Below are positions 1-64,000 of a DNA stretch of 64,000 nt, piece after piece; within the stretch, counting starts at the first letter, position 1, and every line of letters begins with the position of its first letter. This DNA comes from Jaapia argillacea MUCL 33604. Lineage: Eukaryota > Basidiomycota > Agaricomycetes > Jaapiales > Jaapiaceae. Where the stretch lies: NCBI GenBank assembly GCA_000697665.1, contig KL197711.1, positions 134,104-198,103 on the forward strand. The letters run 5' to 3'. The position numbers and the translations under genes are program-made. The notes under the pieces are model-generated. The model was not told where the DNA came from. It searched no databases and saw only the letters and a list, made by a program, of their open reading frames with translations.

Positions 1-672
1 TTCCGGATTCCACAATCTACCATCGATGAGGAGGGTAGCTTGTAGTTCCTGTTCTCGTGGGTCGTCGGTTTCACAACCGGCTGAGAAGGCAGGATACCAG
101 GCAGTTTGGGCGGAGAGGGGATCGAGAAGTGGGAGAGCTGGAGGTGGCGGTGGCGGAGGAAGTGGGATGTCCGGAGGAGGGATAGATTCGGCGCGAGTGA
201 TAGGGACAAAGGGTAGTGCATCTGAGTTGAGTCGCCGTGGTTTAGGTGTAGTAGCGGGAAGGCTCTCGCTGCGACTATTCTGTATCCAAGCTAGCCGAGC
301 TAACTCGGCCTTCTCTTGGACCTTGGCGATCCACCGTCGTTGCTTGGTTTGTGGGTCCGCTAACGGATCGTCATCATCAAAGAGGGACGACGTCCGAGTC
401 GCGATGGAGGATTTCCGAGACACCTTCTCGAGGCTCCCGAATGCGTCGCCACCGCCATTGTGGAAGAGAGGGAAGTGACCGGCGTATTCCGCCGGCTCTT
501 CCACCAGAGTGGCACTGCTGCTGGCGGGGGACGAATTTGTAGTAGTAGTTGGGAGATTGGGAACTGCTGTCCAGATTCCGTGTAACCATGTGGACTCCAT
601 TGGGTGGGATTTAGGGGTGTTAATTGAGCAGATAGGGATAGTTGTGGAAGATTCTGTGAGGGACTTCGGCAT
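1..672 (-). CDS. Unknown proline-rich protein, cut by window edge
   Basis: An open minus-strand frame of 224 codons begins at an ATG (672-670) and runs off the left edge without a stop, so only the N-terminal part is visible. It has a Ser/Thr-rich start, an acidic stretch (FDDDDPLADP), a basic helical segment rich in Lys, Glu and Ala, then a proline-rich block with nine consecutive prolines after PPPDIPL. The frame stays open against GC-rich sequence with many chances for stops, which supports coding. I do not recognise the family. The proline-rich block could bind SH3, WW or profilin-type partners, but that is only a possibility. Its 5' end is followed by about 0.9 kb with no convincing gene. 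Confidence 0.6.
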   Translation of the reverse strand, partial: MPKSLTESSTTIPICSINTPKSHPMESTWLHGIWTAVPNLPTTTTNSSPASSSATLVEEPAEYAGHFPLFHNGGGDAFGSLEKVSRKSSIATRTSSLFDDDDPLADPQTKQRRWIAKVQEKAELARLAWIQNSRSESLPATTPKPRRLNSDALPFVPITRAESIPPPDIPLPPPPPPPALPLLDPLSAQTAWYPAFSAGCETDDPREQELQATLLIDGRLWNPE

Positions 673-1579
673 GCACAGCACGACGAGATACGATGGAAGG
701 AGTGACTTTGCTAGGCAAGGGAGGAATGTGTTGAAAGAACGACCCGATAAAGGCCTTTTATACAAAGAGCAAGCCACAAAGCGAGCGGTGGCCTCCAGTA
801 CAACGCCTTGACAAAAATCGGATATCCAAGCGATCAGCGATGTGGACTTTCACAGGCGTTGTTGACCATCGATAAACAATAGGGCCAAAGCGCACCACAG
901 CATACCACAAAAGACATTGATAGATGGGTCAAGCGGAGAGATACCATAATTGCATACAAAGTGCAACGCGTACGTCCAAGCGGAACAACAAAGACCAGTC
1001 ATATTCAGGGTTGGCTCCCACCTCTTGTTGGTGTGGTCGTCAGTTCATGCGAACAACAAATTGGGTCTGTTAGCAGAAGAAAAGACCAGCTCCATGACAA
1101 CTTCGGTGTCGTAAACTCGCGAGAATGGAGAGGTCCACAAGAATAAAAGGCTGAGCAGGGATCCATGCGTTGATTGATGCAAGTGATGGGAATGGACTGG
1201 GATTCGAAAAGGAGATAGGACAAAGCTAAAAATTGTGACATTCAGTGACGTGTGACATCTTGACCGTTTGCTTCCGCCCGACCATAAGCTACCATAAGCT
1301 GCAGACTTGCAGTAACTCTGCGCAGAGTGAATGGTTTTTGGCTTTTCGAGTCGTCAAGGGACTTGGTCCCCAACACCAGCCAATGTCTGCTATCAGTATT
1401 CCCAGGTACGGTATGTACAGGCGAACGAAGCCACGGAACTTTCATCTTTGTGGGCGTATTTGTGGGTCCACTTGGGTAGCTTCGCGAAGCAAACCCGCGA
1501 CGAAGCTGGGGTACAGACAGAAATGACCAGGGAGAAAGGGCGAGAGGCTGAAACTCCTTCATCAATACCCATGGACATA
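673..1579. other. Intergenic stretch, no supported gene
   Basis: Short frames occur on both strands but none has splice-consistent extension or a recognisable motif. It probably holds the promoter of the minus-strand gene starting at 672. Confidence 0.5.
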
Positions 1580-1955
1580 CTACTCGAGTCCAACAGGTGA
1601 CCAGGTATTATGCCTCGCCTCGCCTTCTCGCTCCCAGCGAAGCTCTTGAAGGTTGATGAGCGGTGAGCTCGCGGAAGTCGTGTAAGGTTGCATAGTGGCT
1701 TCGAACTCGGAGAACCACTCGCCGAGGTGGTCTGAAGACGAAAATCGTAATGTTCCATCTCGCATTTCGATGGCGTATGTAGCCTGCCTGCCAAGCTGCA
1801 GAGATGGACCAATCTAAATAGAGTATCAGTTCAAGCTATAACGAAGGGCAATGGGCGAAACCCTTTCCTACCGATCCAATGACAACATCACCTAACTCAG
1901 GCGAACCCCCCTTCGCCCAACCAACAAAACACCAAAAACCAAAATCACTCCTCAT
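1580..1955 (-). CDS. Possible small two-exon gene overlapping the RPC17 stop
   Basis: Two phase-0 exons (1955-1872 and 1813-1580) joined across a 58-nt GT-AG intron would give a 105-aa protein. The second exon reads like real protein (IEMRDGTLRFSSSDHLGEWF), with charged and hydrophobic residues well mixed. The putative ATG lies 8 nt upstream of the RPC17 stop codon, in another frame. It could be a separate short gene, an alternative 3' end of the RPC17 transcript, or chance. I do not recognise the product. Confidence 0.3.
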
Positions 1956-2777
1956 CCATCTCCAAATCACCTTCCACACCCGCACCTTCTCCCATATCAT
2001 CCCACTCATTAAAATTCCCTTCTTCTTCCACCCATATCTCCTCTTCGGCATAAACTTCCACCTCACCAGGCCCATCAGTACCAACACCAACTCCAGAACC
2101 AGAACCGGTGTACCCTCCATCCCCGCCCGTGTGGCCGTTCACTTCATATGTTGTACCCTGTTGAGTGAGGGAAGAACGGACTTGTGAGAGGACTTCGTCC
2201 ATTCGTTCTGCGAGTCGGTCTTCTAGCTCTTCCACGATCTGTGTATCGAGGCTTGAGTAGATCCTGGGGAGGGGAGAGGGGAGGTACTCACGACGTAAAG
2301 TTCTACAGGTTCTGTAGGGACTAAGTTTACTATTTGTAGTTTTTCTGCTTTGGTTAGACCGTATGGAGCGATATCTTTGACAAGTTTCGTTATACCCGCT
2401 TCAGTCTGAGATGCAGTAGGTTGGTAAGGCGCAGTCAAATATTGTATCGTCTTCAAATCACCCAACCCCCCAAAACTAATCAATACCACCACCAGTCTAT
2501 CGAAGAATGAAAACGCACCTCAACTTCGACTGTCCTCAAATTCTCACAAATCTCATCGCCGGGGGCAGGTCCACCGGAAGGTTTGATACCGGCTTGTTCT
2601 TCTTCTTTTTTGATGCGGAGAGCTGTTTTGCTTTTTGAAAGGTGGTCGGCTTCGAGGTCTTTGAGGAGGGTGAGGACTTCGAAATTGGAGAGGAGTGCTG
2701 AGCGGGGGTTTAGGACCTGGGTGTTTTCTTTGTTAGATGGGGTATATGGGGTGAGGTGGAGGACGTATTACCTCCAT
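1945..2777 (-). CDS. RPC17: RNA polymerase III subunit C17 (Rpc9/CRCP family)
   Basis: This is the stalk subunit that pairs with C25 in RNA polymerase III and helps initiation on tRNA and 5S genes in the nucleus. Four exons fit: 2777-2772 (only Met-Glu), 2716-2519, 2450-2292 and 2238-1945, giving 218 aa. Family marks are the start MEVLNPRSALLSN, the segment NLRTVEVETIQYL, the HRDC-like core LTKAEKLQIVNLVPTEPVEL and then VEELEDRL, all collinear with human CRCP. It is longer than typical family members because of an internal Lys/Glu-rich insert near residues 35-60 and a Gly-rich, strongly acidic C-terminal tail after about residue 145. The 6-nt first exon is fixed by the conserved MEVLNPR start. 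I am confident of the family. Confidence 0.9.
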
Positions 2778-3059
2778 TGGTTTGGGCTGAGGTTGGGAGG
2801 TGGTTGGTGGTTCGGCTTTGGATGAGGTTGTTAGCGGGAAGTAGAGTCCTCAGGCTCAGCTGGTTCAATTCCTCTCGCTGTCGAGAGCCTGAATCTCGAG
2901 AACAAAACGATGGTTTCAAGGAAGAAAACGGTGTTCCGAAGATGGAGATTCGTGAATCCTGTAATCCGATATGGAGCAAATGATAGAGTCCCGTAATGGA
3001 TGTGATTCCAATGCGAATTCGGAGGAAGAGGTCTGAGTTAAGGAACTTCCATTTCTGAC

Positions 3060-4138
3060 AGGTTGCGACTTGACCTCTCTTTCCACATCGAATTCATTCG
3101 TCGGTCCTTCTGGCTTACAGGAACTGAAGATACAAGTCCTCCTCCTCCAGGCCGAGGATATTTTCCGATACAGGCTGCACCGGTAGAGGCTCGAGACAAC
3201 GGCGTCGGCGAAGTCCTGATCTCTGGAAAGCCTTTTCGCCTTACCTTGGGGCTGTCGAGGGTATGTTGACTCGCTTTCCTTCAGATTTCAATGCGACTAA
3301 CTTCTTGAATCCATACAGGAACATACAGGTCCCTTCTTACTTAGGTTACCCGGTACCATATCATGACTTTGACAGGTTCAACTGCTATGTATGACGCAAT
3401 GTATGTCGGATCTCCACAAAAAAATTGCTCATCCTTTGATTCTGCGTGCGAGAGACGCCGTAACAAGTCCAGATCCAGTCTCCAAGGTTTCGTGAACCTC
3501 ACAAGCACGAAGACGATATTGATGACTGTTCATCACGAGGGGGGTCTCCGTCTGATACGACTGACAATATTAATGGCTCACCGATCCAGCAATGGATATC
3601 GCTGCAAGGCTTTGAATGGGCTCATCTGGTGGTCAGTATTGCTTGCATTCTGTGTGCGGTAGTCCAGTCGTGCAGCGTGGTGCATCCTCTCTCCACCTCC
3701 TCATTTCGCTGACCAATGTTGAAATCCTTGTCAACGCCCTCATCCCGTCCGCATCCGCCACCTGCCCGTCATTCTCCTTGCGTTCTCGTGATATCCCAAT
3801 CTAAAGCTGCAAACCCCACATCCCATCTGCTCTACCTCCCCGTGATAGCTGGAATTTCACACATCAAAACGGATCAGGACCATGACTTACCACCTCTTAC
3901 GCCAACGGAGTCCCCGCCATCTTATCACCAATTGTGCCATCGGACGATCCATGTCTCCGCCATCCTCATTCTGCTCAGCCTGTTCCCAAAGTTCAAAGAC
4001 CCACATACCGAGCCTTCTGGAACCGGCCGGCGCCACCGGGACACCCCGGTCACGACACCGGAGCAAGTCCGAAAAGGCAGCTCCACCGATTCTTTATGCT
4101 GGGAGCTGCAGGCTGAGGTAGAAAATCCACGTAGATAA
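3060..4138 (+). CDS. Unresolved multi-exon gene region with a PPxY motif
   Basis: Several plus-strand frame segments here look like protein but I cannot join them into one safe model. Segment one (about 3063-3256) reads GYFPIQAAPVEARDNGVGEV then ISGKPFRLTLGLSR and ends at a good donor; a CTAAC branch site and acceptor follow (intron about 3257-3315). A second segment (about 3465-3712) carries FREPHKHEDDIDDCSSRGGS and a hydrophobic run (HLVVSIACILCAVV). A third (from about 3716) holds DLPPLTPTESPPSYHQL, a PPxY motif that binds WW domains. The order, beta-rich fragments then PPxY, would suit an alpha-arrestin-like ubiquitin-ligase adaptor, but no arrestin signature is certain. The given ends are approximate; 2778-3060 shows nothing clear. 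Confidence 0.3.
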
Positions 4139-4395
4139 TTCGTAGATGTATTGTATGTCGCAGATATAGTCGCAGAATACAATAGAACATTGAGGACTGA
4201 AAGGGAGATGAAAGACCAAGTGTGAGGCGCGGAAGGGCCAAAGAAGTGACAACGCCTCTTGCAGCAAACGACATCTATCGGGTGAGCCTCTGCGACAACG
4301 GATACTCTGGGATTTTTCTGAATTCGCTGTCTCCAGTCCAATATCCTCCAGCTTTTGCCTATATCTTTTGCAGTATCCTTGCTTGAGAGAAAAGC

Positions 4396-6752
4396 ATGAA
4401 TCGACCAGGTAACCGCTGGCATTCGCGCGATTCCAGTAGAGAAATGTTCACCCCACTGCCGCTACCAGGTCAGCCTCCACAGCGCCCACCTAGTCTCGCT
4501 CCTACTCCAGGTTTGGGAGGTGGCCCTTTTCGTGCGCCTTATCCTGCATACGGATTACCTCCAAGAAACGTTTTGCAAGGTTACCCTGGTTTACCCACAC
4601 ATCGAACAGTGCAAAACCTCGCACCACAACCCTCGCCCAACTTTCTCCAACAAAGAAATCAGGGTGCTTTTCCATTTGGAGGAGGTCTTGGGGCACCGCA
4701 GACCCAGCAGCAGCAGCCTACGCAGTCGCAGACCCAACAACAACAACCGGCGTCATTACAACATCCTTTACCAACACCTCAATCCAATACTGCCACATCG
4801 AATCTGCCTCCTCATCTGACGCAGCAACAGCAACAACAACAAAATCCTGCATCATCATCATTAGCACCGGGGGCGCCTTCGGTATCATCAGCCAGTGAAG
4901 TCGGACTCGACCCTAACGATTTTCCTGCACTCGGTTCAGGTCCTACAAGCACCGCAACAAACACGAACACGTCATCAAGTAACAATGCAAACCCTAGCAC
5001 CACGACGGCGGCAACGACGACGAGTGGTGCGAGTTATGCTAGTCAGGCAGGCACAGGCGTGGGACTGGGAGGTAGTGGGGCGGTACCCGTGGCAGGTGGT
5101 TTATCAGGGAGCAATCAAACAAGAGATTTCACGCCGGATGACTTCCCTGCGCTGGGTGTACAATCGCAGTCGTCACAACAACAGCAGACTTCGCAGACGG
5201 GTCAGCCGGATGGTCACCCGCCAGGGTTGAACGGGTTCCACTCTGCTAGCGAACAGCAGCAACAACAACAACATCGACAGGCGTTATTGGGTTCGTTAAC
5301 GGGCGGGTTAGGTGGACAGCAGCAGCAGCCTGGGCTGCTAAACTTGGGTGGTCAGTCGAGAAACCTGTTGCCTGGGTTCCAGTCGGAAGCGGAGAAACAG
5401 CGGGTGAGTACTAGTATTATGGTTTATGTATCGCTTCTCACTTGCTCCTCCCTTTCAGAACTATACAATGAAGCTGAATCAAGCAAGCCATCCAGCATGG
5501 AGCTCCTCGAATCCAAACGGTGGTGGCGCGGCGGGAGCGTTCCCTTCAGCAACAACACTAGCGAATGGCGCTCATTCTACACAAAATCATATACAACAAC
5601 CCCAACCCCAGCAACAACCTCAATCATTAGCTGCACCGCCAGGTGTACCTCCACCGCCATCATTCGCCAATCAGCAGCAGCAAACACAACCGACGTCTTT
5701 CCTGAACAATGGGAACGGGAACGGGACGGCAACAGGGGATACCAATACACATCCATCACAGGGACCTACAAATGCACTACCGCAAACGCCTGCGCAACAG
5801 ATACTGCTCTCACCTGCGGATCGATGGGGGCTATTAGGGTTAATAGCGATGATAAAGAACGCGGATTTGGATCAGAGTCTACTGAGCGTCGGAACGGATC
5901 TTGGGACGATGGGTTTAGACATGCAAAATCCTGGGTACGTCTAATCTCGCAATTGCGTTTCCCACCTTTCTCCTACCCCACGTTTTTGCCCGGATGCGGT
6001 GCGCCCCCCCCTCCTCGACCAAACGTCGTGTGTCATGTCATAATGGTGAAAACGGGATATTGATGTCGACGGCGAGCAGGAACCTGTATTCGACGTTCAT
6101 CACGCCGTGGGCAGATTCGTCAGCCGCACATACGGTGGAACCGGATTTTCACCTACCGCCTTGTTACAATGTGCACCCGCCGCCACCTGGTCCTAATAAA
6201 GCCGCTGCATTTAGCGACGAAACGTTATTCTTTATGTTTTATTCGTCTCCTCGTGATGCCATGCAGGAAGTTGCTGCTCAAGAACTGTACGTCCATCATT
6301 CCCTTTCATCCTTGCCTTGGATATGCGTTGCTGACTATCAATCGATGAAATGATCGGCTTTTGATGTTAGGTGGAACCGTAATTGGCGGTACCACAAGGA
6401 ACTTCGATTATGGATCACAAAGGAGACTGGTACGGCACCATCGCAAAAGGTTCCTGGAGGGGAACAGGGTACATATACCTACTGGGACCCTGATAACTGG
6501 GAGAAGGGCCGCAAAGAGATGACAGTGATGTATGCGGATCTGGAGGAGAAGTCACAGCCGGTTTTCGCACCTGGTTTGACGTTGCAGATCGCGTCTGCGG
6601 GGGTTAATCCACCACAAGCTCAACCGGCGCAGGCCACCCAGCAGCAGCAACCGCAACCTACACAAGCACAGCAGGCGCAGGCGCAAGCATTGCAGGCACC
6701 TCGAGCGGGTGGATTCCAAGGAATGGCGGTGGCTACTGCGGCGGCGATGTGA
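4396..6752 (+). CDS. NOT2: CCR4-NOT complex subunit NOT2
   Basis: NOT2 (yeast Cdc36, human CNOT2) is a scaffold subunit of the CCR4-NOT deadenylase and transcription regulator, joining NOT1 to NOT3/5. Exons 4396-5403, 5459-5934, 6080-6286 and 6371-6752 give 690 aa with matching phases. The N-terminal half is low complexity, rich in Gln, Pro, Ser and Thr. It holds two similar short motifs, DPNDFPALG and TPDDFPALG. The conserved NOT box follows: RWGLLGLIAMIKN, then NLYSTFITPWAD, PPCYNVHPPPPGPNKAAAFS, ETLFFMFYSSPRDAMQEVAA and WNRNWRYHKELRLWIT. A further Gln-rich tail ends in an Ala run. Several CAG/CAA tracts encode the glutamines and may vary in length between strains. Confidence 0.93.
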
Positions 6753-7432
6753 GTGGAGTGGGATCTTGTAGGACTATCAGGGTCGGTTTTCCACCACATA
6801 CGCACTTGATCACTCCCCTTTGAATTTTCGCTTCGCGCCCCTCATCCTCGATTCTCGAACACTGTGTATCTGTACCCTCCGAGTTTTTTCTTTCGTTACT
6901 TAACATATCCGCCTTATTCATCGTCAGCGCTTCACGTTCGTTCGTTCGTTCTATCTGTTTCTCTGTGTCTTTCCCCCCGCGTGTGTCTCTCTTTATCGGT
7001 TGACTTCTTGCTGCCCTATCGCCATCGGTGAATATTATCGACCCGGCATCCCGTTCATTCTTCCGTTCCAGAATTCTTCTTGGGTCCCTTGGGAGTCAAG
7101 CTTGAGTATGGGCGCCCGATCTGCTGCACTTCATGTGAACCCGTTGAGGACACGAGGTTAATCTCATGAGGGTCGAGAATTGCGCGGAGTTGTTGAAACC
7201 TTGTGTTCTCTCGATTCATACCCCTAGCATGACGGCTTGAATGGCCCCGACAGTTGAGGGACATGTACAGCAAACGTAGATCGGTCGGATGGCATTCATA
7301 TAACTTATCGATATCGCGACATAGCTGTGTTCTTGTTCTTGTCTTTCGCCCTCTCGTCGGATCAACGAGCTGCTGAAATCTTGAGACCAGTTTGACTCAC
7401 CAGACTTGAAACTTGAACAAGACTTGTCGATA
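6753..7432. other. Intergenic, probable NOT2 3' and CDC43 5' flanks
   Basis: No gene is supported. The stretch contains pyrimidine-rich runs (for example around 6900-7000), as is common before fungal transcription starts. Confidence 0.5.
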
Positions 7433-8933
7433 ATGTCCCAGGGCGAAGCTTTACCACCTCTTGCGCGTGGCGGCCACACGCTGCATTGTACGAGATGTGT
7501 AGCAGGTTTACCTTCATCACAAACAGAGATCGATTCATCGCGGTGAGTCCTTGAAGAGAATATCGGAAGGGAAGGCTGAGGCTGGTTGTAGCTTGGCTTT
7601 GGCGTTTTATTGCCTGGGATCTCTCGATCTCCTCGACACGCTGAATGCGAAGATTTCAGACGCTGATCGAGAAAGTTGGAAGGAATGGATATGGGAGCAA
7701 CAAGCGCGTTCGTAGCCTCCCTTGTCCCTGACGTTCTCAAGGGTGCATCTGATGCCTTCACAGATGGGAAGTACGGCACAGGTTTCAAGCCTAGTTCGTA
7801 TATGACTCCAGAAGACGCCTCTGTGAACGATGTGAGTGAGTTCCTCGAAGGCTCGGTGACATTTGTTTCGACCGGCATTTTAGGAATATTCGGAGAATGA
7901 TACTCCTCATCTAATCATGACGTATACTGGAATGCTATCGTTGGCAATCCTACGAGATAATTTCGATAAACTGGATCGTCCGGGAATCATCAAGTTTCTG
8001 CGATCCTGTCAGAGGTCGGACGGAAGGTGATATCTCAACTATACACCCCCACGATCCTAGTCGCTCATCCTCACATCTACCAGTTTTTCAAGCATCCCAG
8101 ATAGCACCGAATCTGATTTACGGCTTGTATATTGCGCTTTCGCAATAAGTACTTTCCTGGACGATTGGTCTGGCGTAGATATTGCCAAGTCCGTGACATT
8201 CATCAAGCGGTGTCGAGTGAGTTCGGTCAATATTATTTCATGGAGGTGTTTTCATTGCTCCACAAGACTTACGAAGGGGGTTATGGCCAAGAGCCATGCG
8301 CCGAAGCTCAAGGTAGAGATTGCCATCTATTTGTTTTTCTCCACGAAATGCTTACCGTTCTAGGTGGGACGACGTACTGTGCACTGGCTGCCTTACATCT
8401 TGCGCCAAGCCTCCCCAACGATCCTTTGCCTCTAACACCAAGGGAGCGCCATCAGACTGTTCGATGGCTAATTCAGAACCAAGATGATTCGGGTGGTTTC
8501 AGAGGTCGCACAGGAAAGGACGCCGATGCGTGTTATTGCTTCTGGTGTGGGGCATCCCTTCAGGTGGGACTCTATCTTTCCGAACCTTTCATCGTTGGTG
8601 AATCTGAACTTCTCGTCACAGATCCTAGGCGTTCCAGATGTCCTCGACCCCATTGCCCTCGCTGCATTCTTGGCGCGTTGTCAGTTCAAATATGGGGGTA
8701 TCGCCAAGGCTCCTGGTGAACATCCAGGTCAAGACTTCGTTGATACGTCCCTCGAGCCAAGCGCTGACCCCTTCTCTCCAGATCCTTATCATACCTACTT
8801 GTCCCTAGCGGCTTTGTCAATTCACCCCCCACACACAAGTGACACGACCTGGAAGTTGGACGCGCTGGATCCTCTGCTTAACGCTAGAAGCGCGACAGCT
8901 GCATGGGCTAGGGAGAAGATTCCGGCACAGTAG
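7433..8933 (+). CDS. CDC43: Geranylgeranyltransferase type I beta subunit
   Basis: The beta subunit of GGTase-I binds geranylgeranyl diphosphate and, with the shared alpha subunit, prenylates CaaX proteins such as Rho and Cdc42 in the cytosol. Nine exons close in phase: 7433-7542, 7592-7707, 7764-7831, 7884-8026, 8084-8216, 8267-8312, 8364-8563, 8622-8727, 8782-8933 (357 aa; human 377). Family marks in order: SSRLALAFYCLGSLDLLDTL, HLIMTYTGMLSLAILRD, ESDLRLVYCAFAIS, GGTTYCALAALHLA, the zinc-site segment GRTGKDADACYCFWCGASLQ (Asp and Cys ligands) and HPDPYHTYLSLAALSI with the zinc-ligand His. The last intron is 54 nt, a multiple of three, so retaining it would keep the frame. The 5' boundary of exon 3 is the least sure junction. 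Confidence 0.92.
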
Positions 8934-9068
8934 TCGAGCACACTGGCAACTGAGGACGGTAGTATTTGCATTAATATATGGGGAAATCAGCATTAGCGAT
9001 AAACATATAGTATCCTCCATGTCTGCGGCATTTACTGAAGTGAGGCGCCTTCAGAGACGCCGTGAAAA

Positions 9069-11579
9069 TCATTCTACCCACTCTAAGAGGGCCTCAAGTT
9101 CCTCGCCGTCCGGGAAAGCAACATTTCGGAAGGGTCGATGGGTTGGGGCATCCGGGTATAGGTAGTAGTCCGTAGGTTGTACATCCTCAACACCATGCCT
9201 GAAAATTATGAAAAGCGGTTGGTCAATGTTATTGGCCCAGCGAAAGAATCGGGGACTCACACTTCGCGTATGTGAAGTGCCAAGTTGCGGAAGTTTCTCA
9301 TCGTCCTGCACCGACTACAACACCAGTAGCTCGAGCAAGGTTTCACTTCCTCATCAGAATCATCATCCCTGACGAGCATCTTTGCGAGTATCTTCCGTCG
9401 CCCGAAGAGTATAGCCCAATCGTGATCTTTCACAGCAGTACCTCTGTGGTACCTCAACATGTGCCATATCTAAACGAGAGTCACTCATTTGTTTTCAAGC
9501 GAAGCATATGCGATGTACTCACAGCTGAAGCCCACGTCGCCACACGGGGGCCGTTGGCTGGACAGATCCCGCACAAGAACCTATGGTCTAAGGCGTCCAT
9601 ATCCTTTAGCGTAGTCACCTCAGGGTCCATGCCACAAACGTCAAGTATGAAGTCTCGGGTAAGGTTAGACGCCTCTTGGTGGTAGGTGAGTTTCGTCCCG
9701 TCAACGTCCCACGGTTCGCCTCCAAGAGTTTCCCTTTGCCTACAGAAAATGATACATTCCGGCGAATGCGGCGAGTCAACGTCGCATTTCGGATGTCGTC
9801 TGTCAATGGCCGTCATGCATTTGTGAAAGAGGACTCGCGGGTAGGAGATAATGTCGTGGCATATATGACAATCGAACCATGTGGTTGCGAGATCCAAACA
9901 TGCCGTGTCAGGTCCATCGGTGTCATTGTCGGATGGTGCACCCTTGACCAAACGGACCAAGCGACGTTCGATACCCTGTCGCCACTGAGTCTCTAGTTCC
10001 GGGAGTTGTTCAAATATGGGCATGAAGTCGTCAAAGGTCACATCGACATCGGAGGGCAGTTCGATAATGTCTTTGAATGGTTTCATATTGCAAACGTCCG
10101 CCGGACTGGGGGAGAATCTAGTAGGGAGAAAGGTTTCCACATAGCTCTGCACAAACTGTTTAACAATAGTTTGGCGAGGTATTAGGACTTCGGTCCGGCG
10201 GATATTGATACGAAACTTTCGAAGAACTTCCATCTTTGAGATGAGGGGAGCTTTGATGTTGTTCCATACTGTGGATGATATGGTTAGTGGAGTCAGGTTC
10301 TAAGGAAGTTGAGTTATCGAGGAAGATGCCCACTTCTTTCTGTCAGTTCCTTGGGCTGATTAACCAAAGGGTCATCTATGAAGATCTCCGGTGACCTGGT
10401 CAACGCGAATAATAATTCCTCGGAGTATCCCAACCCTTCCAACCTGTCCGAAATACTGAAAGATGCCACCTCAGTACGGGTGAGCGCATAATCCAGTGGT
10501 CGGGGAACTTACGCAAGGGCTCTTGTATTGTAGGCTTCCTGACGTTGCTCTTTTCGCTTTGCAGTTTGTTGGTCTTGCCACTCGAATGCAAGGAGTGCAT
10601 GCTGCGATTGAGTGCATCAGCGACCAGCGCTCTGTGGATAATTTCAACGTACACCACTGATGATTTGGAACTGCGCTTCCCGCCGGGTGATATACTCGCT
10701 CAGAGCAGATTCGTTTCCCACAAGCGGGGAAACCTCTTCTGTAACTTGTAGAATTTCGCTAGCTAAGTATACCGTCTCGTCGTAGCCTGGAGTCGCTTCA
10801 GCAGCGGAAGTGGTGATGAAGGAATGAGACCTACGTTTACTCAGCATATTGGTCCACTTCACAGTATCCAGAAGTCTATCGGCAACGTCTTCTGGAAGCA
10901 TATCAAAACATTCTGAGGCATCCACGAAGCTGTTCTCCGTCCGTCAGGGCGTGTGGCTGGAAGTAGAAGATGGATCGAAGCATACTATTTCTTCAGGCAC
11001 TTTTTGCAGGAGCGAACCCGAGCATACCATGCGATGGTCTGTACGCTCGGCGTCCCGCAGTACTACAGAGAAAGTCAGTAGCGGTGGAACACAATAGACG
11101 CCCGACGAACATAACAATGGGGATAGAAGGCGAGGAGTGCGTATTGAGCCTCAGTGAGATCAGATGGGCATGGTGGAAGGTCGGGGACATTTCCCAAGAC
11201 CTGCTTCCAAACCGATCTAGCTGAACGGCTCATTAGAGTGCTCCTGAGAGTCTTCGATGTCCAACTTAGGCGGAGTAGATCCATCGGCATTAGCTGACCA
11301 AAAATCTAAGAGATACGAAGCTTATAAGCATATGTAGACCTGAAGGGATCGAACAAGGCCCACCTCGAACAGGATGTCCAAAGGCATCTCTGGGAGAAGT
11401 TGCAGCCTTCCCTGTCTCTTCCTGCTCATTCCTTTGGCCACGGCTGCGCCAGTCCTTTTCTTCTTCCGAGACCGGTTTGACTCGGGCGCATTGTTGGCGT
11501 CTTTTGTATCCTTTTCATTCGCATCAACGGAAGGCTTTGGCACCGCCTTCAAACGCGTAGATCGACGAGGTTCTGCCAT
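9069..11579 (-). CDS. F-box protein with C-terminal C2H2-like zinc finger (copy 1)
   Basis: F-box proteins choose substrates for SCF (Skp1-Cullin-F-box) ubiquitin ligases. Nine exons fit: 11579-11364, 11305-11111, 11062-10986, 10929-10653, 10601-10513, 10455-10334, 10268-9523, 9469-9261, 9198-9069 (686 aa). A basic N-terminus (RRSTRLK) is followed by the F-box across the exon 1/2 junction (LPEMPLDILFE, then IFGQLMPMDLLRLSWTSKTL). Next come Cys pairs (YCG, CKKC), a middle domain with WFDCHICHDIISYPRV, and a C-terminal C-x2-C-x12-H-x4-H pattern (CSRCRTMRNFRNLALHIREV, then His). A paralogue lies at 37185-39738 with the same exon phases, but this copy lacks about 38 residues, one whole exon of the other. 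The target is unknown. Confidence 0.88.
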
Positions 11580-11940
11580 GAGTTAAGTACTGTTGAGTTA
11601 CGAAATAAGCGCAGATAAGCGCGTCGGTCACCTGCACTCACGTAAATAGTCACGAATGTCACAGTACCATGTGACACGGTGGAACTCCCATGGCCCCACC
11701 CCAAAGTCTCATCGAGAACTTTTGATCCCTCACATCTTGTCCTTCACCTATCATCTGCCAGCTATTGCCAGTAGGATTCACTTGTAATTCGGGAATTTGA
11801 GAAGAAGAAGACTCCTGGCAGGAGTGCTAAATCAAGGTCAGATTCTTGACTTAGAAACTGTCACCACCTTACCGACTTTTCTACAGCTTTCTCCGCCAGA
11901 GGTGAGGTGAATTGTCTGAGCGAATGACTTGGCGTATGCC
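11580..11940. other. Shared promoter region of two divergent genes
   Basis: This 361-nt gap separates the starts of the minus-strand F-box gene and the plus-strand lipase gene. No gene or clear element is visible. Confidence 0.5.
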
Positions 11941-14163
11941 ATGAACAGTGCGTTGAGTCTACCGATACCGGTCGCAGTATTCTTGCGCAGACTAGTGAAC
12001 GTCTTCTCTGGTCTGTCCATATCACACCAATATCTTTCGCTTCGAAGATCTCAGGAGGAGGGGGAACCTGTCACTGGCTTGGCTCAGACCTACACCGTAC
12101 GGGAAGGGGGAAGATCGCGGATTTTGGACGACATTCTTGATGTTTTACAACACACCAACTGGTCATGGTGGACGCATAGAGACGAATGGTCGAGATTATG
12201 GACGTTGCTCCACTCTTCCACCCTGAACGGAGATGGAATTATCTCCTCAGGTATTGTGTTAACACTTTCACGCGTTACAAAGACATTGCTGATCCGAATT
12301 CCATCTCCGTCGTAGAACCACCAATAGGAAGAGGCTGGAACTGGAGATCCTTCCTTTCATTCTCCTCCCAATCAGATGGAGGTTCTGGAGATTCCCCCAA
12401 GCAATCCGAAACCGATCGGGAGCCCTCCAAAGACCAGAACGACGCGAAGAAACCATCTCCCCCACTCCCATACAAACCCAAATCCACTCGCGACGACCCC
12501 ATTCACCGACTCCTCAAGAACCCTGTCCTATATGACCCCCTCAGGGCTCCTCGTCACCCCATCGTCCTTTGCCATGGCGAGCACCCTTTTGTTTCATTAG
12601 CAGTGTCCAATATTGCTTATTCCAGCAACTGCGTCACTCAGGTTTGTACGGCTTCGACGTACGGGGACCATCAGCTTGGCCGAGTCTTCAAATGCACTAC
12701 TGGGCCAACGTTCTGAACATTCTCAAGCGTAAAGTCGGTGCAGACGTTATTGTTACTGCGGTCCCATCGTAAGCCTCATTATTTGTGCTCTCAACGAATG
12801 TCGGAAATATTGAGCTCCAATTTGTTCTGTACAGTACCGGCTCTATCACCTCACGAGCGGAGAACCTTGACCGAATATTGTGTGAGAGGGGTCGGGGACG
12901 TGGTTTGAACCTGATGGGTCACTCAATGGGAGGTTTGGATTGTAGATATTTGATATCTCACATCAAACCGACTGAGTATACACCGCTTTCTTTAACCACA
13001 CTATCGACACCTCATCGGGGTTCTCCTTTCATGGACTGGTGTGCGGTGAGTACCACCCCCTCGCTCCAAGTATCATGAATCTTACCATGGGAATGTAGAA
13101 CCGGATCGGACTCGGCCGTTTGAATGAAGGGTTTCCCCCAAACGCGTTGTCCCCTTCAAATCCCCAACCATCTGAAGCCTCTTCCGAAACTGCAGAGAAA
13201 CCACCGCCGCCACCGTCATCGACGCTCTCCTTCTCCTCCATCCCGTCGTCTTTTACAACCTTCCTGATCTCAATACTCGATTCACCAGCCTACGCCAACC
13301 TCACTTCCACATACCTTAATACTGTCTTCAACCCCGCCACGCCTGACTCTCCCAACGTCAGATACTTCAGCGTCGCTGGTCGCTCTCCCAGCGTGCCCAT
13401 CTGGCACCCTTTCTGGCTTCCGAAGATGGTATTGGACGAGTTTGAAGACAAGGCGCGACAAGATATGAGGAAGGAGGGAGAGAGGTTGTTAAAGTTGCAA
13501 GGTCTTACCGTCGATGATTTGATCAAGCACAACGGTCAACCACCCATGTGGGAAAGGGAAGACGATTGGGGCAATGATGGGTTGGTCACGATACAGAGTG
13601 CTCGGTGGGGGGAGTTCATGGGTATCATGGAGGGCTGCGATCATTGGGAAATCCGAGGCGCGAGAGGAATCGAGCTGGACATTGACTTGCCCTCGGTATC
13701 GTTTGGCATTGGTTCGAGCACAGGGGATAAAGACGGAGATGGTTGGAGTATATCTGATTGGACCAAGTTTGTAAAGGCGTGGAGGAAGGAGGAGAAGAAG
13801 GCCCAGGACGAAATGAGGAGAGAAGAGAATACGAGGAGGCAAGCTACGGAGGTCAGATCTCACGACTCCATATCGACCGTTGTGCCGAAGGACGACAAGA
13901 AAGCTGCTAGAGACGCAGCCGACGCTGAGCGGGAAGCTGTCCTCAAGTCTTCCACTGACAAGTTATCCGCCGTTTTCGATTGGCTCGTCGAGCAGGTCCC
14001 TGTCGGTTCCCTCGCGTCCCAGTCGAAAGGGAAGGGTGAAGGAAAGTCTGAGGAGGCGAGTAAGAAGAGCAGGAAGCCTGTGAGGAATGAGTTGGAGACG
14101 AAAGAGGACTTGGAGAGATTTTATGTGGCTCTTTCGAGGAAACTGTACGACGAGGGGTTATAG
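11941..14163 (+). CDS. Lipase-family alpha/beta hydrolase (Tgl2-like)
   Basis: This is a serine hydrolase of the fungal lipase group that includes yeast Tgl2, a mitochondrial triacylglycerol lipase. Exons 11941-12096, 12180-12576, 12642-12768, 12835-13045 and 13099-14163 give 651 aa. Family marks are HPIVLCHG then LYGFDVRGP (oxyanion-hole region), the nucleophile elbow NLMGHSMGGLDCRYL with GHSMG near residues 255-259, and TLSTPHRGSPFMDW. Introns 2 to 4 are secure from phase and homology. Intron 2 is a GC-AG intron. The N-terminus is uncertain: the first intron (12097-12179) is inferred, and the tract it removes also encodes a protein-like Trp-rich run, so the start may instead lie at ATG 12186. 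The C-terminal third is a charged, probably helical extension. Confidence 0.82.
12577..12641 (+). other. GC-AG intron in the lipase gene
   Basis: The codon Gly after CH is split as G|gcgagc...ctcag|GT. Only a GC donor joins the strongly conserved LCHG and LYGFDVRGP in frame; there is no nearby GT in the right phase. Confidence 0.75.
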
Positions 14164-14311
14164 TAGTATTGTAGGAGACGTGTATATGGACGAGGTGTAT
14201 CTTGATGACTGTTGATGTTCTTTTGGTCGACGCTTGGACACCCGGTGGTATACTAGATCATTCTCAAACCAGGGGTTCAGTTTTCGTTCCTACTAGATTA
14301 CAACCAGCTAT

Positions 14312-16650
14312 TTATGCATACAAGTCGCACTCGTTCGGCCTCAGCGCACACCAATAAGGCTGCAATGGGATAGCTCTCACTCCCCTCTGCACCATCCTGA
14401 ACCTCAAGTCGTGCAAACGTGGAAGGGCGGTAGTCCCATTCCTTGGAGATCCGTCTGGTAGGGTAGCCCCCGTCCAGAAGATTTCGGCAGAGACGGCTGC
14501 GCGGGGCCACACGATCGAGTCGACATTTTGAGGATCAGATTGTTCAGTCCAGAGGAGTTGCTCCCCTTTGCAGAAGGACGATGGTAAGTAATGATACACA
14601 GGGTCAGTGTGACGTAGGAAATGGCTCACCTCCGAGAACGAGGGGATATTGTGACTCGGTGAGGTTTGCAAGGGGATCAAAAGTGTATGTCTGGTTTATG
14701 ACGATCAATCACGACCGCAAGTCGTTCTTGGCAAATCGAGCTTACCTCTTGCCAAGTCTTGAACGGATCACACCAGCTGTTCCTATAATAGATGTGATGT
14801 CAAGTCTGTCACCGTGCAATGAAGAGAAGAACCAACCCTGTGGGATCATCGCTAATCCATTCTCCAGCACCACAATCCTAGAGGGACAAAGGCCCATAAG
14901 CGTCCATACACCCCACGACCCTAACCGATATCATAAGACTTACCAGATAGAAATAGTCAGAGGGAGCGTGAACGATCCTAAAGTTTTTTGCAGCCACTGC
15001 AGCTGCATCTGCAGATGAAATCCACACCCTAACATCGGTCGGGATCAACCTCTTGCTCGAAATCCAAGTGCGAAAGGACGTACATGACGACAGTATTGTT
15101 GCTTAGAGTAACGTTGTGGTCCAATACCATTTCTACCCCCCAGCATCAGCGTGAATGGACAGAACAATCCCAATCCCGAATAAATCTCACCTTCCCAAAC
15201 AACCGGAGTCTTACCAAGTGCCTCCAACGCCCCATGCGTAGTCCTAGTAAACAAATCCAACGCCTCCTCCAACGTCCTCCCAGTCGCATTCAAAATCTGC
15301 TGAGTCAAAACATCATCCACATAACATTCCACGTTCAACTCATCTCCTCCAGTACTAAAGAACTTGGAAGGCAAAGTCTGCGCGACAGAGGTGAAGAGTT
15401 CCGAAGTGAAGTTCGTTACTGCCGGGTCTGCGAATCGGAGTTGACCGGCTGGAGGTTCGTTGGCGAAGGTTGCCCAGGGGGAAGCGATGTTACAGGCGAT
15501 GTATTCGGGGTGGGAGTAACCTATTGATGTTGTATGGCCTGGAGTGTCGATTTCCTGGAATGAGTTTTACCATAGTCAGGAACCCAATAGTCGGCAGACA
15601 AGCGAAATTACGAACCAATAGAACGTCGATTCCTCGCTAGAAATATGTGATGCGAACTCAGCAACTGATGGAAGTAAATTATGATACGGAATGACGTTAC
15701 TCACAGCAGCGGCATATGCGATGATATCTTGAACATCAGTTGGAGAGTATATTTCAGTAGGGGCGTATGCTCCCATTGCCGATAATTCTGGAAAGGCTGT
15801 GACTTGTAATGGGAAACTTTGACTGTCGACTACATGCCAATGGAAGGTGTTGATCTGTCAACCCGTGAATAATAGCTCCTACCAGTGCGCTGCGTTAGAC
15901 GATAACTCACCTTTGCCCAACTCATAGCGTCCAGAGTACGCAAGATATCCGACACTGGGAAGCTAAACAAACGGGTCAGTTAGCGAATGATTCCCTCGAA
16001 AGAACGGGAAAACTGACTAGTTCCTAGCCGTATCAAGCATAAACCCTCTGAAAGGCTAATCCGTCCTCAGTTACACTCCAAGATTCGGATATTCAAAAAA
16101 ACTAAAAACTCACATATGCTGGTGAATCGAGGGTCCACAAAGGTGCCTCAATCGTATAGATCTCTCCACCATACGAATACCATAACTGTCCAAAAGTAGT
16201 CAAACCGCGATATAACCCTAAAGTTGTGTTTGCTGTTAGCGTAGCGGGGCTGCCATCAGCTGGTACGTTCAATTCATAGGATTCGTCTCGAGTGGTGAGG
16301 TCAGCAACGGATTCTTCCGATATGCTGAGGACTGGGGATGCGGTTGTAAGTGTAAGTGTAAGCCCCGGCAGAGATGAGGCGTTGGAGAGGGATGGGAGAT
16401 CGGATGATCCTCGCCCGACGACTAGACGACCGAGGTTGTCTGTGAGAAGGTATGTCTTGGCTTGTACGACAGCCTCCAGTAAGTCTGCAGGTGGCTCGGG
16501 GATGTCGACTTTGAACTCAAAGCCGGGCGATAACTTCAATGCCGTCGTACCACTTTGCAGTGTCCTAGGAATAGGCCATAGACTGGAGACACTTTGAGCA
16601 AAGACCAAAATGGTCGTGACCAAGTTGAGAGTGAGAGATCTGGAGAGCAT
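14312..16650 (-). CDS. GH20 beta-N-acetylhexosaminidase (copy A)
   Basis: A secreted family-20 glycosidase that trims N-acetylglucosamine from chitin oligomers or glycans. Twelve exons fit: 16650-16114, 16055-16018, 15962-15911, 15854-15705, 15636-15616, 15554-15191, 15132-15084, 15028-14944, 14877-14837, 14782-14746, 14690-14630, 14565-14312 (562 aa). A signal peptide leads (SLTLNLVTTILVFAQSVSS, then LWP). The chitobiase N-domain is followed by the TIM barrel: PFRGFMLDTARNYFPVSD, INTFHWHVVDSQSFPL, EIDTPGHT and the catalytic Asp-Glu in STGGDELN (about residues 337-338). The end RAIPLQPYWCALRPNECDL is typical. Exon 5 is only 21 nt. It converges on the lipase gene with a 148-nt gap. A paralogue lies at 31063-33405. 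Confidence 0.94.
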
Positions 16651-17634
16651 GCCGATGGTCCGTCGAAAAGTGTGTGCCAGAGGAACGGCATTGAATGCGA
16701 GATTTTATTTGAATGGAGGGGAAGACATTACGGCCTTGAAGCACATGTAGAGAGGATTCAAGAAGTCGAGAAAATCCTAAAAATATGTGTAGAGGTTCGG
16801 TATACCGTACTCGTCGACATTCCAGAGATAAAAGGCAGTCCGGAAGACTCTGTGAGACTGGAAGTGCAACACGCTGAAGAGAAAGTGTATGTTGGGCATG
16901 ATAACCCGAGATATTGCGCCTTCCACGAAGGTGGGAGGCCGAATGGCATCCGCAAGACTTATCAATACCAGGCGCCAGATTCCAGAGGCTCCAGGATGAG
17001 AAACTTCCCACCTGAACGACCTACGCCAGACTGGTGAAAGGTCAAAGATATGTTGCAAACTGGATAGATCAGATTTAAATCCCTATCAGCTGCAGGATGA
17101 GGGTTCAATTGGAAGGAAGAAATCAGGTTCAGCGGCGATCTGCAATTACGAGGCCTCGAGGCTGTCAGAATCAGATAATTATAATCAACGGGATCAAACT
17201 CGCTTCGGCTTTACCGCTCAGCCAAACCGGAATAGGGGTGGTCCTTCTCCAGGCAATCATTTAGGACCAAAGTGCAATTGTGGAATGAACCGAACACGAA
17301 GGCCGTAGATTTGTCGGGACGCCACAGTCTTGGAACATCGCTGGCGTTGTTCTCTTTCTTCTCTTCGCATCGGTCGAGCCCCTAGTCCTGGTTTGTTATC
17401 AGCAACGGTGTTTGCTGTTCACGACGGCCACGCAATCACTAGGTCCCCGGAGCGCTCAGAGTCTCCACGAGTCTTGCATCTAGTGCAAACGCGAAACTCG
17501 TGTTGATAGACTCTGACTGTCCTGAATGGTCGAATCGCACGTCGCCTTTGGGAAAGAGGAGAGTTCATAAATCTATCTATCAAAGGCGCAGCACTAAGGG
17601 TCCAACCCGTGCCACCAGCAGAACGCCGCAACCA
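16651..17634. other. Divergent promoter region, no supported gene
   Basis: About 1 kb between the hexosaminidase start and the serine-rich gene start. Frames are present on both strands but show no splice-consistent model or motif. Confidence 0.5.
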
Positions 17635-20600
17635 ATGCCCTCTCTCTTGGCCCGAATCCGACAACGTACCCACTCGCAGTCATCTACTGCAAGCCCAAGC
17701 CCTACATCCTCCACACCCGCAACCTCCCCAATCACAACCTCCTTCTCCACCTCCGCCTCTCCACCCGAACTTCCCCAATCCAGCTCCCTCTCCTCTCCTC
17801 CCCCTCCCACCTCCCAACAGCAGTACCACCGACGAACATCCGTAAGCAGGAAGATCCATCCAGACCTCAACACCCTACTAGAAGCTTACACGCCAAAGGA
17901 GGATGAAGGCGAGTTGTCCCCTGGGGGTGGGTTGAGGCCTAGTGTGAGGAGGTTCTCTACGGGGTCTTATGGGTCCGGATCGGGTTCTGGTGCTGGTGTG
18001 AAGGTGAGAGGTGGGCTTGAGCCAAGTGCCGAGGAGGAGGATGCGGATCTTGGTGTCGGTGTTGGGACTCAGGAAGGAGTGAAAGAGGACGGAGAGGCGA
18101 GGGGGTTACTTGATCCGTTGGTAGCGGAAGACCCCCCGAAGACTCCCCGACGCGTCTTCTCGCGACTTCCCCAATTCGGTGTTAGTATCAGCTCCAGCTC
18201 ACCCGTCCCCTGGTCAACATTTGGTCGAAACAAATTCAAAGACCAAACTAAACAGCCCCCAATATCCGATTTCCTTTCTAGATCCCCTTCTCGATCACAT
18301 TCCGTTCGGACAGCTGGAGGAGATGGTGTTTCTGTGCGGAGGTCCACTAGTACCAAGAGTAGGGATTCGTGGAGGAGGTGGAATTTCGGTCAGAGGCGGA
18401 ATTCTAACATCCAACCTGCGACGGCAGGGACGAGCCAAAGGCAGAGTGGGAGTCATTCGAGGGCTTCGACTGCTCCTGGAATCGTCGCTACTTCGTCATC
18501 ACAATCGCAGTCACAGCAGCTGTCGACAAAGGGGAGCAAACAGTCACTCGCCGGTACTTCTGCTTTTGAACAAGAACACCGAGGACCGACTCCTACACAA
18601 CCTCCTCAGACTGGGACGAGTAGACCCCGATCAAACACGACTCCATCATCCAACTCTAATTCCCATTCCTCCACTTCGGATCCGAATCCCCAGAAACCGA
18701 AATCTTCTTTCTTTCGCAAGTTCACGACACCCGCGACGCCGATAATTGATGCTAATAATCGAGTGGATTCACCAAATACCTTTGGACATCCGACTCCTCT
18801 TCTTGATCATGCACCATCACTGGACCATCCTCAACTCATAGCAGCTTTATCACGACCAGCTCATCTGGACCAACCACCTTCCGCTTGGAGAGGCCCACCC
18901 CAGATATCGCCTTCCACTTCAACATCTTCACAAGGAACGACGACACATCATGATACCCTAATACACGCACATACCCGTCAAACAACTGGAAGTTCATCAC
19001 ATACCCATACGAACACGAACACGAATAGTAACCGCCAAACCACGACTGGTTCGACTCAATCTTCTCGATCTGGCACTTCTTCGAGGAGACGACCACGATC
19101 TCGTCCTCATTCAGCAGCGTATTCCCTTCATAGTAATGAAGAGGACCAGGCGGGACCAAGTAAAAGGGATTCTTTGGTTCCCTCCGGTCCGTTTACGTTT
19201 GGGAAAGGGATGGCTCGTTCCGAGTCCGAGAGCTTACCAAAGGTTCAGCAGATATTCGGTGAGCAACAAGCCAGAGAAGCAGAGGGCGGTATATCCGGAC
19301 GAGAGCAAGAACAGGACCTCCTCATTTTTCCAGGATTTTTAGGAGGGGATGGTAACGCCACCGCTGAAACAGGAGAACAATGTCGAGAAGCCTCCGGGGA
19401 CCGGCGATCAAACATGGTGGCGGCTCCGATGATCACCGGATTTGACCGGACTTCTGCCAGGGTATCCGGCCAAGTCGGCGATAATGATCCGGAAACCCAG
19501 CCTCGCGCTGGGAACGTGCCTGCATTGCTACCGATACCGATACGGGATGACACTCACGACAGAATCGATGACAAGACTTTTTATCCTTTACGACCTCCTT
19601 CACCCCCTCCTCCTTTCCCTCCCGATTCCCCCCCGAGTGGCATTCAAGCTGTCCTAGGTGAGTTTCGCCTCTTTATTTGGAGGGTTTATTGGTATTAATG
19701 GTTGGATCGTATAGGTCAAGTAGAAGGGGACCCGAGTGTTAATTTATCCGAAAGTGGAAACGGTGATTATTCTAATTATTCGTTGGTAAGAGAGGAGGAT
19801 TTAATGATGAGTGGACAACGAGACGCGTCAATGATGAGTAGGAGTGAGGGTGGAGGAGGGGAGAGTGCCGGGGCGATGAAACGACCGATGAGGAAACAGT
19901 CTCGATCCGAACATACACCGTTACCTTCGTCGACGTCCGCACCTCCATCTTCACCTGCTCCTTCATCGATACCCACACCTAATTCCAAACCCAAAAGTGC
20001 TCATGCTGGCCCATCGACATCAAAATCCTCGCCGATGATGCTTTCGCCTCCTTCCCTGGCTGTAATTGCCCCTACGCCCGAAGGTTCTCCTGGTGGATCT
20101 CTACGAGGATCAGCGTCCCCCGTGGCCGATTCTAGCAGCAATGGTGCGTTAGCGATGCCTCCGCCTTCGGAGAAAAGTATTGGCAAGAGGAAGGCGGATG
20201 ACTTGGAGACTACCCCTCCCAAGACCGCGGAGAAAGAAGGAAAGAAGGGTCATAGGGCGACGTTCGCACTAGATACCCCTTCCAGAGAGCGCAGTGAGTC
20301 ACTTGCCTCGTTCCTCGTGTTTCTGGGTGTCACTAATTACGTCTCGGCTACGACTCGTTATTAGCGTCCCATCGCGCCTCGGAATCCGCACATGCCCCTT
20401 CAGCATATTCTTCCCCCTCTCGCAAACGTCCCCGCATGAGTTCCGCCTCCCCCAACACCACACCATCCCATTCCCGTCCTGGCTCCGCTGGACGTGAAGG
20501 CAGCCATTCCTCCACTTCTCGCACTTATCATAACCAGAATCTCCAACCACCCAGCACGCCCACCCCACAACGTACACGATCAGCTGCTTCTTCCCGTTCC

Positions 20601-21193
20601 TCCCCTCCCAGCCAGCAACACCACCGGAGTCAATCCGAAAAGGACCCCCCAACACCCACCCGAACCAGTGTTGACAGACGTCGTTCTCTCTCTGCTGCTT
20701 CCATGACAATTCCCATGTCAGCGATTATAACTCCCCACGCACCTTCTGTCACACGATCCAATAACCCCGGTAGCCTCTACCATATGCGCGACCCTCGTAA
20801 GTCTCCCAGGATTCAGGAGACGGGTTGGAGTTTGAGGTTTAGGGATAGGGACGGTGGGGAGGAAGGCTCGGGTTTACATGCTTGGGCTTTCTTCGTGGGG
20901 TTCTTGATCTTTCCGCTTTGGTGGGTTGTGTCTTGGTTTGGTGTTCCTACTACGAGGAGATTGGAAGGTGGAGATGCGGAGAAGAGGGTTGTGGTGGTTG
21001 ATGATCCCCAGATTGAACATGGTATGAACTTTTTTCGGCCGCCTGATTTTGAGTTTTGATTTTGATGGCTTCGATTTGGGTTTTAGATGCGAAAGTTTGG
21101 CGCTTTCGGTGTCGAGTCGCCGCTGTACTCTCGTTCTTCACGTATATCCCCTTCATCATCTTGATCGCCATTTTCGTCTCGCGAAAAGTATAG
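17635..21193 (+). CDS. Serine-rich low-complexity protein with C-terminal membrane hairpin
   Basis: Exons 17635-19657, 19715-20293, 20365-21021 and 21087-21193 give 1121 aa with matching phases. I chose the first in-frame ATG (MPSLLARIRQ); the frame is open further upstream without one. Most of the protein is disordered: Ser/Thr/Pro-rich, with short Arg-Arg-x-Ser sites that suit kinase control and a basic run near IGKRKADD. The C-terminus is ordered, with two hydrophobic spans, AWAFFVGFLIFPLWWVVSWF and FFTYIPFIILIAIFV, separated by a charged loop, so the long N-terminal part probably faces the cytosol as a tail-anchored hairpin. The second span is encoded only after the last intron. I do not recognise a named family. 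Confidence 0.82.
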
Positions 21194-21839
21194 GCTCTCG
21201 GTCCCACGATACTCTCACGTCTAAGGTCCAACGTCACGTTCATGCTTTCACTCTGGGCTCTCGGTCGCCACCACATTCATCCGCTGCAAATCTTGGACTA
21301 TACCTCCTCCCCCCCCTGCATTGCTTGCTCTTGTTGTTTGTCCCATCATCATCTGATACCTACCCCAAAATCACTGTCATTCCTTTGATACCGAACTTTG
21401 TCTGTCGTTTCTAGTTACCACCCTATGTTGGACTTTGTTGTGCATCGATCGTTACACGTTAGTATAGTCATAGAGAGGGGAGGCATTGGCTGTATATACG
21501 TAGTATGGCTGTCCGAGTAGTGTATTTTGTTATACTTAATGATATATGGTGAACATACGCATAACGTGGATTTGTTCATGGTTCGAGTTGGTAAGGGAAA
21601 CTATGTATTTTATGAGGGTAAACCCTCATCTGTCGTGGAGCTTGGAATTCTAGCTTTGATAACCTACCTGGATATGAATAATGGATTTTTTTCAAATGCC
21701 AGAAACAGTGAGAATTGGACAGAGGGTAAATGCATTACAAGCATTACAGTACATAAGACAAATCTCAAGTAGGGGAGAAGCCATCAGAACAAAGGGAAGA
21801 GAATGGAAAAGTAGGAAAAAGACAGGTAGTTCAATGACC
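21194..21839. other. 3' flank of the serine-rich gene, no gene seen
   Basis: AT-richer sequence than the surroundings, with no convincing coding frame. Confidence 0.45.
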
Positions 21840-22318
21840 ACTGGCAGAGTAGGGGGTGAGGGAGTAAGTGAAAGGAGAATGGGAGGATGAGTTGGAGTAT
21901 GATAGGGAAAGGAAGAGTGAGGGAGGCATCATGGGAATGGGGGAGGTATAGGTAGAGTGGGAGGGAGGGAGGGAGGGAGAGAGAGTGGAGGGAAGAGAGG
22001 GAGAGGGAAGAACTTGAAGGAGATTTCATAAAAGTAGAAAGAAGGAAGGAAAAGGTGAAAAGGAAGAAGGGGAAGGTGGAAAGGAGGAAGGGGAAGGGAC
22101 TGCAGAGGGAGGTGAGGAGTGAAAAGCTCAGAAGAATAGAGGGATAGAGGCGTGAGGAGGGTAGAAATGTGGTGAGGACAGATGAACTTCCAAAGAATAG
22201 GTGGGTGGAGGAGATGGAGAGTGGAGGAAAGGAAAGGGAACAGATCAATGGTGGTGGGGGGGGGGTAGCAAATGGCAAGGAATAAGGGAGAAGGAGGGGG
22301 AGGAAAGAGGAAGAGGGC
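21840..22318 (+). repeat. Polypurine tract with GGGA microsatellite
   Basis: About 480 nt in which the plus strand is very largely G and A, including a run of GGGA units near 21959-21985 and GGAAGG-type repeats. The complementary strand is C/T-rich and gives a false 210-codon Ser/Pro/Leu frame. Such tracts can form triplex or G-quadruplex structures. It lies just before the duplicated F-box region. Confidence 0.85.
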
Positions 22319-22744
22319 CAATTGATAAAAACATAACCAAGTGAATAGGGCTCTGTGAATAAGGTATCTAATCTGGAATAGACCCTCAGTAAGAATGACT
22401 CAGATGAAGTGTACATTGTCTCAATCAGACCCTGATATTGAGAGTTGAAAGCGAGGTCAACAGGATGAGCTCGAGCTCAAGACTTCGCATCATGATTCGA
22501 AACGGGCAGAAGAGTCTCACGGATAGCTCACGGTTGACTCGTTTCAGTATGTACTTCTCACGCATAGCTCGCGACCAAACAACCGCAAGCCGCGTCGCTG
22601 AGTCATCAACGGGATTTTGGACCACCTGGTATATTCGGTGTCGCAAGCTCCACCAATTATCAGTACTAGCATTGTTCCAATTTATCGTGGATCATGAAGG
22701 ATTGCCAGTTCCAATCGACGACTGCAGGAAAGGGACAACATCAT

Positions 22745-22900
22745 CAACTGGGGTGAGCGAACAACGGCCAACATACCTCTTCAAGCCAGAGCATCAGCAG
22801 CCTTCATGATGCGGTTGGCCCTTCCCCGCCTCCATACTTTGACAAACGACTTGTCAGCCTCCTCATAAGTAGGTGGTCGACACCAGAGCGAGGTGCTCGA
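22745..22900 (-). pseudogene. Relic of an F-box/LRR gene C-terminus
   Basis: The minus strand reads YEEADKSFVKVWRRGRANRI then MKAADA, closely like the ends of the F-box/LRR proteins nearby (VDEAHRSFVKVRKQERANRI at 24574-26373). Nothing upstream on that strand extends it, so it is a 3' fragment only. Confidence 0.55.
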
Positions 22901-23369
22901 TTCCACTCAAGACATAGTGCAGTCTTCTGCCATCCCAACATGTAGAAAAGTAGGTTGTCAGTCAACTCAAAAGACACCCAGAGGGTGATTTACCCCATCT
23001 CTGGTTGTATGGTAGGTTCGCTAACCTAGAGGCCTTCTATTCTCTTATTTTTGCGCTGTTCCAGCCCGGTAGCCGCTTTGTGTGCCCTTCCAACAAAATC
23101 CGTCATACAGGCACCACTCAGACATTTCGCCACCGATAAGTTATAGATGAGATCGGGGACTTGCCCTTTCACCCATGGCCAAGAGGCATATTTTCGCGTG
23201 AAGAACTCGAAAACTTGAATCACAAGACCGGACCTATTGTACAGGGGACGATAATAACGAATCATGAAATCATACAACACGGTGCTGAGAGGATGTGGAA
23301 ATGGGATAGCCGTGATGAGACCGACAGATAACAGGGGTACTCAGCACCGCGCACCTGAACTTTAGTTGA

Positions 23370-23726
23370 TCAAAACTGAGGCCAAATCCCCCCGGTAAAG
23401 TACTGGTTCAGCGCATCGTTGATCTCCAAAATCTCCTTCTGCTCCAACTTCTTTGGATCGTAGTCGTCCGCCATGACCGCCACCAGACGAACAACGTCAT
23501 CAGGGCCAATGGCGAGCGAGAGATATTCGTACGGCAGGGGAAAGTAGTCGATAAGGCGAACGGCCCTGGTGTAGTCGGGGTCATCTGTACGGTATTTGAA
23601 AATCTTTCCGACTTTCTGACGGTCGACCGTGTAGCCTTTTACGAATAGAGGATTTTTGGACACGATGTCCTCATAGGGTGATTTCCTAGTGTCCCCACCG
23701 TGTCTTGGCGACTCGGATGCAGACAT
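23370..23726 (-). CDS. 118-aa protein of unknown function (copy 1)
   Basis: A single-exon frame starting MSASESPRHGG and ending NQYFTGGIWPQF. It has no signal peptide, membrane span or motif I know. The pattern of alternating hydrophobic and acidic residues (YLSLAIGPDDVVRLVAVMAD) suggests a small folded domain. The paralogue at 28309-28665 has exactly the same length, and about 100 of 118 residues are identical with no gaps. Both being open and the differences lying mostly in the first half suggest selection on the protein. It sits head to head with an F-box/LRR 5' end, about 390 nt apart, possibly sharing a promoter. Confidence 0.65.
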   Translation of the reverse strand: MSASESPRHGGDTRKSPYEDIVSKNPLFVKGYTVDRQKVGKIFKYRTDDPDYTRAVRLIDYFPLPYEYLSLAIGPDDVVRLVAVMADDYDPKKLEQKEILEINDALNQYFTGGIWPQF

Positions 23727-24117
23727 TTGATATCAACAATGGATTAAGAATGATGTAGAATCGAAAATGGCGGGTGTCGCCCGACGTCGGGGGAAGAAAC
23801 TGTGTTCAGCGGATGGAGATGGAGGAAAAGTCTATTGCGTGCTGACGGTGATGGAGTGAGCTGCAATTGGCGTATGGCAACAATAGTATTTTTGTGTACG
23901 TTTGGCCTTCTGATCGGATGATAATGGCTCAGAGACGATGAGCGAGCTTGGATGAGGAACGAGCAGAGGAACTTGAAGCTGCCAGTGATTCACATAGGGG
24001 TAAGAGATGTCACGCGTGACCTCTCGCGTTCTTGATTAACGTTTAACCACCAGTCAAATTCCCGTCATCCGAGCTTGGGCAATAATAACGTGTCCACGAA
24101 ACCTTCCTATCACTAGG

Positions 24118-24372
24118 ATGCATCAATGTTTGCTGGTTCTAGAGATCCTGTCGCTCATCTTCCTCCAATTTGAGCAAGAACCCAAGGGCAAGAAAACCCT
24201 TGTCGCGTTGGCGAGGCCTTGTCATGTATTTCACGATCTCGCACTGGACATTTTGTGATTCGAGCAGCAAGATTTCAGTGCGTTGCTTAAATGCATGCCA
24301 CCGGTTCTGTGGAATGAGTCGAAGTTACACTCTGCTCTGGTTCGTGTCACACTTGGGGTTGTCATTATCTAG
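24118..24372 (+). pseudogene. Truncated F-box/LRR gene, first exon only
   Basis: Starts ATG CAT CAA TGT like all F-box/LRR members here and reads MHQCLLVLEILSLIFLQFEQ, then TLVALARPCHVFHDLALDIL. A TGA at 24256-24258 replaces the Trp codon kept in the other copies, and similarity ends at the intron. The LRR part is absent. Confidence 0.75.
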
Positions 24373-24573
24373 TCATTTTGAAGAAAGATGCCTCAGCCGA
24401 GAGTGATGGCTTCAAGCACTTGTCACGTCAAGGGCATCATCGACCATAATACATCTTCTCAAACACTGAATTCACTGGGACAGAACGGAATCAACGTCAG
24501 TCGGGCCTGAGAGTAGTCCATGAGGATCACGGTGGGCGGTATGTAACGTGCAAAAGCGGGGGCAATATTGGCA

Positions 24574-26373
24574 TCATATCACCTCCATCGGTTTCGTGAA
24601 TGCTTGTTTATATCCGAAGTCCAGCAACTTGAAGATGGGGTCAACATGGTCACTTCGAGGTGAAGGAGCCACGGTCAACATACCTGTTCGAGTCAAATCA
24701 TCCCCTATCTTCGTGATGCGGTTGGCTCTTTCCTGCTTCCGCACTTTGACAAACGACCTGTGAGCCTCATCCACCTTCTTCCAATTATCAACCAATTCAT
24801 TCTCTTCCTCATTCTCTCGGCTTTCTTGGCCCGAACTCGATGGCCAATCTGGCGATATCCCGACGAGGTTCGGGAAGAGGTCGGAGAGAAATGCCGCAGC
24901 ACTCATCGGGTCCTCAAGGTGGGCAAAGCTACACCATATGTATTTCAGGTTTTGGTTCGATGCTTCCCTTACAAGTTTTTGATCCTCGATGGCTGGACAA
25001 ACTGGATTGAGAGGGAAGGTAAGGGATTGAATGTTGTGGCAATACCGAGCAATAGAGATTAGACCGTTCAATGTGGTGGTCGGAGTGCCAACGTGAATCG
25101 AGGAGAACGGAAATGCAGTTCCTGGAGCTGCGGCCATGCAGAAGCCATTCGCCGCAGTATCGCATCATCAAATGTCAGGTAAGATCCAGTGCTGAGGAGG
25201 AGTTCCTTGAGAGTGCCAAAGTCATGGTATCAAGTTCGCCAAAGGTTGAATCGGGGTGGACGCGGTAACACTGGATCTTCAGAATGGTCAGGATGTTAGG
25301 AGAGCAACACTCCAAAAGAACCTGGAAAAACGTTCTAAGTTCTGGAGGCCTTGGAATTGAAGACGGGTAAAGGTCGATTCTCTTCAAAAGGCGGGGCTGG
25401 GCGATGCGGAAGATGGTGGCATAAGATCCGATATCTCCACCAAATACTATCACGGTTTCTAGAGCACGAAACCCACGCTCTTTGCTCTCGCGTATTCGAT
25501 CAACATAGTTCTCGTCTCCAAGCAATGATTCAGAAAGGTTCAATGCTAGCTGGCGGAGGCTGGGAAGTTTGGATAGAAGTTTGATGTCGAAAGGAGTCGA
25601 CGAATTCATCGACAACTCGAGCACCTGAAGTCCAAGGAATTCGCTGAGGAGACTGAGAACGGTGGGTCGGGTCTCAGAGTCCAACTCCGACATTTGTATC
25701 GTGGTGAGTCGTGGACATGTTTGGGTGAGAGATCGAACGAAGATGACATCGTCGTCTGGGAGAAGATCCATTGAAGTCCACGATAGACGTTTCAACGTGG
25801 CGGAGATGGGCAGGTGGATATATGGGAAGGTGTGGCGGATGCGGGAGGACCAGCAGAGGCTCTGCAACTTTGGGAAGAGCATCTTCGCAGGTTGGTGGAT
25901 GCTAAGGGCCCGAAGAACGTCGAGGTGAATCTCGTGCCACACTGATCCGGGGACACCGCCGTCTGCCTCAATATAAACCTTCAGTTTCCGAACCCTGGAG
26001 GCATATGTCATGAAGCGACTCCAGTCCGAAGGATCCAATGGCCTGGTAAAGGACTGAGACGCGTTATATCGTAGACATTCAACCAGTCAGATGGTACAAA
26101 ACTCACGAAAACTGAAACCAACTTCTTGCGTGTCTGCCCGATTCCAAGATTCACAGTCCCTTGATCTTCAACATCTTCCTTCCAAGCATCCGAAGGCATA
26201 CACCTGAGCAACGCATGCAAAGACACGTGGACACTCCATAGTTCCTCCAAGGCAGGCTCGCTAAGGGCTTTGCAAGTCCTTGCTACTGCGCCGAGCGAAT
26301 TGAGGGACCCATCCAATGGTAGGCAATGGAGTATATTTGCTAGTATTTCTGGAATTAATAGACATCGATGCAG
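24574..26373 (-). pseudogene. F-box/LRR gene with CTG in place of ATG, probably decaying
   Basis: The frame LHRCLLIPEILANILHCL, then SLGAVARTCKAL, matches the family F-box, but the first codon is CTG (26373-26371), with a stop just upstream. Exon 1 (26373-26107, 89 codons) joins exon 2 at 26053 in phase, giving SFTRPLDPSDWSRFMTYASR and a long leucine-rich region. Near 25180-25080 the family similarity changes frame twice (to DDAILRRMASAWPQLQEL, then TTTLNGLISIARYCHNIQSL) with no splice signals to explain it. The C-terminus SFVKVRKQERANR is intact. Loss of start plus two shifts argues for a pseudogene, though the first two thirds could still be made from CTG. Confidence 0.7.
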
Positions 26374-26689
26374 CTCTTAGCGAGGGCAGCAGGTTTCTGG
26401 AGTGGCAATTTGGCAAGGAACAAGGCTCTGGAAAGGTGTCATGGTTGATGGAGAGCTGGTCACAAACGTGTGACTTGTGACAGAAAGTGATGATGAAGTT
26501 GATAAATCCAAGGACTATCCAAGGTGAGGAACCATCTGCAATAAGTAACGGAGCCCCTTCTCGCCGTGGCGATTCAACCTGGAAACCCCATTGTAGAATC
26601 GGAGATATATATGAGCATTACTTATGTGCTTTGAAAAGAAATAAAGAAGCGCCTGCCGTACCTTGTCCGACCCAAGTCACTCACTGGCA

Positions 26690-27240
26690 GTATCAACAGC
26701 CTTCATCATGACCCGAAAGTTTCGCTCTTGCTCCCGTACTTGAACGAACACTTTGCGAAGGTCTTCGACTTATTGAAGAATTGGTTCTGTTCATTGTCTA
26801 ACCGAGTCGGTTGACTTCCATTCAACAGTTGTATTTTCTCTAGATTCCGGAGCATGCCTGAAAGGAAAGCGGCCACGGATAGCGGATCCTAGTTCCTCAA
26901 AGTCGCACAATAAGAATTGAGGTTCTCATTTGCCGTCTTCCTTTCAGCGGCTGAAGGGCTGAACCTCCACGTCCTGTAATCGAGCATCGAGCAAGAGAGA
27001 GTGACAGCTTTGGGGTGATGGCTGTACTGCGCAAACGAGATACGGCCAAGACGCTGAAAATCGATGCCGAAATTTAAATCTTGTCGCCATGGACCTGGGA
27101 CGGCCACCCGTTCCAACATGGTATCGTCAGCGATCATGAAGCAGCGTTTGAGAATGATCTATTTCTTCAATATTGATGAAGAGAGCGGAAGTAGATGGGT
27201 CAGGGCTTCGTTATCGAGGTCGTTCAGGGTGCTTGGTCTC
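26690..27240 (-). pseudogene. Degenerate F-box/LRR 3' fragment
   Basis: In broken frames the minus strand shows MIADDTMLERVAVPGPW, then DPLSVAAFLSGMLRNLEKIQ, then VREQERNFRVMMKAVD. These match, in order, the segments that end the intact F-box/LRR proteins at 39850 and 42119. An F-box part is not recognisable, although weak similarity may reach further toward 27700. Confidence 0.6.
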
Positions 27241-27799
27241 TGAAGTAGAGGACTGGATGTGGAGGGAGGTTAGGGAAGACGACACCCGCTCTCCAAAGGA
27301 AAATCAAAGTTCGTTGAAACCGCACGGCCGATCTCACGGATGATGGAGCGTGGATGACCCGAGAGAGTCCATATCTCCTTGCACCACTTTCGAAAGACCG
27401 TTCGATGGGTGCGAGCACCGTGAGTGGAGTATGTGAATAAGGGAAGTGGGGGATGAACCTGTCGATTCGAAAATGGCGCTGGAGTGTGGTGACAGGGCTC
27501 GTATCGGTTTGTTTGTGAAAGGAGGATGGCGTTGTCTCCGCGAGCTTTCCTTGCCTTGGTCCATGGAAAGGTGGAGAATATACGTTGACGGACAACGGCG
27601 AGACAGTTGGAGATGGTGACAATTGGGGATTTTGAGATAGTTCTTCAGGTTGGAGAACGTAGGGGGAAGCTCGCCTGGCCCCAAAAGGGTGTACCTAGAT
27701 GCACAAGCTAGGGCTGATGCATGGGAAGGGTCGTTCACGCGACGCCTCTTTCAACCGCAAGAGCAGCGATAGATGCTCGTGGGGTACGCCAGACGGAGA
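27241..27799. other. No intact gene; perhaps more F-box relic
   Basis: Frames on the minus strand are compositionally unremarkable and lack motifs. The position fits an eroded upstream part of the 26690-27240 fragment, but I cannot show it. Confidence 0.35.
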
Positions 27800-29199
27800 T
27801 TGATTCCACACAAGACATAGTGCAGTCTTCTGCTAGCCCAGCATATAGAAGGGTAGGTTGTCCGTCAACTCAAAAGACAGCCAGAGAGGATGATCTACCC
27901 CATATCCGGTTGTATGGTAGGTTCGATAACCTAGAGGCCTCATATTCTCTTATTTTGGCTGTTTCCAGCCCGGTAGCCGCGTTGTGTCCTTCCAACAAAA
28001 CCTGACATACAGGCATCAGGGGGACATTTCGCCATCGAGAGGTTGCAGATGAGACCGGGAAGGGTCAAGGAAGGACCTACCCTCACCCATGGCCACAACT
28101 CAGGAGGCATATTTTCGCATGAAAAACTTGAAAACCTTGAATTACAAGACCGGACCTAGTGTACAGAGGGACGATGATAATGAAGCATGAAATCATGCCA
28201 CACGGCGCTGAGAGGTTGCGCAACTGGGATCGCAAAAAGAAGCAGTGATGAGACCGACGGATAACAGCGGTGCTAGTGCTAAACACCACGCACCTGTGCT
28301 TAAGGTGATCAAAACCGAGGCCAAATCCCCCCGGTAAAGTACTGGTTCAGCGCATCGTTGATCTCCAAAATCTCCTTTGTCTCCAACTTTTTTGGATCGT
28401 AGTCGTCCGCCATGACCGCCACCAGACGAACAACGCCATCAGGGCCAATGGCGAGTGACAGATACTCGTATGGCAGGGGAAAGAGGTCGATTAGGCCAAC
28501 GGTCCTACAGTAGTCGGGGTCATCTGCACGGTATTCGAACATCTTTCCGACTTTCTGCCGGTCGACGTGGTAGCCTTTTACGAATAGAGGATTTTTTGAC
28601 AGGATGTTCTCGTAGAGCGACTTCCGAGTGACCCCTCTGTTTCTTGGCGACTCGGATGCACACATCTGACATCAACGATGGGTTAAGAATGATGTAGAAT
28701 CGAAAATGGTGGGTGTCGCCCGAAGAAATTGTGTTCAGTAGATGGAGGAACGAGCAAAGGAACTTGAAGCCGATTCGGATAGGGGTAGGAGATGTCACGC
28801 GTTCTTGGTTAGCCACCATTTTTTCAAAGTTTTGGCTGCCTCAAGCTGTCTTGTCTAGTCACCACGCAAGGTCCCGTCATCCGAGCTTGGGAAATTATTA
28901 AAGTGTCGACTAGACCTCCCTATCGCCAGGATGCATCGATGTTTGCTAGTTCCAGAGATCCTGTCCCTCATCTTCCTCCAAGTTGAGTAAGAACCTAGGG
29001 GCAAGAAAACCCTTGCAGCGTTGGCGACGACTTGTCATGCGTTTCACGATCCCGCACTCGATATTTTGTGGTTCGAGCAAGAAGATTTTAGTGCGCTGCT
29101 CAAATGCACGCCATCAGATCTGTGGAACGAGTCAAAATTACAATCCGATTCTACTCGTCTTACTCTGGTTCGTGTCACATTCGGGGTTATCATTGTCTT
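27800..29199. repeat. Segmental duplication, copy 2
   Basis: Direct counterpart of 22895-24372, about 4.9 kb away. It contains the 118-aa gene copy 2 and continues without a break into a complete F-box/LRR gene body, so it is nearer to the original arrangement. Confidence 0.8.
28309..28665 (-). CDS. 118-aa protein of unknown function (copy 2)
   Basis: Same length as the protein at 23370-23726, starting MCASESPRNRG and ending GGIWPRF. The core from FPLPYEYLSLAIGP to the C-terminus is almost unchanged, while the N-terminal third has most of the 18 or so substitutions. No family recognised. It is divergent from the F-box/LRR gene starting at 28931, about 265 nt away, repeating the layout of copy 1. 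Confidence 0.65.
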   Translation of the reverse strand: MCASESPRNRGVTRKSLYENILSKNPLFVKGYHVDRQKVGKMFEYRADDPDYCRTVGLIDLFPLPYEYLSLAIGPDGVVRLVAVMADDYDPKKLETKEILEINDALNQYFTGGIWPRF

Positions 29200-30621
29200 G
29201 ACATGCTCATCCCCTTCCAGCGGTTCAGACGGTCGATGCTTCCTGAGGACTGGACGAAATTTCTCAGATATGCCTCCAGAGTCAGGGTTCTCCATGTTGG
29301 GGTACCATTTCTGATTCCAAAGGTGACTCCTCGCTTTGTCGAATTGACAGAGGTCGACATACAAGTATTCCGTTGTTTAAGCCTTTACCGGCCATCAGGA
29401 GTACTCCTTCCTAACCTTCGCCGTCTACATTGGCACTATCCCCGTGACCAAATCTTCCCATACATCCATCTCTTCTTGCACTCCAGTTTGTCCGGCCTGG
29501 ACCTCTTGGGCGTGGTAGGCATATCCGAGGAGGAGGAAACACTTTTCCTTCGTCGATTGGTGACAGCCGTTCCAACACTGGTGCGCCTTCTGAACGCCTG
29601 TACTGTCTCGGTTATGGGACTCCGGCAAATATGTCGCATGCGTCACCTCCGGGACATTACCCTTTCATTATCTTCCTTATCGGCCACCGACCTTGCTTTG
29701 CTTGCAGGACTCAGCTCCCTAACGAGACTCTCGATCCGTGCACAACAATATCAAGACATCACAGGCCAACGACTCAGCTCGCTTTGCAGTGAACCTTTCG
29801 TCGCACTTCGCCACCTCACGGCAGATGGACTAAATCTAGAGTCGTGCTCCGCGCTGCTTCGATGGATATCATCATCGCACCTCCAGGAGCTGGTGTTCGA
29901 CATTGACCCCACCGCTCCTGTCTCCACCGCTCCTGTCTCCACCATCTCCTTTGAGGGATTCATCGACGCAGTTGTCCAATCTTGCTCGCACACTTCGTTG
30001 TCTCTTCAGATCACCGAATCAGTCCCGGCGCCCACGTTTCCTGAATTACGCATACAAGCGACGTCGCTCAGGCCTCTCCTCGCTTTCACGAACCTCGCCA
30101 CAGTTGTCATCGATCCCCCTATCTTCATTGTCATGGATAATTCTATCCTAAAGGAGATGGCCCTTGCATGGCCTGACATCGAGATGCTTTTGATTGGACT
30201 CGAGCGACGTTCCCTCCCTGTGCAAGAGTACGGAGTCACCTTGCAAGGTCTCATTCCCCTAGCAGAGCATTATCCAAGACTGAAGGGACTGGGTGTCGTT
30301 CTCCACGCCACTGCTGAGATCGACGAAGAGGAACCTGCGAACGGTATCTCAGCTTCATCAGTGGACTCTCTTCAATTTGCAAGATCGACCATCGCTCCTG
30401 GCCGTGTCATGGAGGTTGCCGCGTATCTGTCTGCTCTATTTCCCAAGCTTGGCCACCGGGGCCTTTCAGCATGGGACGATGAATCCGCGGAGCGACTGGA
30501 TGTAGAAGTCGCCGAGGAGATGGACGACTGCGAAATACGCGATGCATGGCGGGAAGTGCGTCGTGCATATCCTGTTTTTGCCATGGTTCGTGAGCAGGAG
30601 CGACGGCGACAACAGAAGTAG
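28931..30621 (+). pseudogene. F-box/LRR gene, whole except for one early stop
   Basis: Exons 28931-29167 and 29221-30621 join in phase (donor GTTCGT). The start is MHRCLLVPEILSLIFLQ and the F-box continues as LAALATTCHAFHDPALDILW, but codon 20 (28988-28990) is TAA where copy 1 has CAA. The rest is open for 467 codons: SMLPEDWTKFLRYASRV, LRRLHW, repeated leucine-rich units, GVTLQGLIPLAEHYPRLKGL and a C-terminal REQERRRQQK. With no in-frame ATG before 29236, translation could only restart without the F-box. It may be a recent pseudogene, a stop allele still varying in the population, or a sequencing error. An intact protein would act as an SCF substrate receptor. Confidence 0.75.
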
Positions 30622-31062
30622 GGCCACTTTGTCGTCGGGGACTGTTATAGTTAACTGCTTTGAGGGGATCGATGGGAGGCAATGAAGGATGAGCAGCTGG
30701 AACAGCAGGGTGTTGCTTCTCTGGGAGCTAGGAGGAAGGGGATCAAGACTTTCGAGGATGATCGCAAGAAGATGACCGTCAAGATGAGGTCGGACCAGCA
30801 TGAAGTTCAAGTTTTCGTCGTATCCCATCGATCTGTGTATATACCCCTTTTTCTGTTTCTTCCCTGCTGTGTTGCGATACGATCCAGGTTTCATAGTTTG
30901 CGTCTGCCTATTACTTACTCAGATGATACTGCAATAATACTGTTCATGAAGCAATCGTTCGAGATGTAACCAGCATACAGTGTCCCTCGTAATTGTCCGA
31001 ACAAAGTTTTACCACAAGTCCGTCCAAAGTGTTCGGTTCTCACTCTCTCCAACCCACAGCAC

Positions 31063-33405
31063 CTACGCAGTCAAATCGCAAGCATAAGGCCTCAACGCGC
31101 ACCACATCGGCTGCAGCGGGATCGCCATAATACCCCTTTGCACCATCCGGTATGCGACGTCATGCAACCTCGGCAAAGCCGTCGTCACATTCGTCTCTGC
31201 CGTCCCGCCAGCTGTTGCATTAGTGAGATAAGGTCCAGTCCAGAAGAGCTCGGCGGAAGAAGCGGCACGGGGCCAGACGATGGGGTCGAGGTTAGATGGA
31301 GAAGATTGTTCGGTCCAGAGGAGGTGTTCGCCTATGTCGCGAGGAAGTCAGATACGATGAAGTGGGAAATGGGGAGAGGAACTTACCACCCATGATGAGC
31401 TTCTGTTGCTCGACGGTCAAGTTTGCATTGGGGTCGAAGGTGTATGAGTTTTGCCATGTCTTGAACGGATCACACCACGAGTTCCTGGACACATGAACAC
31501 TGAGTTCTACGAACTGAATAAATTAACATCAGCCCAACGCACCCTGCAGGGTTATCACCGACCCAACCACCCCCTCCGCAATCCTGGAGACGAGCCAGAA
31601 TTAGTGACAGAAGCATTGTAGACGTGTATTCAAAACATACGAGGTAGAAATAATTTGAAGCAGCATGCACGATTTTGAACCCTTTCTCAGCAACGGCTGC
31701 TACGTCCTCAGACGAGATCCAGACCCTAAAAATTGGAAATGTCAGTGAAATATGACAAGAGGATTGCATAGACGATGACTGACATCACAATGGTTTCATT
31801 GCTCAACGTAACGTTGTGCACCAACACCATCTCTATCAACCGACCAAACCCATCAGCATTATTTCTCTCTTCTACCAAGGCAGCCATAATAGCTCACCTT
31901 CCCAAACAACAGGCGTCTTCCCCATGGCCTCCAAAACACTATGGGTCTTCACCGTAAAGTTGCTCAAAGCCTGTTCCAGTGTTTCACCAGTCGAGTTGAG
32001 ATAATACTGAGTGATAGAATCGTTTGTGTAACAATTCGTGTTCAGTTCATCTCCACCTGTTGAGAAGAGCGTGGAGGGGAACATCGACGCTACTGCGCCG
32101 AGGAGGGAGGCTGTAAAGTTTGTCGTGGCGGGCGAGGCAAAGCGGAGTTGGCCTGCGGGGGGTTCTGAGACGGCAAGTTTCAGATTGAGCCCTTACGATA
32201 AGATTGGTTGGAGGGAGAACGAACCATTCGCGTATGTGGCCCAAGGAGTGTACTCGGGGCAGGCAACGTGTTCGGGGTAGGACTTCCAAATGATGGAGGT
32301 ATGTCCTGGCGTATCGATTTCCTGCAAAACTTGGTTAAGTATCGAGAATGAAGAGATGTAATGAAGGTGATTGGCTTACCACTAACACGTCAATTCCACG
32401 CTACATCCCGTGACGCAGAGTCATGAGCTGGTTTAGAAACGGAGTAATAGATAGTCACTTACGGCAGCGGCATACGCAACGACGTTGGCCACATCTGTCG
32501 GCTCATAGACCGAAGTGGGTGTGTAAGCCCCGTAGTAAGAGATGTTTTCGAAGCCCGGGACGACGAGAGGGAAGGATTGTGAGTCGACAACGTGCCAGTG
32601 GAATTGATTAATCTGACAGGGTATGTCAGTAATTTAGTAAACGAGAGACACCTGAATATTACCTTGACCCAGGACATGGCATCGAGCATGCGGTAAATCT
32701 CCGTAACCGGGAAACTGAAAGCAGTTGGATAAGAATGTTTCCCCAGATCTTGTGCAAGGAGCTTACAAGTTCCTGGCCGTATCCAGCATGAAACCTCGGT
32801 ACGGCTAGTCAAACAGCGCGGTAAATCATCTTGTCCTATCGAATGGAGGAAAAGGCGGGTCTAAAACTCACATAAGCAGGAGAGTCTTCCACCGTCAAAG
32901 GTGTCATCAAAGTATAAGTCTGCCCTTGATAATCATACCACATCTGCCCAAAAGTCGTCAAACCTCTCAACAGACCCAAAGTCGTATTGGCTTTGATCTC
33001 TGCTGGGGCTCCTCCAGTGGGTACACTCAAAGTATACGAATCATCCCTAGATTCCAACGGTTTGATCGCCTCGGTCGAGATACTCAAAACCGGTTCACTC
33101 CCAGTCAAGCAAAGGGACAAGGAAGAGATATATGGCGAAGAGTAGATGGAAGAAGCATATGATGCTCCACGGTCGATGTCGAGTAACTCGAGCTGGTCGG
33201 TGAAGAGGTAAGTTTTGGTGCGCTCGATAGCAGCGATGAGATCCGAAGGTGGGTTGGGAATGGAAGAAGTATCAATGGAGAACCACGGGGCGAGACGAAG
33301 TGCCTCAGTGCCCGAAGACATGCTAGTAGGAAGAGGCCAGAGTGCGGTAACTGGCTGCACCACGAGCGCAGCCAGGAGAGTGGAGACGACACCGAGACCG
33401 AACAT
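31063..33405 (-). CDS. GH20 beta-N-acetylhexosaminidase (copy B)
   Basis: Twelve exons: 33405-32872, 32804-32767, 32714-32663, 32612-32463, 32400-32380, 32321-32225, 32164-31898, 31832-31784, 31725-31641, 31583-31543, 31484-31387, 31331-31063 (566 aa). A signal peptide leads (VVSTLLAALVVQPVTA, then LWPLP). Barrel marks are PYRGFMLDTARNFFPVTE, INQFHWHVVDSQSFPL, EIDTPGHTS and the catalytic pair in STGGDELN (about residues 336-337); the end RAIPLQP of copy A reads MAIPLQPMWCALRPYACDL here. Relative to copy A it has an extra intron splitting the Glu codon in ATYANEPPAG and lacks the one after FKTWQ. Both copies have several N-x-S/T sites. Role: chitin or glycan turnover outside the cell. Confidence 0.94.
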
Positions 33406-34096
33406 AGCGACGACTCGGACGCTAGGTCAGTTCAGCAGAGGGGGGTCTTCAGAGAGTGTCGACTCGGTCAAACGGAGAACCGTGGAACCTGAATAAATGT
33501 TTCCGTTATGTACTCCACCATCAAGTGAGAACAGAAGCAGGGAAGCCACCATGACCATCGCTGGCAGCGTGCTCCAAGTCCGATATCTGCTTCCCGGCAG
33601 GCCCGTATCTGCTAACGATGTACGGCAGCATACCGACTATAGCTCTCAAGACGACTCGGTTGGCACACGCCGATTGTAAGAATAGCGAGAATAATGATCA
33701 GAAGGGGTCGAAGTCATTGAGCAAGGCCAGTACGGCGAAACTGATATGGAAACGATTGAAGCAAAATGGGATCCTGTGGGAGCGGGTAAGGAGTTGTCGG
33801 GCCCTGGTTATGAGAAGTTGCGACCTTGGAGAGGAGGTGAAACAAGCGCCGGTCTAAGAAAGTCCCCCGGTGTCTGTTCAAGTATGTACACCTTGGGTCG
33901 AGTACTAGCGGACAAGCAGATGTGATTATATAAAACATGTATCTCCAGACATGCTCGAGTCTAAGTCAACCAGATAACCACCAAGAACAACCACCAACCA
34001 GGCACGCCTCCCTTGCCGCTCCCATCCAAATCCATCACATCCTCGCACCGGGATCCCACACTCAACTCAATCACACCTTGCCAACAATCCCATCAC
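33406..34096. other. Promoter side of hexosaminidase B, no gene seen
   Basis: About 690 nt between the hexosaminidase start and the ENTH gene stop. No supported coding frame. Confidence 0.5.
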
Positions 34097-36366
34097 TCAA
34101 AGCAACAAATCATCCCCACCACCACTCGACGAAGACGTCGTACCACCACCCATCGCTCCCCACCCATTCCCACCCCTTCCTGCAGCGCCCCCGGTCCCCG
34201 ACCCAGAACCCCAGATACCTGCCATTGCCTTCTCCTTCTCTAAATCCTTGATACTCTTCCCTCCGGTCGTCCCCATCCCCATCGCGCTCCCACTTCTGGT
34301 CCCGGTCGGAGTCGCAGGCTTCGCAAGCCCATTCCCAAGCGACATGCTCCACAAATCATCAAAGCTAGCTGTAGCAGCACTCGGGCTCTTCACTGGGGCC
34401 CTCCCACCTGCACCCATACCCATCGTCGAGGAAGTCGGTGAAGTAACCGACGAGCCAGTCCGTGGAGGCGGCGACGACGGTTTCATCGGCTGAGCCGAGA
34501 AGAAGGAAGGGTTTGGAGCGTAGTTTGGTGCGACGGGTGTTGAGGCAACGTAACTTGGTGAAGTTGGTTGTGCAGTCATGCCCATACCCATGCCCATCGA
34601 TTGCCTGTTCATGTTAGCGGGTGGTGCGGCTCGGTTTGCTCCATACGCTCCTGTCGGGTTATACCCACCCATAGTCGCGCCAAATGCGGGGGCAGTGGTA
34701 GTTGGTACAGTCGGTCTTGTAGAAGATGTAGAATCGAGCATTTCCATCAAACTTTGTTTTGCAACTGGAGGGGACGTAGCCTGAGGAACAGGTGGTGAAG
34801 CAGGAGCGGACGGAGGTGCAGCTTCAAAATCACCGAAATCGTCGTCTAGAGATGGCATTGGTGCAGGAGCCGCCTAAGATCAAAAGAATCCTTAGGTCGT
34901 GGGTTAAGAGTAACAATAATGAGACACATACCAGAGGAGCAGGAGCCGAGACAGGATCACCGAAGCCGTCGTCATCAAACCCAAGCAAATCAACAACCTT
35001 CTCTGGCTGCTTCTCCTTGGCAGGTGGAGCAGGAGCACTCCCCGATCCCGCGGTCCCTCTCCTTGTCGACCCAACATTGACTCTCCCTACCCCACTGCCG
35101 GTCGGCCTCGATTGGTTTAACGAAGCAGACCTCCTAGGTGCAGTCGTAGTTGTTGTAGTCTCATCGTCCCCAGCATCATACTCTTCGAAACCTCCAGGAC
35201 CTGGCTTCCTCTCATCCCTAAACCCTCCGGAACTACCACCATACCCTCCATAATCTCTCTCAAACCCTGCTGAACCTCCACCGTAACTCGAACTCCCGCC
35301 TCCGCCGCCGAGGGAGTCGCTACCGAACCCTCCATAGCGAGAACCGGAGGAAGATGTGAAGGAGAGCGCGTCGTTACCTGTGCCGATGTATTTCGTTCGG
35401 TTAGATTTGGCTTTGCGTCGCTCAGTACGGATTTTCTCGACATCCGAGAGCAGTTCGGCAATTTCTTTTGCTCGGTTGCGAACTGGGAGTTCAAAGACAG
35501 TTAGAATGGTATACGGAAATCGTTTGTAGTGAAATAGGTGGTGGAGACCGGTAGGGACGTGGATGGGAAAGTGCGGGGATAAAGGGAGAGTCAGAGGCGA
35601 GACAAACCATTTATGCCTTGATCCTTCCCTTTATCGTCAATGTAGTGGAAACTTCTCAACATCTTGATGGTGGCGATATGAGAGCGGGCATCGTCAACGA
35701 CGCGTTCTGACCCATTTTTGATGAGGTATTCTAGGAGTTGAAGGGCCTGTATCATCGTAAGTCTCACAAAGCCTGGTGATGAAACAAAGTAGACAAGACG
35801 GGAGGAGTAAGAACCTTGTATATTTCCCTCCATTGCTTCGCTTCTTTCTCCATGAAACGAGAGTATATGCAAGGCATGATTTCGTTGAAGTTTTGACTGC
35901 CAAAACACGCTCTCTATCAATGATCATGCAACTAGGGTAGGTTTGACTGACAAGTTGAAGGTTCTGCCCCGATATCAGCCGTGATCAGGGTGATGACACC
36001 AGGGCAAGATGACTGAACGTACCCTTGCGCGATGTCCTGCATCAGAGTGGAGCTTGCCCCCCTACATATGGAAATTTCGCGTTAGCAAACCGACGAAAAA
36101 CAAAGGGCTCGGAGGGAGGCGAACATACCAGGGCTCGTCATTGGTAGCCTCCCGAACCTTCGCCTCCATCTCACTGACATTCAACACCACATTCTTTGCC
36201 TATTCCCACCCACGTATGCGAAGTAGAATAGAATCCATCATCTCAATCAGACCCAATCCCAAATGCCATGGACTCGGACAAGTTCTCGCACCTGGTTATA
36301 TAAACTCTTGACATCGTAAAAGGTCATTTGAGACAATGTACTCGACAGCGATTCGAGGCGGTCCAT
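34097..36366 (-). CDS. ENTH-domain clathrin adaptor, Ent3/epsinR-like
   Basis: Ent3/epsinR proteins bind phosphoinositides and AP-1 or GGA adaptors and sort cargo between the trans-Golgi and endosomes. Seven exons fit: 36366-36292, 36199-36129, 36061-36023, 35896-35815, 35746-35608, 35482-34932, 34873-34097 (577 aa). The ENTH domain fills about residues 1-150: MDRLESLSSTLSQMTFYDVK, VSEMEAKVREATNDEPWGAS, IYSRFMEKEAKQWREIYKAL and LIKNGSERVVDDARSHIATI. A Gly/Ser-rich linker leads to LLGFDDDGFGD and then DDDFGDFEA, acidic Phe motifs of the kind bound by gamma-ear domains, which point to Ent3 rather than endocytic epsin. I saw no ubiquitin-interacting motif. The C-terminus is Gly/Ser/Met-rich and ends DDLLL. 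Confidence 0.92.
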
Positions 36367-37184
36367 GTTGGGCGACAACGACTTCGACTTCGACGGCGAC
36401 GAGGGGTAACTGAGGGCGGAGGGTGCTGTTGCTGGCGGTGACAGTGGTACAAGGGGAAAGATGATTATTTACGGCACTCGGCGACTTGGTCCTCCGGGTC
36501 CCCGTTTGGTGCGTCGGAGTCACCGCCGGAGATTCCTCCCTTCACCTACTTCAAGTTGCAAAGCCGCACAAATCTATAAAGTGTTGTAATGCTATCTCCT
36601 GCATGGAACTTGGAATATTTCAAGCTTTAGCTCTTCCCAGTGGCCGAAGCTTTCGTCTGCTCAGTATCACCTACCCGTGCCTCCGCGAACTGATCCGAAG
36701 GTCGGCCAAGGATAAGTCCCACAAAGTACTTCAGTTGCGTAGTTCAGTTCACTCTAAGTTAGAATGCGATTCAGCTAACCTCTCAATTTCATCCTGAGAT
36801 CCAAACGACCTCTCTCAAAACCGAGTTCATCGTAACAGTCTACGACGGACTTTTAGTTGGCCAGAAACCGTGAACGTGAGTCCTCACCGTCGTAACTGGA
36901 TTACAGTGCTACCGATATTTCGGCCTTTCAAAAGGACTCTCGGACTTGCTCTCAAAAAACAATGTACATACCACACACGAGAACATTCCAAGCGTGTTTT
37001 AAGTCCTCGGCGTGTCCAGCCCTGTCATATTACTCTTCCCGAAACTCTCGGTCGGCGTCGATGAATGAAATGTTCTTCAGTCTCACATGGGTTAGCAACG
37101 CTATATTAATGTGATCATACGGTTCATTGCGATAGTCTGAAACTCTGGCCATCTTTTCATCTACATCAAGGTCGGCATGGATCA
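36367..37184. other. Intergenic stretch, no supported gene
   Basis: About 820 nt upstream of the ENTH gene and downstream of the F-box gene. Frames are short and without motifs. Confidence 0.5.
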
Positions 37185-39738
37185 TTAAACTGGGACCTGC
37201 AGCTCCGTTATGGCGAGATTGCCGCTGGTTGCTAGGAACTGCATGGGTAGCGAATGGAACATTGGAGGCGTATCAGGATGGATGACATAGTCTGATCCTT
37301 CGACTCCAAGGAAGACATCATGCCTAATTTCAACACGAGAGTCAGCAGAGTGTCTGAAGCAGACTGAACGATTTGGGACTGACGAGGCAAAAAGGTGGGT
37401 CTGCAGAGCTGACCAATTATATCTGGAGTGGGGGCACTGGCAGCAAGTCCAAGTACAAGCCAATTGGCGGACCAAATTGCGTGGGTCAGTGACGAGCTCA
37501 GTAGATTTTGCTAACGCTATCTGAGATTCATCAAGACAAGTCCATGTCAAAGGACGTTCGATCTCCCGATAGATCATTTCATGAGATATCTTGGAGAACG
37601 TGTCAAATCACTATGAAGAGCAAGGAACGACTTGGACGCACCGCAACCTGCCAAGTCATCACAAGATCACTGTTACTACCACCGGGCTTGTATCCAGTGC
37701 AACGGAACCTGCTGTTTGTGTCGTCCATATGCTTCCTCGTTGTCGTATCAGGATCCCGACCACACGTCTCAACAAATCTCCTCGCCACCTCACTAGCTTC
37801 CACGTCGAAACTAACCTGCCGACCGTCATAGTCCCAAGGCTCATGCCCCAGCTGGATAGCTCTCCGACACAACGCGTAGGCGTCTTCATCGTCAGGGTTA
37901 TAGTTCTTGCCCGCGTAGTCGAGTTCGGTCATGCACGCGTGATGGAGAATCCGGGGATATGTAATTGAGCTGTCGCATTTGGTGCATCGGAAATACGTGG
38001 TGGCCAGGTCCAAACGGCTGAATGCCTCTGTAGAATGGTCCTCCTGAACGTCGGAGGAAGAATGGTTGTCACCGCCAGGCCTGGCTACAACGGGCACCAT
38101 GCTTAGAAGCTTTCCATTGATCCTATCGCGCCATTCCTGGCACAAACGAGGGAGCTCCGCGACGGCCGAGCGAAAGTGCCGCTTTTTAATCTTCTCTTCG
38201 ACAGGTCTCTCGATAATCTCCTTGAACGGTACCATCTGACAAACATCTGCAGGTCCAGGCAGAGCTTCGTCGGTAGGTCGTGTCATTGCGAAATCTTCCA
38301 GTAACTTCTTCACCAGTTTCTCCCGCTTCATGAGTACCTTCATTCGTTCGAAGCGAAGTCGCTCAACGCGGGTCTCCTGCATGAGCTGGATCAAGGGCTC
38401 CTTGATGTTATTCCAGACTGTTGTGCGGGAAGTCATGAGCTGAAATGGCGACGTAGAATGAAGATAATGGCATACTGCGGTTGGTAAGGGCCTGTGATTT
38501 GTTTACTAATGGGTGCTCGAGGAACACCAGAGGCTGATAGTGTAATAGATAGAACACGTCGGCACCATAACCAAGACCGTACAACTCTGCGGCAATACTA
38601 GTAGGGATATCAGTGAGCAGGCACAAGTAAGACAGGGCCGCCTCACGCTTGCTTGCGACCAAGCTGTATTTCGGACTCTCGACGGATCTCGTCGGCCCTG
38701 GTTTTTTCCATCCATTCGTAACATCGTTCGGCAAACTGCAAACAGAGGGTTAGTAAATCGACCAAAGAACAGTGCGAGGACGCGACTTACCTCATACTCA
38801 GGTTCACAGATTGCTTTCCTTTGAGCAAGAAATTGGTCGAAAGCCTCCTGATCCCCAAGCAAAGGTACAGCTTGTTTCAAGAAGTCATCAACGTCTTCAG
38901 TGGGAAAGATCATCTCGTTCTTTCCTGAGTAATGATCCCATCAAGTCAGTCTAAAAGGTTATCATTGGTTACGTTGTAAGTACCTTTACGCGTCGCGACG
39001 ATCCCTTTCAAGTAGTAAGCCGCTTCACCAATCACTTTAACGGGAAGGGACCAGAGTCCTGAGTATGCATAAACAAATCTACCACAGCGTTAGTATCCAT
39101 CCCGATTAGTTTGACAGACTACTGGCAACCCACCTTTTCTTCTGGCATTTGACGCATACACGCACACGGAGAACCCAGGCGATATTCCAAATATTCGGCG
39201 CACCACAGTACTGAGCAAAAGAGTCAGTCATGAGCATAATAGCAGTCCCCAAAATGATGATTTTTGGCACCAACATGACAATGAGGGTCAAAGGCGAGAC
39301 GAGAGAATTGGGGCTCGGTAAGGTCGGGGGGACATTCAGGTAATCCTGGAACATTAGCCAACGTATGTATCCAGACGCTTCTCGCGGACCGTCGCATAAG
39401 TATTCTTCTGAGCGACTTGGTCGTCCAGGCGAGGCGGAGAAGGTCTAATGGTAGCAGATGTCCGAATATCTGCGAAATCACAGTGAGGTGGACTATTAAA
39501 CCTCAAAAATGACACCAACCTCAAAGAGAATATCCAGAGGCATTTCCGGGAGCATTCTCAGCTTGCCTTGTCCTCTCCTCGGAGTCGGCCCCGAAGTAGT
39601 ACGGGTAGCGCGTTTCTGCCGTTTAGCGGGGGGGCGGGGTACAGCGGACTTCATCGTGTTTTCCTTTTCATCTTGACTGTCCTCATTGTGTGTTTGGGAT
39701 GTAGACTTTAAACGAGACGATCTGCGGAGCTCTGCCAT
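37185..39738 (-). CDS. F-box protein with C-terminal C2H2-like zinc finger (copy 2)
   Basis: Ten exons: 39738-39520, 39469-39275, 39210-39134, 39078-38984, 38924-38791, 38735-38647, 38597-38476, 38417-37648, 37589-37384, 37323-37185 (681 aa). The F-box reads LPEMPLDILFE, then IFGHLLPLDLLRLAWTTKSL. Cys pairs follow (YCG, CVKCQKK), then a middle region ending YFRCTKCDSSITYPRIL, and a C-terminal zinc-finger-like CCQCPHSRYNWSALQTH with His four residues further on. Five exons have exactly the same lengths as in copy 1 (9069-11579), and every shared junction has the same phase. The extra exon here (AYSGLWSLPVKVIGEAAYYL) is missing there. Presumed role: SCF ubiquitin-ligase receptor; substrate unknown. 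Confidence 0.88.
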
Positions 39739-39849
39739 TCTGCTGTCACTAGCAGAGTTGCGTGAAGGGAGAAGTCGTTGTGACTGTGACAGGACGCGTC
39801 TTTCCGATCTTGCCTACAGCCCGCTGCTTAAGTTTTGTAGCTCGATACT

Positions 39850-41562
39850 ATGCATCGATGTTTAACGGTCTCCGAAATCCTGACCAATATATTCGGCGGG
39901 TTGAATGATTGCAATCTTGCCGCTGCTGCTTGTACTTGTCTCACCTTTCGTGACCCTGCTCTAGATTTACTCTGGCACTGTCAAAGCATACACAACCTGT
40001 TGAGGTGTCTGCCTCGGGATCTCTGGAGGGTGGCGAAAGTGGAGAAGTGGATCCGAGCTGGTAGGGCGGAGCCCCAGAAGTTGGAGTTCCTCCAACTGGT
40101 ACGCCAACTTCGTTGCTACCCTCGTCATTCTACTAACCGACCACATATTTAGTCCTTCGAGCGACCCATGGTTCCATCGGATTGGGAGGTATTCCAGAAC
40201 TACTCTTCGCGAATCTGGAAGTTGGACGTAAACATCGCAGTTCCCCGTTCTTTGAACGCGATAGGTTCGATGAAAACAGTTGACGTCAAAGTCTTTCAAG
40301 CTTTATGCACTTTCCGACCAACAACCGACCTCTTTCCAAGGCTACTCCGACTTGAATATGCATGCGACGAACCTGATATGCGACCCTATATCCACCTCTT
40401 TTTGCGCCACAAGCTAGCTTCGCTGTCCATCCCACGTTGGCGCGGTCAAGGAGGAGAACTGGATATATTCTTTCACTCTCTTCTTCTCGCCACTCCTCAC
40501 CTCACCACCCTCGATTTCGAAACACCCATCTCGAACTCTCAAGGCTGCGTTCCCTCCCTTCTCCGCCATCTAAAACACCTCCTAAACCTCCACGTCAAGT
40601 TTGATTCACCCACTGCGGGTGACATCGTCCCATTGTTTCTCCACCAGAGTCTGCGTCATTTAGACTTGACTCTTCGGGGAGACACTCAGTCCATCACGTT
40701 GGCCAGCCTGGAAGCGTCGGCCAAGTCATGGAGTGACCTTCCTGGCTCGCGCCCGTTCCTTCCGTGTCTTCAGGAACTCGAGATATCTGTTGCAGGTCTC
40801 AAAACTTCTACGGCTCTGATCCAATTTCTCAAGCCTAATGGCTTGCGGCGCCTGGAGGCCAATCCTCTCAAAGCACAAACAGGATCAGAGCTGTATCATT
40901 ACTTTCAAGCCATCTCCGACGGTTGTTCCCATTCCACCCTCAAAGAAATCATTGTCTTCAGGGCGTCCTTCAGCGCCGCCTCTCTTCCCGCGGTATCGCA
41001 CATTACCCCTTCCGATATCTTGGAGCCGCTTCTCCCATTCAATAACCTGGAGCGATTGGAGATCGATATCACGATGTCTTTAGCCATAGACGATGGCACC
41101 GTACAGAAAGCAGCGATGGCATGGCCAAACTTGCGCGAACTCGAACTCAGTCCGAGCCATGGCTCGCCTGACGTATCGAAAGTTACGCTCAAGGGTCTAA
41201 TTCCTCTGGCCAAACACTGTCCCAATCTAAAAACATTGGGAATTATCATCGATGCGACGACACATGAAGTCATGGAGCAAAGACCTGGAAGGGGGGTCGT
41301 AAATGATCGTGTCCGCCTCCTGAGTGTTGGCAATTCCAAGATCGGAGAGCCGGCCAAGGTCGCCGCTTTCTTGTCTGATATATTCCCCGATATTAAGGAG
41401 ATACTGGCATGGGAGTTTGGAGCCGACGACGACGATGACGAGGGAGACTTGCTGCAGCAGAGATGGGAAATGGTCAAGGAATTGTACGATGAATTCGCTA
41501 ACGTACGACGACAAGAAAGGAACTATCGGGAAACTGAAGAGTCCATGGGTGAAATGGGTTGA
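39850..41562 (+). CDS. F-box/LRR protein (intact copy 1)
   Basis: Two exons, 39850-40098 and 40153-41562, give 552 aa. The F-box is MHRCLTVSEILTNIFGGL, then ACTCLTFRDPALDLLWH. Exon 2 starts SFERPMVPSDWEVFQNYSSR and continues as leucine-rich repeats (LASLSIPRWRGQ, LRHLDLTLRG, LKTLGIIIDA). It ends with a charged region with five consecutive Asp and a basic tail FANVRRQERNYRE. Exon 1 is 249 nt, the same length as in the next gene, so the two arose by tandem duplication. Presumed SCF substrate receptor in cytosol or nucleus; substrate unknown. Confidence 0.9.
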
Positions 41563-42118
41563 GAGGTATGTATTCAATTACTCCCGAGGATCCCTGTGCC
41601 TAACGTGACTTTCAATTCATAGGAAGTCGTAACCCTCCGACGCTGTACCATGCATCACTCGTTGGAGATTTTTGCCCATTACCTTCGTTCAGATCCAGAG
41701 TGACTTTTGTACGATTGAGGCTCGCTGACTCAAACTTCTGGATATCCTATCCTGTGTGAATGTACAACACCTGACGTCCCATCGAATAAAAAACCGATAT
41801 AAGGATGATGCCACTATCCACCTGTGGATAAAGTCCTGACATACTTATTGACCAGGCAACTCATCAGGAAACCAATCCAGTGGTATGGCCGGGTATGGAC
41901 TGGTTTATACCACCGCGTACCACGTCATACCACGGCGCTATTCCTCTGATATGATTTACCTGTCACTGCACACGACGAACGCCAGTGATCCAGATTTTCA
42001 ACAGACACGTGCATGGTTCATCTTTGTGCCGTCGTTTCGCCTGCATTGTGTTCAAGCTTTCGAGTTGGACTCCATGTCCTGGCACTAGTACTGAGGTCAA
42101 TCTCCAGACTTAAACACT
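41563..42118. other. Intergenic between tandem F-box/LRR genes
   Basis: No gene seen. It contains a near-repeat of short ACCACG/ATACCA words around 41880-41935 that may be promoter elements. Confidence 0.4.
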
Positions 42119-43803
42119 ATGCATCATTGCTTGCAAATTCCTGAAATAGTCGACAACATCCTTCACAATTTGCGTCGCCCTTCTCTTTTCGCCGTGACTC
42201 GGACGTGTCGAGCTCTCAGTGAAGCCAGTTTGGACATATTATGGAGTTCGCAGGAAAATTTGTGGATTCTCCTAACGTCGTTGCCCCAGGATCTTTGGCG
42301 GAAAGAGATGCTGGTCAAACCAGTGGATGTCTTTGATTGTCGAGTTTTGCGGGGTGTCAACGTATTGGTGAGTTCGTACAGCTCAACCATCGATCAGAAC
42401 TTTGTGATATTGATATCTTACAGACCTTCACTCGATCACTCCTCCCTTCTGATTGGGATGTGTTTCATAAATATGCATCACGGATGAAGACACTGCAGGT
42501 GTCATTGAGTCCCTTCCATGGGAGCTCCTCCGCCTTTCAACAGATTCATTCGGATATATTCCGCATGCTTGAGGCTTGCAAACCAACTGGAGTACTATTC
42601 CCCAAGCTTCACGATCTCTCGTGGGAATTTTGCGAGCCTCACCTCTTCCACTACATCGACCTATTCATCTCGCCTACCCTGCAATCACTGTCCCTACCTT
42701 GGATGCTCATATCGCGCGCTAAACAATCTACCTTCATCCAATCCATTGTAAACTATTCACCGTCTCTGAGGAAGGTTGAGCTCCCACGTGGCGTCCCCCC
42801 CGGAATCCAGAGAAGGGTCGTATCCCTAATCTCTCAGTTGACCAACCTCGAAGACCTCTGCATCGATCTGGAGGCCGCTACTCCGGATGACGTCGTGATT
42901 TTGGCTATGCACCGTCGCATTCGCAGGCTCCACCTCATTATTCCGCACGTTGCAGAAGAGATCACACTCAGGAGCCTGACGACTGTCGCAGAATCCCGAT
43001 CCGTCACGCATCAACAGTGGCAACCCTTCCCAGCACTTGAGTGCCTCTTCACTCAGCGACTCGATATCGAGACATGCACTGCGATTGTGGCTTTTATCAA
43101 GCCCCGAGGCTTGAAAGAGGTTACCGTCATAGCCCGACCCGTTCCACTGATCCATCAACTGGAGACTTACTTTCAAACTCTCTCCGCTTGTTGCGGGCAT
43201 ACGACATTGGTGGACATCACTGTTGCCGCCGACAAACAGTCGCGCAGCTCACTTCTACTTCATCCCGGAATACTTGTACCCCTCCTTTCCTTTGTTCGAC
43301 TGGAGCAACTCCGCATTGACCTTCGTTCCTCCCTTGGGATCAATAATACCGCCATCGAACAAATGGCACTAACCTGGCCAAATCTTCGACAATTGCAGTT
43401 AGGTGCTCTCGACGATTCACCCGGCGTGTCGGGAATCACGTTGCAGGGGTTGATACCTCTCGCGACCCATTGTCCTCACCTCGAATCCATCGGTTTCTCC
43501 ATTGATGCGAGTATCTGCGAGGTGGGTGAAGAGAGGCCCGGTCGGGGTATCACAAACGAATCCCTCTCGATTATCGAGTTTGGGAAATCCCCGGTTGTAG
43601 ATCCAGCGGCAGTGGCTGCCTTTCTTGCAGATATCTTCCCGGAGGTCGAATATATCACTGCATGGGAAACTTCTGACGACGCTGCTCCCGATCGTTGGGA
43701 CGAAGTCGAAAGACTCTACGAAATATTTGCGAAAGTCCGCAAGCAGGAAAGGAATCACATCGAGATGGACACTTCGAGTGATAGCGAGACGGATGAGTCG
43801 TAG
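42119..43803 (+). CDS. F-box/LRR protein (intact copy 2)
   Basis: Exons 42119-42367 and 42424-43803 give 542 aa. The F-box is MHHCLQIPEIVDNILHNL, then RTCRALSEASLDILW. Exon 2 opens TFTRSLLPSDWDVFHKYASR and carries leucine-rich repeats, GITLQGLIPLATHCPHLESI and the family end VRKQERNHIEMD with an acidic Ser/Asp tail. The layout equals the neighbour at 39850, same strand, 556 nt apart. Sequence divergence is considerable, so the duplication is not recent. Function as an SCF receptor is inferred from the F-box. Confidence 0.9.
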
Positions 43804-44235
43804 TAGGTAATACTGCGGATGGTGGTGTGGTATGTGGGTCTTTAGGTTCTGTCCCCCTCACGCCGGCTCCTAAATATCGATCGACCAAGTTTTATCCTTT
43901 CCATGCCTATCTTGCAGGACGGTTTGATGATCTTGAATATCTGTCATGGATCAGTCGAGGTGTCTGGAGAGGCGCATCACTATTAGTACTAGAGTCGTAT
44001 GGGATTATTCTGGATCGACCTCCTGTCTCGCCGCAGGCCTTCGACAATCAGAGGGCTTCTCCACGTGGCCGACGGCTGCAATCAGGTCGCCGCCGTTTGG
44101 CCGCCATCCTTTCCTGGCAAAAGGATGCGAGGACCTCAGCCCGTTTCAACATCTTGTTCGTTTCACTCAGAACTAGGGTGTTCACCATTGTACAATTGCT
44201 TTTCAGAACGCTGGGACTTACTTCTATAACTAGCT
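43804..44235. other. 5' flank of the TRK gene, no gene seen
   Basis: A plus-strand frame crosses this stretch but lacks motifs and is read in a different frame from the TRK start. Confidence 0.4.
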
Positions 44236-47200
44236 ATGACGTGGCACCTAGGACTGACCAGGGCTCTCGGACTCAACTTTTATCGGATCCACCTCCTTTT
44301 CTTGTGCGCTGATCGTCCATTCGTTGGTATCTGGAACTAACTAACATCGATCCCCATCGAAGCATACTCAGCCCTCTCGTGTTCTCATTCATTCTGTGGG
44401 GGTGCAACGGTCGATTCCCTGTTTCCTACATCGACTCCCTCTTCCTTTGTGTGAGCTGTGTGACGGGTACAGGACTCTATACTGTGGACCTCAGCTCTTT
44501 GACCGCATGGCAACAAGCGATCCTTTTCGTGCTATCGTTGATTGGAACTCCGGCAAGAGTTCGCCGTATCGCTAATTAGTTTCACTATTGATTCCTCAGT
44601 AGGTCACCGTCTCTTGGGTCACCGTGTACGCTCGGAGGTGAGCTATTCCGCCGTTCAAGATCTCATTGATCTCAATGGTAATATATACGATAGGCGATTC
44701 TTCATCCGCAATTTGAAGTACATCATCGACTCCGAGATGCGGCGGACGCGAACCCGAGTTCTATCTTCTCAAGTCAAAGAGTCAGTTCCCCTCCGCGTTC
44801 GTGTTGCGGACACACTTCTCCGCAGGCGCAGAGGATCCACTGTCGATAAGAAAGATAAGAATCGGGTTTCCCACCCTGGTGCTTCACGAATTACCTCTCG
44901 AGATGGCACTGGTAATTTAGATCCAGAGATGGTTCGGAGAGTTGATACAGCCCCACGTTTAATTGGCTCTATGGATATCGAATCACAGAAGGAGCACTCC
45001 TCTCCTGTTGCCCCCCAACTGTGGAAGCCAAGTATTTCACAGAAGTCATCCTTCAGTCATCCCCTGGAACCAATCGCAGAGGACAACGACCGAGCGACGA
45101 ACTTTGGTGCCGGATTTCCACGAACTACGACCAACCGAGTCACATTGCAAGATGCGCCGAGTAAGATACTATATTTGAACTCAGGGCAATTCTAAATGTA
45201 ATCCTAGCACCTCGTCATCATTCTCCGATGCCAAGAAGGATGTCCACGAGTCGAGTTGAAGAATATCCTCCTCGCGCTACCGAGGAGAATTTTGGCGGCT
45301 TCCATGGTCCCGTTTATTTCCTTCGAAGGTTGATAGAAGTGTTTGCGCCTGGTTTTTATCGCAAGTTCAAGCGAACCGTCACGATGCCTCGAACATCGAC
45401 TTTCTCGGCTCGGGAGAGCGTCCTAAGCTCAAGACCAGCCCCGTATATATCCTTCAATGCCGTCGTAGATCGAAATTCGGTTTTTCGAAGATTAACCCAA
45501 GAAGACATGGAAGAGTTAGGTGGTGTCGAGTATCGGGCCTTGAATGCGCTCCTATGGATTGTTCCGCTGGTGAGTGCCACGGATGGCCTGCGGATCCTCC
45601 CCTAACAATAACTTCTCTCAGTATTTGTTTGGAATGCTAGCGATCTCATTTGTAGTCATTGCACCCTACATGTCCCTATCAAGATGGAACAGTAATTTTG
45701 TACCCCCTCAACAACACCGAGACATCAATGAAGTCTGGTGCGTACTTCATTTCCGTTTCGATAGCCGAGGTGTTTTGTGAATTCTCTTAGGTTCTCGGCT
45801 TTCATCATCGTTTCGGCTTGGGCCAATACCGGCATCTCTCTGGTTGACCAGAACATGATCCCATTTCAAACGGCATACCCGATGATATTCTTCATTATCC
45901 TTTGCATTTTGGCCGGAAACACCGCATTCGTGAGTTGCCTAACTGTTACAAACGAGATCAGCGGAGTTGACATTAATTCTGCTTCAGCCAATATTGTAAG
46001 TTCCAGCAGCAAGGGGCTTGTGGCTGATGCTGACCTTCGGATAACGCTAGTCTTCGCTTCATGATGTATGGTCCTCATTCTATCGTCAACGTCCTCATCT
46101 GACTTGATCTCTAAGATGGGTAATGACGAGATGCGCCCCTCAGCACTCGCGTTTTCGTGAAACCCTGCACTTCCTACTCGACCATCCAAGGAGATGTTTC
46201 ATATATCTCTTCCCCTCTAGGTCAGACATCACTTTTCCATTCTTGCGAATTGCTAACACTTTCCCAAGACAAACATGGTTTCTTCTCATCGTGCTGATAA
46301 TTCTCAAGTAGGGACGAATCGATGTTTTCTCTGCGTTCTCTCACGGGTCTTCTCGTAGTTGTACAGATTGGTTCTTCTTCCTCATCCTCGATATCGGAAA
46401 CCCGGCTATTGACTCGATACCCATCGGAACGAGGGTTGTCCTTGGACTTTTACAAGCTTGTGCTGTCCGTACAGCGGGTTTCCAGTCGGTGGTATTGCTA
46501 GCCCTTGCACCCGCCGTTAAGTGCGCCACCCTATCCTGTGTCAATCCAACAACCGCTGACTCTATCGCAGGGTGCTTTATCTTGTGATGATGTACATCGC
46601 CATTTATCCCGTGGCTATGAGGTATTGTCATTTCAGATTAGCACGGCAAAACGCTACTGACGTTTGGTACAGCGTCCGCTACACCAATGTTTATGAAGAA
46701 AAATCTCTCGGCATCTACGGGGAAGAACTGGATGATGTGGATGACGATGAAGATACCGACGAAGATTCCCAATCACGGGTGTCGATTTGGGGCAGCTACT
46801 TGATGCGCCATCTAAGAAGGCAGTTGTCATTCGGTGTGTACGAACACTTCCCCATGATAGCTAGTAGCTAACCCCTCATATGTAGACATGTGGTGGCTCG
46901 CAGTGGCGCTATTCTTGCTTTGCATTATCGAGGTTTGTTCCTTCTCCCTAAGTTCGTCTCACTTCTTCACGCTTACGTTTGCTTCAGCGAGGTAACTTAA
47001 ACGATGTTGCCAACGCCAGTTGGTTCAACATATTCCAACTTGGTACGCGTTGGTGGTTCTTCATGACGGCAAAGAAATAACTCAGTTGGTTCAAGCATTC
47101 GAAGTCGTCTCCGCCTATGGGACTGTAGGATTGAGCTTAGGCATCCCGACGGTGCGTTCTCTGCTGCTGTGCTGTTCAAGGCGCTGAAACGGAATTCACC

Positions 47201-47460
47201 AGGCAAACTATTCTTTCTCTGGAGCATTGCACACACTATCGAAGCTGGTGTTGATTGCTGTTATGCTTCGTGGCAGGCACCGAGGCCTTCCAGTTGCACT
47301 GGATAGAGCGGTGATGTTGCCTGTAGAGCTTCGAAAGAAGGAGGGTGGTAATCATAAGGATGGAGTGGAAGATGTTGGTAGCGCCGAGGGACTTGATGGC
47401 CAATCGATCACACGCCAGAGTGACGAACTTGCCCACCAGAGTCCGACAACCCAGCGGTAA
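44236..47460 (+). CDS. TRK1: High-affinity potassium transporter, TRK family
   Basis: TRK proteins carry K+ across the fungal plasma membrane through four pore repeats. Eighteen exons close in phase: 44236-44303, 44372-44552, 44603-44637, 44694-45160, 45208-45569, 45622-45737, 45791-45929, 45988-45995, 46051-46065, 46116-46220, 46269-46307, 46359-46520, 46571-46621, 46673-46833, 46886-46932, 46988-47042, 47096-47151, 47203-47460 (774 aa). The start is MTWHLGLTRALGLNFYRIHL. Pore loops are SCVTGTGLYTVDLSSLT, SAWANTGISLVDQNMIPF, VRTAGFQSVVL and FEVVSAYGTVGLSLGIP. A long hydrophilic loop (about residues 95-260) separates repeats one and two. The end NYSFSGALHTLSKLVLIAVM, then RGRHRGLPVALDRAVMLP is typical. 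Two micro-exons (8 and 15 nt) restore PIFLRFMIWV. Confidence 0.92.
44553..44602 (+). other. GC-AG intron in the TRK gene
   Basis: CCG|GCAAGA...CAGTAG|GTC joins LIGTP to VTVSWVTVYARR, a conserved segment. A GT donor 6 nt later would also keep frame but gives a 44-nt intron, shorter than any other here, and adds two residues. Confidence 0.6.
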
Positions 47461-47693
47461 TAGTCTCGAATCATAACGTACCCTTCCAATGTCGTCTTCT
47501 TGTCATGTTCAATAGTTAAAATAAGCCACGCGATTAATTAATAACACCTTCATAAGAGTCTCAGCGTCAGCTACCGAGAGTACATCACTGGAGATCTCTG
47601 CCTGGAGGGCGAAAAGACATGGGTACCGATGGACACTTTGTCCTGTACTTGGTTAATTCAATTGGGTACGCGATCCAGACATCCGGACCAGGT

Positions 47694-50600
47694 TCAAGTA
47701 CTGAACGTCAATATACTGTCGCGGATCTTCAGTTTGACACTTCGATCTGCCACCCACTCAAATCGTACATGTTCCAGTGTCGCGGTGATGTTCATCTTTG
47801 CTGGGGAAGATGGGGCGACATTAGGAAGCGCGTAAACGACATAGAACGAGAGAATACCTTCATCGCCCACATTGAAGCCGAGTGTCTTGAATGGTTCTGA
47901 ACCAGAATGTCCTTGACGAGGTGGTGCCCCTGGATTGAAGAAGCTGGAGAAGCTGGAGCCAACCTTCCAAACCAGTACAGCACCCTCTTCTAAAGAAACG
48001 GTGACCAGACGTCGACCATCTGGTGAAAAGCTGCAGGCAACAAGCCTCTTCTTGTGGCCTTCGAGGACGTAGAGCCGTGTTGCCGTTTTCAAGTCATACA
48101 TAATGACGGCGCCTTCACTTGTTCCAACAGCCAGACGTTGAGTGCCGGCGTGAAAGTCAACAGTGGGGAAGCTGAGGAAAGCTATAGTAAACATCTGCAA
48201 TCTGCCACTATAACTCAAAATACTAACGTCTTCACAACGTGGCCGAGTATTTCTGTAGCGGCATCGAGGACGGCATCCCGACTGGCTGTCAGATTGGGAT
48301 CCAAAGACTTCACAACAGCTTCCAGGAGTCGCGGCAGATTGGGGTAGAGCACAAGTGGTTGCTAAACACCAGTCAGGTATCGCCATGAAGGAAGTGTTAG
48401 GATGATAAATACTCTGCGGATGATGAAGGCTATGAGCTGCATGATGCACTTCCTGTGCTCCACGCTCCGAGGATGGAGAATATCCAGCGACAATGTCGTC
48501 ATGAATAAAGGCGAATTGCTAGAGGCAATTTGCAGAACGGCAGTTCGAGCTTGAGGAGCGACATTTTGTGTGGATATACTCTCCTTGCGGGAGTTTGTTG
48601 CCAATAGAAATAGTGCCCGAAGCATTTCCATGGCATCCACAAATTGTTGCCAGACGTCGAATCCACGGGAGCAGAGGTCTATCGCCAACACTCGATACAA
48701 GGAATGGTCGTCGTGAAGGTACATGGCAATTGATTTGGAAATATCTGTCAAGGCGCTGAAAACGGGTCAGAAATGTCAACCTCGATCTGCAGTGGAGTAG
48801 TACCTCGTCGACAATAGAGTGTATTTGAACGTGGCGATACGGCCGCAGAGCAACAGTGCTATCGCCGATCTGATTCCTTGTTTTTCGCTGTCGGGTTGGA
48901 TGCAAGGCACTGCGAAGATGTAAAGATGTAATCTCATTAAGAACTAAAGCGCAATTCATACACGAATGTTGCCACTGTTCCGCAAGTGCGGTGACCTCCC
49001 CGTCAGAGAGATGTGCCAAGCCAGCGTCAAATAGACTTTGAATGGCATGCCGGAGATCATCTGGAAGCGGATCAAGGGAGTGATGTGGGTAAGAGGTGAA
49101 GAAATGTATTAGAGAGGAAAGGGATTTAACTGGAAGATTCAAACCAGCGTGTCGCTAGATATGGAAGGCTTGGAAGTTTGTAAGAGGGTCCAACAACCGA
49201 GCCTAGAGACGTTGCATAGAATACGACGGCGGTGTTGGCAACTTCGGCAAGGTCTGTGAATACAACTGAGTACCCGAAGTTCCCGGTGACACGAGGGCGT
49301 TCATACCATCGAAAAGGCTGACACTCCCCAGGAGAGCTGCGATCGATAATGCGCGAGGAGCGGAAACTTCACCAGAAACCGTCCATACATCTTGAGAAGT
49401 TTCCCTTGAGAAGATTGACATCGACCCATTACTGCAATAATAGTTGGGCTACACCTTGAGTATCGGTTCAACAAAAACGCACCTCGCTGTCCCCACCGAT
49501 CCAGTCGCTGCGGAAGAGCCCAGTTTCTCCTTACAAATCCCGTCAATGTGCGGACTCAAGCCCGGGGTAAGTGCCGTGCCCAGTATGGCTCGCAAAGACT
49601 TCAGTGGCAATACTGTCTTCTCGACCTTATCCATCGGAAGATGGCGAGGATGCATCGCCCTGGCGACAACTTGTTCCACATCCACAAGTAGTGTGCATGC
49701 TGTAAATCAGGGGATGAAGAAAATGCCGCAATGAAGCTACTCCGACCATACCGGTATCCGGCCCGGAGTACGTGCTCGACAGCGGTCGTACGATCATATT
49801 TGGTGGTGGCGATACGTCTTCGACAGCACTGCACATCGCGTTAGTTGATGCAACTGGCGAAGGAGGAACACCCACCGCTCGACCCACCCGCCTTGACCAA
49901 GCATCTCCTGTGCTTTGTCATAATTCATGGACCGCCAGAATTCATGAGTTTTGGCGTCCCAAAGCCTGCAGCGCCCGTCGTCGTAGAAGAGGAGCAGGTT
50001 ATCCCCTCCTGCACAAACTCGAGATAGAGGAGCAATTGATCCAGGAATGAGATAGAGGCTGTGATCGTAAGACGATGAGCAATGGAGTTACAGAATCAAG
50101 ACCGCCACGCACAACTGACATCCATCCACAGCAATTACAGCCACAGTGCCATCTTGAGATACACAAAGCACACAACCCCGTAGCGATGGGGCTTTTTCCT
50201 CGCGGATCTGGATCACTTTCGCTAAAGGAGTTGTGAATAATGTCCACCGAGACGCCAGTTTGAGTGGCCTGTAGAGTGGATATTGAGAGGGGCCATGGAT
50301 CAGGGTGATGGTCAAACCTCAGTGTCCAGAATGCGACAGATCCATCGTCACCTCCACCAACTATGACGCGATCAGAAGTTCGCTCATTTTCGATTGCATG
50401 TAAAGTATGAACCCTGCCGCTGATCGGGAAGTCGGAGGCTTCGTTCGGGGATGAAGCAATATCACCCTGCACTAGCTGCGAGATCGACGACCGTCGGATG
50501 AAACCGTCGCCTAATGAACAAGAAGGCCTTAGGTGTTATCGCCATATTGATGCGTACGAGTCGACTCACTGTACCCAAGAATGATAAGGTCAAGGTCAAG

Positions 50601-52920
50601 CGGTAGCATTGAAGTGACTGTTGCTTGGCCAGAAGCCACAAGATTGGTTATAGTAGTCGGTGTCCACATTACGCGGGCTGAAATCTGCGAGAGAAGTCGG
50701 AGCTGTCTCTGACTGTTCTCCACTGATATGACAGAGAGGATTTCCGTCGCTGAAAGTACGGTAGAGCATTCTTCCCAAGGACACGCGATCGAATGTAGAA
50801 ATACGGGTCTGATCGGAGACGAGTCAGAATCAATGCTACAAAACTGTCAGAATGTGCTCACTGAACATTCTGAGGCTCGCCCGCACCACTTGCGTCGTCG
50901 AGAAGGTCACCATTCGCATCCACTCTTTCGACAAGAAAAATGTCCACTCTGTCCTGTGAGAAGATAGCTTGGCGCAATCGACCCGTCGAAGGGAAGGATG
51001 ACGAACCTCAAAATGAAGTCCATATGAATCATGGGAGAACCAGGTTACATCCTTGAGACCCGCAATTGGCGACTGGAACGAGGAACGCAGGACTTGGTCA
51101 ACGACTTCAAACCCCTACAAGTTCTTTCGTCAGTGGCAAGAAACGACACCACAAAGCATCCGCAAAAAAAATTCACAATCAAAAGCGCATCGGACCAAAC
51201 AGCACCCCTCAAACCAGAGTCAGAGGCCCAGATCCTTATTCCAGAAAGGACAGTTTCAGGAGCAACGACCCCCACGTCAACCTCCTCGCTCAATTCAACG
51301 CGTCCTGTAAGCTTTGAGTCTCCATCAGTGGCCGATAAATCTTCCACGGACTTCCCTTTGAGCGCCTTGAAAGGGTTGGGCAGTGGGATGGAGGCCAAAC
51401 TGTTGGCATCGGAGTCGTGGCCATGGTGTGGGGGAGGTGGGGCGGGCACAATGGGCGCCAGGCTCAGAACATGTGTGATCAGATGATGTGAATTATTGAC
51501 CCAAAACAATGAGATAACCCCTGCAAGATACGTCAGAACCTTTGACGAAGAAGAGAATGGGGGACAACCATCTAAGTCTCGGTAAAACCCAGAACCATCC
51601 CCAGGACCATCAATACACCACTCCCCGAACTTCTTCAATCCACTCTGGTCGGGTAAGTGACGTTCAGCATTTCTCATTTCGACAATACAAAGTCGCGTCA
51701 TTTCCGGAACATCCGACTCTCCAGTGTCCATGGCTGAGGGTGACGAGGTCACTGAGGCCGATCCACATGCTAACACCAGTGAGGACTGGAAGATCATGAG
51801 CTGGAGAAACGCTCCAAGAGTAGTGTCGCGTACCTCTTCTAAGGGAACAACGTCCAACCGTTTCCACCTCCACAGTTTGTGGCGCATATCTTGCTCCTTG
51901 ATACCAGTGGGAGGAGCAATGCAGTTCTCATTCAGACGAATATTTGATATACAACACCCGCCATTGATATCGAAGACAGACAAGTCTCTGAGATAGACGA
52001 ATGAGTCGAGTTCGAGTTGTTGTTGAGTAAAATTTGATTCACCCGGATTCTTGTAAACAAAGGAGATGTCGCTTATCTTCCAGTATTCGAAGTTCTGCAA
52101 CGGCTCTCCCAAATCCAAAACGAGGTGGAAAGATGTGACAGAACAGGGACAGCTCCCGATTGTCAAGGGGTGTGGGTGGCGTTTGAGTGGTTATCAGTGG
52201 CGGTGGGGAGGTAGGCCGTGACTCTGCCCACGACGCGGTCGACGGAGAACGACCATGTGACATGATGGACGCTCCGTCATCTCTCCGTTTCGAAGTCGAG
52301 GATCCAGGGAGGGCCGACCGGATTGAAGCCGTATCGGATGAATGGGACTTTTCCAACGACCCACCCGCTATGATTCCTTCGCCGGCAGTTGCCTTCTCTT
52401 TCGGGCCCTTCCCCTTCAACATATCTTTCAGCTTCCCCGGTTCATCTTCAAAATCCACATAATTCTTCGGAGCCTCCGCCTGTTCCTTCGAAACGCCACT
52501 CACAATTCGCGACCGTGAAGTCATGTTGAATGGGGAGAGCGTCGATAAAGTCGAAGTGACGGATGCAGGGGATGTCGGGCGAGATACACCAAGCCCGATA
52601 CGTTCGTGACGCAAGGAGCTAGTGGGACTGAGATGACGACTGGTTTCGCGACGATGGTCATTTCGGGGTGGTCCAGTTGGTTTACGGGTTGGATGGAACA
52701 AATAGACTGTACCGTCTTGACATCCCATAGCGGCGCCATACGCTGGATATCCTGGAGCCTGTTCGGTTGCGGTCCTACTTGCCAACCCCCAAGAACAGAG
52801 GGCGGAAGGTTCAGCTTGTGAATATGCCAATTCCAAGAGTTCCTTAGAACTGCTAGGAGTTCCGGACGTATCGGGAGTCGACAAGAATGTGAATGGAAGG
52901 ACGAAGGATGTTGTCGTCAT
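47694..52920 (-). CDS. WDR7: WDR7 / rabconnectin-3 beta homologue, WD40 protein
   Basis: WDR7 pairs with DMXL (yeast Rav1) proteins in the rabconnectin-3 complex that assembles the V-ATPase and acidifies endomembranes. Eighteen exons close in phase: 52920-52043, 51987-51177, 51114-51007, 50953-50862, 50835-50570, 50510-50318, 50268-50113, 50058-49876, 49828-49752, 49699-49483, 49431-49307, 49253-49131, 49060-48962, 48909-48804, 48755-48413, 48361-48228, 48171-47858, 47800-47694 (1443 aa; human 1490). WD40 blades occur at the N-terminus (AAMGCQDGTVYLFHPT), the middle (VIVGGGDDGSVAFWTL, GDNLLLFYDDGRCRLWDAKT) and the C-terminus (RLAVGTSEGAVIMYDLKT, ACSFSPDGRRLVTVS). The alpha-helical centre has SNDLRHAIQSLFDAGLAHLS. 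A Ser-rich disordered insert occupies about residues 90-250. Confidence 0.9.
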
Positions 52921-53225
52921 CTTGACGATTCGATACGGGGCTCCGGGAACTGGGTCGGCCAGCTTGGCTACGAGCGACGGGAGACGGTCAAGCCAGTGAA
53001 GATCAACTTAAACGTAGAACAGTGAAAGGCTGTTTAATCAGGAAATTTACAAGGGCGATTCTGATATACAAGCAGTAAGTCAGAATGATGTTCATCAAGC
53101 TCAACAGTGTGACACTTTCAGGGCCAGAGGTGTGACTGTATGTGTTGGTCAAAGATATGACATGAATCGACCATGTCACGCTTCTTGGCTCGCAATCCGC
53201 TTGCTTGTCCCGCTCTTCTTGGTTT

Positions 53226-54389
53226 ATGAGGGTCACTGATTTAACGCCGGAATCTTCCAACAAGACAAGAACTGATGAGTTCGACGCACTTATCGATCTT
53301 CTGGCCACCGATGATGCTGTAGCGGAGGGCGATGCCTCAGATGCCGGCGTCGTATTACGAGATGACAAGGGAAAACTCGACTTAGGCATGATTCGCTCGT
53401 TCTTTCAATCTAAGCATCATGATCACAAACCCTCTCTCGCTGTCCCGCAACCGCCACCTGCGAAACGGGAGGTTTCATCCAACGCAGAGACAAAAACATC
53501 TGAAACACCGAGCTGCGAAGTCCCACCATCCCAGGTTAGCTTTGTTCGAATGTTGGTAAACCCCATGATCCTGAAATGATACTTCCCAGAAGATTGGAAC
53601 TCATTCACCGACGTTACAATTGCCCGTGCCGCGGGAACGCAGCAGAGGACTATCGCAAGCCGTAGGTGTAGAGTCGGAGGTGAGTCCTCGTTCTCCTCCG
53701 TTTATGAATCCACCTGCAACACCGAGGGAAATATTCTTGTCTTCAGGTTCGGGAACCACTACCATTGCCTGGGATTGTGCCTCTATCTTTTGATGAAATC
53801 AATCAGGCGATAGGCTGTGCCAATGGAGAAGTGGCTGACCTTACTCGACGATGCGACCAACTAAGGGCGCTGATCTCGGAGAAATTTCTTCCAGATACTC
53901 CAAACCGACCCGCTCTTTCGCAAGGTCCCACGACGGGAGATGCTATGGCGACCACACCATCTCATCAACCCTCTGCTGACGTCGGGGGTACATCGTTTTC
54001 AACTCCTCGACTCCCTCCTGAGATATCTGCTCTGACAGGTGATGAGGCTAGGCATGCATTAACCGTATGTCCTCTACTGATAATAACCACACCGTGCGGT
54101 ACTCAGTGTCTTACGGCAGGTGTTTACCCGGTCTCTGAGTCTCCCACCTTCGTCAATAACTCTTCTACCTATGCGGCCATGCAAAGAAGCCTCTCAGGGC
54201 CCCAGCGATGTCTCAGATGTTCAACGCGCCCTTGATTTTGTCACACGGGTGGATGAGATCATTTGGAAACGGGCGAAGTATCCGTTCGTACAAGGCGCTA
54301 ACACTGGTGAAATTTTCTCCGAAGAGAACCTCGAAGCGCTCATTGATCGAATAACATTATGGGACAAGGTGGTCAGATCCCGGCGGTGA
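53226..54389 (+). CDS. Unrecognised 328-aa protein
   Basis: Four phase-0 exons, 53226-53534, 53590-53679, 53747-54064 and 54120-54389. The N-terminal third is acidic (DEFDALIDLLATDDAVAEGD); a Pro-rich linker with PRERSRG follows. Then comes a likely helical segment (FDEINQAIGCANGEVADLTR, RRCDQLRALISEKF) and a C-terminal helical domain (VQRALDFVTRVDEIIWKRA, SEENLEALIDRITLWDKVVR). No signal peptide, membrane span or known motif is visible. Consistent phase-0 introns support coding. The start could be an upstream ATG at 53173, but that frame is closed after 18 codons. It is divergent from the WDR7 gene, 305 nt apart. Confidence 0.72.
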
Positions 54390-54500
54390 GGTCAGCTGTC
54401 AGAGACCCTCGCAGTCACTACCTCCCCAGTCGTTGTGTTTGATCCAATACGGTAGAAATCAACCACGAGCCAATCAGCATCCGTATCGACGAACGATCCA

Positions 54501-54574
54501 CTCTCTTCCTCCCCACCCGCACTCTCTTCCTCCCCACCCGCACTCTCTTCCTCCCCACCCGCACTCTCTTCCTC
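54501..54574. repeat. 21-bp minisatellite, about 3.5 units
   Basis: Three perfect copies of the unit CTCTCTTCCTCCCCACCCGC plus A (54501-54521, 54522-54542, 54543-54563) and a partial fourth. The identity of units suggests recent slippage. Confidence 0.95.
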
Positions 54575-55079
54575 TGTCTAAACAACCGACCGAATCCAAA
54601 CCGAAACCTTCTCATATTCCCGTCCTCTGTTCGTCATTGCACCCTCTACAATGGTCTCCCAACTTCATATACCTGCGAGTTACAGCCTCGTGTCATCACG
54701 AGGTGTTGTCCGATCCGCCAGCTGCCTCCGGTCCCTGGTTGGTCTATGGGACGAACTCGCGGTAACTGGATACGAAACCCGTCATATACGGATCTATGCA
54801 TATACACCCACTCTTTCTCCCTGACACAAGAAGACGAGGGTTCCCGCTCCCACTACTTGATCTTGTGGGTAAACACGCCGGCGCCTACTATATTTGCAAC
54901 GTGGTGGATTGCCACATAATTCATTCATCACCATCCGACGTCGATGTCCCTTTAACTGTCATCTGAGAAACAAGGACAACGACGGGAGAAGTCATAAAAT
55001 GATTCCGTTGGTGGATTCAAGAAGTCCCATCATTGCATCTGTACGTCAGGCCATCACTCCACTAGACCATGATTACCTC

Positions 55080-55250
55080 ATTGGGATCAGCAGCGTTAAC
55101 GGCACCGACACGCACATCCGTTGCGAAGCCTCCAAACTTCGCGATAAACAAGGTTCTCATCAAGACAGGTTCTCCTGTCAATTACTATGGCGAACCCCCT
55201 TGTACTCAGCCTCCGCGAACTAGACAATAATAGCCCATCCCATCGTTGCA
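55080..55250. repeat. Upstream part of ~2.2 kb tandem duplication, unit 1
   Basis: Shares an ordered series of blocks with 57280-57450: GTTGCGAAGCCTCCAAA (unit 2 GTTGCGAAACCTCCAAA), then CAATTACTATGGCGAA (CAATTGCCATGGCGAA), then ACTCAGCCTCCGCGA (ACTCAGCCTTCGCGA). It lies just before the membrane-protein gene at 55306. Confidence 0.7.
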
Positions 55251-55305
55251 CTATTTTTAAACCGCATATGAAGGCTCGTATACTTGGGCCCATCGCATAT
55301 ACGCC

Positions 55306-55878
55306 ATGTCATCCGTCGTCGCTTCAACCTTGACCTCTCCAAGTTCTGGGAGCTCCTCAATTCATCCCACGTCATCGTCGAAGGACGTCGTTCGCGTCGT
55401 GTGCGCATCTGTGTTCGGATTTCGTGCGCCCTTTGACCGTTCTGTTCCGGGACAGAAGTTTGACGGCGAAATCTTCTGTCACTTACCAGTGTGCTTTGTC
55501 GCGATCCTTTCGCTCTTCCTTTGTTCATGTTGGTGCAAGAAACGAAATCGCCGCGCAGGAACGACGCCGACGGGGAATTCGTGTCTGGGCAAGTATTCCG
55601 TTCCCTGTTGTGTTGTTTCAGAGTTTAATATGTTTGCAGAGAACGCCATGTCTGGATTTAGGACACTTACCTTTCCACCTCAGCCTACTGTGGATCCGAT
55701 GAACCGTCCTCCACCACCTCCACGATCCCGGTCCGAAGTCCCTCAACACGGATACCAATTATCAGACCTACCTCCTCGAGGCCCTCGAGCTTCAAGTCGG
55801 TTCTCGACCTACAATCAGCGATTACCTGTTTATTCTGAACATCCGCCTATCGAGTCGGCGGTGGAGCAGCCGTTATGA
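55306..55878 (+). CDS. Small membrane protein with LPxY tail, subfamily A copy 1
   Basis: A 190-aa frame. After a Ser/Thr-rich N-terminus come a hydrophobic segment (KDVVRVVCASVFGF) and a clear membrane span (LPVCFVAILSLFLCSCW) closed by KKRNRR, so the tail should be cytosolic. The tail is proline-rich (FPPQPTVDPMNRPPPPPRSR) and ends FSTYNQRLPVYSEHPP; LPVY is an LPxY-type PY motif. The paralogue at 57538 has an intron in the middle. Here the matching acceptor is visible but no donor fits its phase, so the former intron is read as about 20 extra codons or the model is incomplete. Family unknown. Confidence 0.6.
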   Translation: MSSVVASTLTSPSSGSSSIHPTSSSKDVVRVVCASVFGFRAPFDRSVPGQKFDGEIFCHLPVCFVAILSLFLCSCWCKKRNRRAGTTPTGNSCLGKYSVPCCVVSEFNMFAENAMSGFRTLTFPPQPTVDPMNRPPPPPRSRSEVPQHGYQLSDLPPRGPRASSRFSTYNQRLPVYSEHPPIESAVEQPL

Positions 55879-57537
55879 ACTGCCTTGAAGTGATTTGATT
55901 TGTCGCAATTTTGCAATGCGACCCTTGTTTCCAGCACGCGCCTTCTGGATTTCGGAACTTTTCTGGACCTTCTTCTCCTCAAATGATGTATTTTCGTTTA
56001 CTGTTTGTGTTCCTCTACATCCTGTGTCCCTTTTTCGTCTCGCGTCCATCCGCAAAGAAAACTTCGCGGGGTGATTGGATGAAGCCCCACAAGCTGAAGC
56101 TCTTCTGTGCTTCCTCCATCTCAACCGCCTCTTCGGGGGCACATATCCAAACTGGTATACTTGGGCTGAGCTTATAGCTCATCACGTTTTACCGCTCGTT
56201 CGCATTCACCCCCCTTATCCCGGATTCGCGGTTGTCCCTTTTGAGCGCCGCATAGGCCCCGTCCAATTTGTCCCCCTTGGACCTACCCAGTTCGTTGATG
56301 GAAGAACGCTGAGTAGCTGTGCCACTAACGGTTCGAGTTGTCTGTCCAACCGGTGCTGACTTCGTCGTCTTGACCTTATACCTAACATCATTGCTCAGGC
56401 AAGCTGCGCCGCTCCAGGAATCTCCGGCTTTCTCAAGAAGTGTGACGACGCTGATCAGCAGCTGCGGGCTCTGGCTGCTTCGCGGCAATCCTTCTCCGAC
56501 ATCTCCACATTCTTCGCAGTTCCGAGTCCCGACCGTTCTTGACACACACCGTCACTGCTACGCTCAGCTATCGTTTGCCCGATGGCCACCTTTCAAGGAA
56601 CCGGATTCTTTATCATAAGCTTACAGTACTCTGTCATTCCTCACGGCGCCCGCGAAGCCATTGATCATCCCAGCCAACTGACTTGTACTCCGTCCAAGAA
56701 TGTCAATACCCAATGCCGAACTTGCTCCATACCCAGCGCCTCATTGCCACAACAGCGTATGGCTGCTTCAGAGGGGATCTCAAGGGAAAGGGTTTTTTTA
56801 TGTCGGACAGAGCACGGAGGAATAAATTGGTTACATGTTCTTTCTTGTTCAAGGTTCGAGGTGGGCCAATAAGCATGCCATGTGCTCACCAGCGGAATGA
56901 TGCAGATATTGATGGCCTCGACCTGTTATATTTCTGCCGTCCTATCCAAGATAATTTCTTGCATGGGCGTGGATTCTGTCCCGTGAGGTTGACAAGGATT
57001 TCTCCCTCCCGCCGGGTTGAAGCTTGCTTTATCAAAGCCGCATTCTTCCCATCCCTGACAGCCTAGCCAATTATAGCTGAAACTGGACACTTATCGAGGC
57101 CCCCATCTGACAGGCCGCCGCACATTCCTTCAATGCCCATCGACTGAATCCCTACTCATCCTCGAACAAGAACAAGGATGAGAGAAGCCCAATGGCAAGT
57201 GCGTTCTTGATTACATAAGTTCAGGTTTGCCATCCCGTTACTTCTTCCGTACCACTCTGCTATCCCCTGATTACCTTCTTAGGATAGCGATAACGGTATC
57301 AGCATCCGTCGGTTGCGAAACCTCCAAATTATCGAACCCAACAAAAACTTTCCGATGACAGGTCCTTGGAGCGAGCGTCAATTGCCATGGCGAATTCGTT
57401 GCACTCAGCCTTCGCGAGGCCGGCGGGATAATGATCGCAGGATCTTTCTACCATCAAATATTTTAATCCAGCGGAGGTTTGTATGTATAAAAGTAAGGAA
57501 GCGCGCTCACGCTGGCCAACATAGAGGCACCGCTGGC
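55879..57537. other. Inter-gene part of the array with a possible relic
   Basis: At about 56385-56540 the plus strand reads SGFLKKCDDADQQLRALAAS, similar to SNFVEKYDDWLLRPLAALNQ in the frame at 58666-58995. The word AACTGGTATACTTGG occurs at 56149 and again at 58445. This shows the duplicated unit is longer than the membrane gene. No intact gene is seen. Confidence 0.45.
57280..57450. repeat. Upstream part of ~2.2 kb tandem duplication, unit 2
   Basis: Counterpart of 55080-55250, about 2.2 kb downstream in the same orientation and before the second subfamily A gene. Confidence 0.7.
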
Positions 57538-58183
57538 ATGTTCGTTGTTACTGCTTCAGGGTTGAGCTCTCCGATTTCTGAGAGCTCCCCGATCCGTCCT
57601 TCTGAGAGCTCTCCGACCCGTCCTGCTGCTTCGTCGAAGGAGATCGTGCGTATTGTGTGCGCAACTGTGTTCGGCCTCTGTGTGTTCTCTTGTTGCTCTA
57701 CTTCGGAATACTATGTTGACAAAATAATTTATTGGGGCGGCACAGTTTGTTTCGCAATCATTATTTCGCTTATCCTATACTCACGCTGGCGCAAGAGACA
57801 AAGTCACCGTCGAGCCCACGGTGAAGGAGGGGCGCACTCTAGAAATATATTTCCTGGTGAGGAATCTATTCTCTTCACTTCATCCTAGAGTTAACACCCT
57901 TGTAGAGGGAGGGTCTTCTGGACTTCGGGACCGTTCATTTCCACCTCAGCCTGATGTCGAACTCAATACCCTTCCCGCACAACCAATCCGACCCCTTCCT
58001 CGAGTCCCTGAACACGTTCACCAACTCTCCAGTCCACCTCCTCGATTTTCAATTCTACCGCCTCGGTTTTCAACTCGCTTCTCAGCGTATTCTCAACGAT
58101 TGCCAGAGTACTCTGAAATTCCAGCCCCTGGGTCGGAGGTTGAGCAACCTTCAGGAACTTCCTTCCTTGATGTGCCTCGATAG
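57538..58183 (+). CDS. Small membrane protein with LPxY tail, subfamily A copy 2
   Basis: Exons 57538-57856 and 57906-58183 give 198 aa. The N-terminus repeats a Ser-Pro unit (SSPIRPSESSPTRPAASS). Two hydrophobic stretches follow (EIVRIVCATVFGLCVFSCC and GGTVCFAIIISLILYSRW), with KRQSHRR after the second. The tail is proline-rich (SFPPQPDVELNTLP, LSSPPPRFSILPPRFS) and holds FSAYSQRLPEYSEIP, aligned with the LPxY site of copy 1. Conserved order SSKE/D-hydrophobic, membrane span, FPPQP, RFS-Y-QRLP-x-YSE and EVEQP shows common descent. The presence of PY motifs suggests binding to WW domains of a Rsp5-type ubiquitin ligase; this is inference. Confidence 0.68.
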
Positions 58184-58665
58184 CCCTCATCCATCCACTT
58201 TGCTGCTTGCTTAGAATTTCCTTCGGACTTCGTCAAGTATTCCCTCAATAAATGTACTTTACCTTGTAGCCCTTAGTTACATGCCTTGCCTCTCCCTCTG
58301 TATCCTCGTTTCTTTTTGCCCTTGCTCAAGCTGATTCCTCCTATCACAACACATATACGACTCAGCCGTGGATCGTGATCTGTCAGTTCGCAGTCACGCT
58401 CGTCACATACTTATGCTTCGCACGCTGCCAGGCGAAACCTGCCAAACTGGTATACTTGGAACATAGCTTCTTCCCCACGTTTCATGTTCTCGTTCACAAC
58501 TTATCTTCGACTCCGTGGTCTACACTTTTGGAGTGTCGTTTTCTCCGCGCCATTTGTCCTACTTAGCCCATTCAAGTTGGGTTGACAATCAGATGGCTAT
58601 GCAGTGAAGCTCCAAAAATGCGGTGTTAGTTCAAGGCTACATTTTGCTGTGCTGCGCATGGCAAA

Positions 58666-58995
58666 ATGCCAGCGTCGGAAAAGCATTACGTCGTCCCAAT
58701 TGTTCTCCAATCCGTCGCCGGCTCCAAGGACCAGCCTGGATTCAAGATGGTGGATCACCGCAAGCTGCGCCGCAAAGCGTCCAACTTTGTAGAAAAGTAC
58801 GATGACTGGTTGCTGCGGCCCCTGGCTGCTTTAAACCAATACTCCTTCATGTGTTGGCTCAATGCTCCCTGGCGATATCTTGTCCGTGAACCATACCAGC
58901 CTTCTCGGTGTTCGCCGTCAGCTCGGCCAAGCTACCAACCTATCCCCACCTCAATCTACCCCCATCCTAGATCTACCCAAACCTTACCGCCATGA
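58666..58995 (+). CDS. Possible 109-aa protein, stop overlapping the next start
   Basis: The frame MPASEKHYVVPIVLQSVAGS, KASNFVEKYDDWLLRPLAAL, then RPSYQPIP looks like protein and has a distant match at about 56385-56540, which argues against pure chance. Its TGA (58993-58995) overlaps the ATG (58992-58994) of the next gene. It may be a separate gene, an upstream reading frame, or an exon of a longer transcript. No family known. Confidence 0.35.
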   Translation: MPASEKHYVVPIVLQSVAGSKDQPGFKMVDHRKLRRKASNFVEKYDDWLLRPLAALNQYSFMCWLNAPWRYLVREPYQPSRCSPSARPSYQPIPTSIYPHPRSTQTLPP

Positions 58996-59540
58996 CCGTC
59001 CTTCTATCAGCTCGCGTTGTGGTCATCGATTCATCAATTGCTACCCGAGACCAACCTCCACCTCCCGACAAGCCGATGATCACCATCGCTAAAGGAATTG
59101 TATTCGCAAGTACGCTCTACTTATCCTGCCTCACTCGGAAAGAGTATTGAAACAATGTCTCAGTAATCGTTTTCACCATCTTTGCTGTCATCTTTGGCCA
59201 CGCTCTCTGCCGTAGGGTCTTCAGAAGGCGAAGATCGGTTTGGGTTTGCCCACTCCGAGTCGTTTGGGTCGTGTTTAAACCCGATCTTTCGAGTACTCCG
59301 ACACGCCCTCTAACCACTCGTGAAGTAGACCCAGAAGTAGACCCAACAGCCCCACTTCCACTCTATTCACTCGGTCCACAATACGAGCATGCTGTCAATC
59401 CTCCTCCGCAATACACAGAAATAGCGAAGCCATTGCCCACAGTGGCACCTCCTTTGGGTCGAGGGAGAGCCTGTGAGATGGAACTGAATGCCTTTGCTGG
59501 TGAGGGACAGGCATCAGGGAGAGTTGGGCAGATGGTCTGA
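58992..59540 (+). CDS. Single-span PPxY membrane protein, subfamily B copy 1
   Basis: Exons 58992-59109 and 59164-59540 give 164 aa. A 39-residue N-terminal part precedes the span IVFAIIVFTIFAVIFGHAL, closed by CRRVFRRRRS, so the tail should be cytosolic. A shared box PLRVVWVVFKPD follows. The tail holds LPLYSL, then NPPPQYTEIAKPLP with a PPxY motif, and ends GRVGQMV. An alternative start at 59076 (MITIAKGIVFA) matches the start of the next copy; I chose the longer form because its N-terminal length equals that of copy 3. Likely a PY-motif adaptor or substrate of a Nedd4/Rsp5-type ligase; not shown. Confidence 0.7.
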
Positions 59541-60654
59541 GAACGCCTCAGAGACTCAGTTACCCCATTTCCGCAAGGTTAGTTCATCGTTCAAGAAAAT
59601 GAGAGTGCTTCCGCTCATCGAACGACCCAATTCGGTATCTTCGTCATCTATCGCCGTCTTAGTTCCCTCTCCGCATTCCATTTGCTCTCTTCGCTTTCAC
59701 CTTCCCTGCTTTCGATTCATCTCTATCGTTCTGTTGTCCCTGTTATCGTAGTTGTAGCATTTTTCCTTTCACGCAATCACACCAAGCACGTAACCCATCA
59801 TCGCATAATTTATTGGCTATTCATCCCTCCGTGTTGTTATTGTTGTCGTTGGCGCTCTGCTCAGTCCATTGATCGGACCTATAGCGTCCCCTCTACTCTC
59901 ACATTGTTGTGATGGATGGCATCGGACTCCGTAGTATAGAGAACCGGTTAGGCATCGTTCATGCAATGTAGTACACTTTCGCAAGGTATACGAAAAAATC
60001 TGCAGTGAATCACGCCCGCGAAGTTTCTGGGCTTTTCGGGAGATCGGCGCACGCAACTCCGAGTGCCTCCCTCCTTCCAAAGGGATAGATAAATGGATGA
60101 TACATACAACGAGGTCGTCGACGATAAGATTGTGATGATTGGCACTTTCCGGGAAATTTTAATTAACCTTTTTGCTCAGTTTCTCATATGTAATTTTGTC
60201 CGAAAGTGGCGCTGCACAGTCCTTGCCATCGTCCTTGGCAGGCTTGCCTTACTAGTACTTATCCTAGTACTCGACACTGGAAGGCTGCGTCGCTCGCCTA
60301 TACATACCTCAGAAGCTCTACCGTCTCGTTTCTGGTTCGCTTGGCAGCTCTTGCCGGGAGCCGGGTTATGACTAGCAATGTTGCTCAGATGGGCTGTGGC
60401 CTTTGCATAATCATCCCAGGATAGCTTGATGTACCTACCCATGTAGATCCCTGCTGCGGGTTCTGGTTTCTTTTAACCAGCCTCTACCAGCATCAGGTGT
60501 CAGATCCCATCACCATCCCCGTCGCTCAAGCTGAACCACAGATCCGTCCATCCATAGGCTCGCGGTGACCTTGACCGGATACACCTTCGTTCATACGCCC
60601 CGACTTGTAGTCAAATTCTTCTCCTGCATACGTCTCCTCCCAGTTGAGAAGACC
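59541..60654. other. Inter-gene spacer of subfamily B
   Basis: No supported gene. Pyrimidine-rich text near 59690-59870 with many ATC and GTTGTC words resembles parts of 61300-61500 and 63230-63330, so the 3' flanks seem to be duplicated with the genes. Confidence 0.45.
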
Positions 60655-61110
60655 ATGATTGCCCTCGCTGAAGGAATTGTATTCTCAGGTGCGTCCCACT
60701 CCATCTTAACCCCCGTGAGGACAGGATGAAATGATATCATATTCCCTATAGTGATTGCTTTCGCCGTTCTCGCTGGCGTTTTCGGCCCTGCTATCTTCCG
60801 TCGGATGACTCGAAGTCGAAGACCGGTTTTCCAACTCGGAATCTTTTTCATCGTCCTCACACCCAATGTCGCGAACACTGCAATTGCTCGTGAGGAACAC
60901 CACGGCGGACACTCTACGGTTTCATTACCAACATATGTGCCTGGTCCCCAATACGAACATACTGCGCATCCTCCTCCGTCGTATGAGGAATTACCCAAAC
61001 CGTTGCCTGCGGCAGCGCACCCCTCGGGTCGGATGAGGGTGGTGGAGATGGGGCTGGATCTCATTCCTGGTGAAAGGGAGAGGGAGGAAAGAGTTGCGCA
61101 GATGGTTTGA
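60655..61110 (+). CDS. Single-span PPxY membrane protein, subfamily B copy 2
   Basis: Exons 60655-60688 and 60752-61110 give 130 aa. The start MIALAEGIVFS aligns with MITIAKGIVFA of copy 1. The span is VIAFAVLAGVFGPAIF, followed by RRMTRSRRP. The tail has LPTYVPGPQYEHTAHPPPSY, i.e. LPxY and PPxY motifs 12 residues apart, then EELPKPLP and the end EERVAQMV. The frame stays open for about 40 codons before the ATG with similar character, as if an earlier start had been lost. The VWVVFK box of the other copies is replaced by a hydrophobic GIFFIVLTPNVAN. Confidence 0.7.
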
Positions 61111-62429
61111 GACCATTCTGCCTTATACCCTGATCCTCGAATGGTTAGTCACCATTTGATTGAGCGATATAAGCCCTTCCACTCATCAGAATTATCAGAT
61201 ACCTGTGGATCGATGCACCACTTTCATCTAACACTACGTGTCCACGCCGCTTTCATCGCGGGTACTCGACCGACGTGCACCCCCATCGTACATCCCACTT
61301 AATTCGTCTTCGTCGCTATCGTCCGCTCTCACCACCATCGTCATTATCGACCCTTGTTATCACCATTTGCTTATCGCCTCTCCGCAATCACGACTCGCTA
61401 TCGAATCCCACCAAACCCATAATCAACAATCGTATTTTTTGTCCATCGTCGCTACTATCGTCCGCCTGCCGCCCATCATATTTCTCCGCCGCCGGGCATA
61501 ACACATTATCTTTCAACTTATTGGCCGTCCGTCTGCGCATGCGCTCTCGTGGCGATCCGACCTTCAGAGTCTATTGACTGGACTCAACACAATCTCAGGC
61601 TACTCTTGTTTTCCTTTCTCCTGGTTTCCGTTACGACTTTAGACTACCGCAGTAGATGACGTGGGGTAGCATAGAAGACTGTTAGACGTCCAAGGCTGTG
61701 CCTACGGGTGATACGACATCCTTTCTTGTGGATACGAGACCATTCACGATTAATTTACGATGTATTCTGAGGTTGTCTGAATTTGTTGTAGCTTGACATG
61801 AGGCCACGGGTTCGCCGCTGGAAGATTCCGCAACACGTTGTTCTTAGCCGCTGACCTCCCCAGCCACGTCTCCTCCTGTCTCTGCGCTACCAGGGAACAA
61901 TCTGAATCTGCTCCCTTGAAACATAGAACACTCCTTTGTAACAATACTCCGGCCAACAACTTTCCATCCTGGGCAAACGCAGGTGTTTGAGCACTGCAAT
62001 CGACTCGTCATCTATCTTCCACTGTCAACAAGAAAAAACGTGTTTACTGTTCTCTGCATCGCCTTGCCATGCAAGGGTTTTGTCACTTGCCTGAACGTTC
62101 CACTGGACATATCTAGTGCCATGGATGACTAGATGGCCTCGATTCGGCCCTTGCGGCAACCTGAGCACCACCCTCGGCAGACTTCTCTTGGCCGCTCTCT
62201 AATCAATGCTCTGCAACATTGATCTTCGTGGAAGGGTGGAGGGTACGTTCACTGCTAAGCAGTGGATGGTGTTTTGTAATGTCTTTACACCACTCGCCAC
62301 ACCACTACTTCAAACCCCAAACCACATATCGGACCCACTACTCTCTACTTCCACCCCGCACTCGACTGGAACCTCCACATCTCATCTATACACAACTGGC
62401 CCATCGAGCACCTCCTATTCTTCGACACC
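61111..62429. other. Inter-gene spacer of subfamily B
   Basis: No supported gene. Contains the second copy of the pyrimidine-rich 3' text (about 61300-61500). Confidence 0.45.
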
Positions 62430-63028
62430 ATGGATATGGATATGGTCATTTGCGTCGCCCCGATCCTCGTCGCTCGTAACACCACCAATACTACACCACA
62501 AGGCCCCACCAACACTCTCTACGTCGTCTCAGCAGCAGTTGTCTTCACAGGTTCATCTCTCAGTATCTGGAGACCAAAAGTGTGCACTTCCGACTCACCT
62601 TCTTATTGTTCGCAGCAATCATGGTGGCATTCATAGCAGCGGCCTTTGGTCACGCCGTGTGTTTTCGTTTAAGAGCCGAGCGACGGAGGCAAGATTGCCC
62701 TCTGCGAGTCGTTTGGGTCGTGTTCAAGTTCGACTTTCCGGACATCAGCGCTATCAACGCGGCTCGAACACCGGACGATGGTGCTCATGCTGAGCCTACC
62801 ATCCCAACAACTGCTCCTCCACCACTCTATCAACCGGGGGGCTCACCACCTCATTACGATTTTGCTACTCTTCCTCTCCCTCAATATGCGGAGACTGAAA
62901 GTATCGCGAGGCCGATGGGTGCTGTTACGCAACCTGTGGTGACTTTGGAGTTGGTTGTAAGGGAAGAGGATGTCGTCGATGTTGGGAGGAGGAGGGAGAG
63001 GGAGGAGCAAGTCGCTCAGATGGTGTAG
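62430..63028 (+). CDS. Single-span PPxY membrane protein, subfamily B copy 3
   Basis: Exons 62430-62550 and 62616-63028 give 177 aa (donor GTTCAT). The N-terminus has two N-x-T sites (RNTTNTTPQ), which fits an outside or lumenal position. The span VVFTAIMVAFIAAAFGHAVC is followed by FRLRAERRRQ and the shared box PLRVVWVVFKFDF. The tail contains PPPLYQP, SPPHYDF and LPLPQYAE, three PY-type motifs, and ends REEQVAQMV as in its sisters. It is the longest and most PY-rich copy. Proposed role as WW-domain ligand at a membrane is inference. Confidence 0.7.
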
Positions 63029-64000
63029 ACCATTCAGACCATCATCGAACAGTTCTTCTCCTCGTTGATTAAGGTTCGTCAATGAGCTCCTTCGATGGCC
63101 GAGGTACTGATCGAAGGCGTGACAGATATTCGTATGATTAATGTTTATCACTCATCTATCAGTCGTCGGGGCTGATTGTTGTATGATACCGCCCTCGGTG
63201 GGTTCGGCTATGACCCGCCCTGGCCTGCCATAGTGTATCATCCATCCATCCTCGTAGTCGCTATCGTTATCGCCGTCCACCATTGTTGTCGTTGTTTTAC
63301 CCCAATTCCGGCGCTCATCATTGCCCTTGTTGTCCACCCATCTCTCTATCCCCGTGCACCTGTTGATGTATAGACTCGCTTGATGTCTTTCATAGTGTTA
63401 GTTGAAGTCCTCCTCCCTATCTCCTTCTGTCCGTTACGACTACCTATCTTTCTTATGTCTCAGTGAATATCTTACGACGTATAGCCCACTTGAATATGCA
63501 TCATGCTTCTGAAATATGGTTGTGCACAAATTCTGGGCGCATTTTGGAGGAAACGGAGGGAATGATGAGCGACTCCGGAGTTACACGTGGTCACTGATGA
63601 TCGCGATATTTAATTGGACACACAAGACCCCATCTCTCCTCCTCGCACCTTGGATACTGGCACATTCACCACCTTGTCTCAACATGGGCCATCGTCTTTT
63701 GTCTACTTTTCATTTTATTATTCGCATGGCTATATCTTGTTCGTATCACAAACTCCAGGCGAAAGCGTGTTTACTTGGTCAAATTCACCGCCCCGGCGTC
63801 TAAGGTCGCACGTCCAACTACATAGGACAGAGGCTGTAGTGTTGAAAGATTTTCGACGATCACTTCCCCAGCCTCTGTCTTTGTCAAAGGCACATTCCGA
63901 ACTCTTTCAAATTTGGTCGGTGGAAGCTGTGCATCCTCAGCGAATATACTCTGCTTCCTGTTGACCTACTCTCGCGAACTTGACCCTCCAATCACGACAT
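63029..64000. other. Right end of window, no supported gene
   Basis: The 3' pyrimidine-rich text recurs near 63230-63330. Frames after 63500 are open for up to about 115 codons but lack the span or PY motifs. The array may continue beyond the window. Confidence 0.4.

Follow-up and report, generated by a model that had tools for sequence, protein, structure and literature searches.

In yeast, the membrane proteins Ssh4 and Ear1 act as Rsp5 adaptors, and the RCR family has been entered in the same source as 'possibly' adaptors (PMC2810449). Rcr1 binds Rsp5 through cytosolic PY motifs, and its activity in chitin deposition is described as not needing Rsp5 (PMC5578492). Single-span proteins with cytosolic PY motifs are also found in animals (Shisa, CYYR1, WBP1 and VOPP1), and the Commissureless (Comm) and PRRG proteins have an extended version of the motif, e.g. 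LPSYDEAL or LPSYEQAV; according to the same article, yeast Rcr genes failed to reproduce in flies the action of Comm/PRRG4 on human Robo1 (PMC5578492).

Here we describe a gene cluster from the basidiomycete Jaapia argillacea, located at one end of the window (the whole stretch of 64,000 nucleotides that was analysed). Our preferred reading, to which we give about an even chance on sequence evidence, is that its six genes are locally duplicated and diverging RCR/Commissureless-like Rsp5 adaptors, and that the terminal valine of three of them acts as an ER/Golgi export signal.

Gene models and relationships within the cluster

The preliminary description recognised three adjacent two-exon genes of common structure. 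The shared structure is real and the three (henceforth g1, g2 and g3) are true paralogues (genome search E 1.2e-20 to 5.3e-5), but the array has six detectable members, with b1 and b2 lying upstream (55306–58183) and g4 starting 4 bases beyond the window end. On the forward strand, g1 is encoded by 58992–59109 and 59164–59540 (164 aa, two exons, span at about residues 32–53, intron at residue 40), g2 by 60655–60688 and 60752–61110 (130 aa, two exons, short N-terminus) and g3 by 62430–62550 and 62616–63028 (177 aa, two exons). Three-exon readings on the same strand give b1 (55306–55423, 55490–55588 and 55640–55878; 151 aa) and b2 (57538–57679, 57746–57856 and 57906–58183; 176 aa), and g4 (L009:1004–1121 and 1180–1565, i.e. 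64004–64565 of the extended window) has 167 aa. All six models are open frames, and exon 1 of g2 measures 34 nt compared with 118–142 nt in the other five members. Possible relic fragments lie between the cluster genes.

A genome search with exon 2 of g1 (E <= 10; three first-look candidates scored) recovered only g1 itself, g2 (1.5e-20) and g3 (6.9e-14). Similarities among these three exceeded block shuffles with z values of 25, 11 and 10, each score being reached by 0 of 2000 shuffles. Direct similarity of g1–g3 to b1/b2 was not significant in the shuffle test, and g4 is the bridge between the g and b branches. Protein searches beyond the cluster with exons of g1, g2, g3, g4 and b2, b1 being left out, gave five weak matches (E 0.056–2.41). 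They were rejected as extra copies, as no central frame of at least 25 residues with a span and a PY motif was found on either strand; one of them, at C1:1382324, is overlapped by a 405-residue frame with PPxY and without a span. Copy counts are lower bounds because the first-look candidates were limited. Scanning of viral contigs yielded 20 pattern matches and no relative, and a profile search of solved structures gave 0 matches.

Divergence among the cluster genes has been fast. The ratio dN/dS is 0.44 for g1/g2 and 0.37 for g1/g3 (with dS 1.83), synonymous sites are saturated in g2/g3, and the five calculable pairs fall between 0.27 and 0.54, all below 1. Seven alignment columns are invariant in all six members, and the sole invariant run is PxYxE (P121, Y123, E125).

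Introns, membrane span and the RCR family

As had been predicted for g1–g3, a phase-1 intron interrupts each of these genes at the membrane span: with splice sites predicted from the sequence, the introns of g1 (59110–59163, forward strand, 54 nt), g2 (63 nt) and g3 (65 nt) are GT-AG, and the junction lies inside the span. They are demanded by the frame, since without splicing g1 and g2 run into a stop and g3 shifts frame, and so is the mid-span phase-1 intron of g4. In b2 the frame demands the second intron and not the first, while the unspliced frame of b1 is open in its entirety (190 aa) and its second intron is GC-AG; both b1 introns and the first of b2 are therefore putative, the unspliced frames being open. 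The presumed mid-span intron is less alike between b1 and b2 (33/66 nt) than its flanks (43/60 and 41/63), and the predicted donor of g3, GTTCAT, is weak as judged by eye. Five open two-exon models were listed for g1; the mid-span phase-1 junction was chosen because it is the sole one common to all six members. From this junction to the first basic residue there are 16 residues in g1, g2, g4 and b1, 17 in g3 and 13 in b2, a spacing to be read against an uncontrolled background rate of phase-1 mid-span introns in single-span genes of this genome; SKG6 (PF08693), the intended control set for intron position, had zero matches anywhere in the genome.

The expected single span followed by arginine-rich residues was confirmed in g1–g3. 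A strong hydrophobic span occurs once in each (Kyte-Doolittle peaks over 19 residues of 2.69, 2.45 and 2.56, respectively), and g2 has an additional weak hydrophobic segment (peak 1.45). With span edges set by hand, the net charge of the 15 residues after the span is +6 (g1), +5 (g2) and +4 (g3), with a range of +2 to +6 across the six members, and that of up to 15 residues before it is 0 (just 4 are present in g2). In all six, a short N-terminal segment precedes the span, and the basic flank predicts a cytosolic tail. Tails are about 100–120 residues long, with one or two lysines each, and no known ectodomain or signalling domain was detected above cut-off in Pfam scans.

The original impression that these proteins belong to no described family is doubtful, since two of the six give sub-threshold matches to the Pfam family RCR (PF12273, cut-off 27.8 bits), to which the Rcr1/2 proteins cited in that description as a functional parallel belong: spliced b1 with 18.5 bits (E 0.0036, model positions 4–52) and g1 with 14.8 bits (E 0.05, model positions 3–49). 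Pfam scans found no RCR match in g2, g3, g4 or b2, nor in any of 10 block-shuffled copies. The match vanishes from unspliced b1, however, so that kinship with RCR is not established. As in RCR, the single span of all six members is followed by basic residues and by a tail with PY motifs, of which b1 and b2 have one LPxY each. Two unlinked genes of the genome also remain below the RCR cut-off (20.7 bits on C27 and 17.7 on C1, in a scan that took in a third exon placed by eye), scores that are not independent because both genes came from the RCR search. Both have a phase-1 mid-span intron, and their matches to the RCR model cover almost the same positions as those of spliced b1 and g1. Among 12 pairings of these two genes with cluster members, the score was matched or exceeded in under 50 of 1000 shuffles for four (C1-g1 17, C1-g2 24, C27-b1 28 and C27-g3 48) and the remaining eight were not significant at 5%. 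RCR is the nearest described family, at scores below its cut-off.

PY motifs and the C-terminal valine

One to three PPxY/LPxY motifs per gene had been reported for g1–g3; motifs are present in each, and the counts are two or three: LPLY (104) and PPQY (120) in g1, LPTY (70) and PPSY (86) in g2, and PPLY (109), PPHY (118) and LPQY (128) in g3. The other members carry APPY, LPEY and PPKYEE (g4), a near-terminal LPVYSE (b1) and LPEYSE (b2). Together, the six tails hold 11 L/PPxY motifs against about 0.5 expected, a number reached by 0 of 20,000 shuffles. Taken singly, the tails of g1–g4 each show an excess (P <= 0.0025), and the one LPxY of b1 and that of b2 are not significant (P 0.12 and 0.10). 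An aligned [L/P]PxYxE is found in the terminal region of all six members, the further PY motifs being confined to g1–g4.

These counts bear on another view, in which the tandem array is decaying or neutral, its duplicates having survived by chance and owing their PY motifs to the proline richness of their tails. Fast divergence, the short N-terminus of g2, the possible relics between genes and the chance-level counts of b1 and b2 would all suit such an array. Nevertheless, we consider it unlikely, given a dN/dS below 1 in the five calculable pairs, the six frames that have stayed open, the kept splice position and PY motifs in g1–g4 far above what tail composition would yield.

The genome also encodes potential partners. 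Rsp5-type genes with three WW domains and a HECT domain are present at C42:5534–7419 and C7:369817–371733, and fit, together with the clustering, the single span, the predicted inward orientation of the PY-bearing tail and the invariant PxYxE, the earlier suggestion of a local set of Rsp5 adaptors; what has become doubtful in that suggestion is the novelty of the family. As adaptors, the proteins would bind the WW domains of the Rsp5/Nedd4-type HECT ligase through their PY motifs, while the span and N-terminal segment would each suit certain membrane cargo. Ubiquitination of cargo and adaptor by the ligase would then lead to endosomal/vacuolar sorting, and gene duplication that keeps the docking motif while span and N-terminus change could diversify the cargo.

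Other WW proteins might be bound instead. There are 35 WW matches in the genome (E <= 0.001), many of them in arrays on C16. A phenylalanine at the second tryptophan position of a WW domain is expected to weaken PY binding, and most C16 repeats have it in the stretches examined, which makes it quite unlikely that the tails bind a non-Rsp5 WW protein and take part in a different process, for instance cell-wall deposition, even with the example of Rcr1, whose chitin-deposition activity is described as free of an Rsp5 requirement (PMC5578492).

A less likely possibility is that the cluster proteins are Rsp5 clients: small proteins of the cell surface or secretory pathway, turned over through PY motifs of their own. 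The same sequence features would be seen, and one or two tail lysines suffice for self-ubiquitination. Yet Pfam revealed no known ectodomain or signalling domain above cut-off, up to three PY motifs per tail would seem more than one client needs, and RCR, the closest family, is the one entered as 'possibly' adaptors (PMC2810449).

The C-terminal VGQMV/VAQMV noted at the outset was borne out in g1 (VGQMV), g2 and g3 (VAQMV) and is missing from g4, b1 and b2; with QMV on three of six members, it is therefore a branch feature and not a family hallmark. V[A/G]QMV followed by a stop matches the genome six times, three of these being g1–g3. The other three matches close frames of 7, 7 and 54 residues that have no PY motif and were set aside, although a spliced upstream exon is conceivable; the reversed pattern gives 4 matches, so single pattern matches mean nothing. 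A terminal valine on the predicted cytosolic tail is restricted to g1–g3 (3/6). The genome has a GRASP gene, and the GRASP PDZ binds to animal cargo at a critical valine of the C-terminal tail (PMC4701983). Under the adaptor reading, the valine of g1–g3 may be read by COPII or by the GRASP PDZ as a C-terminal valine export signal, which would give this branch efficient exit from the ER and early Golgi.

A more far-reaching version, which we regard as rather unlikely, is that of a modular adaptor bank, in which a fixed PxYxE docking site is combined with rapidly diversifying, cargo-selecting spans and lumenal segments, and the QMV branch is sent to a different compartment by its export signal. 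This would be a lineage-specific route for the evolution of membrane-protein turnover, through duplicated single-span adaptors instead of arrestins. If the adaptor reading itself is true, this is a local gene family by which the fungus diversifies the cargo choice of Rsp5. Because motif and span are almost all that is constrained in single-span PY adaptors, homology searches find them with difficulty; the phase-1 mid-span intron, in most members 16 residues ahead of the basic stretch, links candidates in combination with PxYxE where similarity fails. With its background rate established, this combination could be used to search other genomes.

Comparison with known systems

Compared with Ssh4/Ear1, the cluster differs in that Pfam found no SPRY domain in its members. 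Unlike Shisa and CYYR1, it has no cysteine-rich N-terminal segment, the six spliced translations having at most one cysteine before the span, and the only Pfam trace of CYYR1 (E 1.7) is in one member. In common with Commissureless/PRRG there are a single span, an L/PPxY followed shortly after the tyrosine by an acidic residue, and little conservation elsewhere; in the cluster, a glutamate stands two residues after the tyrosine in all six members (e.g. PPSYEE, LPEYSE). PRRG proteins carry a Gla domain, for which Pfam gave no match here, and any homology to Comm/PRRG would be hypothetical. No such tandem array is described among the matches listed for the open-licence literature (titles and abstract starts), and the cluster departs from yeast Rcr1/Rcr2 in being an array of six genes, in the QMV ends of three of them and in scoring below the family cut-off. 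It shares with Rcr1/Rcr2 the short length, the single span and the PY motifs on a tail predicted to be cytosolic, and in spliced b1 and g1 the region from span to PY aligns with the RCR model.

Members and splicing of the array

The three genes of the preliminary description (g1, 58992–59540; g2, 60655–61110; g3, 62430–63028; all plus strand) stand as two-exon genes with GT-AG phase-1 introns of 54, 63 and 65 nt, but an array of three was an undercount, as reading both flanks added three further genes on the same strand. Upstream of g1, b1 (55306–55878) and b2 (57538–58183) are each read as three exons, with LPVYSE and LPEYSE respectively at the C-terminal end, and g4 (1004–1121 plus 1180–1565 in genome stretch L009) starts 4 bases beyond the window end and carries APPY, LPEY and PPKYEE. 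The array spans 55306 to 64565 in window-extended coordinates. Exon 1 measures 118 nt in g1, g4 and b1, 121 in g3, 142 in b2 and 34 in g2, and the mid-span phase-1 intron site (junction) lies 16 residues ahead of the first basic residue in g1, g2, g4 and b1, 17 in g3 and 13 in b2.

The mid-span intron is demanded in g1–g4 because read-through meets a stop (g1, g2) or shifts the frame (g3, g4). That of b1 and b2, at 66 nt, is divisible by three and contains no stop, which leaves their frame open spliced or unspliced. We infer splicing here from donors at the same codon and phase, from b1/b2 identity of 33/66 in the presumed intron against 43/60 directly before and 41/63 directly after it, and from read-through residues alike at only 4 of 23 positions. 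A second intron is demanded by the frame in b2, the b1 frame being open either way; if real, the b1 intron (55589–55639) is best read as GC-AG (GCAAGT...TTGCAG).

Two short frames adjoining the array (63601–63825 and 58270–58566) have a hydrophobic stretch and basic residues, without a PY (L/PPxY) motif, and are possibly truncated relatives, if not chance occurrences. The segments 56147–56164 and 58442–58459 are identical over 18 nt. Between g1 and g2, a VAQM-like stretch (60379–60393, frame 60194–60424) may be what remains of the end of a further copy, or may be fortuitous. At L009:4066–5757 and 8339–9991 (minus) lie two frames (563 and 550 residues) that have several hydrophobic segments and look alike by eye; a Pfam scan gave nothing above cut-off for either.

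Kinship, selection and motifs

In the genome assembly (43.7 Mb, 95 contigs, the window lying on C3), which we take as fungal on account of its short introns, GRASP gene and Rsp5-type ligases, g1 exon 2 matched only itself, g2 (1.5e-20) and g3 (6.9e-14) among the candidates scored. Searches with g3 and g2 agreed, with three weak matches extra; on neither strand did any of the five weak matches from the g3, g2, b2 and g4 searches together correspond to a single-span PY gene. In 2000 block shuffles keeping local composition, the scores of g1/g2 (z 25), g1/g3 (11), g2/g3 (10) and b1/b2 (17) were never reached, and all six comparisons of g1–g3 with b1 or b2 were non-significant. By sequence similarity, g1–g3 certainly make up one group and b1–b2 another. 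Similar to both branches is g4 (g3/g4 reached by 8/2000 shuffles, z 3.7; g4/b2 by 1/2000, z 5.5), its weaker pairs being reached by 66 (g1), 91 (g2) and 72 (b1) of 2000. The claim of a single family is based on g4, gene structure and the common end motif. BLASTN found coding stretches common to g1/g2, g1/g3 and g2/g3, and an upstream as well as a coding stretch common to b1/b2, which is consistent with tandem duplication.

Nei-Gojobori dN/dS was 0.44 (g1/g2), 0.37 (g1/g3), 0.41 (b1/b2), 0.54 (g1/g4) and 0.27 (g3/g4), with dS from 0.87 to 3.33 and g2/g3 saturated. Invariant columns across the six members (g1 numbering) are F38, P105, P111, P119, P121, Y123 and E125, the last three forming PxYxE; P119, although aligned, sits ahead of an insertion in b1 and b2. 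The six tails (residues after the span) contain 11 L/PPxY motifs against about 0.5 in shuffled tails (11 reached by 0/20,000), an excess with P <= 0.0025 for each of g1–g4, 0.12 for b1 and 0.10 for b2. Each protein has one strong span, g2 also a weak second stretch (1.45). With span edges set by hand, net charge is 0 ahead of the span and +2 to +6 behind it, and the tail is therefore predicted to be cytosolic.

Likeness to RCR and the QMV end

No array protein matched Pfam above cut-off. Below threshold, only one family, RCR (PF12273, cut-off 27.8 bits), was matched by two members of the array: spliced b1 (E 0.0036) and g1 (E 0.05) align with nearly identical model positions. Shuffled copies of b1 and g1 matched RCR in 0/10 cases, and the b1 match depends on splicing, since the unspliced frame matches nothing. 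Since other lone sub-threshold matches are equally strong (PMP1_2 with b2, E 0.0028), RCR is not proven, and kinship of the array to it is plausible on this sequence evidence. Among 20 long unspliced frames at 4387–57885 (b1 and b2 included), two matched Pfam at E 0.001, one LRR_14 (under its cut-off), the other WD40-type models.

Searching the genome with RCR gave two sub-threshold places, unlinked RCR-like genes on contigs C1 (PPQY; L053:2074–2573) and C27 (LPPY; L054:2784–2356, minus). Both are read with a signal-peptide-like start (by eye), a short ectodomain, a basic stretch and a phase-1 intron within the span; such an intron may be common among this genome's single-span genes. From junction to first basic residue there are 16 residues in the C1 gene and 23 in the C27 gene; pairwise similarity to the array is mostly non-significant.

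The QMV end is limited to g1–g3 within the array, being absent from the g4 translation, and a genome pattern search for V[A/G]QMV ends found no further PY frame. A C-terminal Val is reported to act as a signal for forward transport that Sec24 isoforms or GRASP proteins recognise, without guaranteeing fast export (PMC3779271; PMC4701983). A GRASP gene lies at C3:1316972–1317751. Export would tentatively be the likeliest role of this end.

Comparison with Rsp5 adaptors

The genome has WW x3 + HECT genes on C42 (5534–7419) and C7. At C7:369817–375018 this Rsp5-type gene is followed by more WW/HECT matches (372442, 372836–373454, 374704–375018), which suggests a tandem partial duplicate. Several long frames at C16:372021–399108 (L055–L057, with a run of N in L056) consist of ~40-residue WW-like repeats (PLPAGWEM...PYFFNSKTRVxTFEDPRTHPELL), the second Trp usually being Phe in the stretches viewed; they could be a lineage-specific WW-repeat family.

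Gene structure (g1–g4), span, tail charge, motifs and ligase genes are shown by the sequence. Read most economically, the array would encode membrane adaptors of the WW x3 + HECT Rsp5-type ligase. The tails would bind its WW domains, the span or N-terminus would contact cargo, and ubiquitination and then sorting would follow.

Yeast Rcr1 is described as binding Rsp5 through PY motifs, and Comm and PRRG as using a longer form of the PY motif in which the Tyr is followed by an acidic residue, sequence conservation being low outside the motifs; in a fly test, the yeast Rcr genes did not behave as PRRG4 does, which counts against the analogy (PMC5578492). Rcr1/2 are listed as 'possibly' adaptors beside Bsd2, Tre1/2, Ear1 and Ssh4 (PMC2810449). 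The array is real and has more members than first described. It is not categorically new, nor is it assigned to RCR as a member; it is a tandem-expanded set of single-span PY proteins whose action would most resemble that of Rsp5 adaptors close to RCR.
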